A DNA stretch of 40,252 nt from Pelotomaculum isophthalicicum JI. Its GTDB lineage: Bacteria > Bacillota > Desulfotomaculia > Desulfotomaculales > Pelotomaculaceae. Below, in pieces: positions 1-40,252 of the stretch. Location of the stretch: positions 1 to 40,252 of the forward strand of contig NZ_JAKOAV010000031.1 of the NCBI RefSeq assembly GCF_029478095.1, in the 5' to 3' direction. The translations under genes and the position numbers were made by a program. Under the pieces are notes generated by a model that saw only the letters and a program-made list of their open reading frames with translations, ran no database searches and was not told where the DNA came from. Each line of letters begins with the position of its first letter. The first letter of the stretch is position 1.

Positions 1-121
1 CCTTCGGCTTCCTTCAGACCCCACCGTTACCAGTGACGCCCTTGCCTACGGGTTGTCTTCCCGCTGGTTAGGTGACAGGGTTTCTTTCAACCCATCGGCT
101 CGGCAGACATGCCGGGCGAAC
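1..121 (-). mobile_element. 5' end of a group II intron (domain I), cut by the window edge
   Basis: Read on the minus strand, the segment starts at 121 with GTTCGCCCGGCATG, close to the GTGCG-type 5' end of many bacterial group II introns, and continues into the block with 'aagggcgtcact..ggtggggtctgaaggaagc' that I recognise from domain I of such introns. The remainder lies outside the window. The intron sits antisense inside spoVT, so it could not be spliced out of the spoVT mRNA. The family and exact boundary are inferred, not computed. Confidence 0.65.
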
Positions 122-335
122 AAGAAAGGTCCTGCTTCACGCAGAACCCATGGCATTGACTTCGGATGAAAGTGTAACATATATTTCTATCATTACTGCC
201 CCGATAATTGTAGATGGCGACGTAGTTGGAGCCGTAATACTTGCGGCTAACAACCCCGATGTAAAGATGAGTGAACTAGAGCTTAAGATGGCTGAAACAG
301 CAGCAGGGTTTCTAGGAAAACAAATAGAAACATAA
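122..335 (+). pseudogene. spoVT: Stage V sporulation protein T, C-terminal part, interrupted by an intron
   Basis: About 70 codons of the C-terminal GAF domain of SpoVT, the AbrB-type regulator of forespore genes, are present. The recognisable text starts with RKVLL, passes ITAPIIVDGDVVGAVIL and ends in ELKMAETAAGFLGKQ, which are conserved in SpoVT. The N-terminal AbrB DNA-binding domain and the first half of the GAF domain are missing, because group II intron sequence in the opposite orientation begins at 121. If the missing part lies on the other side of the intron the gene is disrupted, and if the contig was simply broken at a repeat the gene could still be whole elsewhere. A terminator hairpin follows the stop codon. 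Confidence 0.8.
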
Positions 336-382
336 AATATTAGGCAACCACTCCTGGCCAAGGTGGTTGCCTTAAATATTTT
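334..382. terminator. Bidirectional terminator between convergent spoVT and panE-like genes
   Basis: GGCAACCAC (343-351) pairs with GTGGTTGCC (363-371), and the arms extend outward as AAAATATT and AATATTTT, giving a U-rich tail on both strands. It lies between the stops of two convergent genes. Confidence 0.8.
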
Positions 383-1325
383 ATGGTAAGTTTATTTTTT
401 CTTTTGCCTTTACAAGCGAAACGATGATATCATTTACTGGTGTGCTTACACCATGTTTCTTTCCCATTTCTACAACGGCGCCGTTTAACGCGTCAATTTC
501 CGTCCTCCTGCCTCTTTGGATGTCCTGAAGCATGGACGGGTGATGTGAAGCGGTGGCTGGTATTAATTTATCATAAAAATCTTTTATATAGGCCTCTGGA
601 TCAGGCCACAAGGTCTCCTGCCCCATTTTATCCAGGAGAGAAAATATCTCCCTGACAATACTTTCCATCAACATCCTTGAGTGTTCCGCTTCCGCCAGCT
701 TCCCGTAATTAACCTCAAGGATAGCTCCCATGGAATTCAAAGCTGAATTGTAAATTATTTTACCCCATATATACTTCATTACCTGTTTAGAAAACCTGGT
801 GGGGATCCCCGCTTCCCTAAAAATACTTACAAACTTCTCCATTTTATAGCGGTCAATCAAGTTTTTCGGTGATCCTAGGATAACATCATCGGCGATGACC
901 GTTACTTTCGACGTGCCTGGTCCGGTTGTTTCCGCGCCGAAAATTACCCTCCCAAGGATCAACCGGTCCTCAGGGATATGTTTGGCTGCTGCTTCTAAAT
1001 TACCATAGCCGTTTTGGGCAAGAACGACATATGTGTCAGGTGACAGGACCCTGGCTATTTCCGCGGCTACCTCTTCCGTGTCATATGATTTAACTGTAGC
1101 TATAACAAGGTCGAAATTGGTTCCTCTGATTTTATCCACACCGGTTACTACTTCATCTAACATGGCATGGTGTTCGCCCCAGATTCCAGTAACCCGCACG
1201 CCCTTACTCCTAACTGCTTCCTGGACAGGCTTTCTCGAAAGGCCGATTACTCTGTGTCCTTCTTCCTTTAGGAAACACGCATAGACAGTGCCTAGGGCGC
1301 CAAGTCCAAAGATTAGTATATTCAT
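381..1325 (-). CDS. panE: 2-dehydropantoate 2-reductase (ketopantoate reductase) family
   Basis: A 314-residue protein of the PanE/ApbA family, whose founding member reduces ketopantoate to pantoate with NADPH in coenzyme A synthesis. The N-terminus carries the Rossmann motif FGLGALG. The second domain has KYIWGKIIYNSALN with the family's catalytic lysine and asparagine region, followed by LQDIQRGRRTEIDALNG, a family signature. The ATG at 1325 is chosen because GAGGAG lies 7 bases upstream; a TTG 15 bases further upstream would lie on top of that Shine-Dalgarno. The gene stands alone. Many paralogues in Clostridia act on other 2-oxoacids, so the substrate is not certain. Confidence 0.85.
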   Translation of the reverse strand: MNILIFGLGALGTVYACFLKEEGHRVIGLSRKPVQEAVRSKGVRVTGIWGEHHAMLDEVVTGVDKIRGTNFDLVIATVKSYDTEEVAAEIARVLSPDTYVVLAQNGYGNLEAAAKHIPEDRLILGRVIFGAETTGPGTSKVTVIADDVILGSPKNLIDRYKMEKFVSIFREAGIPTRFSKQVMKYIWGKIIYNSALNSMGAILEVNYGKLAEAEHSRMLMESIVREIFSLLDKMGQETLWPDPEAYIKDFYDKLIPATASHHPSMLQDIQRGRRTEIDALNGAVVEMGKKHGVSTPVNDIIVSLVKAKEKINLP

Positions 1326-1461
1326 CCTTGCTCTCCTCAAATTTAAGCAATCACCAATAAAACCATTATTTAGATGATTACTGAGTTCAAATTATATCAC
1401 GGCTCTACGATTTCAGAGTAGTATTCCACGGTTAACCTAGAAATCCTTTTTTCAAAAATTA

Positions 1462-1498
1462 AAATAGCCCCGCCATAGAGGCGAGGCTGCCGGGATAT
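1462..1498 (-). terminator. Rho-independent terminator of the SLH gene
   Basis: On the minus strand AGCCTCGCC pairs with GGCGGGGCT (one G-U pair), followed by ATTTTAATTTTTG. It starts just after the SLH stop at 1506. Confidence 0.8.
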
Positions 1499-1505
1499 AA
1501 CATGA

Positions 1506-2372
1506 TTATTGAGTTGTACCACTGCTTTCAGTGCTTGTTTGGGTCGTTTCGCTGTCTTCCCCTGAGTTATCGATAACCCTTTCCATTATTGTTGATATTT
1601 CCGCCCGTGTAATAGCGCTATTGGGATTAAATTTCCCATCAGGGTTTCCTAAGATAATACCTTGCTGATAAAGAGCCATAATATAACCGGCGTCTTCTTG
1701 CGAAATTAAGATTTTATCGTTAAAAGGCATGTCAGACGTATCTACCGGCTGCAGTTTTATTGCTTTGGCAATCATAACGGCTGCTTGAACCCTGCTGGCT
1801 TGGACACTGGAATGGAACCGGTTTAAATTAATTACACCGTTATAAACAGCCTCACAAACAGATACCTTTGCCCAATCCGGAACACCAACAAGGTCATTCT
1901 CGGTTAAATCATTCGCCTGTGGAACTTCATCATAATTAGAGATTCGCGCTGCCAGGGCAACAACTTCAACCTGTGTAATCGGGTCATCCGGACGGAACGT
2001 ACCATCTCCATCTCCTTTAAAAACACCGATAGCCGACATCTTTAGAATGGCTGACTTTGCCCAATGATCTTCAATGTCCTTGAAATTATTCCCCAGTTCA
2101 AGATCTTTATCTTTAACCGCATTTAAATTATCCTTTAATTGACCTAAAGCCTTATTTTTTACGCTTATTTTCACGCTGGTTTTATCGCTTGCGGTACCGG
2201 CCTTATCGATTGTAACACTGCTTGCTTTATCACCTGCAACACTGGCATTATCACTTGCAACGCTTGCTTTATCTGCCCCTTTGTTAGCCACACCCCCTGG
2301 TTTAGCCCAGGATACTCCCGCGGATAATACTACTACCAGTAATAGTGTGACGATAAAAAATAACTTTTTCAA
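1506..2372 (-). CDS. Secreted S-layer homology (SLH) domain protein
   Basis: A 288-residue exported protein. Residues 1-23 form a signal peptide ending SAGVSWA. Residues about 28-70 are a low-complexity segment of repeated DKASVAS/DNASVAG-like units. Three SLH domains follow: FKDIEDHWAKSAI..FRPDDPIT, a middle divergent one, and FNDK..GNPDGKFNPNSAITRAE. SLH domains bind pyruvylated secondary cell-wall polymer, so the protein probably sits on the cell surface. No catalytic domain is visible. Start is a TTG at 2372 with AGGGGG about 8 bases upstream. It is monocistronic with its own terminator and is divergent from the redox operon. Confidence 0.85.
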   Translation of the reverse strand: MKKLFFIVTLLLVVVLSAGVSWAKPGGVANKGADKASVASDNASVAGDKASSVTIDKAGTASDKTSVKISVKNKALGQLKDNLNAVKDKDLELGNNFKDIEDHWAKSAILKMSAIGVFKGDGDGTFRPDDPITQVEVVALAARISNYDEVPQANDLTENDLVGVPDWAKVSVCEAVYNGVINLNRFHSSVQASRVQAAVMIAKAIKLQPVDTSDMPFNDKILISQEDAGYIMALYQQGIILGNPDGKFNPNSAITRAEISTIMERVIDNSGEDSETTQTSTESSGTTQ

Positions 2373-2482
2373 CGCAATTTCCCCCTTTATTTTAGTCTTA
2401 CTTAATTATACGTGTAAAATAGTATTTTTAGCGGGTAATATAGTACTATTTTCCACCATGACTTTAGACCCAATTTAATATA

Positions 2483-2515
2483 TATAACGCCCTGGAATAA
2501 ACCCAAGGCGTTATA
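2483..2515. other. Hairpin in a divergent intergenic region
   Basis: ATAACGCC (2484-2491) pairs with GGCGTTAT (2507-2514) between the divergent SLH gene and the redox operon. Only the minus strand side is followed by an A/T-rich stretch. It resembles the AACGCC..GGCGTT terminator at 4370, but no gene ends here, so the role is open. Confidence 0.4.
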
Positions 2516-2660
2516 GGAACCATAATCTGTTATTAAAGTTAATCTAACATTTTATTTACATTCTTGCTATAATAGTAGTAATATGAATAAAATTTAGTAA
2601 ATAATTATTTTACACAAATTGGTTTGTTATATAACTGGTTATTTAAATCGATACGCAAGG

Positions 2661-2807
2661 GTGATTTTTCTGCATAAATACATCTTAAGTTTAACTATAT
2701 TATTTTTAGCGTTGGCTTCCATAACTTACGGCGTGTGGCGAGGTGAAAATATCGAGGTATTGATGAAGGCAATTAACCTTTGTCTGGAGTGCATAGGCAT
2801 TGGTTAG
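2661..2807 (+). CDS. Small membrane protein with a CXXC motif (CD1871A-like)
   Basis: A protein of about 48 residues with one transmembrane helix (ILSLTILFLALASITYGVW) and a C-terminal CLECIGIG, where the CXXC is the only obvious functional motif. It matches my memory of the clostridial CD1871A-type CXXC family, usually found beside a 4Fe-4S membrane protein as here. The GTG at 2661 is a guess; a TTG at 2619 would add 14 residues and neither has a clear Shine-Dalgarno. It overlaps the next gene by 8 bases, which suggests translational coupling. Confidence 0.6.
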   Translation: MIFLHKYILSLTILFLALASITYGVWRGENIEVLMKAINLCLECIGIG

Positions 2808-3654
2808 TATTAAACGGCGACTAGTTCAACTGGCGGCTGCCTTTGCATTTAACAGCCATGTGGCAGGTTTCTTCAGGGGTACGATATACCGGGGAAACTT
2901 AAAACAAGTCTGCCTGCCGGTATTAAACTGTTATTCCTGCCCGGGCGCCATAGGGTCTTGTCCGGTCGGCTCCCTGCAAGCGGTAGCTTCTTTAAGCACA
3001 TTTTACTTTTCTTTTTATGTTACCGGTTTTCTGGCGCTGGTGGGAGTTTTTACAGGCAGGTTGGCCTGCGGCTGGTTGTGTCCATTCGGGTTAATTCAAG
3101 AACTGCTCTATAGAATTCCTTCACCCAAGTATTTATTGCCTGACTGGACTCGTTTTGTCAAATATTTTATATTAGTTATTCCTGTTCTTTTGCTGCCGCC
3201 CATGTTTGCCGGTGATATTAATCCGGGTACTCCTTTTTTCTGCAAGTGGCTTTGCCCCGCGGGAACGTTGGAAGCAGCTATCCCGCTTTCCGTCACAAAC
3301 TCCGGCATCCGCGGCGCCCTGGGATGGCTTTTCACCTGGCGCATTTCCTGGCTAGCCGCTATACTGATCTTTGTTATTTTGATTAAACGTGGATTTTGCC
3401 TGGTTTTGTGTCCGCTTGGGGCATTTTATTCCTTGTTCAACGGCATCAGCTTTCTTAAAATAAGTCGTGACCCTGAACGCTGCAACACCTGCGGTAAATG
3501 CGCCGTTATATGCCCCCTCCGCCTGCCTGAACGTACCATGAACCACCCTGAATGCACGCGTTGTCTTAAATGCGTGCACAACTGCCCGACCGGGGCGCTA
3601 AAATGGAGATTACAAATAACGGAAGGATGTGCGTCTGTACATGTCAAGAATTAA
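2800..3654 (+). CDS. NapH/CcoG-like 4Fe-4S membrane protein
   Basis: A 284-residue integral membrane protein with several Cys-rich turns between helices: CYSCPGAIGSCPVGSL near residue 44, CGWLCPFGLIQE near 90, CKWLCPAG near 149, and CLVLCPLGAFYSLFNG near 200. Two 4Fe-4S ferredoxin clusters follow (CNTCGKCAVICP and CTRCLKCVHNCPTGA). This is the layout of NapH-type quinol-oxidising electron carriers. With a CXXC peptide upstream and a thioredoxin-fold lipoprotein downstream, a role in moving electrons across the membrane to an extracytoplasmic redox partner is a reasonable inference. Start is TTG 2800 with GGAG 9 bases upstream, overlapping the previous stop. Confidence 0.8.
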   Translation: MVSIKRRLVQLAAAFAFNSHVAGFFRGTIYRGNLKQVCLPVLNCYSCPGAIGSCPVGSLQAVASLSTFYFSFYVTGFLALVGVFTGRLACGWLCPFGLIQELLYRIPSPKYLLPDWTRFVKYFILVIPVLLLPPMFAGDINPGTPFFCKWLCPAGTLEAAIPLSVTNSGIRGALGWLFTWRISWLAAILIFVILIKRGFCLVLCPLGAFYSLFNGISFLKISRDPERCNTCGKCAVICPLRLPERTMNHPECTRCLKCVHNCPTGALKWRLQITEGCASVHVKN

Positions 3655-4354
3655 GATGTTGATTGTTACATTCCTTGTCGGACTTCTTTTTATTTCCGGC
3701 TGCGGTAGGGAAGAGGCTAAACCGGCGCAGACCACACAAACTGATAATTCGCCGGTTCAAGAACAGCAACCTTCTCAGTCAAAGCTGGACACACCTGCCC
3801 AGCAGACACCTGAACAGAAATCCCAGCAGGGAGGTAATGTGAAAATTCAACAACTGCCGCAGCCGGAACAGAACACAAATAGCCAAAAGCCCGGGCAACC
3901 GCCCCAAAACGCGCCAGAAAAGGAGAAAATAAATTATTCTTTAACCGTTGGAGCCGCCTTCCCGTCATTCACACTCACTGATTTGAACGGCGGCGCAGTT
4001 AGTTCGAAAGATCTTTTTAACAATAGAATCACTTTAATTAATATTTGGAGCACTACCTGAGGACCGTGCGTCCAGGAGATGCCAACCCTGGAAGGGTTGA
4101 AAAAGAAATACGCCAAACAAGGTTTAAGCGTAATAGGTATCATCGTAGATTCCCGCAACACTGAAAGAGCCAGGCAGGTTATTGCCGCGAAAGAAGTAAA
4201 CTATACTAATCTTTTGGATGACGGGAGATTCAGTGAAAAAATCAACGCTGTGCCACAAACTTTTATTGTGGACGGTAACGGTTTGATTGTCCAATCGATA
4301 ACCGGTTCAAGAACTTTGCAGCAGTTCAGCCAAATTATCGATCAATGTATTTAG
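3641..4354 (+). CDS. TlpA/ResA-like thioredoxin-fold lipoprotein, probable selenoprotein (UGPC)
   Basis: The reading frame is open from 3641 to 4354 except for one TGA at 4058-4060. Read as selenocysteine the product is 237 residues. A lipoprotein signal peptide ends in the lipobox LFISGC (Cys21), then a Gln/Pro-rich linker (about 25-95), then a redoxin domain with FPSFTLTDLNGG, INIWSTT-U-GPC (Sec140, Cys143), VQEMPTLEGLKKKY and VPQTFIVDGNG. The UGA takes the place of the first Cys of the family's WCxPC site. Protein similarity continues unbroken after it, and a hairpin with the features of a bacterial SECIS lies 28 bases downstream. It ends a three-gene redox operon. The ATG at 3641 gives a standard lipoprotein signal; GTG 3629 is the alternative. 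A pseudogene by nonsense mutation is the other reading. Confidence 0.85.
4058..4099 (+). promoter_or_regulatory. UGA codon with candidate bacterial SECIS hairpin
   Basis: After the TGA at 4058-4060, CAACCC (4083-4088) pairs with GGGTTG (4094-4099) around the 5-nt loop TGGAA. The loop starts 28 nt after the UGA and has G in its second position, which agrees with the published bacterial SECIS rules as I know them (apical loop 16-37 nt after the UGA, a G among the first two loop bases). A weaker GGAC/GTCC hairpin sits directly after the UGA. Confidence 0.7.
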
Positions 4355-4369
4355 CCGATCTAATATAAA

Positions 4370-4397
4370 AACGCCGCGAGCCTGCACCCGTGGCGTT
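4370..4397 (+). terminator. Hairpin terminator after the selenoprotein operon
   Basis: AACGCCGCG pairs with CGTGGCGTT (one G-U pair) around a 10-nt loop, 15 bases after the stop at 4354. The downstream tail ATACTTAAAAAG is poor in U, so efficiency is uncertain. Confidence 0.55.
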
Positions 4398-4427
4398 ATA
4401 CTTAAAAAGAGGAGATTTGGAGAGATG

Positions 4428-4982
4428 TCACTGGGAAATATTGTTTTTCTTTAGAGCAATCATCTTTTCACGGAATTGGTCCATCGTCATACCATGCTCA
4501 GTGATGATTTGATCAATTGTTTTGCCTGACTGCATCTCAGTTTTAATTTCATCCGCGGTCATGCCTAATACGCTGACCATACCATCCAGGTTACGGCTCT
4601 GTTTTCCAAAACCTTTTCCTTTTGAGCCGTCAACCGCAGATTTGCCATGCTCTCTTAGCTTACCATTCAGGAAGCCGAAACCACCACAAAAACCCCCGTT
4701 TGTTTTGGCGGATATCTTGTCGGCTTGTTCCTGAGTGATTTTACCTTGCTGCACGGCTTCGTCAAGCATTTGTTTCTTAGTGTTATCCAGCGCAGTTGTT
4801 ACCTGGTCTTGAGAAATACCGAGATTCGCCGCCAGTTTTGATACAAAACTCTGGTATAGGTCAGCGCAAACGGTTGTGGTGTTTGACTGGTCAGAGCTGG
4901 CGAAGGACATACCGGCAACAGCCATAGTAACGATTACCACGGCCATAAGAATTGCTCCAATTCGCCAATTTTTTGATTTCAA
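4428..4982 (-). CDS. Exported small protein of unknown function (DUF2680/YckD-like)
   Basis: A 184-residue protein with an N-terminal membrane-spanning signal (IGAILMAVVIVTMAVAGMSFA). Two stretches look like the repeats of the YckD/DUF2680 kind, LAANLGISQDQVTTAL..GKITQEQADKI and VLGMTADEIKTEMQSGKTIDQIITEHGMT, separated by a Gly/Lys-rich linker with a single Cys. The start is the TTG at 4982, because an excellent GGAGGGA lies 7 bases upstream; the longer reading from 5015 would run through the ribosome binding site. Function is unknown and it has no operon partner. Confidence 0.7.
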   Translation of the reverse strand: MKSKNWRIGAILMAVVIVTMAVAGMSFASSDQSNTTTVCADLYQSFVSKLAANLGISQDQVTTALDNTKKQMLDEAVQQGKITQEQADKISAKTNGGFCGGFGFLNGKLREHGKSAVDGSKGKGFGKQSRNLDGMVSVLGMTADEIKTEMQSGKTIDQIITEHGMTMDQFREKMIALKKNNISQ

Positions 4983-5118
4983 AAAATCCCTCCTTTCCTG
5001 GTTTAACCAGTGCACTGTTTATAGTGATATATTAACACTGTTTTACGGATTATAATCAGAATATTATGTGTTATTTCTGTGACGATTGTGTGAACAAAAG
5101 TTACGAGGTTTTAAAGCT

Positions 5119-6093
5119 TTAACTTGCCTTTTTACTAAATGCCTCCGCAATTGAATGGATTATGCCATATCCTTCATCGTCGTCCATTCCGTTGGTTATT
5201 ACCACTAATATATAAGGATGCGAGGTTAAAATAACCCCACTGTCAGCAAGTACAGAGCCGCTAATATTTCCTTCCTTATTTGCCACCAGATAATCATTAT
5301 CAGATAAAGCGGCTGGAATTCCGTCCCTATAAGATGAACTGGCCATCCACCCTAATACCTCGGCAAAATCATTTTTCCCCGACAGTATCAACTCCCAAAT
5401 ATCTCTCAATAAAAGCGCTACTGAGTTGGCGCTCATATAGTTCCCATCTTCGAATCTAATAGACATTCCCTCGGAGTTTAATTTTTCTTTTACAACATCT
5501 TGGCCTACTGTGCGCATTAACATTCGATAAGCAATATTATCGCTTTTCTCTAAAAGCAGTCTGCATAACTCCCGTATAGAATAAGAATCTCCTTCATCGA
5601 TAGTTTCCTGTAAAACGCCGGAACCAGTTATATAATCATCAGACGTGAAAGCAATTTTATTTTCCCAATCAATTTTGTTCTCTTTTATTTGAAGCATTAC
5701 TGTATATAATACTGACAACTTACTAAGAGAAGCAACTTGCATTTCCCTGTCAATATTATTACCTATCTTCTCACCGGTCTTTAAATCAAGAAAACACCAG
5801 GATACATTGTCGGATGCCAACGTTTTTTTCAACTCATCATTAATATTAAAGATTGAGCTTGATCTCGAAGATTTACTTGATTCCTCTAAAGGGTATATTG
5901 TGACTTTACTATTTTCTTTCTTTTTAATTATACCGGATATATTACTAATTATATTAAACTCATTTTTTTCGAATAATGAAACTAATAAACTTATCGCGAG
6001 TAAAAAGATTAAAAAATACTTAATCTTAATTAAAATGGACTTATTCTTTTTTCGCCTGCGCCCGAGACGGCCGCCATAAAAATCAATATTCAT
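5119..6093 (-). CDS. Membrane-anchored class A beta-lactamase-like serine hydrolase
   Basis: A 324-residue protein with a basic N-terminus, one membrane helix (about 22-41) and an extracytoplasmic penicillin-recognising domain. Catalytic motifs are SLSK (Ser122, Lys125), SDN (184-186) and a KEG in VANKEGN near residue 270 in place of KTG. This is the layout of class A beta-lactamase-related proteins, which may degrade beta-lactams or act on cell-wall peptides. The KEG variant and the membrane anchor leave true beta-lactamase activity unproven. It is AT-rich compared with neighbours and has no operon partner. Confidence 0.75.
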   Translation of the reverse strand: MNIDFYGGRLGRRRKKNKSILIKIKYFLIFLLAISLLVSLFEKNEFNIISNISGIIKKKENSKVTIYPLEESSKSSRSSSIFNINDELKKTLASDNVSWCFLDLKTGEKIGNNIDREMQVASLSKLSVLYTVMLQIKENKIDWENKIAFTSDDYITGSGVLQETIDEGDSYSIRELCRLLLEKSDNIAYRMLMRTVGQDVVKEKLNSEGMSIRFEDGNYMSANSVALLLRDIWELILSGKNDFAEVLGWMASSSYRDGIPAALSDNDYLVANKEGNISGSVLADSGVILTSHPYILVVITNGMDDDEGYGIIHSIAEAFSKKAS

Positions 6094-6212
6094 CTAATTA
6101 ACAGTACTCCCATTTAAAATCTAAAATTCAATTTCCTGTTAATAATAACAAATATTTTCTAGATTATCAAACTCCCCACAATTTTAAAACCTTTATTTCC
6201 CCCTATTCAGTT

Positions 6213-6250
6213 GGCGTAAAACTACCGCGCCTGGTTTTCATCCGGCGCGG
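6213..6250 (-). terminator. Terminator downstream of the epimerase/cyclophilin pair
   Basis: On the minus strand CCGCGCC (6250-6244) pairs with GGCGCGG (6231-6225) and is followed by TAGTTTTA. It lies about 110 bases after the stop of the VOC gene. Confidence 0.6.
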
Positions 6251-6362
6251 CATGAAAAGTTACTGACTATAGCATTTTATCGGGATAATAGGGAGTAGAA
6301 ATGAATAGTACTGCAAGATAACTCGGGAGAATGTTCATGGATGCTATGCTGCTTGAGGTTGT

Positions 6363-6758
6363 TTAATCAATTAATTCGATTAAAACTCCAGCAAAGCCCT
6401 TTGGATGTAAGAAAGCAAAGTTGCTGTCACGCCACCTTCTAGTTTTTTTATCAATTAGAGGAAAGCCCTTCTTATCCAGCTCTTCCATACTGTTTTCCAC
6501 ATTTGGCACTTTAAGAGATATTAAGAAAACACCTTCTCCGTTTTTCTCAATAAATTTGGCTACCTCACCATCCGGACTGGTGGATTCCATAACTTCAAAG
6601 GCAACTTCTCCGATCATAAACCTGGCGACATTTATTTTTTCATTTTCATCAATATAGTGATCTACCGCCTTTAAATCAAATGCCTTGGCAAATTGTTCTT
6701 CCGCCTTTACAACATCTTTAACTGCGATACAGATATGATCAATCTTTTCCAGCTTCAT
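6363..6758 (-). CDS. mce: VOC-family protein, methylmalonyl-CoA epimerase-like
   Basis: A 131-residue glyoxalase/VOC fold protein. It starts KIDHICIAVKDVVKAEEQF and ends FLHPKGFAGVLIELID, the hallmark ends of methylmalonyl-CoA epimerase with the metal-binding His near the N-terminus and the closing Glu in the last strand. The enzyme interconverts the two epimers of methylmalonyl-CoA in propionate metabolism. No mutase or carboxyltransferase gene is near, so the assignment rests on sequence alone. It lies just downstream of the cyclophilin gene, 26 bases apart, and probably shares its mRNA. Confidence 0.8.
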   Translation of the reverse strand: MKLEKIDHICIAVKDVVKAEEQFAKAFDLKAVDHYIDENEKINVARFMIGEVAFEVMESTSPDGEVAKFIEKNGEGVFLISLKVPNVENSMEELDKKGFPLIDKKTRRWRDSNFAFLHPKGFAGVLIELID

Positions 6759-6784
6759 GTTTTACATCCTCCCCATCTTTTTTA

Positions 6785-7222
6785 TTAAGATTCTTCCCAA
6801 ACCTTTACTTCCTTCATTTTATCTCCTTGCTTTATCTCATCTACATATTCCATTCCTTCTACAACTTTGCCGAACACCGTATGTACTCCATCAAGATGCG
6901 GGAAGGCATCATAACAGATGAAAAACTGACTCCCGCCTGTATCCTTCCCCGCATGAGCCATTGATAGCGACCCTCTAAGGTGTTTATTGGGGTTTCCCGC
7001 AGTTTCACATTTGATTGTGTAACCAGGTCCACCCGTGCCATTACCGTAGGGGCATCCTCCTTGCGCTACAAAACCTGGAATAACCCGATGAAAATTCAAA
7101 CCATTATAATATCCTGTATTTGCTAATTTTTCAAAATTCGCCACCGTTCCAGGCGCGTCTTCCTCAAAGAAATCAATGACTATTTTCTTGCCATCTTCCA
7201 ATTCAATGCTACCTTTTTTCAA
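6785..7222 (-). CDS. Cyclophilin-type peptidyl-prolyl cis-trans isomerase
   Basis: A 145-residue single-domain cyclophilin without a signal peptide, so it is probably cytosolic. Recognisable motifs are [23 protein letters not shown] with the catalytic [32 protein letters not shown] and [15 protein letters not shown]. The enzyme accelerates prolyl isomerisation during folding. A good Shine-Dalgarno (GGAGGA) precedes the ATG at 7222. It leads a two-gene unit with the VOC epimerase. Confidence 0.9.
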
Positions 7223-7311
7223 CTATCTTATCCTCCTTTAGTTTCAATAAATGTATTTTACTAAACCGAGTGGGATTTAGCAAATTACATTTAATGAAAT
7301 ATCCCGATTCC

Positions 7312-7340
7312 TTGACATGCTTTGGTATATCTGATAATCT
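7312..7340 (+). promoter_or_regulatory. Sigma-A-type promoter for the small winged-helix gene
   Basis: TTGACA (7312-7317), 17-base spacer, TAATCT (7335-7340), about 85 bases before the ATG at 7424. Confidence 0.6.
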
Positions 7341-7423
7341 CAAAAACATACTAAGGGTATAGATGAAAGTGTTTAATATGAATTTGCATACAAAAATAAA
7401 TTATAAGCAAAGGAAGGATAAAA

Positions 7424-7603
7424 ATGAATAATTATGAAGTAGTTCTAAACTTTTTCAACGCAGCGGACAAGCCGGTCAGCGCAAGCCAAATAGCAAAAGC
7501 AACGGGCATCGAAAAAAAAGAGGTTGACAAGATCATGAAACAGCTCAAAAAAGAGGAAAAAATAGCCTCTCCGAAGGCTTGCTATTGGGAAATAAAAAAA
7601 TGA
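7424..7603 (+). CDS. Small winged-helix-like protein, 59 residues
   Basis: A short ORF starting at ATG 7424 with AGGAAGGAT 6 bases upstream and ending with TGA 7601-7603. The translation has the look of a winged helix-turn-helix: [19 protein letters not shown], then [20 protein letters not shown] as the recognition pair, then a wing [15 protein letters not shown]. Such mini-domains bind DNA or occur as fragments of larger regulators. The target is unknown. It has its own promoter and stands alone. Confidence 0.7.
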
Positions 7604-7755
7604 TGACCTTTCCATGGATCATAGCCTTTCGGTAAGGGCGATTGCTGGTTATGGCTTCATACGCATCGGCAATGGCTAAAATGCGGCATTCCAGGGGGAT
7701 CTATTCCCCCTGAAGCCCAAGGGGGTAACCCTCACCATTCCACCATCATCAAGCA
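7604..7755 (-). pseudogene. Remnant of an HD-GYP phosphodiesterase domain
   Basis: On the minus strand one frame gives WWNGEGYPLGLQGE, a TAG stop, then [19 protein letters not shown] and NRPYRKAM. These are conserved HD-GYP (cyclic-di-GMP phosphodiesterase) segments after the second His. Upstream the frame has two TGA stops and the HD and GYP parts proper are missing. It is a decayed fragment of roughly 50 codons, wedged between the winged-helix gene and the dynamin pseudogene. Confidence 0.7.
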
Positions 7756-7758
7756 GTT

Positions 7759-9432
7759 CTAGTACGCCACCCCGCCGATTTCCCGCAAGCTTTCCCTGGC
7801 TGATTCCAGCGCCTTAACCTGCTCGGACAGTTTTTCATAGGCTTCGGCAGCTTCTTTTTCACTGTGCTCCCTTTTCTCAATAACGCGCGTTAAAACAAGC
7901 CGCGTTCCTTCTATAGCTGAATTGAATTTTTCCTCGAAGAGGTTTTTAAAGACCTTGACACTTTTGGAGATTCGCTCGTTATAATCTGTCCTAAGCCGGC
8001 CGCAGTTACGGTCCAAATCCCGTTCCACCTTTTTCCTCATTACCCGCATAATCATCGGACCGGTGATGAATTTCGGCAGAAAAAGCGCATATAAATTAGT
8101 CGCGTTGGGGATAAACATATTCGAGTGCTCGCCAAAGATATAATAAAGCTTGGTCTCTTCGGTCAGCGCTTCTACTTCCGCAAAACCTTCGACTTTAAGA
8201 TCAAAAATTTCCGCCGATTGCTTCAAAAGTTCGCCGATTACCCTGTTTGTCTTACCGGTGAACCGGGCGATTACCCGGTCGAAAGCTTCCTTCACTTTCT
8301 CTTCTACCTTGGGTTGCCACTCGTCGAAGGCTGATCGGATCCTGTTCTCAATGCAACCTTCCAGGTAGTGTATCAGCTTCCGTCCGGAAAGTTCCTTTTT
8401 AGTCTAGTATTCCTGTTCGATTTCTTTAACAATCATTATGTCCTGACTTTCCTGGAACACGGTTATTTCATGCTCAAGCTCCTGGTACACCTTGCTTTTC
8501 TCACCTTGAAAGATATAACCGTTATCCTCTTGTTCCTGACGCAGATTTATGACCATTTCGTCAAACAGTACTATCTTAGCCTTCAATTCTTCTAGGGGAA
8601 TACCCAGTGCCTTCATCTCCAGTTCCAGCCCGAGCTGCAACTCCCCGGCCGCGTTGTTGCCTTTGTTGCAGGTTGCGTTAATAGCCGCGCGCCCCTTTTC
8701 CTTTAGCAGGAATTTCTCTAGCATAGCGGTAAACGCCGGCAGGTTGCTTGCTTTTATTTTTTCATCGTCGCCGGAAATCTTTCCATCCAGGGCCAACTTG
8801 GCAGAAAGCGAGTAAATATTTATCTCTTCTAAGCCAACTTTTTCAGCCAGAACTTTCTTGGCAAATTCAAGCGCCTTTTTTTTGTCCAAATCAGTTAAAT
8901 AGTCAACTTTATTTAAAATAAAGAATGTCTTTGCTGAATACTGCCCAATATCCTTCAAGAAATCAAGTTCGGACCGGCTAATCGGCTGGTCGGACGATAA
9001 AAGAAAAATAGCGGCGTCCACCTTGGGGAGGTAGTTATAAGTCTCATCCGTATTGTTCTGGTAAATTGACCCTACTCCTGGCGTGTCAATTAAAACGACG
9101 CCGTCTTTTAGATAAGGCGACGGGTACTCAAGATGAACAAGCTTGACATTCTTTTCGTTGCAGGGGTTGCCCTCTTCGGTGACGTATAAGTGCAATTCAT
9201 CCAGCGTTGTTTCTTCGACAACCCCGTCCAGGAAAGTTACCTTCGCGCTAATCCTCTCGCCATATTGGATTAAGGTAACAATGGAAGTTAGCGGCACGAC
9301 GGCAGTCGGCAAAAGATCCGCGCCTAGGAGGGCATTAAGAAAAGTGGTTTTTCCTCTTTTGAATTCACCAAGGACAACCAAATTGAAGCGGCCTTGTAAA
9401 AGCTTCTGTTTAACTTCCCCCAGGTATTCCAC
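7759..9432 (-). pseudogene. Dynamin-like GTPase, interrupted by an in-frame amber codon
   Basis: A paralogue of the intact GTPase at 10916-12691. The N-terminal part has the GTPase motifs LGEFKRGKTTFLNALLG (P-loop), DTPGVGS and NKVD. A single TAG at 8404-8406 follows EIEQEY; the same frame then continues with TKKELSGRKLIHYLEG and on to FDLKVEGFAEVEALTEE, LDRNCGRLRTDY and a coiled-coil end at 7759. So one nonsense codon splits the gene into 342 and 178-codon pieces. The GTG at 9432 has no Shine-Dalgarno and no better start lies upstream before a stop, and the fluoride riboswitch of the intact copy is absent. I infer that the gene is dead or makes only a GTPase fragment. Confidence 0.75.
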
Positions 9433-9543
9433 GAGGTGGACAATTTTTCTCTGGTTGGCGATGTTTTCGAGTAATCCTAGGTTTTTAAGATTAAGGTTAA
9501 AATGATAGTTTGTCCTTTTTTGTTAAGCAATTTTTAATATCTG

Positions 9544-9572
9544 TTTGATATATTTTGAATATTGTGTATAAT
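9544..9572 (+). promoter_or_regulatory. Promoter of the first UspA gene
   Basis: TTTGAT (9544-9549), 17-base spacer, TATAAT (9567-9572), about 120 bases before the ATG at 9692. Confidence 0.5.
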
Positions 9573-9615
9573 TAAATAAATATATAATAGTAAACTTTGT
9601 TTAGACCCTGCAGAT

Positions 9616-9645
9616 AACTCCTACTGGTAACAGTGGGAGTTTTTG
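9616..9645 (+). terminator. Leader hairpin with U-run, possibly a riboswitch remnant
   Basis: AACTCCTACTG pairs with CAGTGGGAGTT around GTAA, followed by TTTTG, inside the leader of the UspA gene at 9692. Its 5' arm copies the ACTCCTAC end of the nearby fluoride riboswitches, but no aptamer (GGCGATGG..) precedes it. It may be an attenuator left after aptamer loss. Confidence 0.5.
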
Positions 9646-9691
9646 CTAAAATTAATTTAACTAGGGGAAAAGAGTACGAGGGGGTCTAAGA

Positions 9692-10111
9692 ATGTTCAAC
9701 AAGGTTTTGGTTGTATATGACGGTTCCCCGGAAGCCAAAAAAGCACTAAGGGATGGGCTTAAGTTAGCGAAAATGTCAGGTTCTGAATGTCATTTAGTTA
9801 GGGTGATTAAAAAGCCGAAACACATTTCCGATATTGAGGTATTTTACCAAGCAGCGGCTAACGAGCTAGCTCTTATCGAAAAAGAATTTGTCGGCGCCAG
9901 GTTTTTAGCCAGCCAGGCGGGATTCGACCTGCCCACGCATACCATCCTGGGCGACTCCTGCGAAGTATTGAAAAATTTTGTTCAAAAAGGTGATTATGAC
10001 CTCGTAGTGGTAACACCGAAAAAAGATACTGCGCTAAAAGATGTACTCTTCGGCGGTTACGTGGAAAAACTGCTACGCAACTCTGATATTTCGGTCCTGG
10101 TTGTCCGATAA
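9692..10111 (+). CDS. Universal stress protein (UspA family), copy 1
   Basis: A 139-residue cytosolic UspA-fold protein: FNKVLVVYDGSPEAKKAL at the start and DISVLVVR at the end. The usual ATP-binding G-2x-G-9x-G-S/T loop is replaced by VVTPKKDTALKDVLFGGYVEK, so it probably belongs to the non-ATP-binding type. It is very similar to the protein at 12983 along its whole length. GAGGGGG lies 9 bases before the ATG. It is divergent from the dynamin pseudogene and follows a leader hairpin. UspA genes are known members of fluoride-riboswitch regulons, which fits this island. Confidence 0.85.
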   Translation: MFNKVLVVYDGSPEAKKALRDGLKLAKMSGSECHLVRVIKKPKHISDIEVFYQAAANELALIEKEFVGARFLASQAGFDLPTHTILGDSCEVLKNFVQKGDYDLVVVTPKKDTALKDVLFGGYVEKLLRNSDISVLVVR

Positions 10112-10133
10112 TTGATTCAATCAGGTACCAATT

Positions 10134-10859
10134 TTATTTAAACCGTTCACCGACGTAAAATCTTAAACTTTTCAGCCAGGCCAGTTGTTCTTCCCCCTTT
10201 GGCTCATTGGAAAAGCGATAATCCGTTTTTCTGAAATATTCTTCAAAATCACTATCTAACTTCTGCAATTGCTCAATATGAATATCGGCTAATAAAAGCG
10301 TTATCTCTGTTGGAACTTCGTAGAATAAACCTATTAAGTGTCTCCAACAAAGGGCAGGCGATTTCCGGTATATTTCCTGTCCTTTTTTTTCTTTTAAAAA
10401 ACTGGCCATGTAAGTTAAAGCCATCTGTTCACCTTGCTCAATTGTTTCACATATCGGACATTTTTTAGTAGTATGCAATCTTATTAGGATATCAAGGAAG
10501 ACATTTACAGACCGTCTTGAAAAAATAATGGAAAGAGGCCATATCTGGCCAAGCCATCCATTTTTGTTGCTTTGTAAAACAGCTTTTATGTTTTTTAGCT
10601 CAGTCAACTTGATGTTTGCAACAAATTGATTAAGCGTGCTCAATTTATTGCCCAGTGAGGATATTTGCCAGCCGTGTTGTTTGCAAAAACCATTTTTAGA
10701 CACCTCAAGCATTGTGGGAAGGCTGTTATAATATTCGATATCAAACCACGTCAGGTATGTTTTCTTGCTTTCCTCACCGTAAATACATGGGGGGCAACGA
10801 TTTTCAAGCAGTAATTTTTCAATAGTGCTTTGATAAAAAGGTGGCCTGCTGTTTGCCAC
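10134..10859 (-). CDS. DUF6062-like Cys-rich protein
   Basis: A 241-residue cytosolic protein. An N-terminal CPPCIYGEESKKTYLTWFD and a FCKQHGWQIS, then a second set CPICETIEQGEQMALTYMASFL and ALCWRHL. The repeated CPxC ... C..H pattern is what I know from DUF6062, a family without assigned function that may bind metal. Start is GTG at 10859. It lies 56 bases downstream of the intact dynamin-like gene on the same strand, so it is probably part of the fluoride-controlled transcript that starts near 12860. Confidence 0.6.
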   Translation of the reverse strand: MANSRPPFYQSTIEKLLLENRCPPCIYGEESKKTYLTWFDIEYYNSLPTMLEVSKNGFCKQHGWQISSLGNKLSTLNQFVANIKLTELKNIKAVLQSNKNGWLGQIWPLSIIFSRRSVNVFLDILIRLHTTKKCPICETIEQGEQMALTYMASFLKEKKGQEIYRKSPALCWRHLIGLFYEVPTEITLLLADIHIEQLQKLDSDFEEYFRKTDYRFSNEPKGEEQLAWLKSLRFYVGERFK

Positions 10860-10915
10860 ATTTACTCACCAGATTTACAAAGATTTTGTTTCCCTGAAAA
10901 GTTCTTTGTTAAACG

Positions 10916-12691
10916 CTACAGCGAGGCGTTGATTTCCCTTATTGTTTCCTTCATCTTAATCAGTTCGTTATAATCCCTTTGCCAGATCTTTACCCTTTCA
11001 CGGCGTTCCTCCTCACTCAATCCCCTTTCCGCCCTGGCTTTCTGAAGGGCGGTACGCAGCCCTTGGGACACCGCGTCGGCGCGCAGTCTGAGCTCGCCGG
11101 CCACGTCCCGCACGCCTTCTTTCAGGCCGTCCGCCAGATCGTAGCGCACCCGGCCGCAGTTGCGGTCAAATAATTCCACCAGCTTATTTTTAGCGTTATT
11201 AAGAAGGTGGCCGCTAATCAACGCTTTCGGGAGTAAACCGGAGACAGACAGCATTTCCAGCGAAGGAATAAAGGTCGGGTGCTCTTCGAAGTGAAAAAAG
11301 AATTTTTTAGAACCCATAATGTATTCTCTGGATGATGATTTTTCCACCGGCACATCGAAAATCTCGGCCGAGATAGACATCATTCTATCTACAATCCCTT
11401 CGATCCGGCTAAAGAACCGCATCGACACTTTTTCAAATTGACTCCTTACCTTCAAGCGCTCTTCGTTGCGCTTTTCATTCAATACCGACTGGATCAGGTT
11501 TCTGCTGAAATCGTTCAGGCAATGAGTCAACTCTTTTGCTGACTTTTCGGACGACTCTTTTTTATAAGATTCCTCGATCAGATGTAATAGCTCACCTGTT
11601 TTAGCCGTCCTGAATTCATTAATATCCTCTTCGACCATAGCGCTCAAACGGTCCACCTCACGGTAGAGGAGATAAATCGAGTCTTCCCGCTCTTGTTCCA
11701 GCTTTTCCAGTTCAGCCGCGAAAAGTGTGATTTTTTCATCCAGATCCTGCAGCGAGCCGTCCATCGCCCGCTGCCAGAGCTGAAGTTCCAGTTCCAGTTC
11801 GTTGATGGTCCGTAACGCCCTGGCGGCGGAAGACTCCAGGAGCAGCCGCCCTTTATCGTTCCGGATAAAATTTCCCAGCACTTCTTCCAGCTTCTCAATG
11901 CCGCCGGCATCCACCCGCAGCTGTCCGTTTCCGCCGCCGGTTCTTCCGAGCAGGGCCTGGCGCGCCGAGAGAGGAATCAGGTCGTATTCTCCTTCGCCCA
12001 GGCTGTTCCACAGGGTCTCCCTGGTGAATGCCAATGCCTCGGTGATGTCTTCCGGTAAAGCGATATCGATTTTGTTCAATACGAAGAAAAGCTTGTTCAC
12101 ATATTTAGAAATATCTCTCAAGTAGTCAATTTCTATTTTACTGAGGGGGGCATCGATGGAAATCATGAAGATGGCGGCGTCGGAATGGGGAAGATAAGCG
12201 TACGCCGCGTCGGTATTATGCTCATAGACAGAACCGACACCCGGTGTGTCCACCAGGATGACGCCTTGTTTTAAAAATTCCGACGGGTGAATGATTTGCA
12301 CCTCGCGCAGTTTTTTGATGTTTTTGGGGTTTCCCCTTTCAGTAACGTAATCGGCGATCTGGCTGACCGGAATTGCTTTTCTGGTGCCGTCCAGGTAAAT
12401 GACAGAGGCGCCGAGTTGTTCACCGTGCTGGATTATGGTGGGAATGGCTGTCAGCGGCACGACGGCAGTCGGTAGCAGGTTGCCGCCCAGAAGAGCGTTG
12501 ATGAAGGTGGACTTGCCCCTTTTGAATTCACCGAGTATGACCAGGGTAAAAGTTTCCCGGGAAAGTTTATCCGCACTCTCTTTTAAAAGCGAAGCGGCTG
12601 GGCTGTTTCCCTTTTTTGCAGCAAAATCAACTGCTTCAGCCAGGATCTGCAAAAGGCTATTTTTCTTTAGCACATAATGGTCCAGCACCAC
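10916..12691 (-). CDS. Dynamin-like GTPase under fluoride-riboswitch control
   Basis: A 591-residue bacterial dynamin family protein. The GTPase domain shows GEFKRGKS (54-61, P-loop), the conserved TAVVPLTAIPT switch, DTPG (148-151) and NKID (206-209). Long helical stretches follow (about 290-400 and 520-591), as in dynamin stalks. Residues about 490-510 (LPKALISGHLLNNAKNKLVELFDRNCGRVRYDL) form a possible membrane-touching region. Such proteins remodel or protect membranes under stress in other bacteria. The start is GTG 12691 with AAAGGGTG just upstream. A fluoride riboswitch lies in the leader (12846-12765), so expression is expected to rise with fluoride. The gene with its divergent UspA neighbour is the intact copy of a duplicated cassette. 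Confidence 0.85.
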   Translation of the reverse strand: MVLDHYVLKKNSLLQILAEAVDFAAKKGNSPAASLLKESADKLSRETFTLVILGEFKRGKSTFINALLGGNLLPTAVVPLTAIPTIIQHGEQLGASVIYLDGTRKAIPVSQIADYVTERGNPKNIKKLREVQIIHPSEFLKQGVILVDTPGVGSVYEHNTDAAYAYLPHSDAAIFMISIDAPLSKIEIDYLRDISKYVNKLFFVLNKIDIALPEDITEALAFTRETLWNSLGEGEYDLIPLSARQALLGRTGGGNGQLRVDAGGIEKLEEVLGNFIRNDKGRLLLESSAARALRTINELELELQLWQRAMDGSLQDLDEKITLFAAELEKLEQEREDSIYLLYREVDRLSAMVEEDINEFRTAKTGELLHLIEESYKKESSEKSAKELTHCLNDFSRNLIQSVLNEKRNEERLKVRSQFEKVSMRFFSRIEGIVDRMMSISAEIFDVPVEKSSSREYIMGSKKFFFHFEEHPTFIPSLEMLSVSGLLPKALISGHLLNNAKNKLVELFDRNCGRVRYDLADGLKEGVRDVAGELRLRADAVSQGLRTALQKARAERGLSEEERRERVKIWQRDYNELIKMKETIREINASL

Positions 12692-12764
12692 AAATCACCC
12701 TTTCGTAAAAAAGATTGCCATAAGAACTGTCAAAACAGGTAGCGGCGCTATATACGAAGCCGGC

Positions 12765-12846
12765 AAAAAATAAAAACTCCCACCAATAAGAAAATATTGG
12801 TAGGAGCTATTAGCCTCGACAAGGCATATAAGTGAGCTCCATCACC
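12765..12846 (-). promoter_or_regulatory. Fluoride (crcB) riboswitch of the dynamin-like gene
   Basis: On the minus strand the aptamer begins GGTGATGGAGCTCAC, continues with GGCTAATAGCTCCTACC, and its 3' end forms the stem CCTACCAATA..TATTGGTGGG followed by TTTTT (12776-12772). This is the crcB motif with a covarying GGTGA/TCACT first helix and a terminator that competes with the aptamer. It is an ON switch by analogy with characterised fluoride riboswitches. TTGACT-17-TAAAAT lies upstream near 12892-12864. Confidence 0.85.
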
Positions 12847-12900
12847 TCATAATATCCGCTTATTAAAATTTTATTTGAAAAAAATTATTAAGTCAATATG

Positions 12901-12930
12901 AAACTCCAACAGGTATATAGTGGAGTTTTC
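12901..12930 (+). terminator. Leader hairpin upstream of the second UspA gene
   Basis: AAACTCCA pairs with TGGAGTTT around a 12-nt loop and is followed by TTTTC. It matches the position of the hairpin at 9616 before UspA copy 1. No aptamer is visible before it. Confidence 0.45.
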
Positions 12931-12982
12931 TGTTTAGACTAATTTTCAGCAAGGGGAAAGAATTACAAAGGGGGCTCCCAAA

Positions 12983-13402
12983 ATGTTCAACAGAGTTTTG
13001 GTTGTGTATGATGGTTCGCCGGGAGCAAAAAGGGCATTGAATAGTGGCCTCAAGTTAGCGAAAATGGTTGGTTCGGAATGTCATTTGGTCAAGTTGCTTA
13101 AAAAGCCGGAACATGTTTCCGACATTAAGGCATTTCACCAAGAAGCAGCCGGCGAGCTAACTTTTGTTGAAAAAGAATCGGACAGGCCCAGGTTTTTAAC
13201 TAGCTTAGCGGGATTTGACTTGCCTACGCATACCATCGCAGGCGAATCCTGTGAAGAGTTAAAAAACTTTGTTCAAAAAGGCATGTTTGACCTCGTAGTG
13301 GTAACACCCAGAAAAGATAACATGATAAAAGATATATTCTTCGGTAGTTACGTGGAAAAACTTTTACGCAAGTCCGATATTTCGGTCCTGGTTGTCCAAT
13401 AA
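12983..13402 (+). CDS. Universal stress protein (UspA family), copy 2
   Basis: A 139-residue UspA-fold protein nearly collinear with the one at 9692 (FNRVLVVYDGSPGAKRAL at the start, SDISVLVVQ at the end). It also lacks the ATP-binding glycine loop (VVTPRKDNMIKDIFFGSYVEK). AAAGGGGG precedes the ATG. It is divergent from the dynamin-like GTPase, the same arrangement as copy 1 with the pseudogene. A fluoride-type promoter and riboswitch begin right after its stop codon. Confidence 0.85.
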   Translation: MFNRVLVVYDGSPGAKRALNSGLKLAKMVGSECHLVKLLKKPEHVSDIKAFHQEAAGELTFVEKESDRPRFLTSLAGFDLPTHTIAGESCEELKNFVQKGMFDLVVVTPRKDNMIKDIFFGSYVEKLLRKSDISVLVVQ

Positions 13403-13408
13403 AGTTGA

Positions 13409-13437
13409 TTGACAATAAGGTTTTTCCATGGTATTTT
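13409..13437 (+). promoter_or_regulatory. Promoter of the orphan fluoride riboswitch
   Basis: TTGACA (13409-13414), 17-base spacer, TATTTT (13432-13437). The spacer holds TTTTTCCATGG just before the -10 box, also found in the promoters at 15728 and 19615. Confidence 0.7.
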
Positions 13438-13490
13438 TTATGAGTATTGTAAATATGTATTTACATTGTTCATAGTTTTATCATTTAAGA

Positions 13491-13558
13491 GGCGATGGAG
13501 TTCGCCTGATGCCTATGAGCGGCTAATGACTCCTACTTTTAAATAGTAGGGGTTTTTT
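13491..13558 (+). promoter_or_regulatory. Fluoride (crcB) riboswitch, orphan copy before the tungstate transporter
   Basis: GGCGATGGAGTTCGCC, the GAGCGGCTAATGACTCCTAC core, then the terminator stem CCTACT..AGTAGG and a T6 run. The 72 bases 13489-13560 are identical to 15791-15862. No ORF follows within 360 bases; instead a cofactor riboswitch and the ABC transporter come next. The original target gene was probably displaced. Confidence 0.9.
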
Positions 13559-13651
13559 ATGCGCGCGCGGCAAAGTGTTCCATAATTCATAGGGCTCACC
13601 TGCTGAGTTTTTATTTAACCAGTTATATCTAGAATAAATAAAATATTTTTA

Positions 13652-13747
13652 TCTCCGAGCCTTTTCACCTGAAACTCTAAAGTTATGGTGGTTGGCCGGC
13701 AGGGTTTGAAGGGAAACCTTCAAGCCTCCCATTGCGGAAAGGAGAGC
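13652..13747 (+). promoter_or_regulatory. Molybdenum/tungsten cofactor (Moco/Tuco-type) riboswitch
   Basis: The segment opens TCTCCGAGCC and closes with GCCTCCCATTGCGGAAAGGAGAGC, so TCTCC pairs with GGAGA. Inside lie CACC (13666-13669) with GGTG (13687-13690) and the hairpin TTGAAGG-GAAA-CCTTCAA (13706-13723). The order and the conserved CCTCCCATTGCGG block match my memory of the Moco RNA motif, and the genes downstream are a tungstate-type transporter. A covariance-model search would settle it. Confidence 0.65.
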
Positions 13748-13761
13748 TTAATTCGCACGTC

Positions 13762-13804
13762 AGCCGGATAGGGCATTTTTTCGCAATGCCTGGCCGGCTT
13801 TTAA
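13762..13804 (+). terminator. Terminator / expression platform of the cofactor riboswitch
   Basis: AGCCGG..GGGCATT pairs with AATGCC..CCGGCT and TTTTAATATT follows. It lies between the riboswitch and the transporter genes, so premature termination when the cofactor is abundant is the likely mechanism. Confidence 0.75.
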
Positions 13805-13925
13805 TATTGCCTTGGTAAAGAACCTGGGGCTAATTTTATGACACGCTCGATGGGAGGTGTTTTTCTTGTAAATATAAGAATATGGAAGACCTGGATAAAT
13901 AGCTGAACGGAGTTGAAAAGAGGAA

Positions 13926-14624
13926 ATGGACATCATATGGCAAGGCTTCATAAAAGCGCTGGAATTACTTTTTACAGGAGATCATGACCTTTTTGAGATT
14001 ACGTTGCTTACCATCAAGGTTTCCGGCACGGCAACGTTAATTAGTGTATTGATTGGGGTTCCCTTAGGAACGTTCCTGGCCCTATCCTTGTTTCCCGGGC
14101 GTAAGCTGATTGTGAGCATTGTAAACTTCGGCATGGGGCTTCCGCCAGTGGTAGTGGGCCTGTGGGTGAGCATTTTTCTGTGGCGGTACGGGCCTTTGGG
14201 TTTCCTGGGATTAATGTATACCCCAATCGCAATGATCATCGCCCAATCCCTGATTGCTTTTCCCATCGTAACCGGTTTTACCATTGCCGCCATTCAGCAG
14301 CTAAACCCCAAACTAAGACTGCAAATTATTGCCATTGGCGCCACCTGGTGGCAAACGCTTTTTCTCCTGGCGCGGGAAGCCCGGATGGGCCTTCTAGCGG
14401 CAGTTATTGCTGGCTTTGGCGGCGTGGTTTCTGAAGTGGGTGCGTCCATGATGGTTGGCGGCAACATTAAAGGCCAAACTGCGGTTCTGACCACGGCCAC
14501 TGTGTTGGAAGTTTCCAAGGGCAACTTAGACATCGCAATGGCAATCAGCTTTATTCTACTGACCCTGGCTTATGGCATAACCCTGATTTTGACAATTCAA
14601 CAACAGTGGAGGCGGACCTCATGA
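13926..14624 (+). CDS. tupB: Tungstate-type ABC transporter permease
   Basis: A 232-residue permease with about five to six membrane helices. FNFGMGLPPVVVGLW-like text, the EAA-type loop IQQLNPKLRLQIIAIGATWWQTLFLLAREARMG and GFGGVVSEVGASMMVGGNI are typical of TupB. It forms the membrane channel for tungstate (or molybdate) import with the ATPase encoded next; the genes overlap by 4 bases (ATGA). The riboswitch upstream supports metal-oxyanion cofactor regulation. The substrate-binding protein TupA is not in the window. Start is ATG 13926 after AAAGAGGAA. Confidence 0.85.
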   Translation: MDIIWQGFIKALELLFTGDHDLFEITLLTIKVSGTATLISVLIGVPLGTFLALSLFPGRKLIVSIVNFGMGLPPVVVGLWVSIFLWRYGPLGFLGLMYTPIAMIIAQSLIAFPIVTGFTIAAIQQLNPKLRLQIIAIGATWWQTLFLLAREARMGLLAAVIAGFGGVVSEVGASMMVGGNIKGQTAVLTTATVLEVSKGNLDIAMAISFILLTLAYGITLILTIQQQWRRTS

Positions 14625-15709
14625 GCGAAAAAGTCATAGAAGTAAAAGATCTCTCGCTAACTAAAGGGAAAAACAAAATATTAGATATTGAATATTTTTC
14701 TCTCAACCAGGGTGAGATCGTTGCCTTAATAGGCCCCAACGGAGCCGGCAAAAGCACCCTATTGCAGGTGCTGATGCTTTTACAGCGCCCCACCGGCGGT
14801 GAGTTGTTTTTTAAAGGCGAAATAGTTGACTGGAAAAAACCTATCAAGCAGCGCCGCCTTATGGCAATGGTTTTCCAAGAACCCCTGCTGCTGGATACAA
14901 CTGTTTACAATAACATAGCTTCCGGTCTGAAGGTAAGGGGACTTCCCATGGAAAAATCCCGTGTACCAGTTACTGAGTGGTCGCAAAGACTGGGCATCGA
15001 ACACTTAATCCATCGTTCGGTGCGCCACCTCTCCGGTGGTGAATCACAGCGGGTGAGTCTAGCCCGGGCACTAGTTCTGGAGCCAAAAGTACTTTTTTTG
15101 GACGAGCCTTTTTCGGCGCTAGACGCCCCCACGCGGACGGCACTAACAGTAGAACTGGGGCGAATTTTGCGCGATACCGGCATAAGCTGTGTCTTTGTTA
15201 CTCACGATTTTAGTGAAATTCCTCTCTTGGCCAGTAGGGTAGTAGTTCTGGAAAAAGGCAGGATTATTCAAACAGCTGCTCCCCGCGAGATTTTGACAAG
15301 GCCGGCCAGCCGGACTGTGGCGTCTTTGGTAGGTATAGAAAATATGCTCCCCGGTACAGTCGTGGAAAAGGATGGACGTGGTGTTTTCGTACAGGTAGAC
15401 CAGAATACAATCAGGGTCTCCGGGAGTATGGCCGATGTGGGCGATACGGTACATGTCTTGTTGCGGCCGGAAGATATTAGTGTTAGTACTACCCCAGGAA
15501 AAGTGGTCGACGGTGCCAACATTGTATCCGGGAAAATCCGAGAGTTGCTCTCACTCGGTTTTCAATATAAAGCAACAATTGACTGTGGTTTTCCGTTGGT
15601 TACAATAATCAATCCCGATCAGGTATTTGATGGAAATATGGGGATGGGTCAAGAAGTCTATCTATCTTTCAGTCCCGATAAGGCACACTTAATTAATGAT
15701 GAGCGCTAA
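14621..15709 (+). CDS. tupC: Tungstate/molybdate-type ABC transporter ATP-binding protein
   Basis: A 362-residue ATPase. Walker A is GPNGAGKST (38-46), the signature is LSGGESQRVSLARAL, Walker B is VLFLDEPFSALD, and the H-loop is THDF. After about residue 230 comes a TOBE-type regulatory domain (GTVVEKDGRGVFVQV..VHVLLRPEDISV) that senses the anion in related transporters. The ATG at 14621 has GGAGG 8 bases upstream and overlaps the tupB stop, so the pair is translationally coupled. Confidence 0.85.
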   Translation: MSEKVIEVKDLSLTKGKNKILDIEYFSLNQGEIVALIGPNGAGKSTLLQVLMLLQRPTGGELFFKGEIVDWKKPIKQRRLMAMVFQEPLLLDTTVYNNIASGLKVRGLPMEKSRVPVTEWSQRLGIEHLIHRSVRHLSGGESQRVSLARALVLEPKVLFLDEPFSALDAPTRTALTVELGRILRDTGISCVFVTHDFSEIPLLASRVVVLEKGRIIQTAAPREILTRPASRTVASLVGIENMLPGTVVEKDGRGVFVQVDQNTIRVSGSMADVGDTVHVLLRPEDISVSTTPGKVVDGANIVSGKIRELLSLGFQYKATIDCGFPLVTIINPDQVFDGNMGMGQEVYLSFSPDKAHLINDER

Positions 15710-15727
15710 TTGTTCACTTGAATTGAC

Positions 15728-15756
15728 TTGACAAAGAGTATTTTCCATGCTATTTT
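15728..15756 (+). promoter_or_regulatory. Promoter of the PAP2/MFS fluoride leader
   Basis: TTGACA (15728-15733), 17-base spacer with TTTTCCATGC, TATTTT (15751-15756). Confidence 0.7.
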
Positions 15757-15792
15757 TTGTAAATAATATTTATAATTTCATTATTTTTTCGA

Positions 15793-15860
15793 GGCGATGG
15801 AGTTCGCCTGATGCCTATGAGCGGCTAATGACTCCTACTTTTAAATAGTAGGGGTTTTTT
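15793..15860 (+). promoter_or_regulatory. Fluoride (crcB) riboswitch of the PAP2/MFS unit
   Basis: The same sequence as the copy at 13491, including the CCTACT..AGTAGG terminator and T6 run. It lies 90 bases before the ATG of the PAP2 gene, so it should control PAP2 and the MFS gene behind it. Confidence 0.9.
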
Positions 15861-15950
15861 ATTGTCAATAATCAAAGCGCTCAAAATCCTAAAAATAGTG
15901 AGACATTCTTTTTATCGTTCTGACGTTATGAATTTAAGGAGACAGTATAG

Positions 15951-16649
15951 ATGAAAAAAAGATCCAGGATAAAATTTTATGACAAGGTTAACCTATTGAG
16001 GAGTGTTTTTGCAATATTTGTAATATCAATCACTTTGTTTGTAGAACTGGCAAAAGAAATTTTTATTGAGGGAGATACTAATCATTATGAGTGGTTTGTG
16101 TTAAATTGTTTACAGAATATTTCCAGCCCCGCTATGGATAAGGTAATGTTATTTTTTACTTTCCTCGGTTCAGTCGAATTTTACCTTATAACTATACCTG
16201 TTATTCTGGGAGTGCTGGTCTGGCGTCGCCGCTGGCATGAGTTTGGGGTAATATTATTTTCTGTAGCCGGCGCGCTGGTTCTTAATAATTTGTTGAAATT
16301 AGCTTTCCATCGCGTTCGACCCAATTTATATTTTATAAAAGAGACCGGATATAGTTTTCCCAGCGGCCATGCCATGATTACCACCGTTTTTTACGGTATA
16401 ATATTATTTCTTGTTTTCCCGCTAGTCACATCCAGGGTATGGCGAAATATCCTGGTTGCATTGGCTATTTTTTTTACTATAGCTATTGGTGCAAGTCGGA
16501 TCTATTTGGGAGTACATTACCCAAGCGATGTACTTGGGTCTTACCTGGCAGGCCTTTGCTGGCTAGCTGCTTCAATTATCATTATAAAATCACCATTCCG
16601 GTTACGCCTAAATCCGAGGGATACAGATGCGCATGGAATTGGAGAGTAG
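15951..16649 (+). CDS. PAP2-superfamily membrane phosphatase
   Basis: A 232-residue membrane protein with about six helices. The phosphatase signature is in order: KLAFHRVRPN (KxxxxxxRP), YSFPSGHAM (PSGH) and ASRIYLGVHYPSDVLG (SRxxxxxHxxxD). Members dephosphorylate lipid phosphates such as undecaprenyl pyrophosphate or phosphatidic acid at the membrane. Start is ATG 15951 after AAGGAG. Because fluoride inhibits phosphoryl-transfer enzymes, a fluoride-induced phosphatase is plausible, but that is inference. The MFS gene starts 37 bases downstream. Confidence 0.85.
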   Translation: MKKRSRIKFYDKVNLLRSVFAIFVISITLFVELAKEIFIEGDTNHYEWFVLNCLQNISSPAMDKVMLFFTFLGSVEFYLITIPVILGVLVWRRRWHEFGVILFSVAGALVLNNLLKLAFHRVRPNLYFIKETGYSFPSGHAMITTVFYGIILFLVFPLVTSRVWRNILVALAIFFTIAIGASRIYLGVHYPSDVLGSYLAGLCWLAASIIIIKSPFRLRLNPRDTDAHGIGE

Positions 16650-16685
16650 AATTACAACTCGAAACCCCAAAAGAGGTGTTAATTA

Positions 16686-17418
16686 ATGTGGAATATTATT
16701 TTACTTGGCCTGGTAAGCCTGTTTACCGATATCAGCAGTGAAATGATTTACCCATTAGTCCCCCTCTACCTGGTTGGGATATTGGGCGCTACTCCGGCCA
16801 TTGTAGGTCTTATCGAGGGTATTGCCGAAAGCCTGGCTAGCCTTTTGAAAGTTTTTTCCGGCGCTGTTTCAGATAAATTTCAGAAGAGAAAGCCACTTGC
16901 CATCTTTGGTTACGGGTTGTCAGGACTTTTTAAAATTCCAATAATTCTTGCCGTCTCCTGGACCTGGGTACTATGGGGGAGGATCGGCGACCGTTTCGGC
17001 AAGGGTGTGCGCACAGCGCCGCGAGACGCGTTAATTGCCGAGTCTGCTAATCCGGAAAAAATGGGCTGGTCATTCGGGTTGCATCGCATGTTGGATACTC
17101 TGGGCGCGGTAATCGGTGTTGCCCTGGCTTTTTATTTCTTCACTAAATACGAGGGCAATTACAAAGCCGTTTTCATCTGGTCATTAGTACCGGCATCCCT
17201 GGGTGTAGGCCTTCTATTCCTAATAAGGGAAATGAAGGCGAAAAATGAAAACTTGAAAAAACATTTCTCGGCAAACTGGCGCTCTCTTCATCCGCGTCTG
17301 AAAAAATTTTTAATAGTAGTGTTCCTTTTCGCTCTGGGCAACTCTTCCAACCAATTTCTTTTACTGCGTGCAAGCGAATTGGGTTACAGTGCCCAATCCA
17401 TCATCCTTCTCTATTTGC
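16686..17418 (+). pseudogene. MFS permease, 3' end deleted at a junction with hppA
   Basis: About 244 codons of a major facilitator permease, beginning MWNIILLGLVSLFTDISSEM, with the loop motif GAVSDKFQKRKPLAI and RIGDRFGKGVRTAPRDALIA, known from a group of small MFS proteins of about 400 residues. Similarity stops at SIILLYLP near 17418. From there the frame only reads the reverse strand of the pyrophosphatase gene up to a stop at 17645. About 150 residues and five or six helices are missing. AGAGGTG precedes the ATG. It shares the fluoride-riboswitch transcript with PAP2. Confidence 0.75.
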
Positions 17419-19228
17419 CGGCCGTGAGCAGGACCGCTAAGAAGAGCCCGGTGATAATCACGCCCATCAACATGCCTCCCAGCGCCTTTGCTCCCAGCAA
17501 GAAGCCAACCAGCAAGGGGACGATAACCGGGATCAATCCAGGAACCATCATTTCTTTAATAGCACGCTTGGTGACGATATCGACGCAGCGTCCATATTCG
17601 GGCCGCGCCTTGCCTTCCATCAGGCCTTTAATTTCTTTAAACTGACGGCGCACCTCGTTAACTACCTCGTAGGCCGCCCGCCCGACGGCGCCCATGGCCA
17701 GCGCGGAGAAGATGAAGGGTAAAGCGCCGCCGATTAATAGGCCGGCCAGCACCCAGGGATCTTCCACTAAGAAGCTGATCTTTTCCAAGATGCCTGCCTC
17801 AAGCCGAACCCGGGTGATTTCCTGGGTATACGCCGAAAACAGGACGATGGCCGCCAATCCCGCCGATCCGATGGCGTAGCCTTTGGTCACGGCCTTGGTG
17901 GTGTTGCCTACCGCGTCCAACGGGTCGGTAATGTTGCGGACTTCCGGCGGCAGTTCGGCCATCTCAGCGATGCCGCCGGCGTTGTCGGTGATCGGGCCGT
18001 AAGAGTCGATGGCCACGATGATCCCGGTCATCGAGAGCATCGCCATAGAGGCGATGCCAATCCCGTAAAGGCCGCCAATTACGTAGGATACCAGGATCCC
18101 GGCGACAATGGTGAGAGCCGGCGAAATACTGGCTTCCATTGCCACCGACAGGCCGCTGATGATGTTGGTGGCGTGGCCGGACTGCGAGGCCCTGGCAATG
18201 GACTTAACCGGGCGGAAACGCTTGGAGGTATAGTAATCAGTCAGGAAGACGATGATTAACGTGACTGCCACGCCCACCAGCGCCGCGTAGAAAAACCGGG
18301 GCGAGCCGAAAATATAGGTGGTGGCCGGGTAAAACCCGATCAGGGCGATTATCGCCGCCGCTGCCAGGCCCTTGTAAAGGGCGGTCATGATTTCCTGTCC
18401 CTGGCTCAAACGGACGAAATAGCTGCCGATGATCGTGGCGATTATGGCGATACCCCCCAAGACCAGGGGATAGATGATATACTGCTCCTTGCCGGGGAAA
18501 AAGAGCTGTCCCAGCAGCATGGCCCCGATGGCCGTGATGGCGTAAGTCTCGAAGAGGTCAGCGGCCATACCGGCACAGTCACCCACGTTATCGCCCACAT
18601 TGTCGGCTACGACAGCCGGGTTGCGCGGGTCGTCTTCCGGGATGCCGGCTTCCACCTTGCCAACCAGATCGGCGCCGACGTCGGCGCTCTTAGTATAGAT
18701 GCCGCCACCCAAACGGGCGAAAACGCTGATCAAGCTGCCGCCAAAACCAAGGCCGATCAGGTAATTCGGGTCCCTGAACAGTGCGTACATCCCGGCTACG
18801 CCCAGCAGCCCCAGGCTCACGCACATCAGGCCGGTGACAGCGCCGCCCTTAAAGGCTACCACAAGGGCAAAGGGCAGGCCCTTTTTGGCCGCCTCGCCGA
18901 CACGCAGGTTGCTCCGCACCGCCACGTTCATCCCGACATAGCCGCACAGGCTGGAGAAAACTGCCCCGATGATAAAGCCCAAGGTAGTGATCCAGCCCAA
19001 TCCGAAATAAAGAATAATAACAATGATAATCCCGACAACCGCGATGGTCTTATACTGGCGGTTCAAGTAGGCCATAGCGCCTTCCTGGATCGCGCCGGAG
19101 ATCTCGATCATTCGCTTCGAGCCGGGCGGCTGCCTCAAAACCCAAACGGTGAGGTAACCGGCAAACAAAATACCGATTACGGCCGCGCAAACTGCATATA
19201 AAGGAAACGCCGCGTTTTCCACTTGCAA
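17411..19228 (-). CDS. hppA: Membrane-bound proton-translocating pyrophosphatase, C-terminus truncated
   Basis: 605 residues of an ion-pumping pyrophosphatase, which couples PPi hydrolysis to proton export. Signature [11 protein letters not shown] (183-193), DNVGDNVGD (209-217) and the [10 protein letters not shown] box are present; Lys in that box marks the K-independent type in known members. The protein stops right after [11 protein letters not shown], where full-length proteins go on for about 60-80 residues with GGAWDN and the final catalytic Asp/Lys helices. The last two codons AAA TAG come from across a deletion junction. Activity is therefore doubtful. Start TTG 19228 after AGGTGG. 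Two fluoride riboswitches in tandem precede it; cytosolic pyrophosphatases are a classic fluoride target. Confidence 0.85.
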
Positions 19229-19375
19229 TACACCACCTTTTCATTTTTTTAAGATTTTTAACATATAGGATTAAGAAATCAATTATCACCTCCTTAAAAA
19301 TTTTGGACTGCTAACAAACTGTAACTTTCACCCCCCCTCGTGTTCGCAATTGAGTTCGATAAGGACCTATAAAAA

Positions 19376-19439
19376 ACAAAAACCCCCACCCGAAGGTAGG
19401 AGTCATCAGCTTTTTAAGGCTCAGGCGAACTCCATCGCC
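19376..19439 (-). promoter_or_regulatory. Fluoride (crcB) riboswitch, promoter-distal one of a tandem pair before hppA
   Basis: On the minus strand GGCGATGGAGTTCGCC, then GAGCC..AGCTGATGACTCCTACC, then stem CCTACC-TTCG-GGTGGG and a T5 run. It follows the other aptamer by about 30 bases and lies 148 bases before the hppA start. Confidence 0.9.
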
Positions 19440-19467
19440 CCCCGCAGCGGGGATATTACTTTGTTTA

Positions 19468-19535
19468 AAAAATAAAAACCCCTACCATCACCGGTAGGAG
19501 CCATTAGCGATTCGCGTTTGGCGAGCTCCATCGCC
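19468..19535 (-). promoter_or_regulatory. Fluoride (crcB) riboswitch, promoter-proximal one of a tandem pair before hppA
   Basis: On the minus strand GGCGATGGAGCTCGCC, then ATCGCTAATGGCTCCTACC, then stem CTACCGG..ATGGTAG and GGGTTTTTATTTT. It has its own terminator, separate from the second aptamer. Confidence 0.9.
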
Positions 19536-19552
19536 ATATATTATTATAACAT

Positions 19553-19581
19553 ATATAACATACCTTCTAAAAATATGTCAA
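19553..19581 (-). promoter_or_regulatory. Promoter of the tandem-riboswitch hppA leader
   Basis: TTGACA (19581-19576), 17-base spacer, TTATAT (19558-19553) on the minus strand, 18 bases before the first aptamer. It is back to back with the promoter at 19615. Confidence 0.6.
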
Positions 19582-19614
19582 TTCATAATTTGATCTTGAT
19601 TTGATAAAATTAAT

Positions 19615-19644
19615 TTGACAAAAGAATTTTTCCCATGGTATATT
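19615..19644 (+). promoter_or_regulatory. Promoter of the UspA/antiporter fluoride leader
   Basis: TTGACA (19615-19620), 18-base spacer with TTTTTCCCATGG, TATATT (19639-19644). Confidence 0.7.
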
Positions 19645-19693
19645 AAAATAGTTGTTGTAAGTAGTATTTATACGTTATTTTTCCTTTTTCCGA

Positions 19694-19761
19694 GGCGATG
19701 GGGTTCGCCTTATGCCTGTGAGTGGCTAATGACTCCTACTTTCTAAAAGTAGGGGTTTTTT
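19694..19761 (+). promoter_or_regulatory. Fluoride (crcB) riboswitch of the UspA/antiporter unit
   Basis: GGCGATGGGGTTCGCC, then GAGTGGCTAATGACTCCTAC, then stem CCTACTT..AAGTAGG and a T6 run. It differs from the copies at 13491 and 15793 at a few positions only. It precedes the UspA gene by about 117 bases. Confidence 0.9.
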
Positions 19762-19878
19762 ATTGCCAATAATTAAAACGTTCAAAGGAGGTTGGAAGTA
19801 GCTATAAAAATTATTGAATTTGATGTAAGGAAGAAAAAATAGTGGCTGTCGCCGAGCCCAAAAGGAGTGGAGCATAGT

Positions 19879-20301
19879 ATGTTTAAGCACATTATGGTTG
19901 CCTTCGATAATTCCGTGTATGCGCAAAAGGCTTTGGACAAGGGTCTGGCCCTGGCAGAGGCCAGCGGCGCCTTTCTTGAACTAATTACTGTTGTTCAATT
20001 ACCGGACTATGCCGAAACTATTGATGAAGTAAACGAGATGATCAGTGATGGAAAGAAATTTTACCAGCCTGCTCATGAGCATGCAGCTAATGAAGCGCAA
20101 AAGAGGGGCATTAAATTTGCCTCTAATATGCTCCACGGACACATTGGCGAAACCTTGGTAAAATATGCAAAAGACAATGTGGTTGACCTGATTTTAATGG
20201 GCTCGCATGGCCGCAGCGTGGTTGGCAGGCTTCTCTTGGGCAGTGTTTCGAATTATGTGGTGAAGCATGCCAGGTGTCCGGTTCTGATTGTAAGAGAATA
20301 A
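19879..20301 (+). CDS. Universal stress protein with ATP-binding motif
   Basis: A 140-residue UspA-family protein: FKHIMVAFDNSVYAQKAL at the start and the nucleotide-binding GSHGRSVVGRLLLGSVS near the end, which fits G-2x-G-9x-G-S. This sets it apart from the two shorter-loop copies at 9692 and 12983. The ATG at 19879 has AGGAG about 11 bases upstream; GTG 19867 would overlap that site. It lies in the leader transcript of the fluoride riboswitch at 19694 and 180 bases before an antiporter gene, a pairing reported for fluoride regulons. Confidence 0.85.
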   Translation: MFKHIMVAFDNSVYAQKALDKGLALAEASGAFLELITVVQLPDYAETIDEVNEMISDGKKFYQPAHEHAANEAQKRGIKFASNMLHGHIGETLVKYAKDNVVDLILMGSHGRSVVGRLLLGSVSNYVVKHARCPVLIVRE

Positions 20302-20481
20302 AAAAAGAATATAGATAATTAACTAAATAGAATTATTTTCCAAAAGTAAGTGCTTTTAATTCCGGGATGATCCAGGTTATTGAATGAGTAAAGAGTAATA
20401 ATAATAAATTAATGTAGAATTGGTGCCGCATGCTGGAACTTTAACGGATCTTAATAGGCTGAATGAAAGGTGAACGATAAT

Positions 20482-21684
20482 ATGGAACAAATCTTTATGC
20501 TGGCTTCTTTTTGGCTTGGACTAGCCGTTTTTTCCGCTGTCATCGCCTATCACCTGCGCATTTCAATTGCGTTAGTAGAAATATGCGTTGGGGTAATCAC
20601 TGCGGCTGTAGCTGCTTACTTTGGCATGACTGAAGCGTTAGGCGCTAATCAGGAATGGTTGCGCTTTCTCGCTTCATCCGGAGCTGTTTTGCTGACTTTC
20701 TTGGCCGGTGCCGAACTTGAAAAAGAAGTACTACAAAAAAAGTTGAAAGAAGTAACGGTTGTCGGCCTGGTCGGCTTTTTCGCGCCTTTTCTTGGTTGCA
20801 CAGCGATAGCATATTATGCGCTTGGCTGGACATTGCAGGCTAGTTTGTTAGGTGGCGTGGCACTCTCCACGACATCAATGGCAGTTGTCTACGCGGTCAT
20901 GCTGGAAACCGGCTTCAACAAGACTGAATTTGGCAAGGGAATTCTAGGTGCTTGCTTTATAAATGATCTTGGAACAGTTATAGCCCTTGGCCTCTTATTT
21001 GCCCCGTTTACCTACAGGACTGTTATTTTTATTATTGTTACTGCTGCTGTATTGTTCCTGTTGCCCTTTCTCACCCGCTGGCTGACCCGTATCTATGCAT
21101 ACAGAACTGCCGCTATCAGGGCGAAATGGGTCATACTCGTCCTTTTTGGCTTAGGTACTTTGGCTTATTGGTCAGGAAGTGAGGCGGTGCTTCCCGCATA
21201 CCTAATTGGTATGATTCTGGCCGAATTCTCCAATGAAGACACCTTTTGGCTGCGAAGACTACGGACTTTGACCGTGGGATTTCTCACCCCATTTTATTTC
21301 ATTCGCGCGGGCACACTTGTTTCTTTATCTGCCTTGATTGCAGCCCCATTGGCCTTCCTGGTGTTGCTAGGAGGCAAAGTGGTGTCGAAGATTTTCGGTC
21401 TATATCCATTTATTGGGCTGTTCCGGCATGAACGCAATGAGCGATGGTACTACACCCTGATGATGTCCACCGGATTAACATTTGGAACAATTTCAGCGTT
21501 ATTCGGCTACTCCCATGAAATCGTGACGCAGGCTCAATACTCTTTTCTGGTGGCGTCGGTCATTGCCAGCGCAGTTGTTCCAACGGTTATCGCCGGACTT
21601 GCTTTTTTGCCCCGGCATCTTCTGCCCGAGCCTGAAGAACAGATAAAACCAAAATATGAAGAAGACTTAAGCGAAGAGGGTTAA
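20482..21684 (+). CDS. CPA2-family cation:proton antiporter
   Basis: A 400-residue membrane protein of about 12-13 helices with the fold of KefB/NapA-type antiporters. ASSGAVLLTFLAGAELE is the family's first conserved helix, GGVALSTTSMAVVYAVMLE the next, and GACFINDLGTVIALG carries the ion-binding pair as Asn-Asp. In CPA antiporters an ND pair tends to go with electroneutral exchange, so this is a clue only. ATG 20482 has AAAGGTG 9 bases upstream. Downstream of a fluoride riboswitch and UspA, it is a candidate for pH or ion balance under fluoride stress. Confidence 0.85.
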   Translation: MEQIFMLASFWLGLAVFSAVIAYHLRISIALVEICVGVITAAVAAYFGMTEALGANQEWLRFLASSGAVLLTFLAGAELEKEVLQKKLKEVTVVGLVGFFAPFLGCTAIAYYALGWTLQASLLGGVALSTTSMAVVYAVMLETGFNKTEFGKGILGACFINDLGTVIALGLLFAPFTYRTVIFIIVTAAVLFLLPFLTRWLTRIYAYRTAAIRAKWVILVLFGLGTLAYWSGSEAVLPAYLIGMILAEFSNEDTFWLRRLRTLTVGFLTPFYFIRAGTLVSLSALIAAPLAFLVLLGGKVVSKIFGLYPFIGLFRHERNERWYYTLMMSTGLTFGTISALFGYSHEIVTQAQYSFLVASVIASAVVPTVIAGLAFLPRHLLPEPEEQIKPKYEEDLSEEG

Positions 21685-21695
21685 ATTTTATTTTA

Positions 21696-21741
21696 CGCAA
21701 ATATAAATTGGTTGGAAGTTTCCAACCAATTTATATTTGCG
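21696..21741. terminator. Perfect 22-bp inverted repeat after the antiporter
   Basis: Bases 21696-21717 (CGCAAATATAAATTGGTTGG then AA) are exactly complementary to 21720-21741 with only two bases between. It begins 12 bases after the antiporter stop. No U-run follows, so it may be an mRNA-stabilising or transcription-ending hairpin, or a protein-binding palindrome. Confidence 0.55.
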
Positions 21742-21856
21742 ACTTGCATAAAATTCTTCAGATTAGCAGGATATCGATAATACCCTTATAGAAATAGATC
21801 AAAAGCAATCAACTTTGGATATTCCAAATTAAAATGTTCAAAGGAGGAGAAATTAA

Positions 21857-22549
21857 ATGATTTATTCTCATGAAGTGGAAAACATGTGTACTGTCACAAA
21901 AGGCCCGAAACACGGGCCGGCAGCGATTCCTGAGGAAGGGAAATGGGTCAAGGTTTATGATGTGAAAGATGTTTCCGGTCTTACTCATGGGGTTGGTGGG
22001 TGCGCGCCGCAGCAGGGCGCTTGTAAAATCACCTTGAATGTAAAGGAAGGTATTATTGAAGAAGCTTTGATTGAGACTATCGGGTGTTCAGGCATGACTC
22101 ATTCGGCTGCCATGGCTTCAGAGATACTGCCGGGAAAAACTATTTTGGAAGCGCTTAATACAGATCTGGTATGCGATGCAATCAACGTGGCAATGAGAGA
22201 ACTTTTTTTACAGATAGTCTATGGCAGGACGCAGACGGCGTTTTCAGAAGGCGGGCTGCCTATAGGCGCCGGTCTCGAGGATCTGGGAAAAGGGTTGAGA
22301 TCCCAGGTGGCCACCATGTATGGAACTAAAGTAAAGGGAACACGTTATCTGGAAATGGCAGAGGGTTATGTAACCAGTATGGGGTTGGATGAAAACAATG
22401 AGGTTATTGGATATAAGTTTGTGCACCTTGGGAAGATGATGGAAATGGTTGCAAAAGGTGTTGACGCTAATGAAGCTATGCAAAAAGCCACCGGTCAGTA
22501 CGGCAGATATGATGAGGCGGTAAAATACATCGATCCCAGGCATGAATAA
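21857..22549 (+). CDS. NifU/IscU-like iron-sulfur cluster scaffold protein
   Basis: A 230-residue protein with an IscU-like core: GGCAPQQGACKITLNVKEGIIEEALIETIGCSGMTHSAAMASEIL, with Cys residues at the positions of the scaffold's cluster ligands, and VCDAINVAMREL. The N-terminal and C-terminal extensions are longer than in IscU. It is the version that is usually encoded beside the GGGtGRT protein, as here, 24 bases apart. A role in cluster assembly is inferred from the fold. AAAGGAGGAG precedes the ATG. Confidence 0.8.
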   Translation: MIYSHEVENMCTVTKGPKHGPAAIPEEGKWVKVYDVKDVSGLTHGVGGCAPQQGACKITLNVKEGIIEEALIETIGCSGMTHSAAMASEILPGKTILEALNTDLVCDAINVAMRELFLQIVYGRTQTAFSEGGLPIGAGLEDLGKGLRSQVATMYGTKVKGTRYLEMAEGYVTSMGLDENNEVIGYKFVHLGKMMEMVAKGVDANEAMQKATGQYGRYDEAVKYIDPRHE

Positions 22550-22572
22550 TTTTGAGATAGGAGGAATAAAAG

Positions 22573-23571
22573 GTGCAACTATTTGAGAGTTATGAGAGAA
22601 GAATAAATCAAATCACCCCGGTTTTAGAAAAATACGGAATGACCAGCCTTGACGAAGCGAGGCAAATTTGTGCGGATAAAGGAATTGACGTTCAGGCGAT
22701 TGTAAAGTCAATTCAACCAATCTGTTTTGACAACGCCGTATGGGCTTATACTCTTGGCGCCGCGATCGCGATAAAAAAGGGACTAAAAACAGCCAGCGAA
22801 GCTGCCGAAGCATTAGGAGAAGGACTGCAGGCTTTTTGTATCCCCGGTTCGGTTGCGGACCAGCGACAGGTTGGCGTCGGCCATGGCAACCTGGCTGCCA
22901 TGCTGCTAAGGGAGGATACGAAATGTTTCGCGTTTCTTGCCGGCCATGAATCCTTTGCTGCCGCGGAAGGAGCGATAGGCATCGCGAAATCCGCCAACCG
23001 GGTTAGAAAACAACCGCTAAGGGTTATCCTAAACGGTCTTGGTAAAGACGCCGCCTATATAATTTCGAGAATTAACGGCTTCACATATGTTAAAACTGAG
23101 CTTGACTATTTTACCAGCGAGCTGAAAATTATTGAAGAAAAACCGTTTTCCAAAGGTGAAAAAGCTTTGGTTAAATGCTATGGTTGTGATGATGTTCGTG
23201 AAGGGGTAGCCATCATGCATCATGAATTAGTTGACGTATCAATTACCGGCAACTCAACGAATCCCACACGTTTTCAACACCCGGTCGCTGGAACTTATAA
23301 AAAAGAGTGCATCGAACAAGGAAAGAAATACTTTTCAGTAGCCTCCGGAGGGGGCACCGGTAGAACCCTTCACCCGGATAACATGGGAGCAGGTCCTGCT
23401 TCATATGGAATGACGGATACCATGGGCAGGATGCATTCCGACGCACAATTTGCGGGCTCATCCTCAGTACCAGCGCATGTAGAGATGATGGGGCTGATTG
23501 GCATGGGTAATAATCCGATGGTTGGGGCATCAGTCTCAGTTGCCGTAGCAATTGAAGAAGCAATGAAATAA
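22573..23571 (+). CDS. GGGtGRT protein (Gly-rich SFCGS family)
   Basis: A 332-residue protein of unknown function. Its hallmark is SGGGTGRTLHPDNMGAGPAS followed by YGMTDTMGRMHSDAQFAGSSSVPAHVEMMGLIGMGNNPM. Cys residues at CIPGS, KCYGCDD and elsewhere could bind metal or a cluster. GTG start at 22573 with TAGGAGGAA upstream. It is translated next to the NifU-like scaffold. The conserved pairing suggests a shared job in iron-sulfur or metal handling, but no reaction is known to me. Confidence 0.8.
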   Translation: MQLFESYERRINQITPVLEKYGMTSLDEARQICADKGIDVQAIVKSIQPICFDNAVWAYTLGAAIAIKKGLKTASEAAEALGEGLQAFCIPGSVADQRQVGVGHGNLAAMLLREDTKCFAFLAGHESFAAAEGAIGIAKSANRVRKQPLRVILNGLGKDAAYIISRINGFTYVKTELDYFTSELKIIEEKPFSKGEKALVKCYGCDDVREGVAIMHHELVDVSITGNSTNPTRFQHPVAGTYKKECIEQGKKYFSVASGGGTGRTLHPDNMGAGPASYGMTDTMGRMHSDAQFAGSSSVPAHVEMMGLIGMGNNPMVGASVSVAVAIEEAMK

Positions 23572-23702
23572 GTACCTATATTATGTAAACAATTATTGAT
23601 ACACGGGTTACTTATTTATTTATTCTCTTACTCTACCATACTAATGGAATTAAATGATGATGAACCTTTTTACAAGGGATGACGTGCTATTTCCCGCCTT
23701 TT

Positions 23703-23737
23703 ACCCGACGCTCTAAGAGCTTCGGGTCATTTTATTT
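23703..23737 (+). terminator. Rho-independent terminator
   Basis: ACCCGA-GCTC pairs with GAGC-TCGGGT around TAA and is followed by CATTTTATTT. It closes the scaffold/GGGtGRT operon about 130 bases after its stop. Confidence 0.7.
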
Positions 23738-23754
23738 AGGTCTGAGATTATTCC

Positions 23755-23784
23755 TTGACATTGTAAAATAGTTAAGAATATAGT
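23755..23784 (+). promoter_or_regulatory. Promoter of the MFS gene at 23865
   Basis: TTGACA (23755-23760), 18-base spacer, TATAGT (23779-23784), about 80 bases before the ATG. Confidence 0.6.
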
Positions 23785-23864
23785 TATCTTTGTTAACATA
23801 TATCATCGCTTACAAATTCCTTCCTAAAAAGAAAAACCATAATAATTGAAGAGGGTAAGAAAAA

Positions 23865-25055
23865 ATGAATGCTCCTAAATTATGGACTAAGGATTTTTTG
23901 ATTATTTCACTTGAGAACTTTTTTGTTTACTTCACCTACAACCTATTAATTGCCATAATAGCGGTATATGCGACGGACAGGTTCAACGCTTCACCCAGTG
24001 TAGCTGGCCTTTCAGCCGGCATTTTTATTCTAGGGGCGATTGGGGGACGGTTATATGCTGGAAGTTCAATTGAACGCATTGGGCGGAAAAAGATGCTTTA
24101 TATTAGCTTCGCGTTCTATTTAATGACCACACTCTTATATTTTGGAGTATACAGTTTGACCTTCCTGTTAATCCTCCGTATGTTCCATGGGGCAGCTTTT
24201 GGCATGGCTTCGACAGCTACGGGAACAATCTCGGCGGAAATTATTCCAAATGAGCGACGCGGGGAAGGAACTAGCTATTATGCTCTAAGCATGACTCTTG
24301 CAACAGCTATTGGCCCTTTTCTGGGGATGTTTCTCACTCAACATGCGAACTTTAACGTAAATTTGATCGTATGCGCTATTGCCTTAGGCGTTAGCTTTAT
24401 CGTTGCATTCCCTTTAGACGTTCCAAAAGTCGAACCAACAAACAAAAAATTTGAAAATATGGAACTATTTAACCTTAACGGTTTTATTGAACCTAAGGCA
24501 GTACCTATTGCAATAATTACGGCTTTGACATGTTTTAGTTATTCGAGTATTTTATCTTTCATGGCGACTTACTCAAAGGAAATAAATCTAATTAATGCAG
24601 GGAGCTTTTTCTTTATTTTCTATGCCGTTGCTATTTTAATTTCTAGACCTTTCACCGGTCGCTGGTTTGATATAAAAGGAGAAAATTTCGTGATTTATCC
24701 TGCTTTCCTGTTATTTGCGATCGCCCTGATTGTCCTTGGCCGGGCTCATCAAGGTTCCTCAGTTTTATTGGCCGGAGTCTTAGCGGGTTTTGGCTATGGA
24801 AACATCTTTTCCAGTGCCCAAGCTCTAGCTGTTAAGGTATCGCCCCAACATCGCAAGGCTCTAGCGACCTCTACTTTTTTTATCTTTGCGGATGTAGGAA
24901 TGGGTATCGGACCCTTCATACTAGGATTTTTAATCCCAACAATAGGCTATCGCGGTTTGTATGTAAGCATGGGTATCGTTGTATTCGCCACTTTCTTCTT
25001 ATACTATTTCTTGCAAGGTAGAAAAAGCATGTCTCATGTATCTGCTGCCGAATAA
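23865..25055 (+). CDS. Major facilitator superfamily permease
   Basis: A 396-residue permease with 12 predicted helices. The loop motif between helices 2 and 3 is GGRLYAGSSIERIGRKKML and the half-molecule repeat has SRPFTGRWFDIKGEN. The overall look is of the drug/sugar efflux group, but the substrate cannot be told. Start ATG 23865 after GAGGG. It has its own promoter and no operon partner. Confidence 0.85.
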   Translation: MNAPKLWTKDFLIISLENFFVYFTYNLLIAIIAVYATDRFNASPSVAGLSAGIFILGAIGGRLYAGSSIERIGRKKMLYISFAFYLMTTLLYFGVYSLTFLLILRMFHGAAFGMASTATGTISAEIIPNERRGEGTSYYALSMTLATAIGPFLGMFLTQHANFNVNLIVCAIALGVSFIVAFPLDVPKVEPTNKKFENMELFNLNGFIEPKAVPIAIITALTCFSYSSILSFMATYSKEINLINAGSFFFIFYAVAILISRPFTGRWFDIKGENFVIYPAFLLFAIALIVLGRAHQGSSVLLAGVLAGFGYGNIFSSAQALAVKVSPQHRKALATSTFFIFADVGMGIGPFILGFLIPTIGYRGLYVSMGIVVFATFFLYYFLQGRKSMSHVSAAE

Positions 25056-25270
25056 GTTGTTTATACTTTGATATTTAAAGTTGGTTAAGGATGGTTTTGA
25101 ATTATATCGCTTATGAGTGTGCCTATAAACCCCGTTATCCCAAGGGAGCTGTGGCATGACATGGCAGCAAGAGCCCTTTTAGGTTTCACAAAAGTTTAGC
25201 GCGCTAAAAATACGCTTGTGTCAAAGTTTACCTGTAATGCGTATTATATACGATAAAGGGGGTTGCAGTA
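25056..25270. other. Intergenic stretch, no gene seen
   Basis: Holds no convincing ORF. GGGGGTTG at about 25258-25266 is the ribosome binding site of the GH18 gene. Confidence 0.5.
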
Positions 25271-26248
25271 ATGCAGCCACACCCTCCTACGACAAAAGGA
25301 AAGGTTGCTATGTTAAATCAACCGTTCTATTTCGAAAATAACTGGTATTATGTTACAGAACCTGGCGCGCTTGTAGCTCTTCAGGTTCATGGTAAAGATA
25401 TTAGCTTTTTTGTTCCCTACTGGTTTGGGGTAACTGAGACAGGATCTCTTGCCGACCAGTCCGACGCAGCTACTTTGGCAACATTAAGGCAGCTTGGTGT
25501 GCCGGTTTTGGCTTTATTGTATAACCTTGCCGGTGTCATTCACAAATTGCTGACCACCGAGAATCTACGTAAGCTTCTTATAACCAATATTTTAAACATG
25601 CTTATTCGTAAAGGATTTTTTGGCGTAAATATTGATTTTGAATTTGTGCCTCCGGAGGATAGGCCTTTTTTGACCACATTCATGGCAGAGCTTTATCAAA
25701 CACTTAAACCATATGGTTATCTGACTACCATTTCAGTTCCCCCAGAACTGCGGGACGATCCAAAACATCCTTTTTCAGGAGCATTCAGCTACCCTGATCT
25801 AGCCCGGTACAGCGACCAGGTATATATATTGGCGTACGACGAACATGTAGCCGTACCCGGGCCGGTCGCTTCAATCGGATTTGTAAGGCAAGTACTGGCC
25901 TATGGTCTGTCCGTTATTCCCCGGGATAAGATCCGCTTGGGAATGGCTGTATACGGCCGAGAGTGGGCTGACCGTAACAGACTGCCAAAAGAACTATCCT
26001 TTAATGAAGCTATAGCCACAGCTAATCGCCATGGAGTTAGTATCAGGTACAACGCTGTGGTGCAAGAGCCAAACTTCACTTACAAGGAAAATGGTGTTGA
26101 ACATATCGTTTGGTTTGAGGATGTACAAAGCTTTGCAGCTAAAATCAACATCGCTGTTCAAGAAGGAATACCGGGTATAGCAGTCTGGCGATTGGGTTTA
26201 GAGGACCCTAGAATTTGGGAGTTGCTCCGGGGGATGCGGCGTTTTTGA
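25271..26248 (+). CDS. Glycoside hydrolase family 18, spore-type
   Basis: A 325-residue protein without a clear signal peptide. The core is IRKGFFGVNIDFEFVPPEDR, which holds the GH18 catalytic Glu in the NIDFE form; the first Asp of the classical DxxDxDxE is replaced by Phe. DQVYILAYDEH and PGIAVWRLGLEDPRIWELL are the later barrel strands. Close relatives are spore cortex-lytic or coat GH18 proteins that cut peptidoglycan N-acetylglucosamine bonds. No LysM domain is present, unlike SleL. ATG 25271 has GGGGG upstream; ATG 25310 is an alternative. Confidence 0.75.
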   Translation: MQPHPPTTKGKVAMLNQPFYFENNWYYVTEPGALVALQVHGKDISFFVPYWFGVTETGSLADQSDAATLATLRQLGVPVLALLYNLAGVIHKLLTTENLRKLLITNILNMLIRKGFFGVNIDFEFVPPEDRPFLTTFMAELYQTLKPYGYLTTISVPPELRDDPKHPFSGAFSYPDLARYSDQVYILAYDEHVAVPGPVASIGFVRQVLAYGLSVIPRDKIRLGMAVYGREWADRNRLPKELSFNEAIATANRHGVSIRYNAVVQEPNFTYKENGVEHIVWFEDVQSFAAKINIAVQEGIPGIAVWRLGLEDPRIWELLRGMRRF

Positions 26249-26273
26249 TATCATTTCCTCCGAAAGCTCTTTT

Positions 26274-26420
26274 ATGGTCGGGGCCGCATTAACAGGCAGT
26301 GGAGTAACCCTCTCTGCTTTTTGCCTGGGTGATGACTTTGAAGAGGATTATGCTCCGGCTTTCTTCCTGGGACAAGCAAGGTATGATCGTGAGTTAAAGA
26401 AATTAATGAATTCTGAATAG
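26274..26420 (+). CDS. Short hypothetical ORF, possibly a gene remnant
   Basis: 48 codons in a frame different from the GH18 gene: MVGAALTGSGVTLSAFCLGD then DFEEDYAPAFFLGQARYDRE and a short Lys-rich end. The composition looks like real protein rather than noise, and open reading continues upstream into the GH18 3' end without a stop. I do not recognise it and no Shine-Dalgarno precedes the ATG. It may be the last part of a lost gene. Confidence 0.35.
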   Translation: MVGAALTGSGVTLSAFCLGDDFEEDYAPAFFLGQARYDRELKKLMNSE

Positions 26421-26500
26421 TAAAAAATATGTTATAATTATAATAAATTCAGAAGGAGGGAGAAAGGAGCAATATCGCCAAAAGTGCTCCCTAAGTAACT

Positions 26501-28276
26501 ATGAGCATAGAATTAAAAGCCGATCTTATAAGTCGACTTGGTAAAGTCTCCATGGGAAAAGAACCTGCCGACTTGATTATTAACAATTGTGATGTATTAA
26601 ATGTCTACACTGGCGAAATTCTTGAGAACCAGCAATTGCTTATTGCTGGAGACAGGATCGCTTACGTGGGAACGAAACTTGACTTTCCGGAGGGTCAAAA
26701 CACCAAAATTATCGACGCCGATGGACAGCTGATTATACCGGGCATGATTGACGGTCACATACATATGGATGCATCATTAATGAATATAGAAGAATTTGTC
26801 GGCCTTTCCCTTGCCCGGGGTACTACCACAACTATCACCGAGTGTTATTTTACTTCCAATGCCATGGGTATCCAAGGAGTTAATGCTTTTATCGATCAAT
26901 TCAAAAACCAACCGCAGAGAATTTTTGCCACAGCCCCAATTATATCCTTTCTATGTTCCGACAATGGAAACGGTATTAGTGTGATTAATGAGTCTGAAAT
27001 GATAAGTTTGCTGCAGCGGCCGGGAATAGTGGGCACCGGTGAAATATACTGGTCTAATCTGCTTGATACCGGCTCAAACGAAGGTTTAATTAATATTATT
27101 GAGGCGGCCATTTCGCTGGGAAAAACAGTGGAGGGACACGGGGCAGGCGCTAAAAGCCAGAGATTAGCCGCTTTTGTAGCTCATGGCATTGATTCTTGCC
27201 ACGAACCCATTACCGCTGAAGAGGTGCGCGACAGACTGCGACTGGGTTTGTTTACCATGATTCGGGAAGGTTCGATCCGCCGGGAATTGGATGCTGTTAT
27301 TGGTCCTTTAACCGAAATGGATTTAGCATTACGCAGGGCAATTCTAGTTTCCGATGCAGTTTGGCCGGTTGATTTGCTCCGATACGGTCACATGGATTAC
27401 ATAGTGCAAAAGGCCATTAACCTGGGACTTAACCCTGTGACGGCAATCCAGATGGCTACTATTAATGTGGCAGAACATTTTCACCTGGGGGGCCACCTCG
27501 GTGGGATAGCGCCAGGGAAATGCGCTGATATGGTAATTATCCCCAATCTAAAAACAATTGAGCCCAAGTTAGTTATTTGTCGAGGTAAAGTGGTAGCCCA
27601 GGATGGCAGAATGCTAGAAAAACCGGCCAAAACACACTTTCCGGCTGATACGTATCAATGCATTAATATTAACCCGGTACAACCCGGCTTTTTTAGGGTG
27701 CCGGCCACTTCTCCAATAACCAAAGTACGTGCCATAGAATTAATCACCAACATTGTTAACCGTGAAACGACATTGGATTTACCAGTAATTGATGGAGAAA
27801 TAGCACCCGCCGGCGGCGATGATGTTTTAAAAGTGGCGGTAATCAATCGCTACATCAGAAATATTAAGGGCTGTACCGGATTTATCAAGGGATACGGACT
27901 GAAAAGGGGTGCGCTGGCCAGCAGCTATTCTTACGACGAAGGAAGTCTGGTAGTAATGGGTGCAAGTGATAGCGATATGGCCGCCGCAGTAAATCGAATC
28001 CGCGAGTTGCAAGGTGGCATTGTTTATTGTTGCGAGGGGCAGGTAATTGAAGAACTGCCGCTTCCCATTTTGGGATGCATTTCCGATATCCCAGGGCCAG
28101 AAGTGGCTGCAAAAAACACATCCCTGGAAAGAGCGGTAAGAGAGGCAGGATGCAAAATTGACAACCCGCTATTAACATTATTTACCGTTACCTTTACCGC
28201 CATACCTTCGCTGCGGTTACTGTCCAGGGGATACTATCAATCCAGAGAAAAACGGATGGTGAATGTACTAGCCTAG
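26501..28276 (+). CDS. ade: Adenine deaminase-like amidohydrolase
   Basis: A 591-residue protein, the usual length of bacterial adenine deaminase, which turns adenine into hypoxanthine and ammonia. The metal-site box is PGMIDGHIHMDASL, later VEGHGAGAKSQRLAAFVAHG and CHEPITAEEVRDRLRLGLFTMIREGS, and the C-terminal domain has KVAVINRYIRNIKGCTGFIKGYGLKRGALASSYS. The site that reads SDD/TDDRHP in many adenine deaminases is SDAVWP here, so the substrate could differ. Start ATG 26501; a GGAGGGAGAAAGGAG stretch lies 35-50 bases upstream rather than adjacent. Confidence 0.8.
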   Translation: MSIELKADLISRLGKVSMGKEPADLIINNCDVLNVYTGEILENQQLLIAGDRIAYVGTKLDFPEGQNTKIIDADGQLIIPGMIDGHIHMDASLMNIEEFVGLSLARGTTTTITECYFTSNAMGIQGVNAFIDQFKNQPQRIFATAPIISFLCSDNGNGISVINESEMISLLQRPGIVGTGEIYWSNLLDTGSNEGLINIIEAAISLGKTVEGHGAGAKSQRLAAFVAHGIDSCHEPITAEEVRDRLRLGLFTMIREGSIRRELDAVIGPLTEMDLALRRAILVSDAVWPVDLLRYGHMDYIVQKAINLGLNPVTAIQMATINVAEHFHLGGHLGGIAPGKCADMVIIPNLKTIEPKLVICRGKVVAQDGRMLEKPAKTHFPADTYQCININPVQPGFFRVPATSPITKVRAIELITNIVNRETTLDLPVIDGEIAPAGGDDVLKVAVINRYIRNIKGCTGFIKGYGLKRGALASSYSYDEGSLVVMGASDSDMAAAVNRIRELQGGIVYCCEGQVIEELPLPILGCISDIPGPEVAAKNTSLERAVREAGCKIDNPLLTLFTVTFTAIPSLRLLSRGYYQSREKRMVNVLA

Positions 28277-28387
28277 CCACCATGAGGGGCGTGTGGGCAC
28301 TGGAAATCCTCTAAATTTAAAAAACTACTTGTGAAATATTTAAAGTTGCAGTATCATTAGAACAATTAAATATAGTAAACTGTTGAT

Positions 28388-28646
28388 TGAGAAGAGTACA
28401 TAGTTTGGATTGCTTTACAGAGAGTTGCAAGGTGCTGGGATTGCAATAAGCAACGTACTATGGAATGGGCTCATAAAGGTGGGAGGAAAGGTCTTTGACT
28501 AAGTAATGCCCAACGGGATTTCCACCCGTTACCATTGGAATGCGTATGATGGTACGTAAATGAGTGGATGCGTTTGCATCAATTTAGGTGGCACCACAGA
28601 AGTTATAAGCTTTTGTCCTATGCAAGACGGGACAAAAGCTTTTTTA
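28388..28646 (+). promoter_or_regulatory. T-box leader (tRNA-Trp) of the trp operon
   Basis: The leader has AGAGAGTTGC and a stem I in which TGG (28461-28463, Trp codon) is a good specifier, followed by A. The T-box proper is TTTAGGTGGCACCACAG (28583-28599). A terminator AAGCTTTTGTCC (28607-28618) with GGGACAAAAGCTT and TTTTTT follows. Uncharged tRNA-Trp would favour the antiterminator and turn the trp genes on. Specifier assignment fits the genes downstream. Confidence 0.85.
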
Positions 28647-28703
28647 TTTGCCCCCAAAGGACACAAAATGAAATTCAAAGCTTAATCCAGGGAAGTGTGT
28701 AAT

Positions 28704-29888
28704 ATGAAAAAAGGAAGATTTGGCAATTACGGCGGGCAGTATATACCGGAGACATTGATGAGGGCCGTGCAGGAACTGGAAAAAGCCTACGAGTTCTATA
28801 AAAATGATCTCGCTTTTCAAAATGAGCTGGAGATTTTACTGAAGAAGTACGCGGGCAGGCCATCGCTGCTGTATTATGCGGAGAAGATGACCCGGAAACT
28901 TGGCGGCGCAAAGCTATACCTCAAACGAGAGGACCTCAATCATACAGGCTCCCATAAAATCAACAATGTCCTGGGCCAGGTACTGCTGGCCAAACGCATG
29001 GGAAAAACCCGCGTGATCGCGGAAACGGGCGCAGGGCAGCATGGCGTCGCCACTGCGACAGCAGCTGCCCTGATGGATATGGAATGCGAAATATTTATGG
29101 GCAAGGAAGACACCGAGCGACAGGCTTTAAATGTATTTCGCATGGAACTGCTGGGCGCCAAAGTCCACCCGGTCACCAGCGGCACGATGACGCTAAAAGA
29201 CGCCGTAAACGAAACTATGCGCGAGTGGACAACACGCATGGATGACACGCTGTACGTCCTGGGTTCTGTCATGGGGCCGCATCCCTTCCCTACCATTGTA
29301 CGGGATTTTCAGAAGGTCATCGGTAAAGAGATTAAAGAGCAGATCATGAAGACAGAAGGAAAACTACCCGACGCGGTCATCGCCTGTGTAGGCGGTGGCA
29401 GCAACGCCATGGGAGCCTTTTATGAGTTCATTCAAGAGCCGTCGGTGAAGCTCATCGGCTGCGAGGCTGCCGGACTTGGCGTAGACAACCCAAAGAATGC
29501 GGCAACAATTGCCAATGGTGCCGTCGGCGTGTTCCACGGCATGAAGTCCTACTTCTGCCAGGACGAGTACGGTCAGATCGCACCGGTTTACTCCATCTCG
29601 GCGGGGCTTGACTATCCGGGCATCGGGCCGGAGCACGCGCAACTCTCCGACACAGGCAGGGCACAGTACGTCCCGGTCACGGACGACGAAGCTGTAAATG
29701 CCTTTGAATATCTTTCCCGCACGGAGGGCATCATTCCCGCGGTTGAAAGTGCCCACGCCGTTGCCTACGCCATGAAGCTGGCGCCCGCCATGGCGCAGGA
29801 GCAGATCATTGTCGTCAATCTATCGGGACGGGGCGACAAAGACGTGGCGGCAATCGCCAGGTACAAGGGGGTCGCACTTTATGAGTAA
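28704..29888 (+). CDS. trpB: Tryptophan synthase beta chain
   Basis: A 394-residue PLP enzyme that joins indole with serine to make tryptophan. [14 protein letters not shown] opens the protein; [16 protein letters not shown] carries the PLP lysine; [14 protein letters not shown] and [12 protein letters not shown] are the phosphate and cofactor loops; [16 protein letters not shown] and LSGRGDKD close it. ATG 28704 has AGGGAAG upstream; GTG 28695 would overlap that site. It is the first gene after the T-box and overlaps trpA by 8 bases. Confidence 0.95.
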
Positions 29889-30663
29889 AATTACGAAAGC
29901 CTTTGAAAACCGCAAAGCCTTAATCACCTTCATCACGGGCGGCGATCCCGATATTGAAACCACGGAGAAACTGGTCCCCGCCATGGCGGCGGCAGGCGCT
30001 GACCTGATCGAAATCGGCATCCCGTTTTCTGACCCGATTGCGGAAGGCATCGTCATACAGGAGGCAGACCAGCGTGCCCTGCTGGGCGGGTGCACCACAG
30101 ACATGCTGTTTGCTATGGTCGCCCGAATCCGGCAAAAATCGGGCGTTCCGCTGCTGTTTATGACTTATCTAAATCCAATTTACACATACGGGAAAGAGAG
30201 GTTTTTGACACGGTGTGCCGAATGCGGCATAGACGGGCTTATTGTCCCGGATCTGCCTTTTGAAGAAAAAGACGAATTGGCAGATCTCTGTGAGCGCCAC
30301 GGAGTTGACTTAATCTCGATGATCGCCCCCACCTCGGAAGAGCGGATCACCTTGATCGCCAAAGAAGCCAAAGGGTTCATCTATTGCGTATCTTCCCTTG
30401 GCGTAACCGGCGTGCGTAGCGAGATTACCACGGACATCGGCAAAATGGTGCAAAAAGTTCGGGAAGTAACCGGTGTTCCATGTGCGGTCGGCTTTGGCAT
30501 CGCCACACCAGAACAGGCCGGCAGCATGGCCAGGCTGTCCGATGGCGTAATCGTCGGAAGCGCAATTGTCAAACTGGTTGCAAAATTCGGCAAGGATTGC
30601 GTTGAACCCGTCTCAGAGTATGTGCACAGTATGAAAAAAGGCATTGATGCTGCCACTAAATAA
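29881..30663 (+). CDS. trpA: Tryptophan synthase alpha chain
   Basis: A 260-residue TIM-barrel enzyme that splits indole-3-glycerol phosphate and hands indole to TrpB. Motifs: [29 protein letters not shown] with the catalytic Glu, [14 protein letters not shown] with the catalytic Asp, and [11 protein letters not shown] and GVIVGSAIV for phosphate binding. The ATG at 29881 overlaps the trpB stop and has AAGGGGG 8 bases upstream, so the two subunits are coupled. Confidence 0.95.
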
Positions 30664-30694
30664 AGCCATTAATAAATTTAGGAGGACATAAATT

Positions 30695-31720
30695 ATGTAC
30701 AAAAATATTTTGAGCAAGACAACAACCAATCAGGAACTGACTGAACAGGATATTTTTCAATTGATTAACTCCATCAACAATGATGAGATCAGTGATGTTC
30801 AGATCGGCGCTTTTCAGGTCGCACTTCTGATGAAAGGCAGTTCACTGAAGGAATTGGCCTTCTTCGCCAAAGCCATGCGGGAAAACTGTGTTCCCCTGAA
30901 GCCGAAGGTGGAAGCCGATCTGATGGACACTTGCGGGACTGGCGGAGGTTTAAGCACTTTCAATATTTCCACTGCAACAGCCATCGTTGCTGCGGCAGCG
31001 GGTATCCCCATCGCAAAGCATGGCAGCCGTTCCATTTCCAGCCTGTCCGGCAGCGCGGACGTGCTGGAGGCTCTGGGTGTCAACATCAACCTGACGCCTG
31101 CACAGGCTGAAAAGATGATTGAGGATATCGGCATTGCCTTCATCTATGCGCCTTTGTTCCATCCGGTTATGTGTAAGGTTCTGCCTGCGGAATCGGAACT
31201 TGGGATCAAAACTATTTTCTATACAATCATTGGCCCATTGATCAACCCAGCTTTCGCACCCAGACATATCCTTGGCGTTTACAAGCCCGATCTGCTCGAT
31301 ACCGTGTCTTATGTGGCCAAAGAGCTCGGCTACACCAACGCCATGTTTGTACATGGCCTGGATGGTCTGGACGAAATTTCACTGCTTGGCAAAACCAGAA
31401 TTAATGAGCTGAAAGATGGCGAGATCACAACCTATGAGATTGAGCCCGAGGACTTTGGCATGGAGCGCTGCACGCTGGAAGAGATTAAAACAGGACTTCC
31501 CGAAGAAAACGCAAATACAATCCGTGGTGTCTTTTCCGGTGAAATAACCGGCCCCAGGCGTAGTGTGGTTATTCTTAATGCTGCCGGCGCCTTGAAAGTC
31601 GGCGGCAAAGCTGCCAGTTTTGAGGAAGGCATAGCACTTGCCCAACAGTTGATCGACAGTGGCGCCGCGGCGGAAAAATTGAAGCAACTGTGTAAAATGT
31701 CCAACTCGTTTGCGGAGTAG
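30695..31720 (+). CDS. trpD: Anthranilate phosphoribosyltransferase
   Basis: A 341-residue enzyme that joins anthranilate with PRPP. Motifs: DTCGTGGGLSTFNISTATA (PRPP loop), KHGSRSISSLSGSADVLEALG, and PLINPAFAPRHILGVYKPDL. Length is standard for a TrpD without a fused TrpG amidotransferase. TAGGAGG precedes the ATG. Anthranilate must come from a trpE/trpG pair that is not in this window. Confidence 0.95.
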   Translation: MYKNILSKTTTNQELTEQDIFQLINSINNDEISDVQIGAFQVALLMKGSSLKELAFFAKAMRENCVPLKPKVEADLMDTCGTGGGLSTFNISTATAIVAAAAGIPIAKHGSRSISSLSGSADVLEALGVNINLTPAQAEKMIEDIGIAFIYAPLFHPVMCKVLPAESELGIKTIFYTIIGPLINPAFAPRHILGVYKPDLLDTVSYVAKELGYTNAMFVHGLDGLDEISLLGKTRINELKDGEITTYEIEPEDFGMERCTLEEIKTGLPEENANTIRGVFSGEITGPRRSVVILNAAGALKVGGKAASFEEGIALAQQLIDSGAAAEKLKQLCKMSNSFAE

Positions 31721-31724
31721 ACAA

Positions 31725-32420
31725 ATGAATACGAGATTCTCCGATGCGTTGTTGGCAAGAAAAAAGGCCGGATTCCTTCCCGTTATTCCCGATATAAAGT
31801 GCGCTTCCCCCAAGGAGGGCGATCTGCTGCGGGGCAGAGATCCGGTAGAAGCGGCAAAGCTATTGGCTAAAGCAGGCGCGCCTGCACTGTCGGTGGTCAC
31901 CGAGCCAAAAAACTTCGGCGGCTCCCTGGAATTGCTGGAGCGAATTGCAGCAGAGACAAAGCTTCCTATTCTCCGCAAGGATTTTATCACCAGCGTAGAG
32001 GATCTGAAGCTCACAAAGACTTGTGGCGCAGAGGCAGTCCTGCTGATCTGTGCTATTCAGCCGTTTCCTTTGCTGATGGAGCTGTATGGAGAAGCGTTGA
32101 AAATCGGCCTGGAACCGCTGGTTGAGGCTCATACGAAAGAGGAATTGATTATGGCCGGGAAAACCGGCGCCAAACTTGTGGGGATTAACAATCGCAATAT
32201 CCTTGAACTTGAAAAGGATGACGGAACCGTTTATGCCACAGCGCTGCTGGCCGCATATAAGCCCAAAGACGCCATACTGATCAGTGAAAGTTCCATTCAA
32301 ACCCCTGCGCAAGCACAGGCGGCAGTTCGCGCAGGCGCCGATGCAGTACTGATCGGAACAGCTATCTGGCAGGCTGAAAACATGCGTGAGCGCTATCTGG
32401 CTCTTAGCGAAGGATTGTGA
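31725..32420 (+). CDS. trpC: Indole-3-glycerol-phosphate synthase
   Basis: A 231-residue TIM barrel that closes the indole ring. IPDIKCASPKEGDLL, LRKDFITSVEDL, GLEPLVEAHTKEELIMA, GINNRNI and AGADAVLIGTAIWQ are in the order of TrpC. It is about 20-30 residues shorter at the N-terminus than many TrpC. ATG 31725 follows GGAG, 4 bases after the trpD stop. Confidence 0.9.
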   Translation: MNTRFSDALLARKKAGFLPVIPDIKCASPKEGDLLRGRDPVEAAKLLAKAGAPALSVVTEPKNFGGSLELLERIAAETKLPILRKDFITSVEDLKLTKTCGAEAVLLICAIQPFPLLMELYGEALKIGLEPLVEAHTKEELIMAGKTGAKLVGINNRNILELEKDDGTVYATALLAAYKPKDAILISESSIQTPAQAQAAVRAGADAVLIGTAIWQAENMRERYLALSEGL

Positions 32421-32430
32421 GATCAAGTCA

Positions 32431-33123
32431 ATGGGTGGCATTAAAGTAAAAATATGTGGTTTGAAACGCGAAAATGACGTACAAATGTGCATGAAGCTGG
32501 GTGTGGATATTCTAGGCTTTGTTACGGAATACCCGATTCCAGTTCCCTGGAATTTGAGCCGCTCCCAGGCGTTGCCGCTGTTGAGCATGGTCCATCCCCC
32601 GCACCAAAGCTGCATTGTTACCGGCGGCGCTCCCGAAAAAGTGATCGGACTGGCAGCCAGCCTGCGCCCCTCCATGGTGCAGCTTCATTACCAGGAAACA
32701 CTGGACGATACAATAATAATTTCTGATGCACTGCGGAAACTGAATATCGATGTGATTAAAACAGTTCCTCCAGCAATGGAAGATCGAATCTCACAGTTTG
32801 GCACTACGGATATTGAAGCGATCGTTGGGGAACTGTGCAAAACCAGTGTTTACGGATTGCTTGCAGATTCACGTGTTCCATCAAATGCGTCCGACAATGG
32901 CACCGAACTGGATCTCAAGTTCTGCTCACAAATAATCAAGCTATCTTCAAAGCCGGTCATCATTGCCGGCGGAATAAATGCCCATAATGCCCGCGATTTT
33001 GTGACGCAGACAGGCGCCGGCTTCATCGATGTCATGACCGGCGTAGAGAGTATCGTGGGCGAAAAGGATGCTGCATTGCTGTCTCGCTTGTTATCAGCCA
33101 TTCGTAATCCATCGCCTTTTTAA
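32431..33123 (+). CDS. trpF: Phosphoribosylanthranilate isomerase, divergent
   Basis: A 230-residue TIM barrel with VKICGLKRENDVQMCMKLGVDILGFV at the start, MVQLHY in the middle, and PVIIAGGINAHNARDFV and GFIDVMTGVES at the end. The typical GxF(x)SxxP text near residue 30-40 is changed, and the TrpF Asp box appears as LLADSRV. ATG 32431 lies 10 bases after the trpC stop with only a weak Shine-Dalgarno. It is the last gene of the trp unit. Confidence 0.85.
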   Translation: MGGIKVKICGLKRENDVQMCMKLGVDILGFVTEYPIPVPWNLSRSQALPLLSMVHPPHQSCIVTGGAPEKVIGLAASLRPSMVQLHYQETLDDTIIISDALRKLNIDVIKTVPPAMEDRISQFGTTDIEAIVGELCKTSVYGLLADSRVPSNASDNGTELDLKFCSQIIKLSSKPVIIAGGINAHNARDFVTQTGAGFIDVMTGVESIVGEKDAALLSRLLSAIRNPSPF

Positions 33124-33560
33124 TTGGTAAATTATCTTCATCATCAGTTTTAATCCCAAATTTCTCAGCAGCCTCAATTTGGCTATTAAGCTAAATGCTT
33201 TGCTATGAGCTCGCTCTATGACATAACCGGCCAGCAAGGTGTCAAGGCCATCACCATCCGGACTAACTACCAGTTCCTCCTTGGCTTTACCAATTCATCC
33301 TGCGGCTTGTAAGCAAGGGTGATGATATAGTCTCCAGACTGGCTTATCCCTCAACGGTAAGCTTGCCTGCTTTTGCGTTTAGAGTGGCCTTGGTGACGCC
33401 AGGGAGTGCCGCTATGATTTTTTCAAACTTAGCGGCGCAGTCCATTCAGGTAATGCCTTTAATTCGATAAACAAAGATCGGCGCATTTAATCCTTCAGCC
33501 CAAGCACTTCACCTTCAAGTAATTTTGTTGGCTGTATTAACCTTTATTTACAAATTCCCC
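33124..33560 (-). pseudogene. Decayed gene with a heavy-metal-associated (HMA) domain
   Basis: On the minus strand a frame gives APIFVYRIKGIT, TGA, MDCAAKFEKIIAALPGVTKA, TLNAKAGKLTVEG. This is an HMA fold as in CadA-type metal ATPases, except that TGA stands where the first Cys of CxxC belongs. No start codon precedes it, and further on the similarity jumps frames (YIITLAYKPQDELVKPRRNW; IEAAEKFGIKTDDEDNLP) with several stops. The whole stretch of about 430 bases looks like a dead gene antisense to the trp operon end. Confidence 0.6.
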
Positions 33561-33701
33561 ATTAAAATGATTTGTTCGTTTTTTTTAAGGATTTTGTTTG
33601 ATACTAGTTCCCTGCAATATATAATATGATTATAAGTCATTATTGGTATGAGTGGACGTGTTTGTTAAACGAATGCAATTTTCCATGCGGGAGGTATTTT
33701 T

Positions 33702-34139
33702 GTGAACGGCTATGCCCACAAACTAGAGCGTCGGATCGATTGGTTTGAAGTTGATTTTCGTGGACACGTGAATAATGTGTCGTTCATATACTATGTCCAG
33801 GAAGCAAGGGTCGAACTTTTACATATAATCGGTTTGATGCAATCTCAGGCAAAAGAAAAAGAAGGCCCGGTGCTGGCTTCGATTACCTGTCAGTATTACC
33901 GTCCACTATTTTATCCGGGCAAAATTCATGTCTATTCCAAGGTATCGGAGATTAAAAATACAAGTTTTGTTATCAAGCACGCTATTTATAATAATCGCAA
34001 TCAAATGGCCGCTGAGGCGCAAGATATTCTCGTTTACTATGATTTTGTTAAAGAGACTAAACTAACAATTGCTGATGAACTCAGGAAGGGACTGGAAAAG
34101 ATGAGCAGCGGTAATATAGTTCCCCCGGAACCTCTTTAA
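33702..34139 (+). CDS. 4-hydroxybenzoyl-CoA thioesterase-like (YbgC/FcbC) hot-dog protein
   Basis: A 145-residue hot-dog fold acyl-CoA thioesterase. The N-terminal motif WFEVDFRGHVNNVSFIYYVQEAR matches the DxxxHVNN..Y..Y.E.AR of the family, with Asp18 as the likely catalytic residue. Later ASITCQYYRPLFYPGKIHVY is the second conserved strand pair. GTG start at 33702 has GGGAGG 7 bases upstream. Substrate chain is unknown. It stands alone between a pseudogene and IS debris. Confidence 0.8.
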   Translation: MNGYAHKLERRIDWFEVDFRGHVNNVSFIYYVQEARVELLHIIGLMQSQAKEKEGPVLASITCQYYRPLFYPGKIHVYSKVSEIKNTSFVIKHAIYNNRNQMAAEAQDILVYYDFVKETKLTIADELRKGLEKMSSGNIVPPEPL

Positions 34140-34310
34140 GCAGTGCGATAAAGCAGTAGCAAACCGAGACTAGCATGTTTACCAGGCAGAAATATCAGGA
34201 ACTCATACCAATAGCTTGGAATTTCAGTTCCCTGATATCACCGTAAAACGTTTTTCCAGAGCATGATTCTTGTGAGGATAGCAGCACTTCACGATTGCCG
34301 GGAAGGGCTC

Positions 34311-34345
34311 AGCCTGTCGACAAAGTCAATGTCGGCAGGCTTTTT
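34311..34345 (+). terminator. Rho-independent terminator
   Basis: AGCCTGTCGAC (34311-34321) pairs with GTCGGCAGGCT (34331-34341, one G-U) and TTTTT follows. It lies 170 bases after the thioesterase stop. Confidence 0.7.
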
Positions 34346-34414
34346 CCATTTAAATGGCGAAATAACTAAAAAGAGAAAAGCTAAAAGATCTAACCGATTA
34401 ACGAAAAACCGCCT

Positions 34415-34625
34415 CTGGGTGGTCAATAATTTGGTTGTCACGGTGGTCAACTTTTTAATTAACACAAGCAAGCCCTGTGGTCAACCTGGTAGGGTTGTCC
34501 ATAGGGCGTCACTTTCCATAATCCTTGAGTAGGTGAACCCCAGTTGCACAATATGTTCGACGTGCGACCATGCACAATGGCAACGGTCAGTATGCACAAT
34601 CTCGGCGGTCAACATGCACGTTCTG
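34415..34625. repeat. Terminal repeat cluster resembling an IS21-type element end
   Basis: GTGGTCAA occurs at 34419, 34443 and 34477. Further on TGCACAAT occurs at 34545, 34571 and 34593, and TGCACGTT at 34615, at 22-26-base intervals and mostly within CGGTCA..ATGCAC units. Several spaced copies of a transposase-binding unit are typical of IS21-family ends. No istA or istB gene remains, so it is a solo end or debris. Confidence 0.45.
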
Positions 34626-34698
34626 TGACGGCATATTCAGCCAGAAAGTAATTTTTGTATTGAGCAACTCTGGGCGCGAAGAGTGCAGGTTCCAGGAT

Positions 34699-35153
34699 AT
34701 GCCGGAACAGCACTGGGTGTTTAGCGTAATAACAGAATTATGTGAGCGGGGCGTTATTTCCGGGTACCCGGACGGCAGCTTCAAGCCCGGGGGCATTATC
34801 ACCAGGGGAGAGTTTGCCAAGCTGGTCGCAGCAGCCCTCGGTTTGGCTGAATACAAGCCGCCGCAACCGTCCTTTACGGGCGTGGCGCCAGACAGCTGGT
34901 GCTGGGGCTACGTTGAAGCGGTTTCCCGGGCAGGCCTGGTAAAGGGTTCAGGGGGCGGCGAGTTCCTGCCCGGCGAGTTGATCAACAGGGAGCAGATGGC
35001 GGCAATGCTGGTCAGGGCGGCAGCGAGGCGAAAGCCGCAATCGGTGAAAAGACTGCCTTCAGCGACGACGCCTCCATCTCCAGTTGGGCCAGAGGCTACG
35101 TGGCTGCAGCAGCTAGAGCTGTAAGCGTAAAAAAGGGCACACCTGTACATTAA
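34699..35153 (+). pseudogene. SLH-domain protein fragment with a frameshift
   Basis: Two SLH domains are clear: EQHWVFSVITELCERGVISG followed by YPDGSFKPGGIITRGEFAKL, and DSWCWGYVEAVSRAGLVKGS followed by GGEFLPGELINREQMAAML. After about 35035 the third SLH (AFSDDASISSWARGYVAAAA) continues in another frame to the TAA at 35151, while the original frame ends at 35124. No signal peptide or natural start is present; the ORF runs in from the repeat cluster. GC content is higher than in the neighbours. Confidence 0.65.
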
Positions 35154-35790
35154 GAGAGGTTTGGGGTACTTTTATTTTGTTGGGGCATGCGGCAGTCGGC
35201 CGGCAGTGCATCAGACCAGGGCATTAAACTGTCAATAACAGCAGGATCACCCGTGTCTACATTAGGCAGCTGCTCAAACAGATAGGTTAGATAGTTGAAG
35301 GGTTTAAGATTATTCTCTTTGGCGGTTTCGATAATGCTGTAAATAATTGCACTACTTTTAGCGCCCCTGGGAGTATTGGCGAACAAGAAGTTTTTCCTCC
35401 CGATCACGAAGGGCTTTATCGAGCGTTCCGCCCGGTTGTTATCTATCTCCAACCGGCCATCCAGCAGGAAATTGTTCAGGTTTTCCCATTGATTCAGGCA
35501 ATAGGTAATCGCCTGCCCAAAAGCGCTTTTAGGCAGGGTTTGTTGCCGCTGTCTATTCAGCCAGACATAGAAATTATCCAGAACCGGCTTACTTAATTTC
35601 AGCCTTTCTTCATACCGTTCCTGATCGGATATATTTTTATCTTTCAGTTGGCGTTCAATGGCAAACAGCTGATTACAGTAGTCCAGTCCCATACTAGCTG
35701 CTACCGGCTTGTTTTTCTGATCAGGCGGCAGGGCCTTGAGTGTTTCCGCAAATTTCCTTCTTGCATGTGCCTTATTCGAGAACTGGAATA
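35150..35790 (-). pseudogene. IS66-family transposase (TnpC), C-terminal remnant
   Basis: About 210 codons of the IS66 DDE transposase end. Reading from about 35790 down: KAHARRKFAETLKALPPDQK, then FGQAITYCLNQWENLNNFLL, DGRLEIDNNRAERSIKPFVI, GRKNFLFANTPRGAKSSAII, the strongest block with the last catalytic Glu, and NVDTGDPAVIDSLMPW. The N-terminal half, the first two catalytic Asp residues, and the helper genes tnpA and tnpB are absent. The ORF proper starts at ATG 35692, but similarity continues upstream of it. Confidence 0.85.
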
Positions 35791-35891
35791 AGGCACATTA
35801 TCCCAGATGTATGATTATCCAAGAAGGTATGATCAAAGTTGAAGGGATAGGTAAAGCTTTAAAACCTTCTCAGATAATCATAATGAAACAA

Positions 35892-36299
35892 TCATCGTAG
35901 AAAATCAGGCAACTCATTATCACGGACAGTGTTATGATCTGCGTTGGCTGGTATTGAGAACCACCGCTCATTCCATTCCTTCAGATGCTTATCCACAGTA
36001 TTCTGAGATATCTCAGCATAAATCTGAGTAGACTGTAATGACGAGTGTCCCAGAAAGTTCTTAATCACAGCAAGCGGGACACCTGCTTCTAACATATGGC
36101 TTGCTGTCGAATGTCTCATTGAATGGGGCGTATAACTGTCATCAATAAATAAGCCGGGATTCATCTGCTTTGCTATCCAGACATATTTTTTGAAGATTTC
36201 TTCGATGCAGGATACGGTCATCTTTTCGTGTGTCTGGCTGGAGAATATATGCCTTTCCGGAAGCGATGCTATTTTCCCCCTTTTAAAATAGTTTTTCAT
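35892..36299 (-). pseudogene. Tyrosine recombinase/integrase, C-terminal part
   Basis: 135 codons of a phage-integrase-type catalytic domain. HSMRHSTASHMLEAGVPLAV is the HxxR box, IKNFLGHSSLQSTQIYAEIS has the second His and the nucleophilic Tyr. The N-terminal SAM-like domain and the first catalytic Arg and Lys region are missing, so it is a truncated gene. It neighbours the IS66 remnant and marks a former mobile insertion. Confidence 0.8.
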
Positions 36300-36375
36300 T
36301 TCAACATTTACCTATTTCCCCAACCCAATTATTAAAAACTCCACCTCCTCACATACTTCGGTCAAAGTGGCGGAA

Positions 36376-36534
36376 ATGATTAATACTTCCTATGGCTGGT
36401 ACCGGGCGGGACATATCCTCGCACTCGGAGGCCTGCACCGGATCTCTAGGATAAGCTCCATGGCGTCGTATGCCGTAAACTTTGGGATAAAATTTACTGG
36501 ATTATTTCACAAATCACTTTTATTTGACCATTGA
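36376..36534 (+). CDS. Short hypothetical ORF
   Basis: 52 codons: MINTSYGWYRAGHILALGGL, HRISRISSMASYAVNFGIKF and a short end LFHKSLLFDH. The composition looks protein-like and the frame is open upstream for about 15 codons. I do not recognise it and no good Shine-Dalgarno is present. It may be a fragment of a lost gene in this decayed zone. Confidence 0.3.
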   Translation: MINTSYGWYRAGHILALGGLHRISRISSMASYAVNFGIKFTGLFHKSLLFDH

Positions 36535-36939
36535 ATTCACTCCTTCCTGGTCGGGAAGGTCCAATTAAAGCTTCTCATACTATGTCAAGGCACCCAGGCA
36601 TTTATGGCTTTTTATCGGCCTCGCCTATAGTTTAAAATCTCTGTCTCTCGACAAGGTTATATTATAAATTGCCATAATTGAAATTTTTAGTTATATTGTA
36701 TAACATGAGAATCGATTTTCCGTTTAATATAAAAACCCATTCATAGCGAAATGAATAGCAATGTTGGGCTTATAAAAATCCCGACATATTACTCTCCTTT
36801 TCATAATGGGATCATACCGATTCAAACTCACACATTAACTTACTCACAATTATAATCAAATAATTGCATATTTCTAGCAGTTATTCCTAAATAACCATTT
36901 TATGGATGTGTATAGCCTGATAAGAATCATGAAACAACC
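36535..36939. other. AT-rich intergenic stretch
   Basis: I see no convincing ORF here. A hairpin ATTCAT-TTCGCT-ATGAAT followed by GGGTTTTTAT on the minus strand (about 36735-36760) could be a terminator of a lost unit. Confidence 0.4.
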
Positions 36940-36966
36940 AAAAAATAACCCCTTCTACAAAGGGGT
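36940..36966 (-). terminator. Terminator of the agr-like operon
   Basis: On the minus strand CCCCTT-TGTAG-AAGGGG is followed by TTATTTTTTGG. The stem includes the stop codon of the response regulator at 36955. Confidence 0.8.
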
Positions 36967-37680
36967 AAATCTGTGTTTATGTTCTTCGAATTTATATCGG
37001 CTCATTAAAGCAACCTTGTCATATCCGTCAAATTCGATCTCATAAGACCTGTTACCTACCTCTCTAATTCTACTGATTTTGTCCATGTTCGCTATAAATG
37101 ACTTGTGAACTCTAAGGAAATTACCTCCTAATTTTTCTTCTAACTTACTTAGGGTTTGATGTGTCTTGTAAATATTGTTTTCTGTATGAATCAGATTAAT
37201 TTTTTCCTGTCTCTCAATAAATAGGATATCGCTAGGCGCTATAATAAATATTTCATTCTTGGCTTTGATCCTAATTTTTGGGGGACTGCTCCCAATATCG
37301 TTTCTTTTTTTTATTTCTTTCGTAAGATTGCTTATAATTTCATTAATTTTTGCTTTTTTCACTGGCTTTAGAATGTAGTCATATGGGTGGACAGCGAATG
37401 AGTCAATTGCATATTGAGAGTACCCTGTTATAAAAACAAAAAATATATCAGGATTGAAATCATGTATTTTTTTAGCGACTAATATTCCGTTCAACCCTTC
37501 TTCTGGGGCCAGCTCTATATCCAATAACGCTATGTCCAGTTTATATTCCCTGGCAAAATTGATTGCTTCTTTACCGCTTGGAGTATCAATTACCTTGTCA
37601 ACGGAAGGGTTTTCAGATACCAACTTTTTGAGAAATCTCCTGGTGTAAAGTTCATCTTCTAGAAGCAAAATATTTACCAT
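36955..37680 (-). CDS. LytTR-family response regulator (AgrA-like)
   Basis: A 241-residue two-component regulator. Receiver domain 1-120 has LLEDE, the phospho-acceptor in DIALLDIEL (Asp54 region), ITGYSQYA and YILKPVKK. The LytTR DNA-binding domain 140-235 has LFIERQEKINLIHTENNIYKTHQTLSKLEEKL, FLRVHKSFIANM and a basic end. It is the last gene of the agr-like operon and probably receives phosphate from the GHKL kinase at 38286. ATG 37680 has GGGGACAG upstream. Confidence 0.9.
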   Translation of the reverse strand: MVNILLLEDELYTRRFLKKLVSENPSVDKVIDTPSGKEAINFAREYKLDIALLDIELAPEEGLNGILVAKKIHDFNPDIFFVFITGYSQYAIDSFAVHPYDYILKPVKKAKINEIISNLTKEIKKRNDIGSSPPKIRIKAKNEIFIIAPSDILFIERQEKINLIHTENNIYKTHQTLSKLEEKLGGNFLRVHKSFIANMDKISRIREVGNRSYEIEFDGYDKVALMSRYKFEEHKHRFTPL

Positions 37681-37693
37681 TTACATCTGTCCC

Positions 37694-37720
37694 CTATATC
37701 GTTATCATTTTTTTCAGCAT
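37694..37720 (-). pseudogene. Vestigial agrD-like ORF (8 codons)
   Basis: Right after AgrB a perfect GGAGGTG stands 6 bases before ATG 37720, followed by MLKKMITI and TAG. The start resembles the N-terminus of cyclic-lactone autoinducer precursors (MLKK..), but the remaining 30 or so residues with the Cys-containing core are missing before the regulator gene begins. It looks like the deleted remains of the peptide gene. Confidence 0.5.
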
Positions 37721-37723
37721 TGG

Positions 37724-38344
37724 TTACACCTCCTTCCCGGCAATATTCAGAATGCTGTCAAGAACCTTAGCTGCTTTGTATCCCAATGGAGTCATCAAAA
37801 TAAGACTTCCGAGGATTCCCAAAATCACTGCAAAAGCGTCGGCGGCCATCTTTTGCGTTATAAGCATAACGATGACAACGGACCATACGGTTAAAACAAG
37901 GAAGGCTTTTTTCCTTTGTTCCTGCCTTATTGATTCATCTCTTATTTGTTTCTTTGCTGTACCCGCCGGCACCCATCTAAAGATAACGTAAATACCCATC
38001 AGTAAAATTAATGCTGATATAAACGTCAATGATACAGGGTTTACAGCTAAGGTTGCTAATTTGCCGAGGCTTATCAGTAAAGAGACACCAATCACCAGGC
38101 ATAATGGATACGTGCTTAAGTGAACGCCTCCTCCAAAAAATCTCAATGATGCAAAGGCTATCAGGCATAACATGGTCGTTATGAAGGTATCCACCAGCAA
38201 AGATAAGGACATTATTAGCACTAACTGAACCAGTGTTCCGAATATTAGCTCCAACCCATAGGTGAAAATTTCTACTTGATCCCGGTTAACCTTTAACTGC
38301 GCCCCCATGACAATGGCTATTTTTCGGGCTAGAGTTTTTATCAT
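37724..38344 (-). CDS. agrB: AgrB-like accessory gene regulator (peptide-processing membrane protease)
   Basis: A 206-residue membrane protein with about six helices. RFFGGGVHLSTYPLCL contains the catalytic His (GGxH) and Cys of AgrB, which cleaves and cyclises the AgrD precursor and helps export it. The ATG at 38344 follows AGAGGT and lies 59 bases inside the end of the kinase gene; an ATG at 38308 is the alternative. Its stop overlaps the Shine-Dalgarno of the tiny agrD-like ORF. Confidence 0.85.
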   Translation of the reverse strand: MIKTLARKIAIVMGAQLKVNRDQVEIFTYGLELIFGTLVQLVLIMSLSLLVDTFITTMLCLIAFASLRFFGGGVHLSTYPLCLVIGVSLLISLGKLATLAVNPVSLTFISALILLMGIYVIFRWVPAGTAKKQIRDESIRQEQRKKAFLVLTVWSVVIVMLITQKMAADAFAVILGILGSLILMTPLGYKAAKVLDSILNIAGKEV

Positions 38345-39197
38345 CTACTTTTCTACCTCTGTCAGGAAGATATACAATAAATGTTGTCCGTTCTTCCGAT
38401 ACTACGTCAATTCTTCCCCCGTACCTATCCACCAGTTTTTTAACCAGGTACAAACCGTACCCGCGAGCTTCGGACTTCTTTGTGGTAAAACCTGCTATAA
38501 ACAACCTTTGTCTAACCGCTTCAGGAATTTTAGGCCCTGTATTGTAGACATACATGACATAATTCAAGTCTTCATGCTTTATTTCTATGGCCACCCTACG
38601 GTCGATATTGGCTTGGAGAACTGCGTCAAATGCATTATCCAGGAGGTTGCCCAAAATACTGCATAAATCCCAGGGAGGTATATTTATATCGGCAATATCG
38701 CATTTTACGGAAAAGGCAAAGTCAATTTTCATAGCCTCAGCCACTTTTCGTTTGCCGTTTAAAAGCGCCGTAAGAGCAGGATGGCCAACGTATACTATTT
38801 CTTCTGAATGTCTGTAATTCTCCGCTATACCTTCAATGTATTCAATGGCTTTATCCGCTTCATCCAGGTGCAACATAGCCTGCAGAGTCTGAATATGCCT
38901 GCTGTGTTCATGTTTTTGGACTTGCAAAGTATTTATTAAATTCTCCACTTGTGAGAGGTGCGTTTTTAAAAGATTTAATTCCACTATTTTCTTAGTATTT
39001 TCCTCAAGGCTTTTGATTGAAAAAACGACTAGACCGCTTAATAATAAAACTGCTAAATTTATAAATGGTAGAAACGCTTTTAAATCATGGATATCTTTAG
39101 ATAGATATATTTCTTGATTAATTAATACATTAAACAAAGTATTCAGAAGGATGGTAGAAATAATCACTGATCTACCATTTTTATACAAGGCAATCAA
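38286..39197 (-). CDS. GHKL-type sensor histidine kinase (AgrC-like)
   Basis: A 303-residue kinase. Two helices (about 10-28 and 42-62) anchor it. A coiled coil is followed by VQKHEHSRHIQTLQAMLHL with the phospho-acceptor His, then NLLDNAFDAV (N box) and GYGLYLVKKLVDRYGG (G box). In agr systems this class senses the extracellular peptide. The sensor part is short; the membrane gene just upstream may supply it. TTG start at 39197 overlaps the stop of that gene (TGATTG). Confidence 0.85.
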   Translation of the reverse strand: MIALYKNGRSVIISTILLNTLFNVLINQEIYLSKDIHDLKAFLPFINLAVLLLSGLVVFSIKSLEENTKKIVELNLLKTHLSQVENLINTLQVQKHEHSRHIQTLQAMLHLDEADKAIEYIEGIAENYRHSEEIVYVGHPALTALLNGKRKVAEAMKIDFAFSVKCDIADINIPPWDLCSILGNLLDNAFDAVLQANIDRRVAIEIKHEDLNYVMYVYNTGPKIPEAVRQRLFIAGFTTKKSEARGYGLYLVKKLVDRYGGRIDVVSEERTTFIVYLPDRGRKVDDKNSSPKNSHCHGGAVKG

Positions 39198-39445
39198 TCC
39201 CTATCTAAACTTAAGTCAAAGATTATAAAATTATATTTCTTTATAAAAATATATAAAATAACCATAATGTCACCTGATGGCAGAAAGTATAATATATTCA
39301 ACCATGGCTTTAAAACAAGGCTATCTATAGTAACGGCAGTTATATTGAGAAGTATCGGCAATAACGCTCCTTCCAACACCCCAAGAATCAATGCCCCCGC
39401 GGCTATTGAAATAAAACAGTGCCATAAATTGGTTCCTGTAATAAT
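39194..39445 (-). pseudogene. Membrane protein of the agr-like operon, 5' end lost at an intron boundary
   Basis: About 80 codons with three hydrophobic helices: LWHCFISIAAGALILGVLEG, ALLPILLNITAVTIDSLVLK and FLPSGDIMVILYIFI. Reading the frame upstream leads directly into group II intron domains V and VI, so the true N-terminus is missing. It may have been an extra sensor or ligand-binding membrane segment for the kinase, whose gene starts at its stop codon. If the original start lay near 39440 only a few codons are lost. Confidence 0.5.
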
Positions 39446-40136
39446 CGAGTAGCTAAAAGTCGGGAAAATTAATCCCGACTTTTTGGCTCTCACAGAACCG
39501 TACGTACGGGCCTCGTATACGGCTCCTGACAAACCTCGGTCGTTATCATTCATAATAACAAGGCAAAATCCCGACTTTTACCTTTGTCATATCATACAGC
39601 CTAAGCGTATCGAACCACCGGTTTGGAAGTGCCATGCTGATTAACGGGCTTGCTGAGTTTCTCCAACGTGTCACAGAAATTTTCTCAAAATCTCCGTGAT
39701 AGCCCATCCGGCGCAACTGCTTATGCAGCGCTTTCCATGACTTCCATTCCTTCATCTTTTTCATCCGGAGTCGCCTTCTTATCCAGCCCATCAGGTCCTC
39801 CAGCAATGTTTTGCAGTTGGCTATCCTGAAATAGTTAATCCAGCCGCGCAGTACAGGATTGATCTCTTTTATGATGTCTTCCAAATTCTTCCCCTGATTC
39901 CTTTTGGTCAATTTCCTGATCTTATCCTTGAACCGCTTGATTCTTTTGGGGTGTATGATCACCCACTTCTCGCAAATGTTGACTCCTAAGTAGGCCACAC
40001 CTTGGTATACGCTGGTTATGCAAGTCTTTTCCCGGTTCACCTTTAGCTTCAGGTCTTTTTCCAGTATCTTTATGGCATAGGCCATGTACTGCCCTACCTG
40101 TTTCCGGCTTTTTCCGAAAATCAGGAGGTGAGTAGC
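39446..40136 (-). mobile_element. Group II intron, 3' part, interrupted by a second intron
   Basis: On the minus strand the end of a reverse transcriptase ORF (40136-39546) is followed by domain V at 39526-39495 (GAGCCGTATAC..GTACGGTTC), domain VI at 39484-39455 (AAAGTCGGG..CCCGACTTT) and TAGCTACTCG at the 3' end near 39446. The intron sits upstream of the agr-like operon. Its 5' part lies beyond the window because another intron splits the ORF at 40137. Confidence 0.8.
39546..40136 (-). pseudogene. Group II intron reverse transcriptase/maturase, C-terminal half
   Basis: Starts in the middle of RT domain 5 with LLIFGKSRKQVGQYM, normally preceded by YADD, then LKVNREKTCITSVYQGVAYLG (RT domain 7) and the maturase X domain INPVLRGWINYFRIANCKTLLEDLMGWIRRRLR, and a short C-terminus. 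The ORF start at 40151 falls within intron sequence. The 5' half, including the catalytic Asp pair, is on the far side of the nested intron. Confidence 0.8.
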
Positions 40137-40252
40137 CCAGGGGAATCTCACCCCCAGGCCCTCTCAGAACCGGACGTGAACCTCTCAGCTCATCCGGCTC
40201 CCATTATCCAGCCCCAGGAAAAATTCCCATTTGCCAGTGTACGAACAGTTTT
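40137..40252 (-). mobile_element. 3' end of a second, nested group II intron
   Basis: Minus strand: domain V begins GAGCCGGATGAG near 40200 and ends CACGTCCGGTTC near 40168; domain VI is GGGGGTGAGATTCCCC (about 40160-40141); the intron closes with GGGCTACTCAC near 40137. The flanking ORF reads on as LLIFGKS. The rest lies outside the window. Confidence 0.75.

Follow-up and report, generated by a model that had tools for sequence, protein, structure and literature searches.

The question raised by this locus is whether a TGA codon at the redox site of a thioredoxin-like gene ends translation or is read as selenocysteine (Sec). The gene lies at positions 3641 to 4354 on the forward strand of the window (the whole stretch of 40,252 nucleotides of Pelotomaculum isophthalicicum JI DNA analyzed here) and was predicted to encode a TlpA/ResA-like redoxin lipoprotein. 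Its frame, 237 codons from 3641 to 4351, was open apart from one TGA at 4058 to 4060 and closed at the TAG at 4352 to 4354, giving a product of 237 amino acids with Sec at position 140. The start was uncertain, with GTG 3629, ATG 3641, and ATG 3656 all possible. Under the standard code, the gene broke into two open reading frames (ORFs), 3629 to 4060 and 4079 to 4354. Thus, the original prediction was right that a lone TGA interrupts the frame and that standard annotation would report two broken ORFs. It had also placed the TGA at the first Cys of the thioredoxin redox site, and this was borne out by translation, alignments, and the codons of orthologues: candidate Sec140 occupies the first Cys position of the WxxxCxxC site, read here as WSTT-U-GPC. 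Cys143 (codon at 4067 to 4069 on the forward strand), the presumed resolving cysteine of the UxxC motif, was invariant in alignments of orthologues and homologues. The best explanation, to which we assign a probability of roughly 0.94, is that the gene is undamaged and its product is a selenoprotein with Sec at residue 140, and this reading of 3641 to 4354 is well supported by sequence comparison.

The read-through protein matched the Pfam families Redoxin (PF08534; E value, 1.7e-20) and AhpC-TSA (PF00578; 3e-19) from residue 103 onward. Both matches spanned the TGA, in keeping with the earlier claim that redoxin sequence resumes behind it. The Redoxin domain, with a thioredoxin fold, covered residues 103 to 225 (3947 to 4315, forward strand). 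An AlphaFold2 model computed from an alignment of eight orthologues had a mean pLDDT of 69.8 and a pTM of 0.58, with 10-residue block means of 85 to 95 over the redoxin domain and under 50 over residues 19 to 92. In the model, a strand (residues 131 to 136) came before the site, and residue 140 immediately preceded a helix (residues 141 to 156), which we take to be the usual position of the thioredoxin nucleophile. The closest solved folds were Bacillus ResA proteins, with a TM-score of up to 0.87 by target; the score by query was only about 0.5 because the long Gln/Pro-rich linker between the signal peptide and the redoxin domain is disordered. ResA was also the top sequence match among solved structures (E value, 3.7e-16), and the description of the protein as TlpA-like therefore held. 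Against the curated NCBIfam models, the protein scored 71.4 bits with the ResA model NF002854 (cutoff, 170) and was therefore not filed as ResA; it scored 41.7 bits with the WAxxUGC_long selenoprotein model NF041054 (cutoff, 300), and the NCBIfam search with this protein returned no model above its cutoff. At the N terminus, a putative signal peptide (3641 to 3703, forward strand), as read from the sequence, ended in a lipobox-like FISG-C21. The residues G20 and C21 were invariant across eight aligned orthologues, and the redoxin is a putative lipid-anchored lipoprotein.

Reading UGA as Sec requires dedicated machinery, and the genes selA, selB, selC, and selD, whose presence had been proposed as a check, were all found in the window's own genome (3.6 Mb in 93 contigs). 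The tRNA-Sec scored 66.7 bits against an Rfam cutoff of 47 and was the sole one of 15 matches in the genome above it; ARAGORN called a tRNA-SeC with the anticodon TCA. Among control genomes, 5 of 14 had a tRNA-Sec over the Rfam cutoff. The selA gene (E value, 3.8e-181) adjoined selB on contig 1, and selD (2.0e-121) had its own in-frame UGA in the active site SCAGUAAK, downstream of which a hairpin of 9 bp closed by the loop GUA was present. SelB exceeded its cutoff at two places, contig 1:208037-209920 (L037) and contig 54:2149-4035 (L036). A second SelB as a dedicated partner of the window hairpin was considered and dropped, the two copies being 85% identical over 601 aligned residues. The same-species assembly G112 gave two SelB matches, one with a bit score identical to that of the contig 54 copy, and the same-genus genome G001 gave one. 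A tRNA-Sec (E value of 1e-9 or better) was found in five of the six genomes with a UGA orthologue of the redoxin gene and in five of the six with a Cys orthologue, and the machinery alone therefore does not discriminate between the two states. In the UGA genome G081, an assembly of 210 contigs, selB was present and no tRNA-Sec exceeded the Rfam cutoff; G082, of the same genus, had one.

When 113 genomes of the order were searched with a profile, 12 places had an E value of 2.5e-50 or better, the next match standing at 6.0e-23, and the 12 places above this gap were defined as orthologues. The site codon was TGA in six of them (G000, which is the window genome, and G045, G096, G092, G094, and G081) and TGC in the other six (G019, G020, G015, G004, G009, and G055). 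Thus, homologues with Cys in place of the UGA, which the original prediction had suggested looking for, made up half of the orthologues. Inside the matched region, none of the 12 contained any other stop, so the decay that would speak against translation was not seen there. Among named records, UGA was found in Desulforamulus aeronauticus DSM 10349 (L055), Desulforamulus putei DSM 12395 (L056), and an uncultured Desulfotomaculum metagenome-assembled genome (MAG) (L054); these match G045, G094, and G096 at the site and were not counted as extra cases. The named Cys forms include Pelotomaculum MAGs. Both states occurred inside a single genus (g21), and such close Sec and Cys relatives offer material for studying the change between them. 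For the part after the UGA, the three closest pairs of UGA orthologues gave dN/dS values of 0.014/0.174, 0.127/1.34, and 0.117/1.02, showing purifying selection on this stretch.

Active-site UGA codons were also found beyond the orthologues. A distant branch (f6/f7) carried TGA in the motif FFSxGU(G/R)xC in G028, G029, G043, and G053, and at least six more active-site UGA redoxins were present in 398 genomes of the phylum together with G064 of the order. The further UxxC loci were L223 (G064), L204 and L216 (both G256), L218 (G243), L219 (G230), and L220 (G127), with the motifs FFSPTUPPC, FFSTGUGPC, FFSTGUGAC, FFSLGUPGC (in two genomes), and WATTUPYC. Two other candidates were set aside. In L217 (G355), the TGA fell at a Trp before an intact CxxC (NF-TGA-SLNCSYC), possibly through a sequence error or in a pseudogene, and this locus was excluded from the count; in L222 (G046), the TGA lay outside the redox site.

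A candidate SECIS hairpin was located at 4083 to 4099 on the forward strand by folding and by comparison of orthologues, with a stem formed by 4083 to 4089 and 4093 to 4099 and a GGA loop at 4090 to 4092. The original prediction had described a 6-bp stem with a TGGAA loop 28 nt downstream; the hairpin does exist, and those dimensions need correcting to 7 bp, a GGA loop, and a distance of 29 nt from the UGA to the loop, the earlier description being the same hairpin minus its last U-A pair. According to the bSECISearch rules as given in PMC13188914, a bacterial SECIS has a loop of 3 to 9 nt with a G among its first two bases, a stem of 4 to 16 bp, a distance of 16 to 37 nt from the UGA, and a minimum free energy of -7.5 kcal/mol or lower. 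The 3-nt GGA loop, the 7-bp stem, and the 29-nt distance agree with these published rules, which were applied by hand. Folds of about 50 nt gave -16.0 and -14.3 kcal/mol, values to which another small hairpin contributed in each case. When 4055 to 4105 was shuffled 200 times with dinucleotides preserved, 18 shuffles folded equally well (z of -1.59). When the window peptide was recoded with synonymous codons, the full 7-bp stem appeared at the exact place in 1.0% of draws; anywhere within the allowed spacing, stems of at least 7 bp appeared in 2.1% of draws and stems of at least 6 bp in 9.6%. The window hairpin by itself is weak evidence and unexceptional.

The hairpin stands above chance because it recurs jointly with the UGA in all six UGA orthologues. 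In the main count, which took in all 41 rows of the redoxin alignment, the hairpin was present at the exact place with 7/7 pairs in these six, through four distinct stem sequences, and synonymous draws gave the stem in 1 to 5% of cases for each of them. The alignment of the six sequences was paired in 42 of 42 cells and the hairpin covaried, with two of the seven pairs altered on both sides, in one sequence each. When the register of the alignment was slid, 26 to 55% of cells paired, and the observed values were reached by 17 of 500 shuffles. None of the 31 Cys homologues had the full hairpin at this place. This is partly because their peptide differs: 26 of the 31 Cys rows could not give the stem, which appeared in none of 5,000 synonymous draws, and among the Cys orthologues only the G055 peptide permits it (8% of draws). 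The Gly codon of the LEGL motif sits in the 3' arm of the hairpin, and this residue was Gly in all six UGA orthologues and in none of the six Cys orthologues, which had Gln, Lys, Arg, or Glu. With a looser definition (at least 6 bp, a G among the first two bases of the loop, and 16 to 37 nt), 4 of 17 scored Cys rows were positive, whereas the two rows scored from the distant UGA branch were both negative. The exact-place hairpin was found in none of the four f6/f7 UGA rows (L023, L024, L030, and L033). These rows carried an alternative stem, GCUGC-AGUU-GCAGC, which may be read as a different candidate SECIS.

Other readings of the TGA were weighed. As TGC and TGA differ by one base and five same-family orthologues have TGC, a Cys codon may have turned into TGA in a dead pseudogene or through a sequencing or assembly error. 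In addition, the profile search found no close orthologue in the same-genus genome G001 (98% complete) and no redoxin match in the same-species assembly G112 (64% complete), and the gene was therefore unseen in a second strain. However, TGA stands at the same codon in five other genomes, which partly refutes an error or a pseudogene; the hairpin co-occurs with it, and beyond the UGA all six UGA orthologues keep an open frame, for which dN/dS is low in the closest pairs. Such an origin of the TGA thus seems very improbable. Even less credence is given to true termination at the UGA with re-initiation at ATG 4079 and the production of two separate proteins. The two ORFs on which this would depend do exist, but termination would cut a single thioredoxin fold between the strand at 131 to 136 and the helix at 141 to 156, the second ORF alone would miss much of that fold, and six orthologues have Cys at the UGA position in one continuous frame.

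Decoding of the UGA as Trp or Cys, through an altered code or a suppressor, is the least probable reading of all. UGA closed just 2 of the 20 long window ORFs sampled, as such decoding would favor, but it does terminate ORFs in the window, and the genome has a Sec-type tRNA with a TCA anticodon and all of the sel genes. The UGA falls at the redox Cys in all six UGA orthologues, and the conserved hairpin also argues against an altered code or a suppressor.

Translation of the UGA as Sec, the core of the original prediction, is supported by the sel genes, by the UGA and Cys orthologues, and by purifying selection. SelB carrying Sec-tRNA(UCA) would bind the hairpin after the UGA, and the ribosome would place Sec at residue 140. 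The product would be an exported, lipid-anchored thioredoxin-fold protein with the redox site Sec140-Gly-Pro-Cys143, probably a ResA/TlpA-type thiol-disulfide (selenenylsulfide) reductase that acts outside the cytoplasmic membrane.

A source of electrons for this protein is suggested by the gene directly upstream, which was absent from the earlier description of the locus. This gene (2800 to 3654, forward strand) shares 14 nt with the redoxin gene and, as judged from its Pfam match (Fer4_5), motifs, hydropathy peaks, and conservation as a neighbor, encodes a 4Fe-4S membrane protein, the proposed electron donor. The protein has four motifs of the CxxCP or CxxxCP type and, toward its C terminus, two 4Fe-4S motifs. 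A 4Fe-4S homologue was found in the locus for all 10 UGA rows (orthologues and distant branch) and for three of the six further UGA genes listed, so that 13 of 16 active-site-UGA relatives among the matches listed had an adjacent 4Fe-4S gene. No 4Fe-4S match was found at L216 and L219 (flank of about 1 kb) or at L223, a locus starting at contig base 58. The misses at L216 and L219 are probably real, because L218 and L220 show the partner within the same flank.

The Cys orthologues had the 4Fe-4S gene in five of six cases, G055 being without it within 1.5 kb. The 25 Cys outgroup rows were hand-picked from loci with a 4Fe-4S match, and their pairing is no evidence. At unselected loci, a 4Fe-4S neighbor (E value of 1e-20 or better) was found in 41 of 72 for L057 to L128 and in 5 of 23 for L186 to L209 (Cys); for L017 to L035, at the same threshold, it was found in 5 of 19, four of those five being UGA loci. 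The pairing of redoxin and 4Fe-4S protein is thus not restricted to redoxins with Sec. The conserved adjacency suggests an electron-transfer pair in which the 4Fe-4S membrane protein would reduce the redoxin. It would probably take electrons from a donor in the cytoplasm, pass them across the membrane, and keep the redoxin reduced, as CcdA/DsbD does for other proteins of this kind.

The direction of the Sec/Cys change was examined with a redoxin tree of 41 rows, in which the Sec column was masked, and a partner tree of 40 rows, from which G055 was left out; the root was placed between the Sec-bearing lineages and the 25 Cys rows. Three state changes were needed on the redoxin tree and two on the partner tree, compared with about nine for shuffled labels. 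All Sec rows as one group were rejected, with a p-AU of 0.0165 on the partner tree and 7.8e-5 for the 12 redoxin orthologues. Parsimony favors one gain of Sec followed by one or two reversions to Cys, by a margin of one step: the Pelotomaculum-like group would have reverted, as would G055 according to the redoxin tree, and separate gains cost one extra step. Several forks in the trees were weakly supported. A single gain for the window, G081, and the Desulforamulus-type lineage is suggested because the place and form of the hairpin are common to all.

According to PMC13188914, Sec-to-Cys change is rare, and the documented cases are mainly FdhA and SelD. A broader proposal, which we hold tentatively and at somewhat less than even odds, is that a CcdA/DsbD-free module of 4Fe-4S protein and exported Sec-redoxin brings cytoplasmic reducing power to the outer side of the membrane in Desulfotomaculum-type anaerobes, with Sec gained once and at least two reversions, the SECIS lost each time and the partner lost in G055. 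If so, the short list of bacterial Sec-to-Cys reversions would grow.

Table 1 of PMC13188914 already has predicted UxxC selenoproteins in the Redoxin family (PF08534) and in the thiol-disulfide isomerase-like group (cd02966), and the window protein therefore joins a known type. Compared by the table entries alone, the domain family and the UxxC motif are the same, whereas the Table 1 rows examined mention no gene pair with a membrane 4Fe-4S protein. Searching that paper for the words Desulfotomaculum and Pelotomaculum gave no hit. For Desulfotomaculum reducens, the selenoproteins listed in PMC1794560 are SelD, FdhA (2), FrhD (2), HdrA, a SelW-like protein, and a DsbA-like protein, with no redoxin among them. 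A literature search over titles and abstract openings, with subscription papers mostly outside it, found no paper on the gene pair or the orthologue group. UxxC redoxin selenoproteins being already known, the partner gene and the probable reversions were less expected.

The Cys forms ResA, TlpA, and StoA share the thioredoxin fold and redox-site position and include the nearest solved structures, but the window protein has Sec for the first Cys and a Fer4_5 neighbor and scores under the NCBIfam cutoffs. NF041054 is likewise ResA-like with Sec in its motif, UGC by name, whereas the window motif is UxxC. In Lachnospiraceae, Oscillospiraceae, and Clostridium, Cys TlpA-like redoxins and Fer4_5 proteins are likewise encoded by neighboring genes; these pairs differ in that the redoxin has Cys at the site, the two genes often come in reverse order, and no complete hairpin is found at the same place. 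Active-site selenoproteins in such anaerobes have probably been overlooked or marked as broken, because the standard code yields two ORFs and no NCBIfam model exceeds its cutoff. The pairing with a membrane iron-sulfur protein offers a candidate electron route to an exported selenoprotein.

Elsewhere in the window, six fluoride riboswitch matches were found within 7 kb, at 12794-12855 (-), 13482-13542 (+), 15784-15844 (+), 19390-19448 (-), 19488-19544 (-), and 19685-19745 (+). A tandem pair was located upstream of the gene for a membrane H+-pyrophosphatase (17411-19228, -), one match was flanked by a universal stress gene and an ABC transporter, and others preceded a PAP2 phosphatase (15951), a universal stress protein (19867), and a dynamin-like gene (10916-12691, -). 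A molybdenum cofactor riboswitch (13641-13760, +) was located upstream of ABC transporter genes (13926 and 14606), and a T-box leader was found at 28374-28623 (+). Close to the window end, there were two group II intron matches, at 39444-39527 and 40127-40202 (-).
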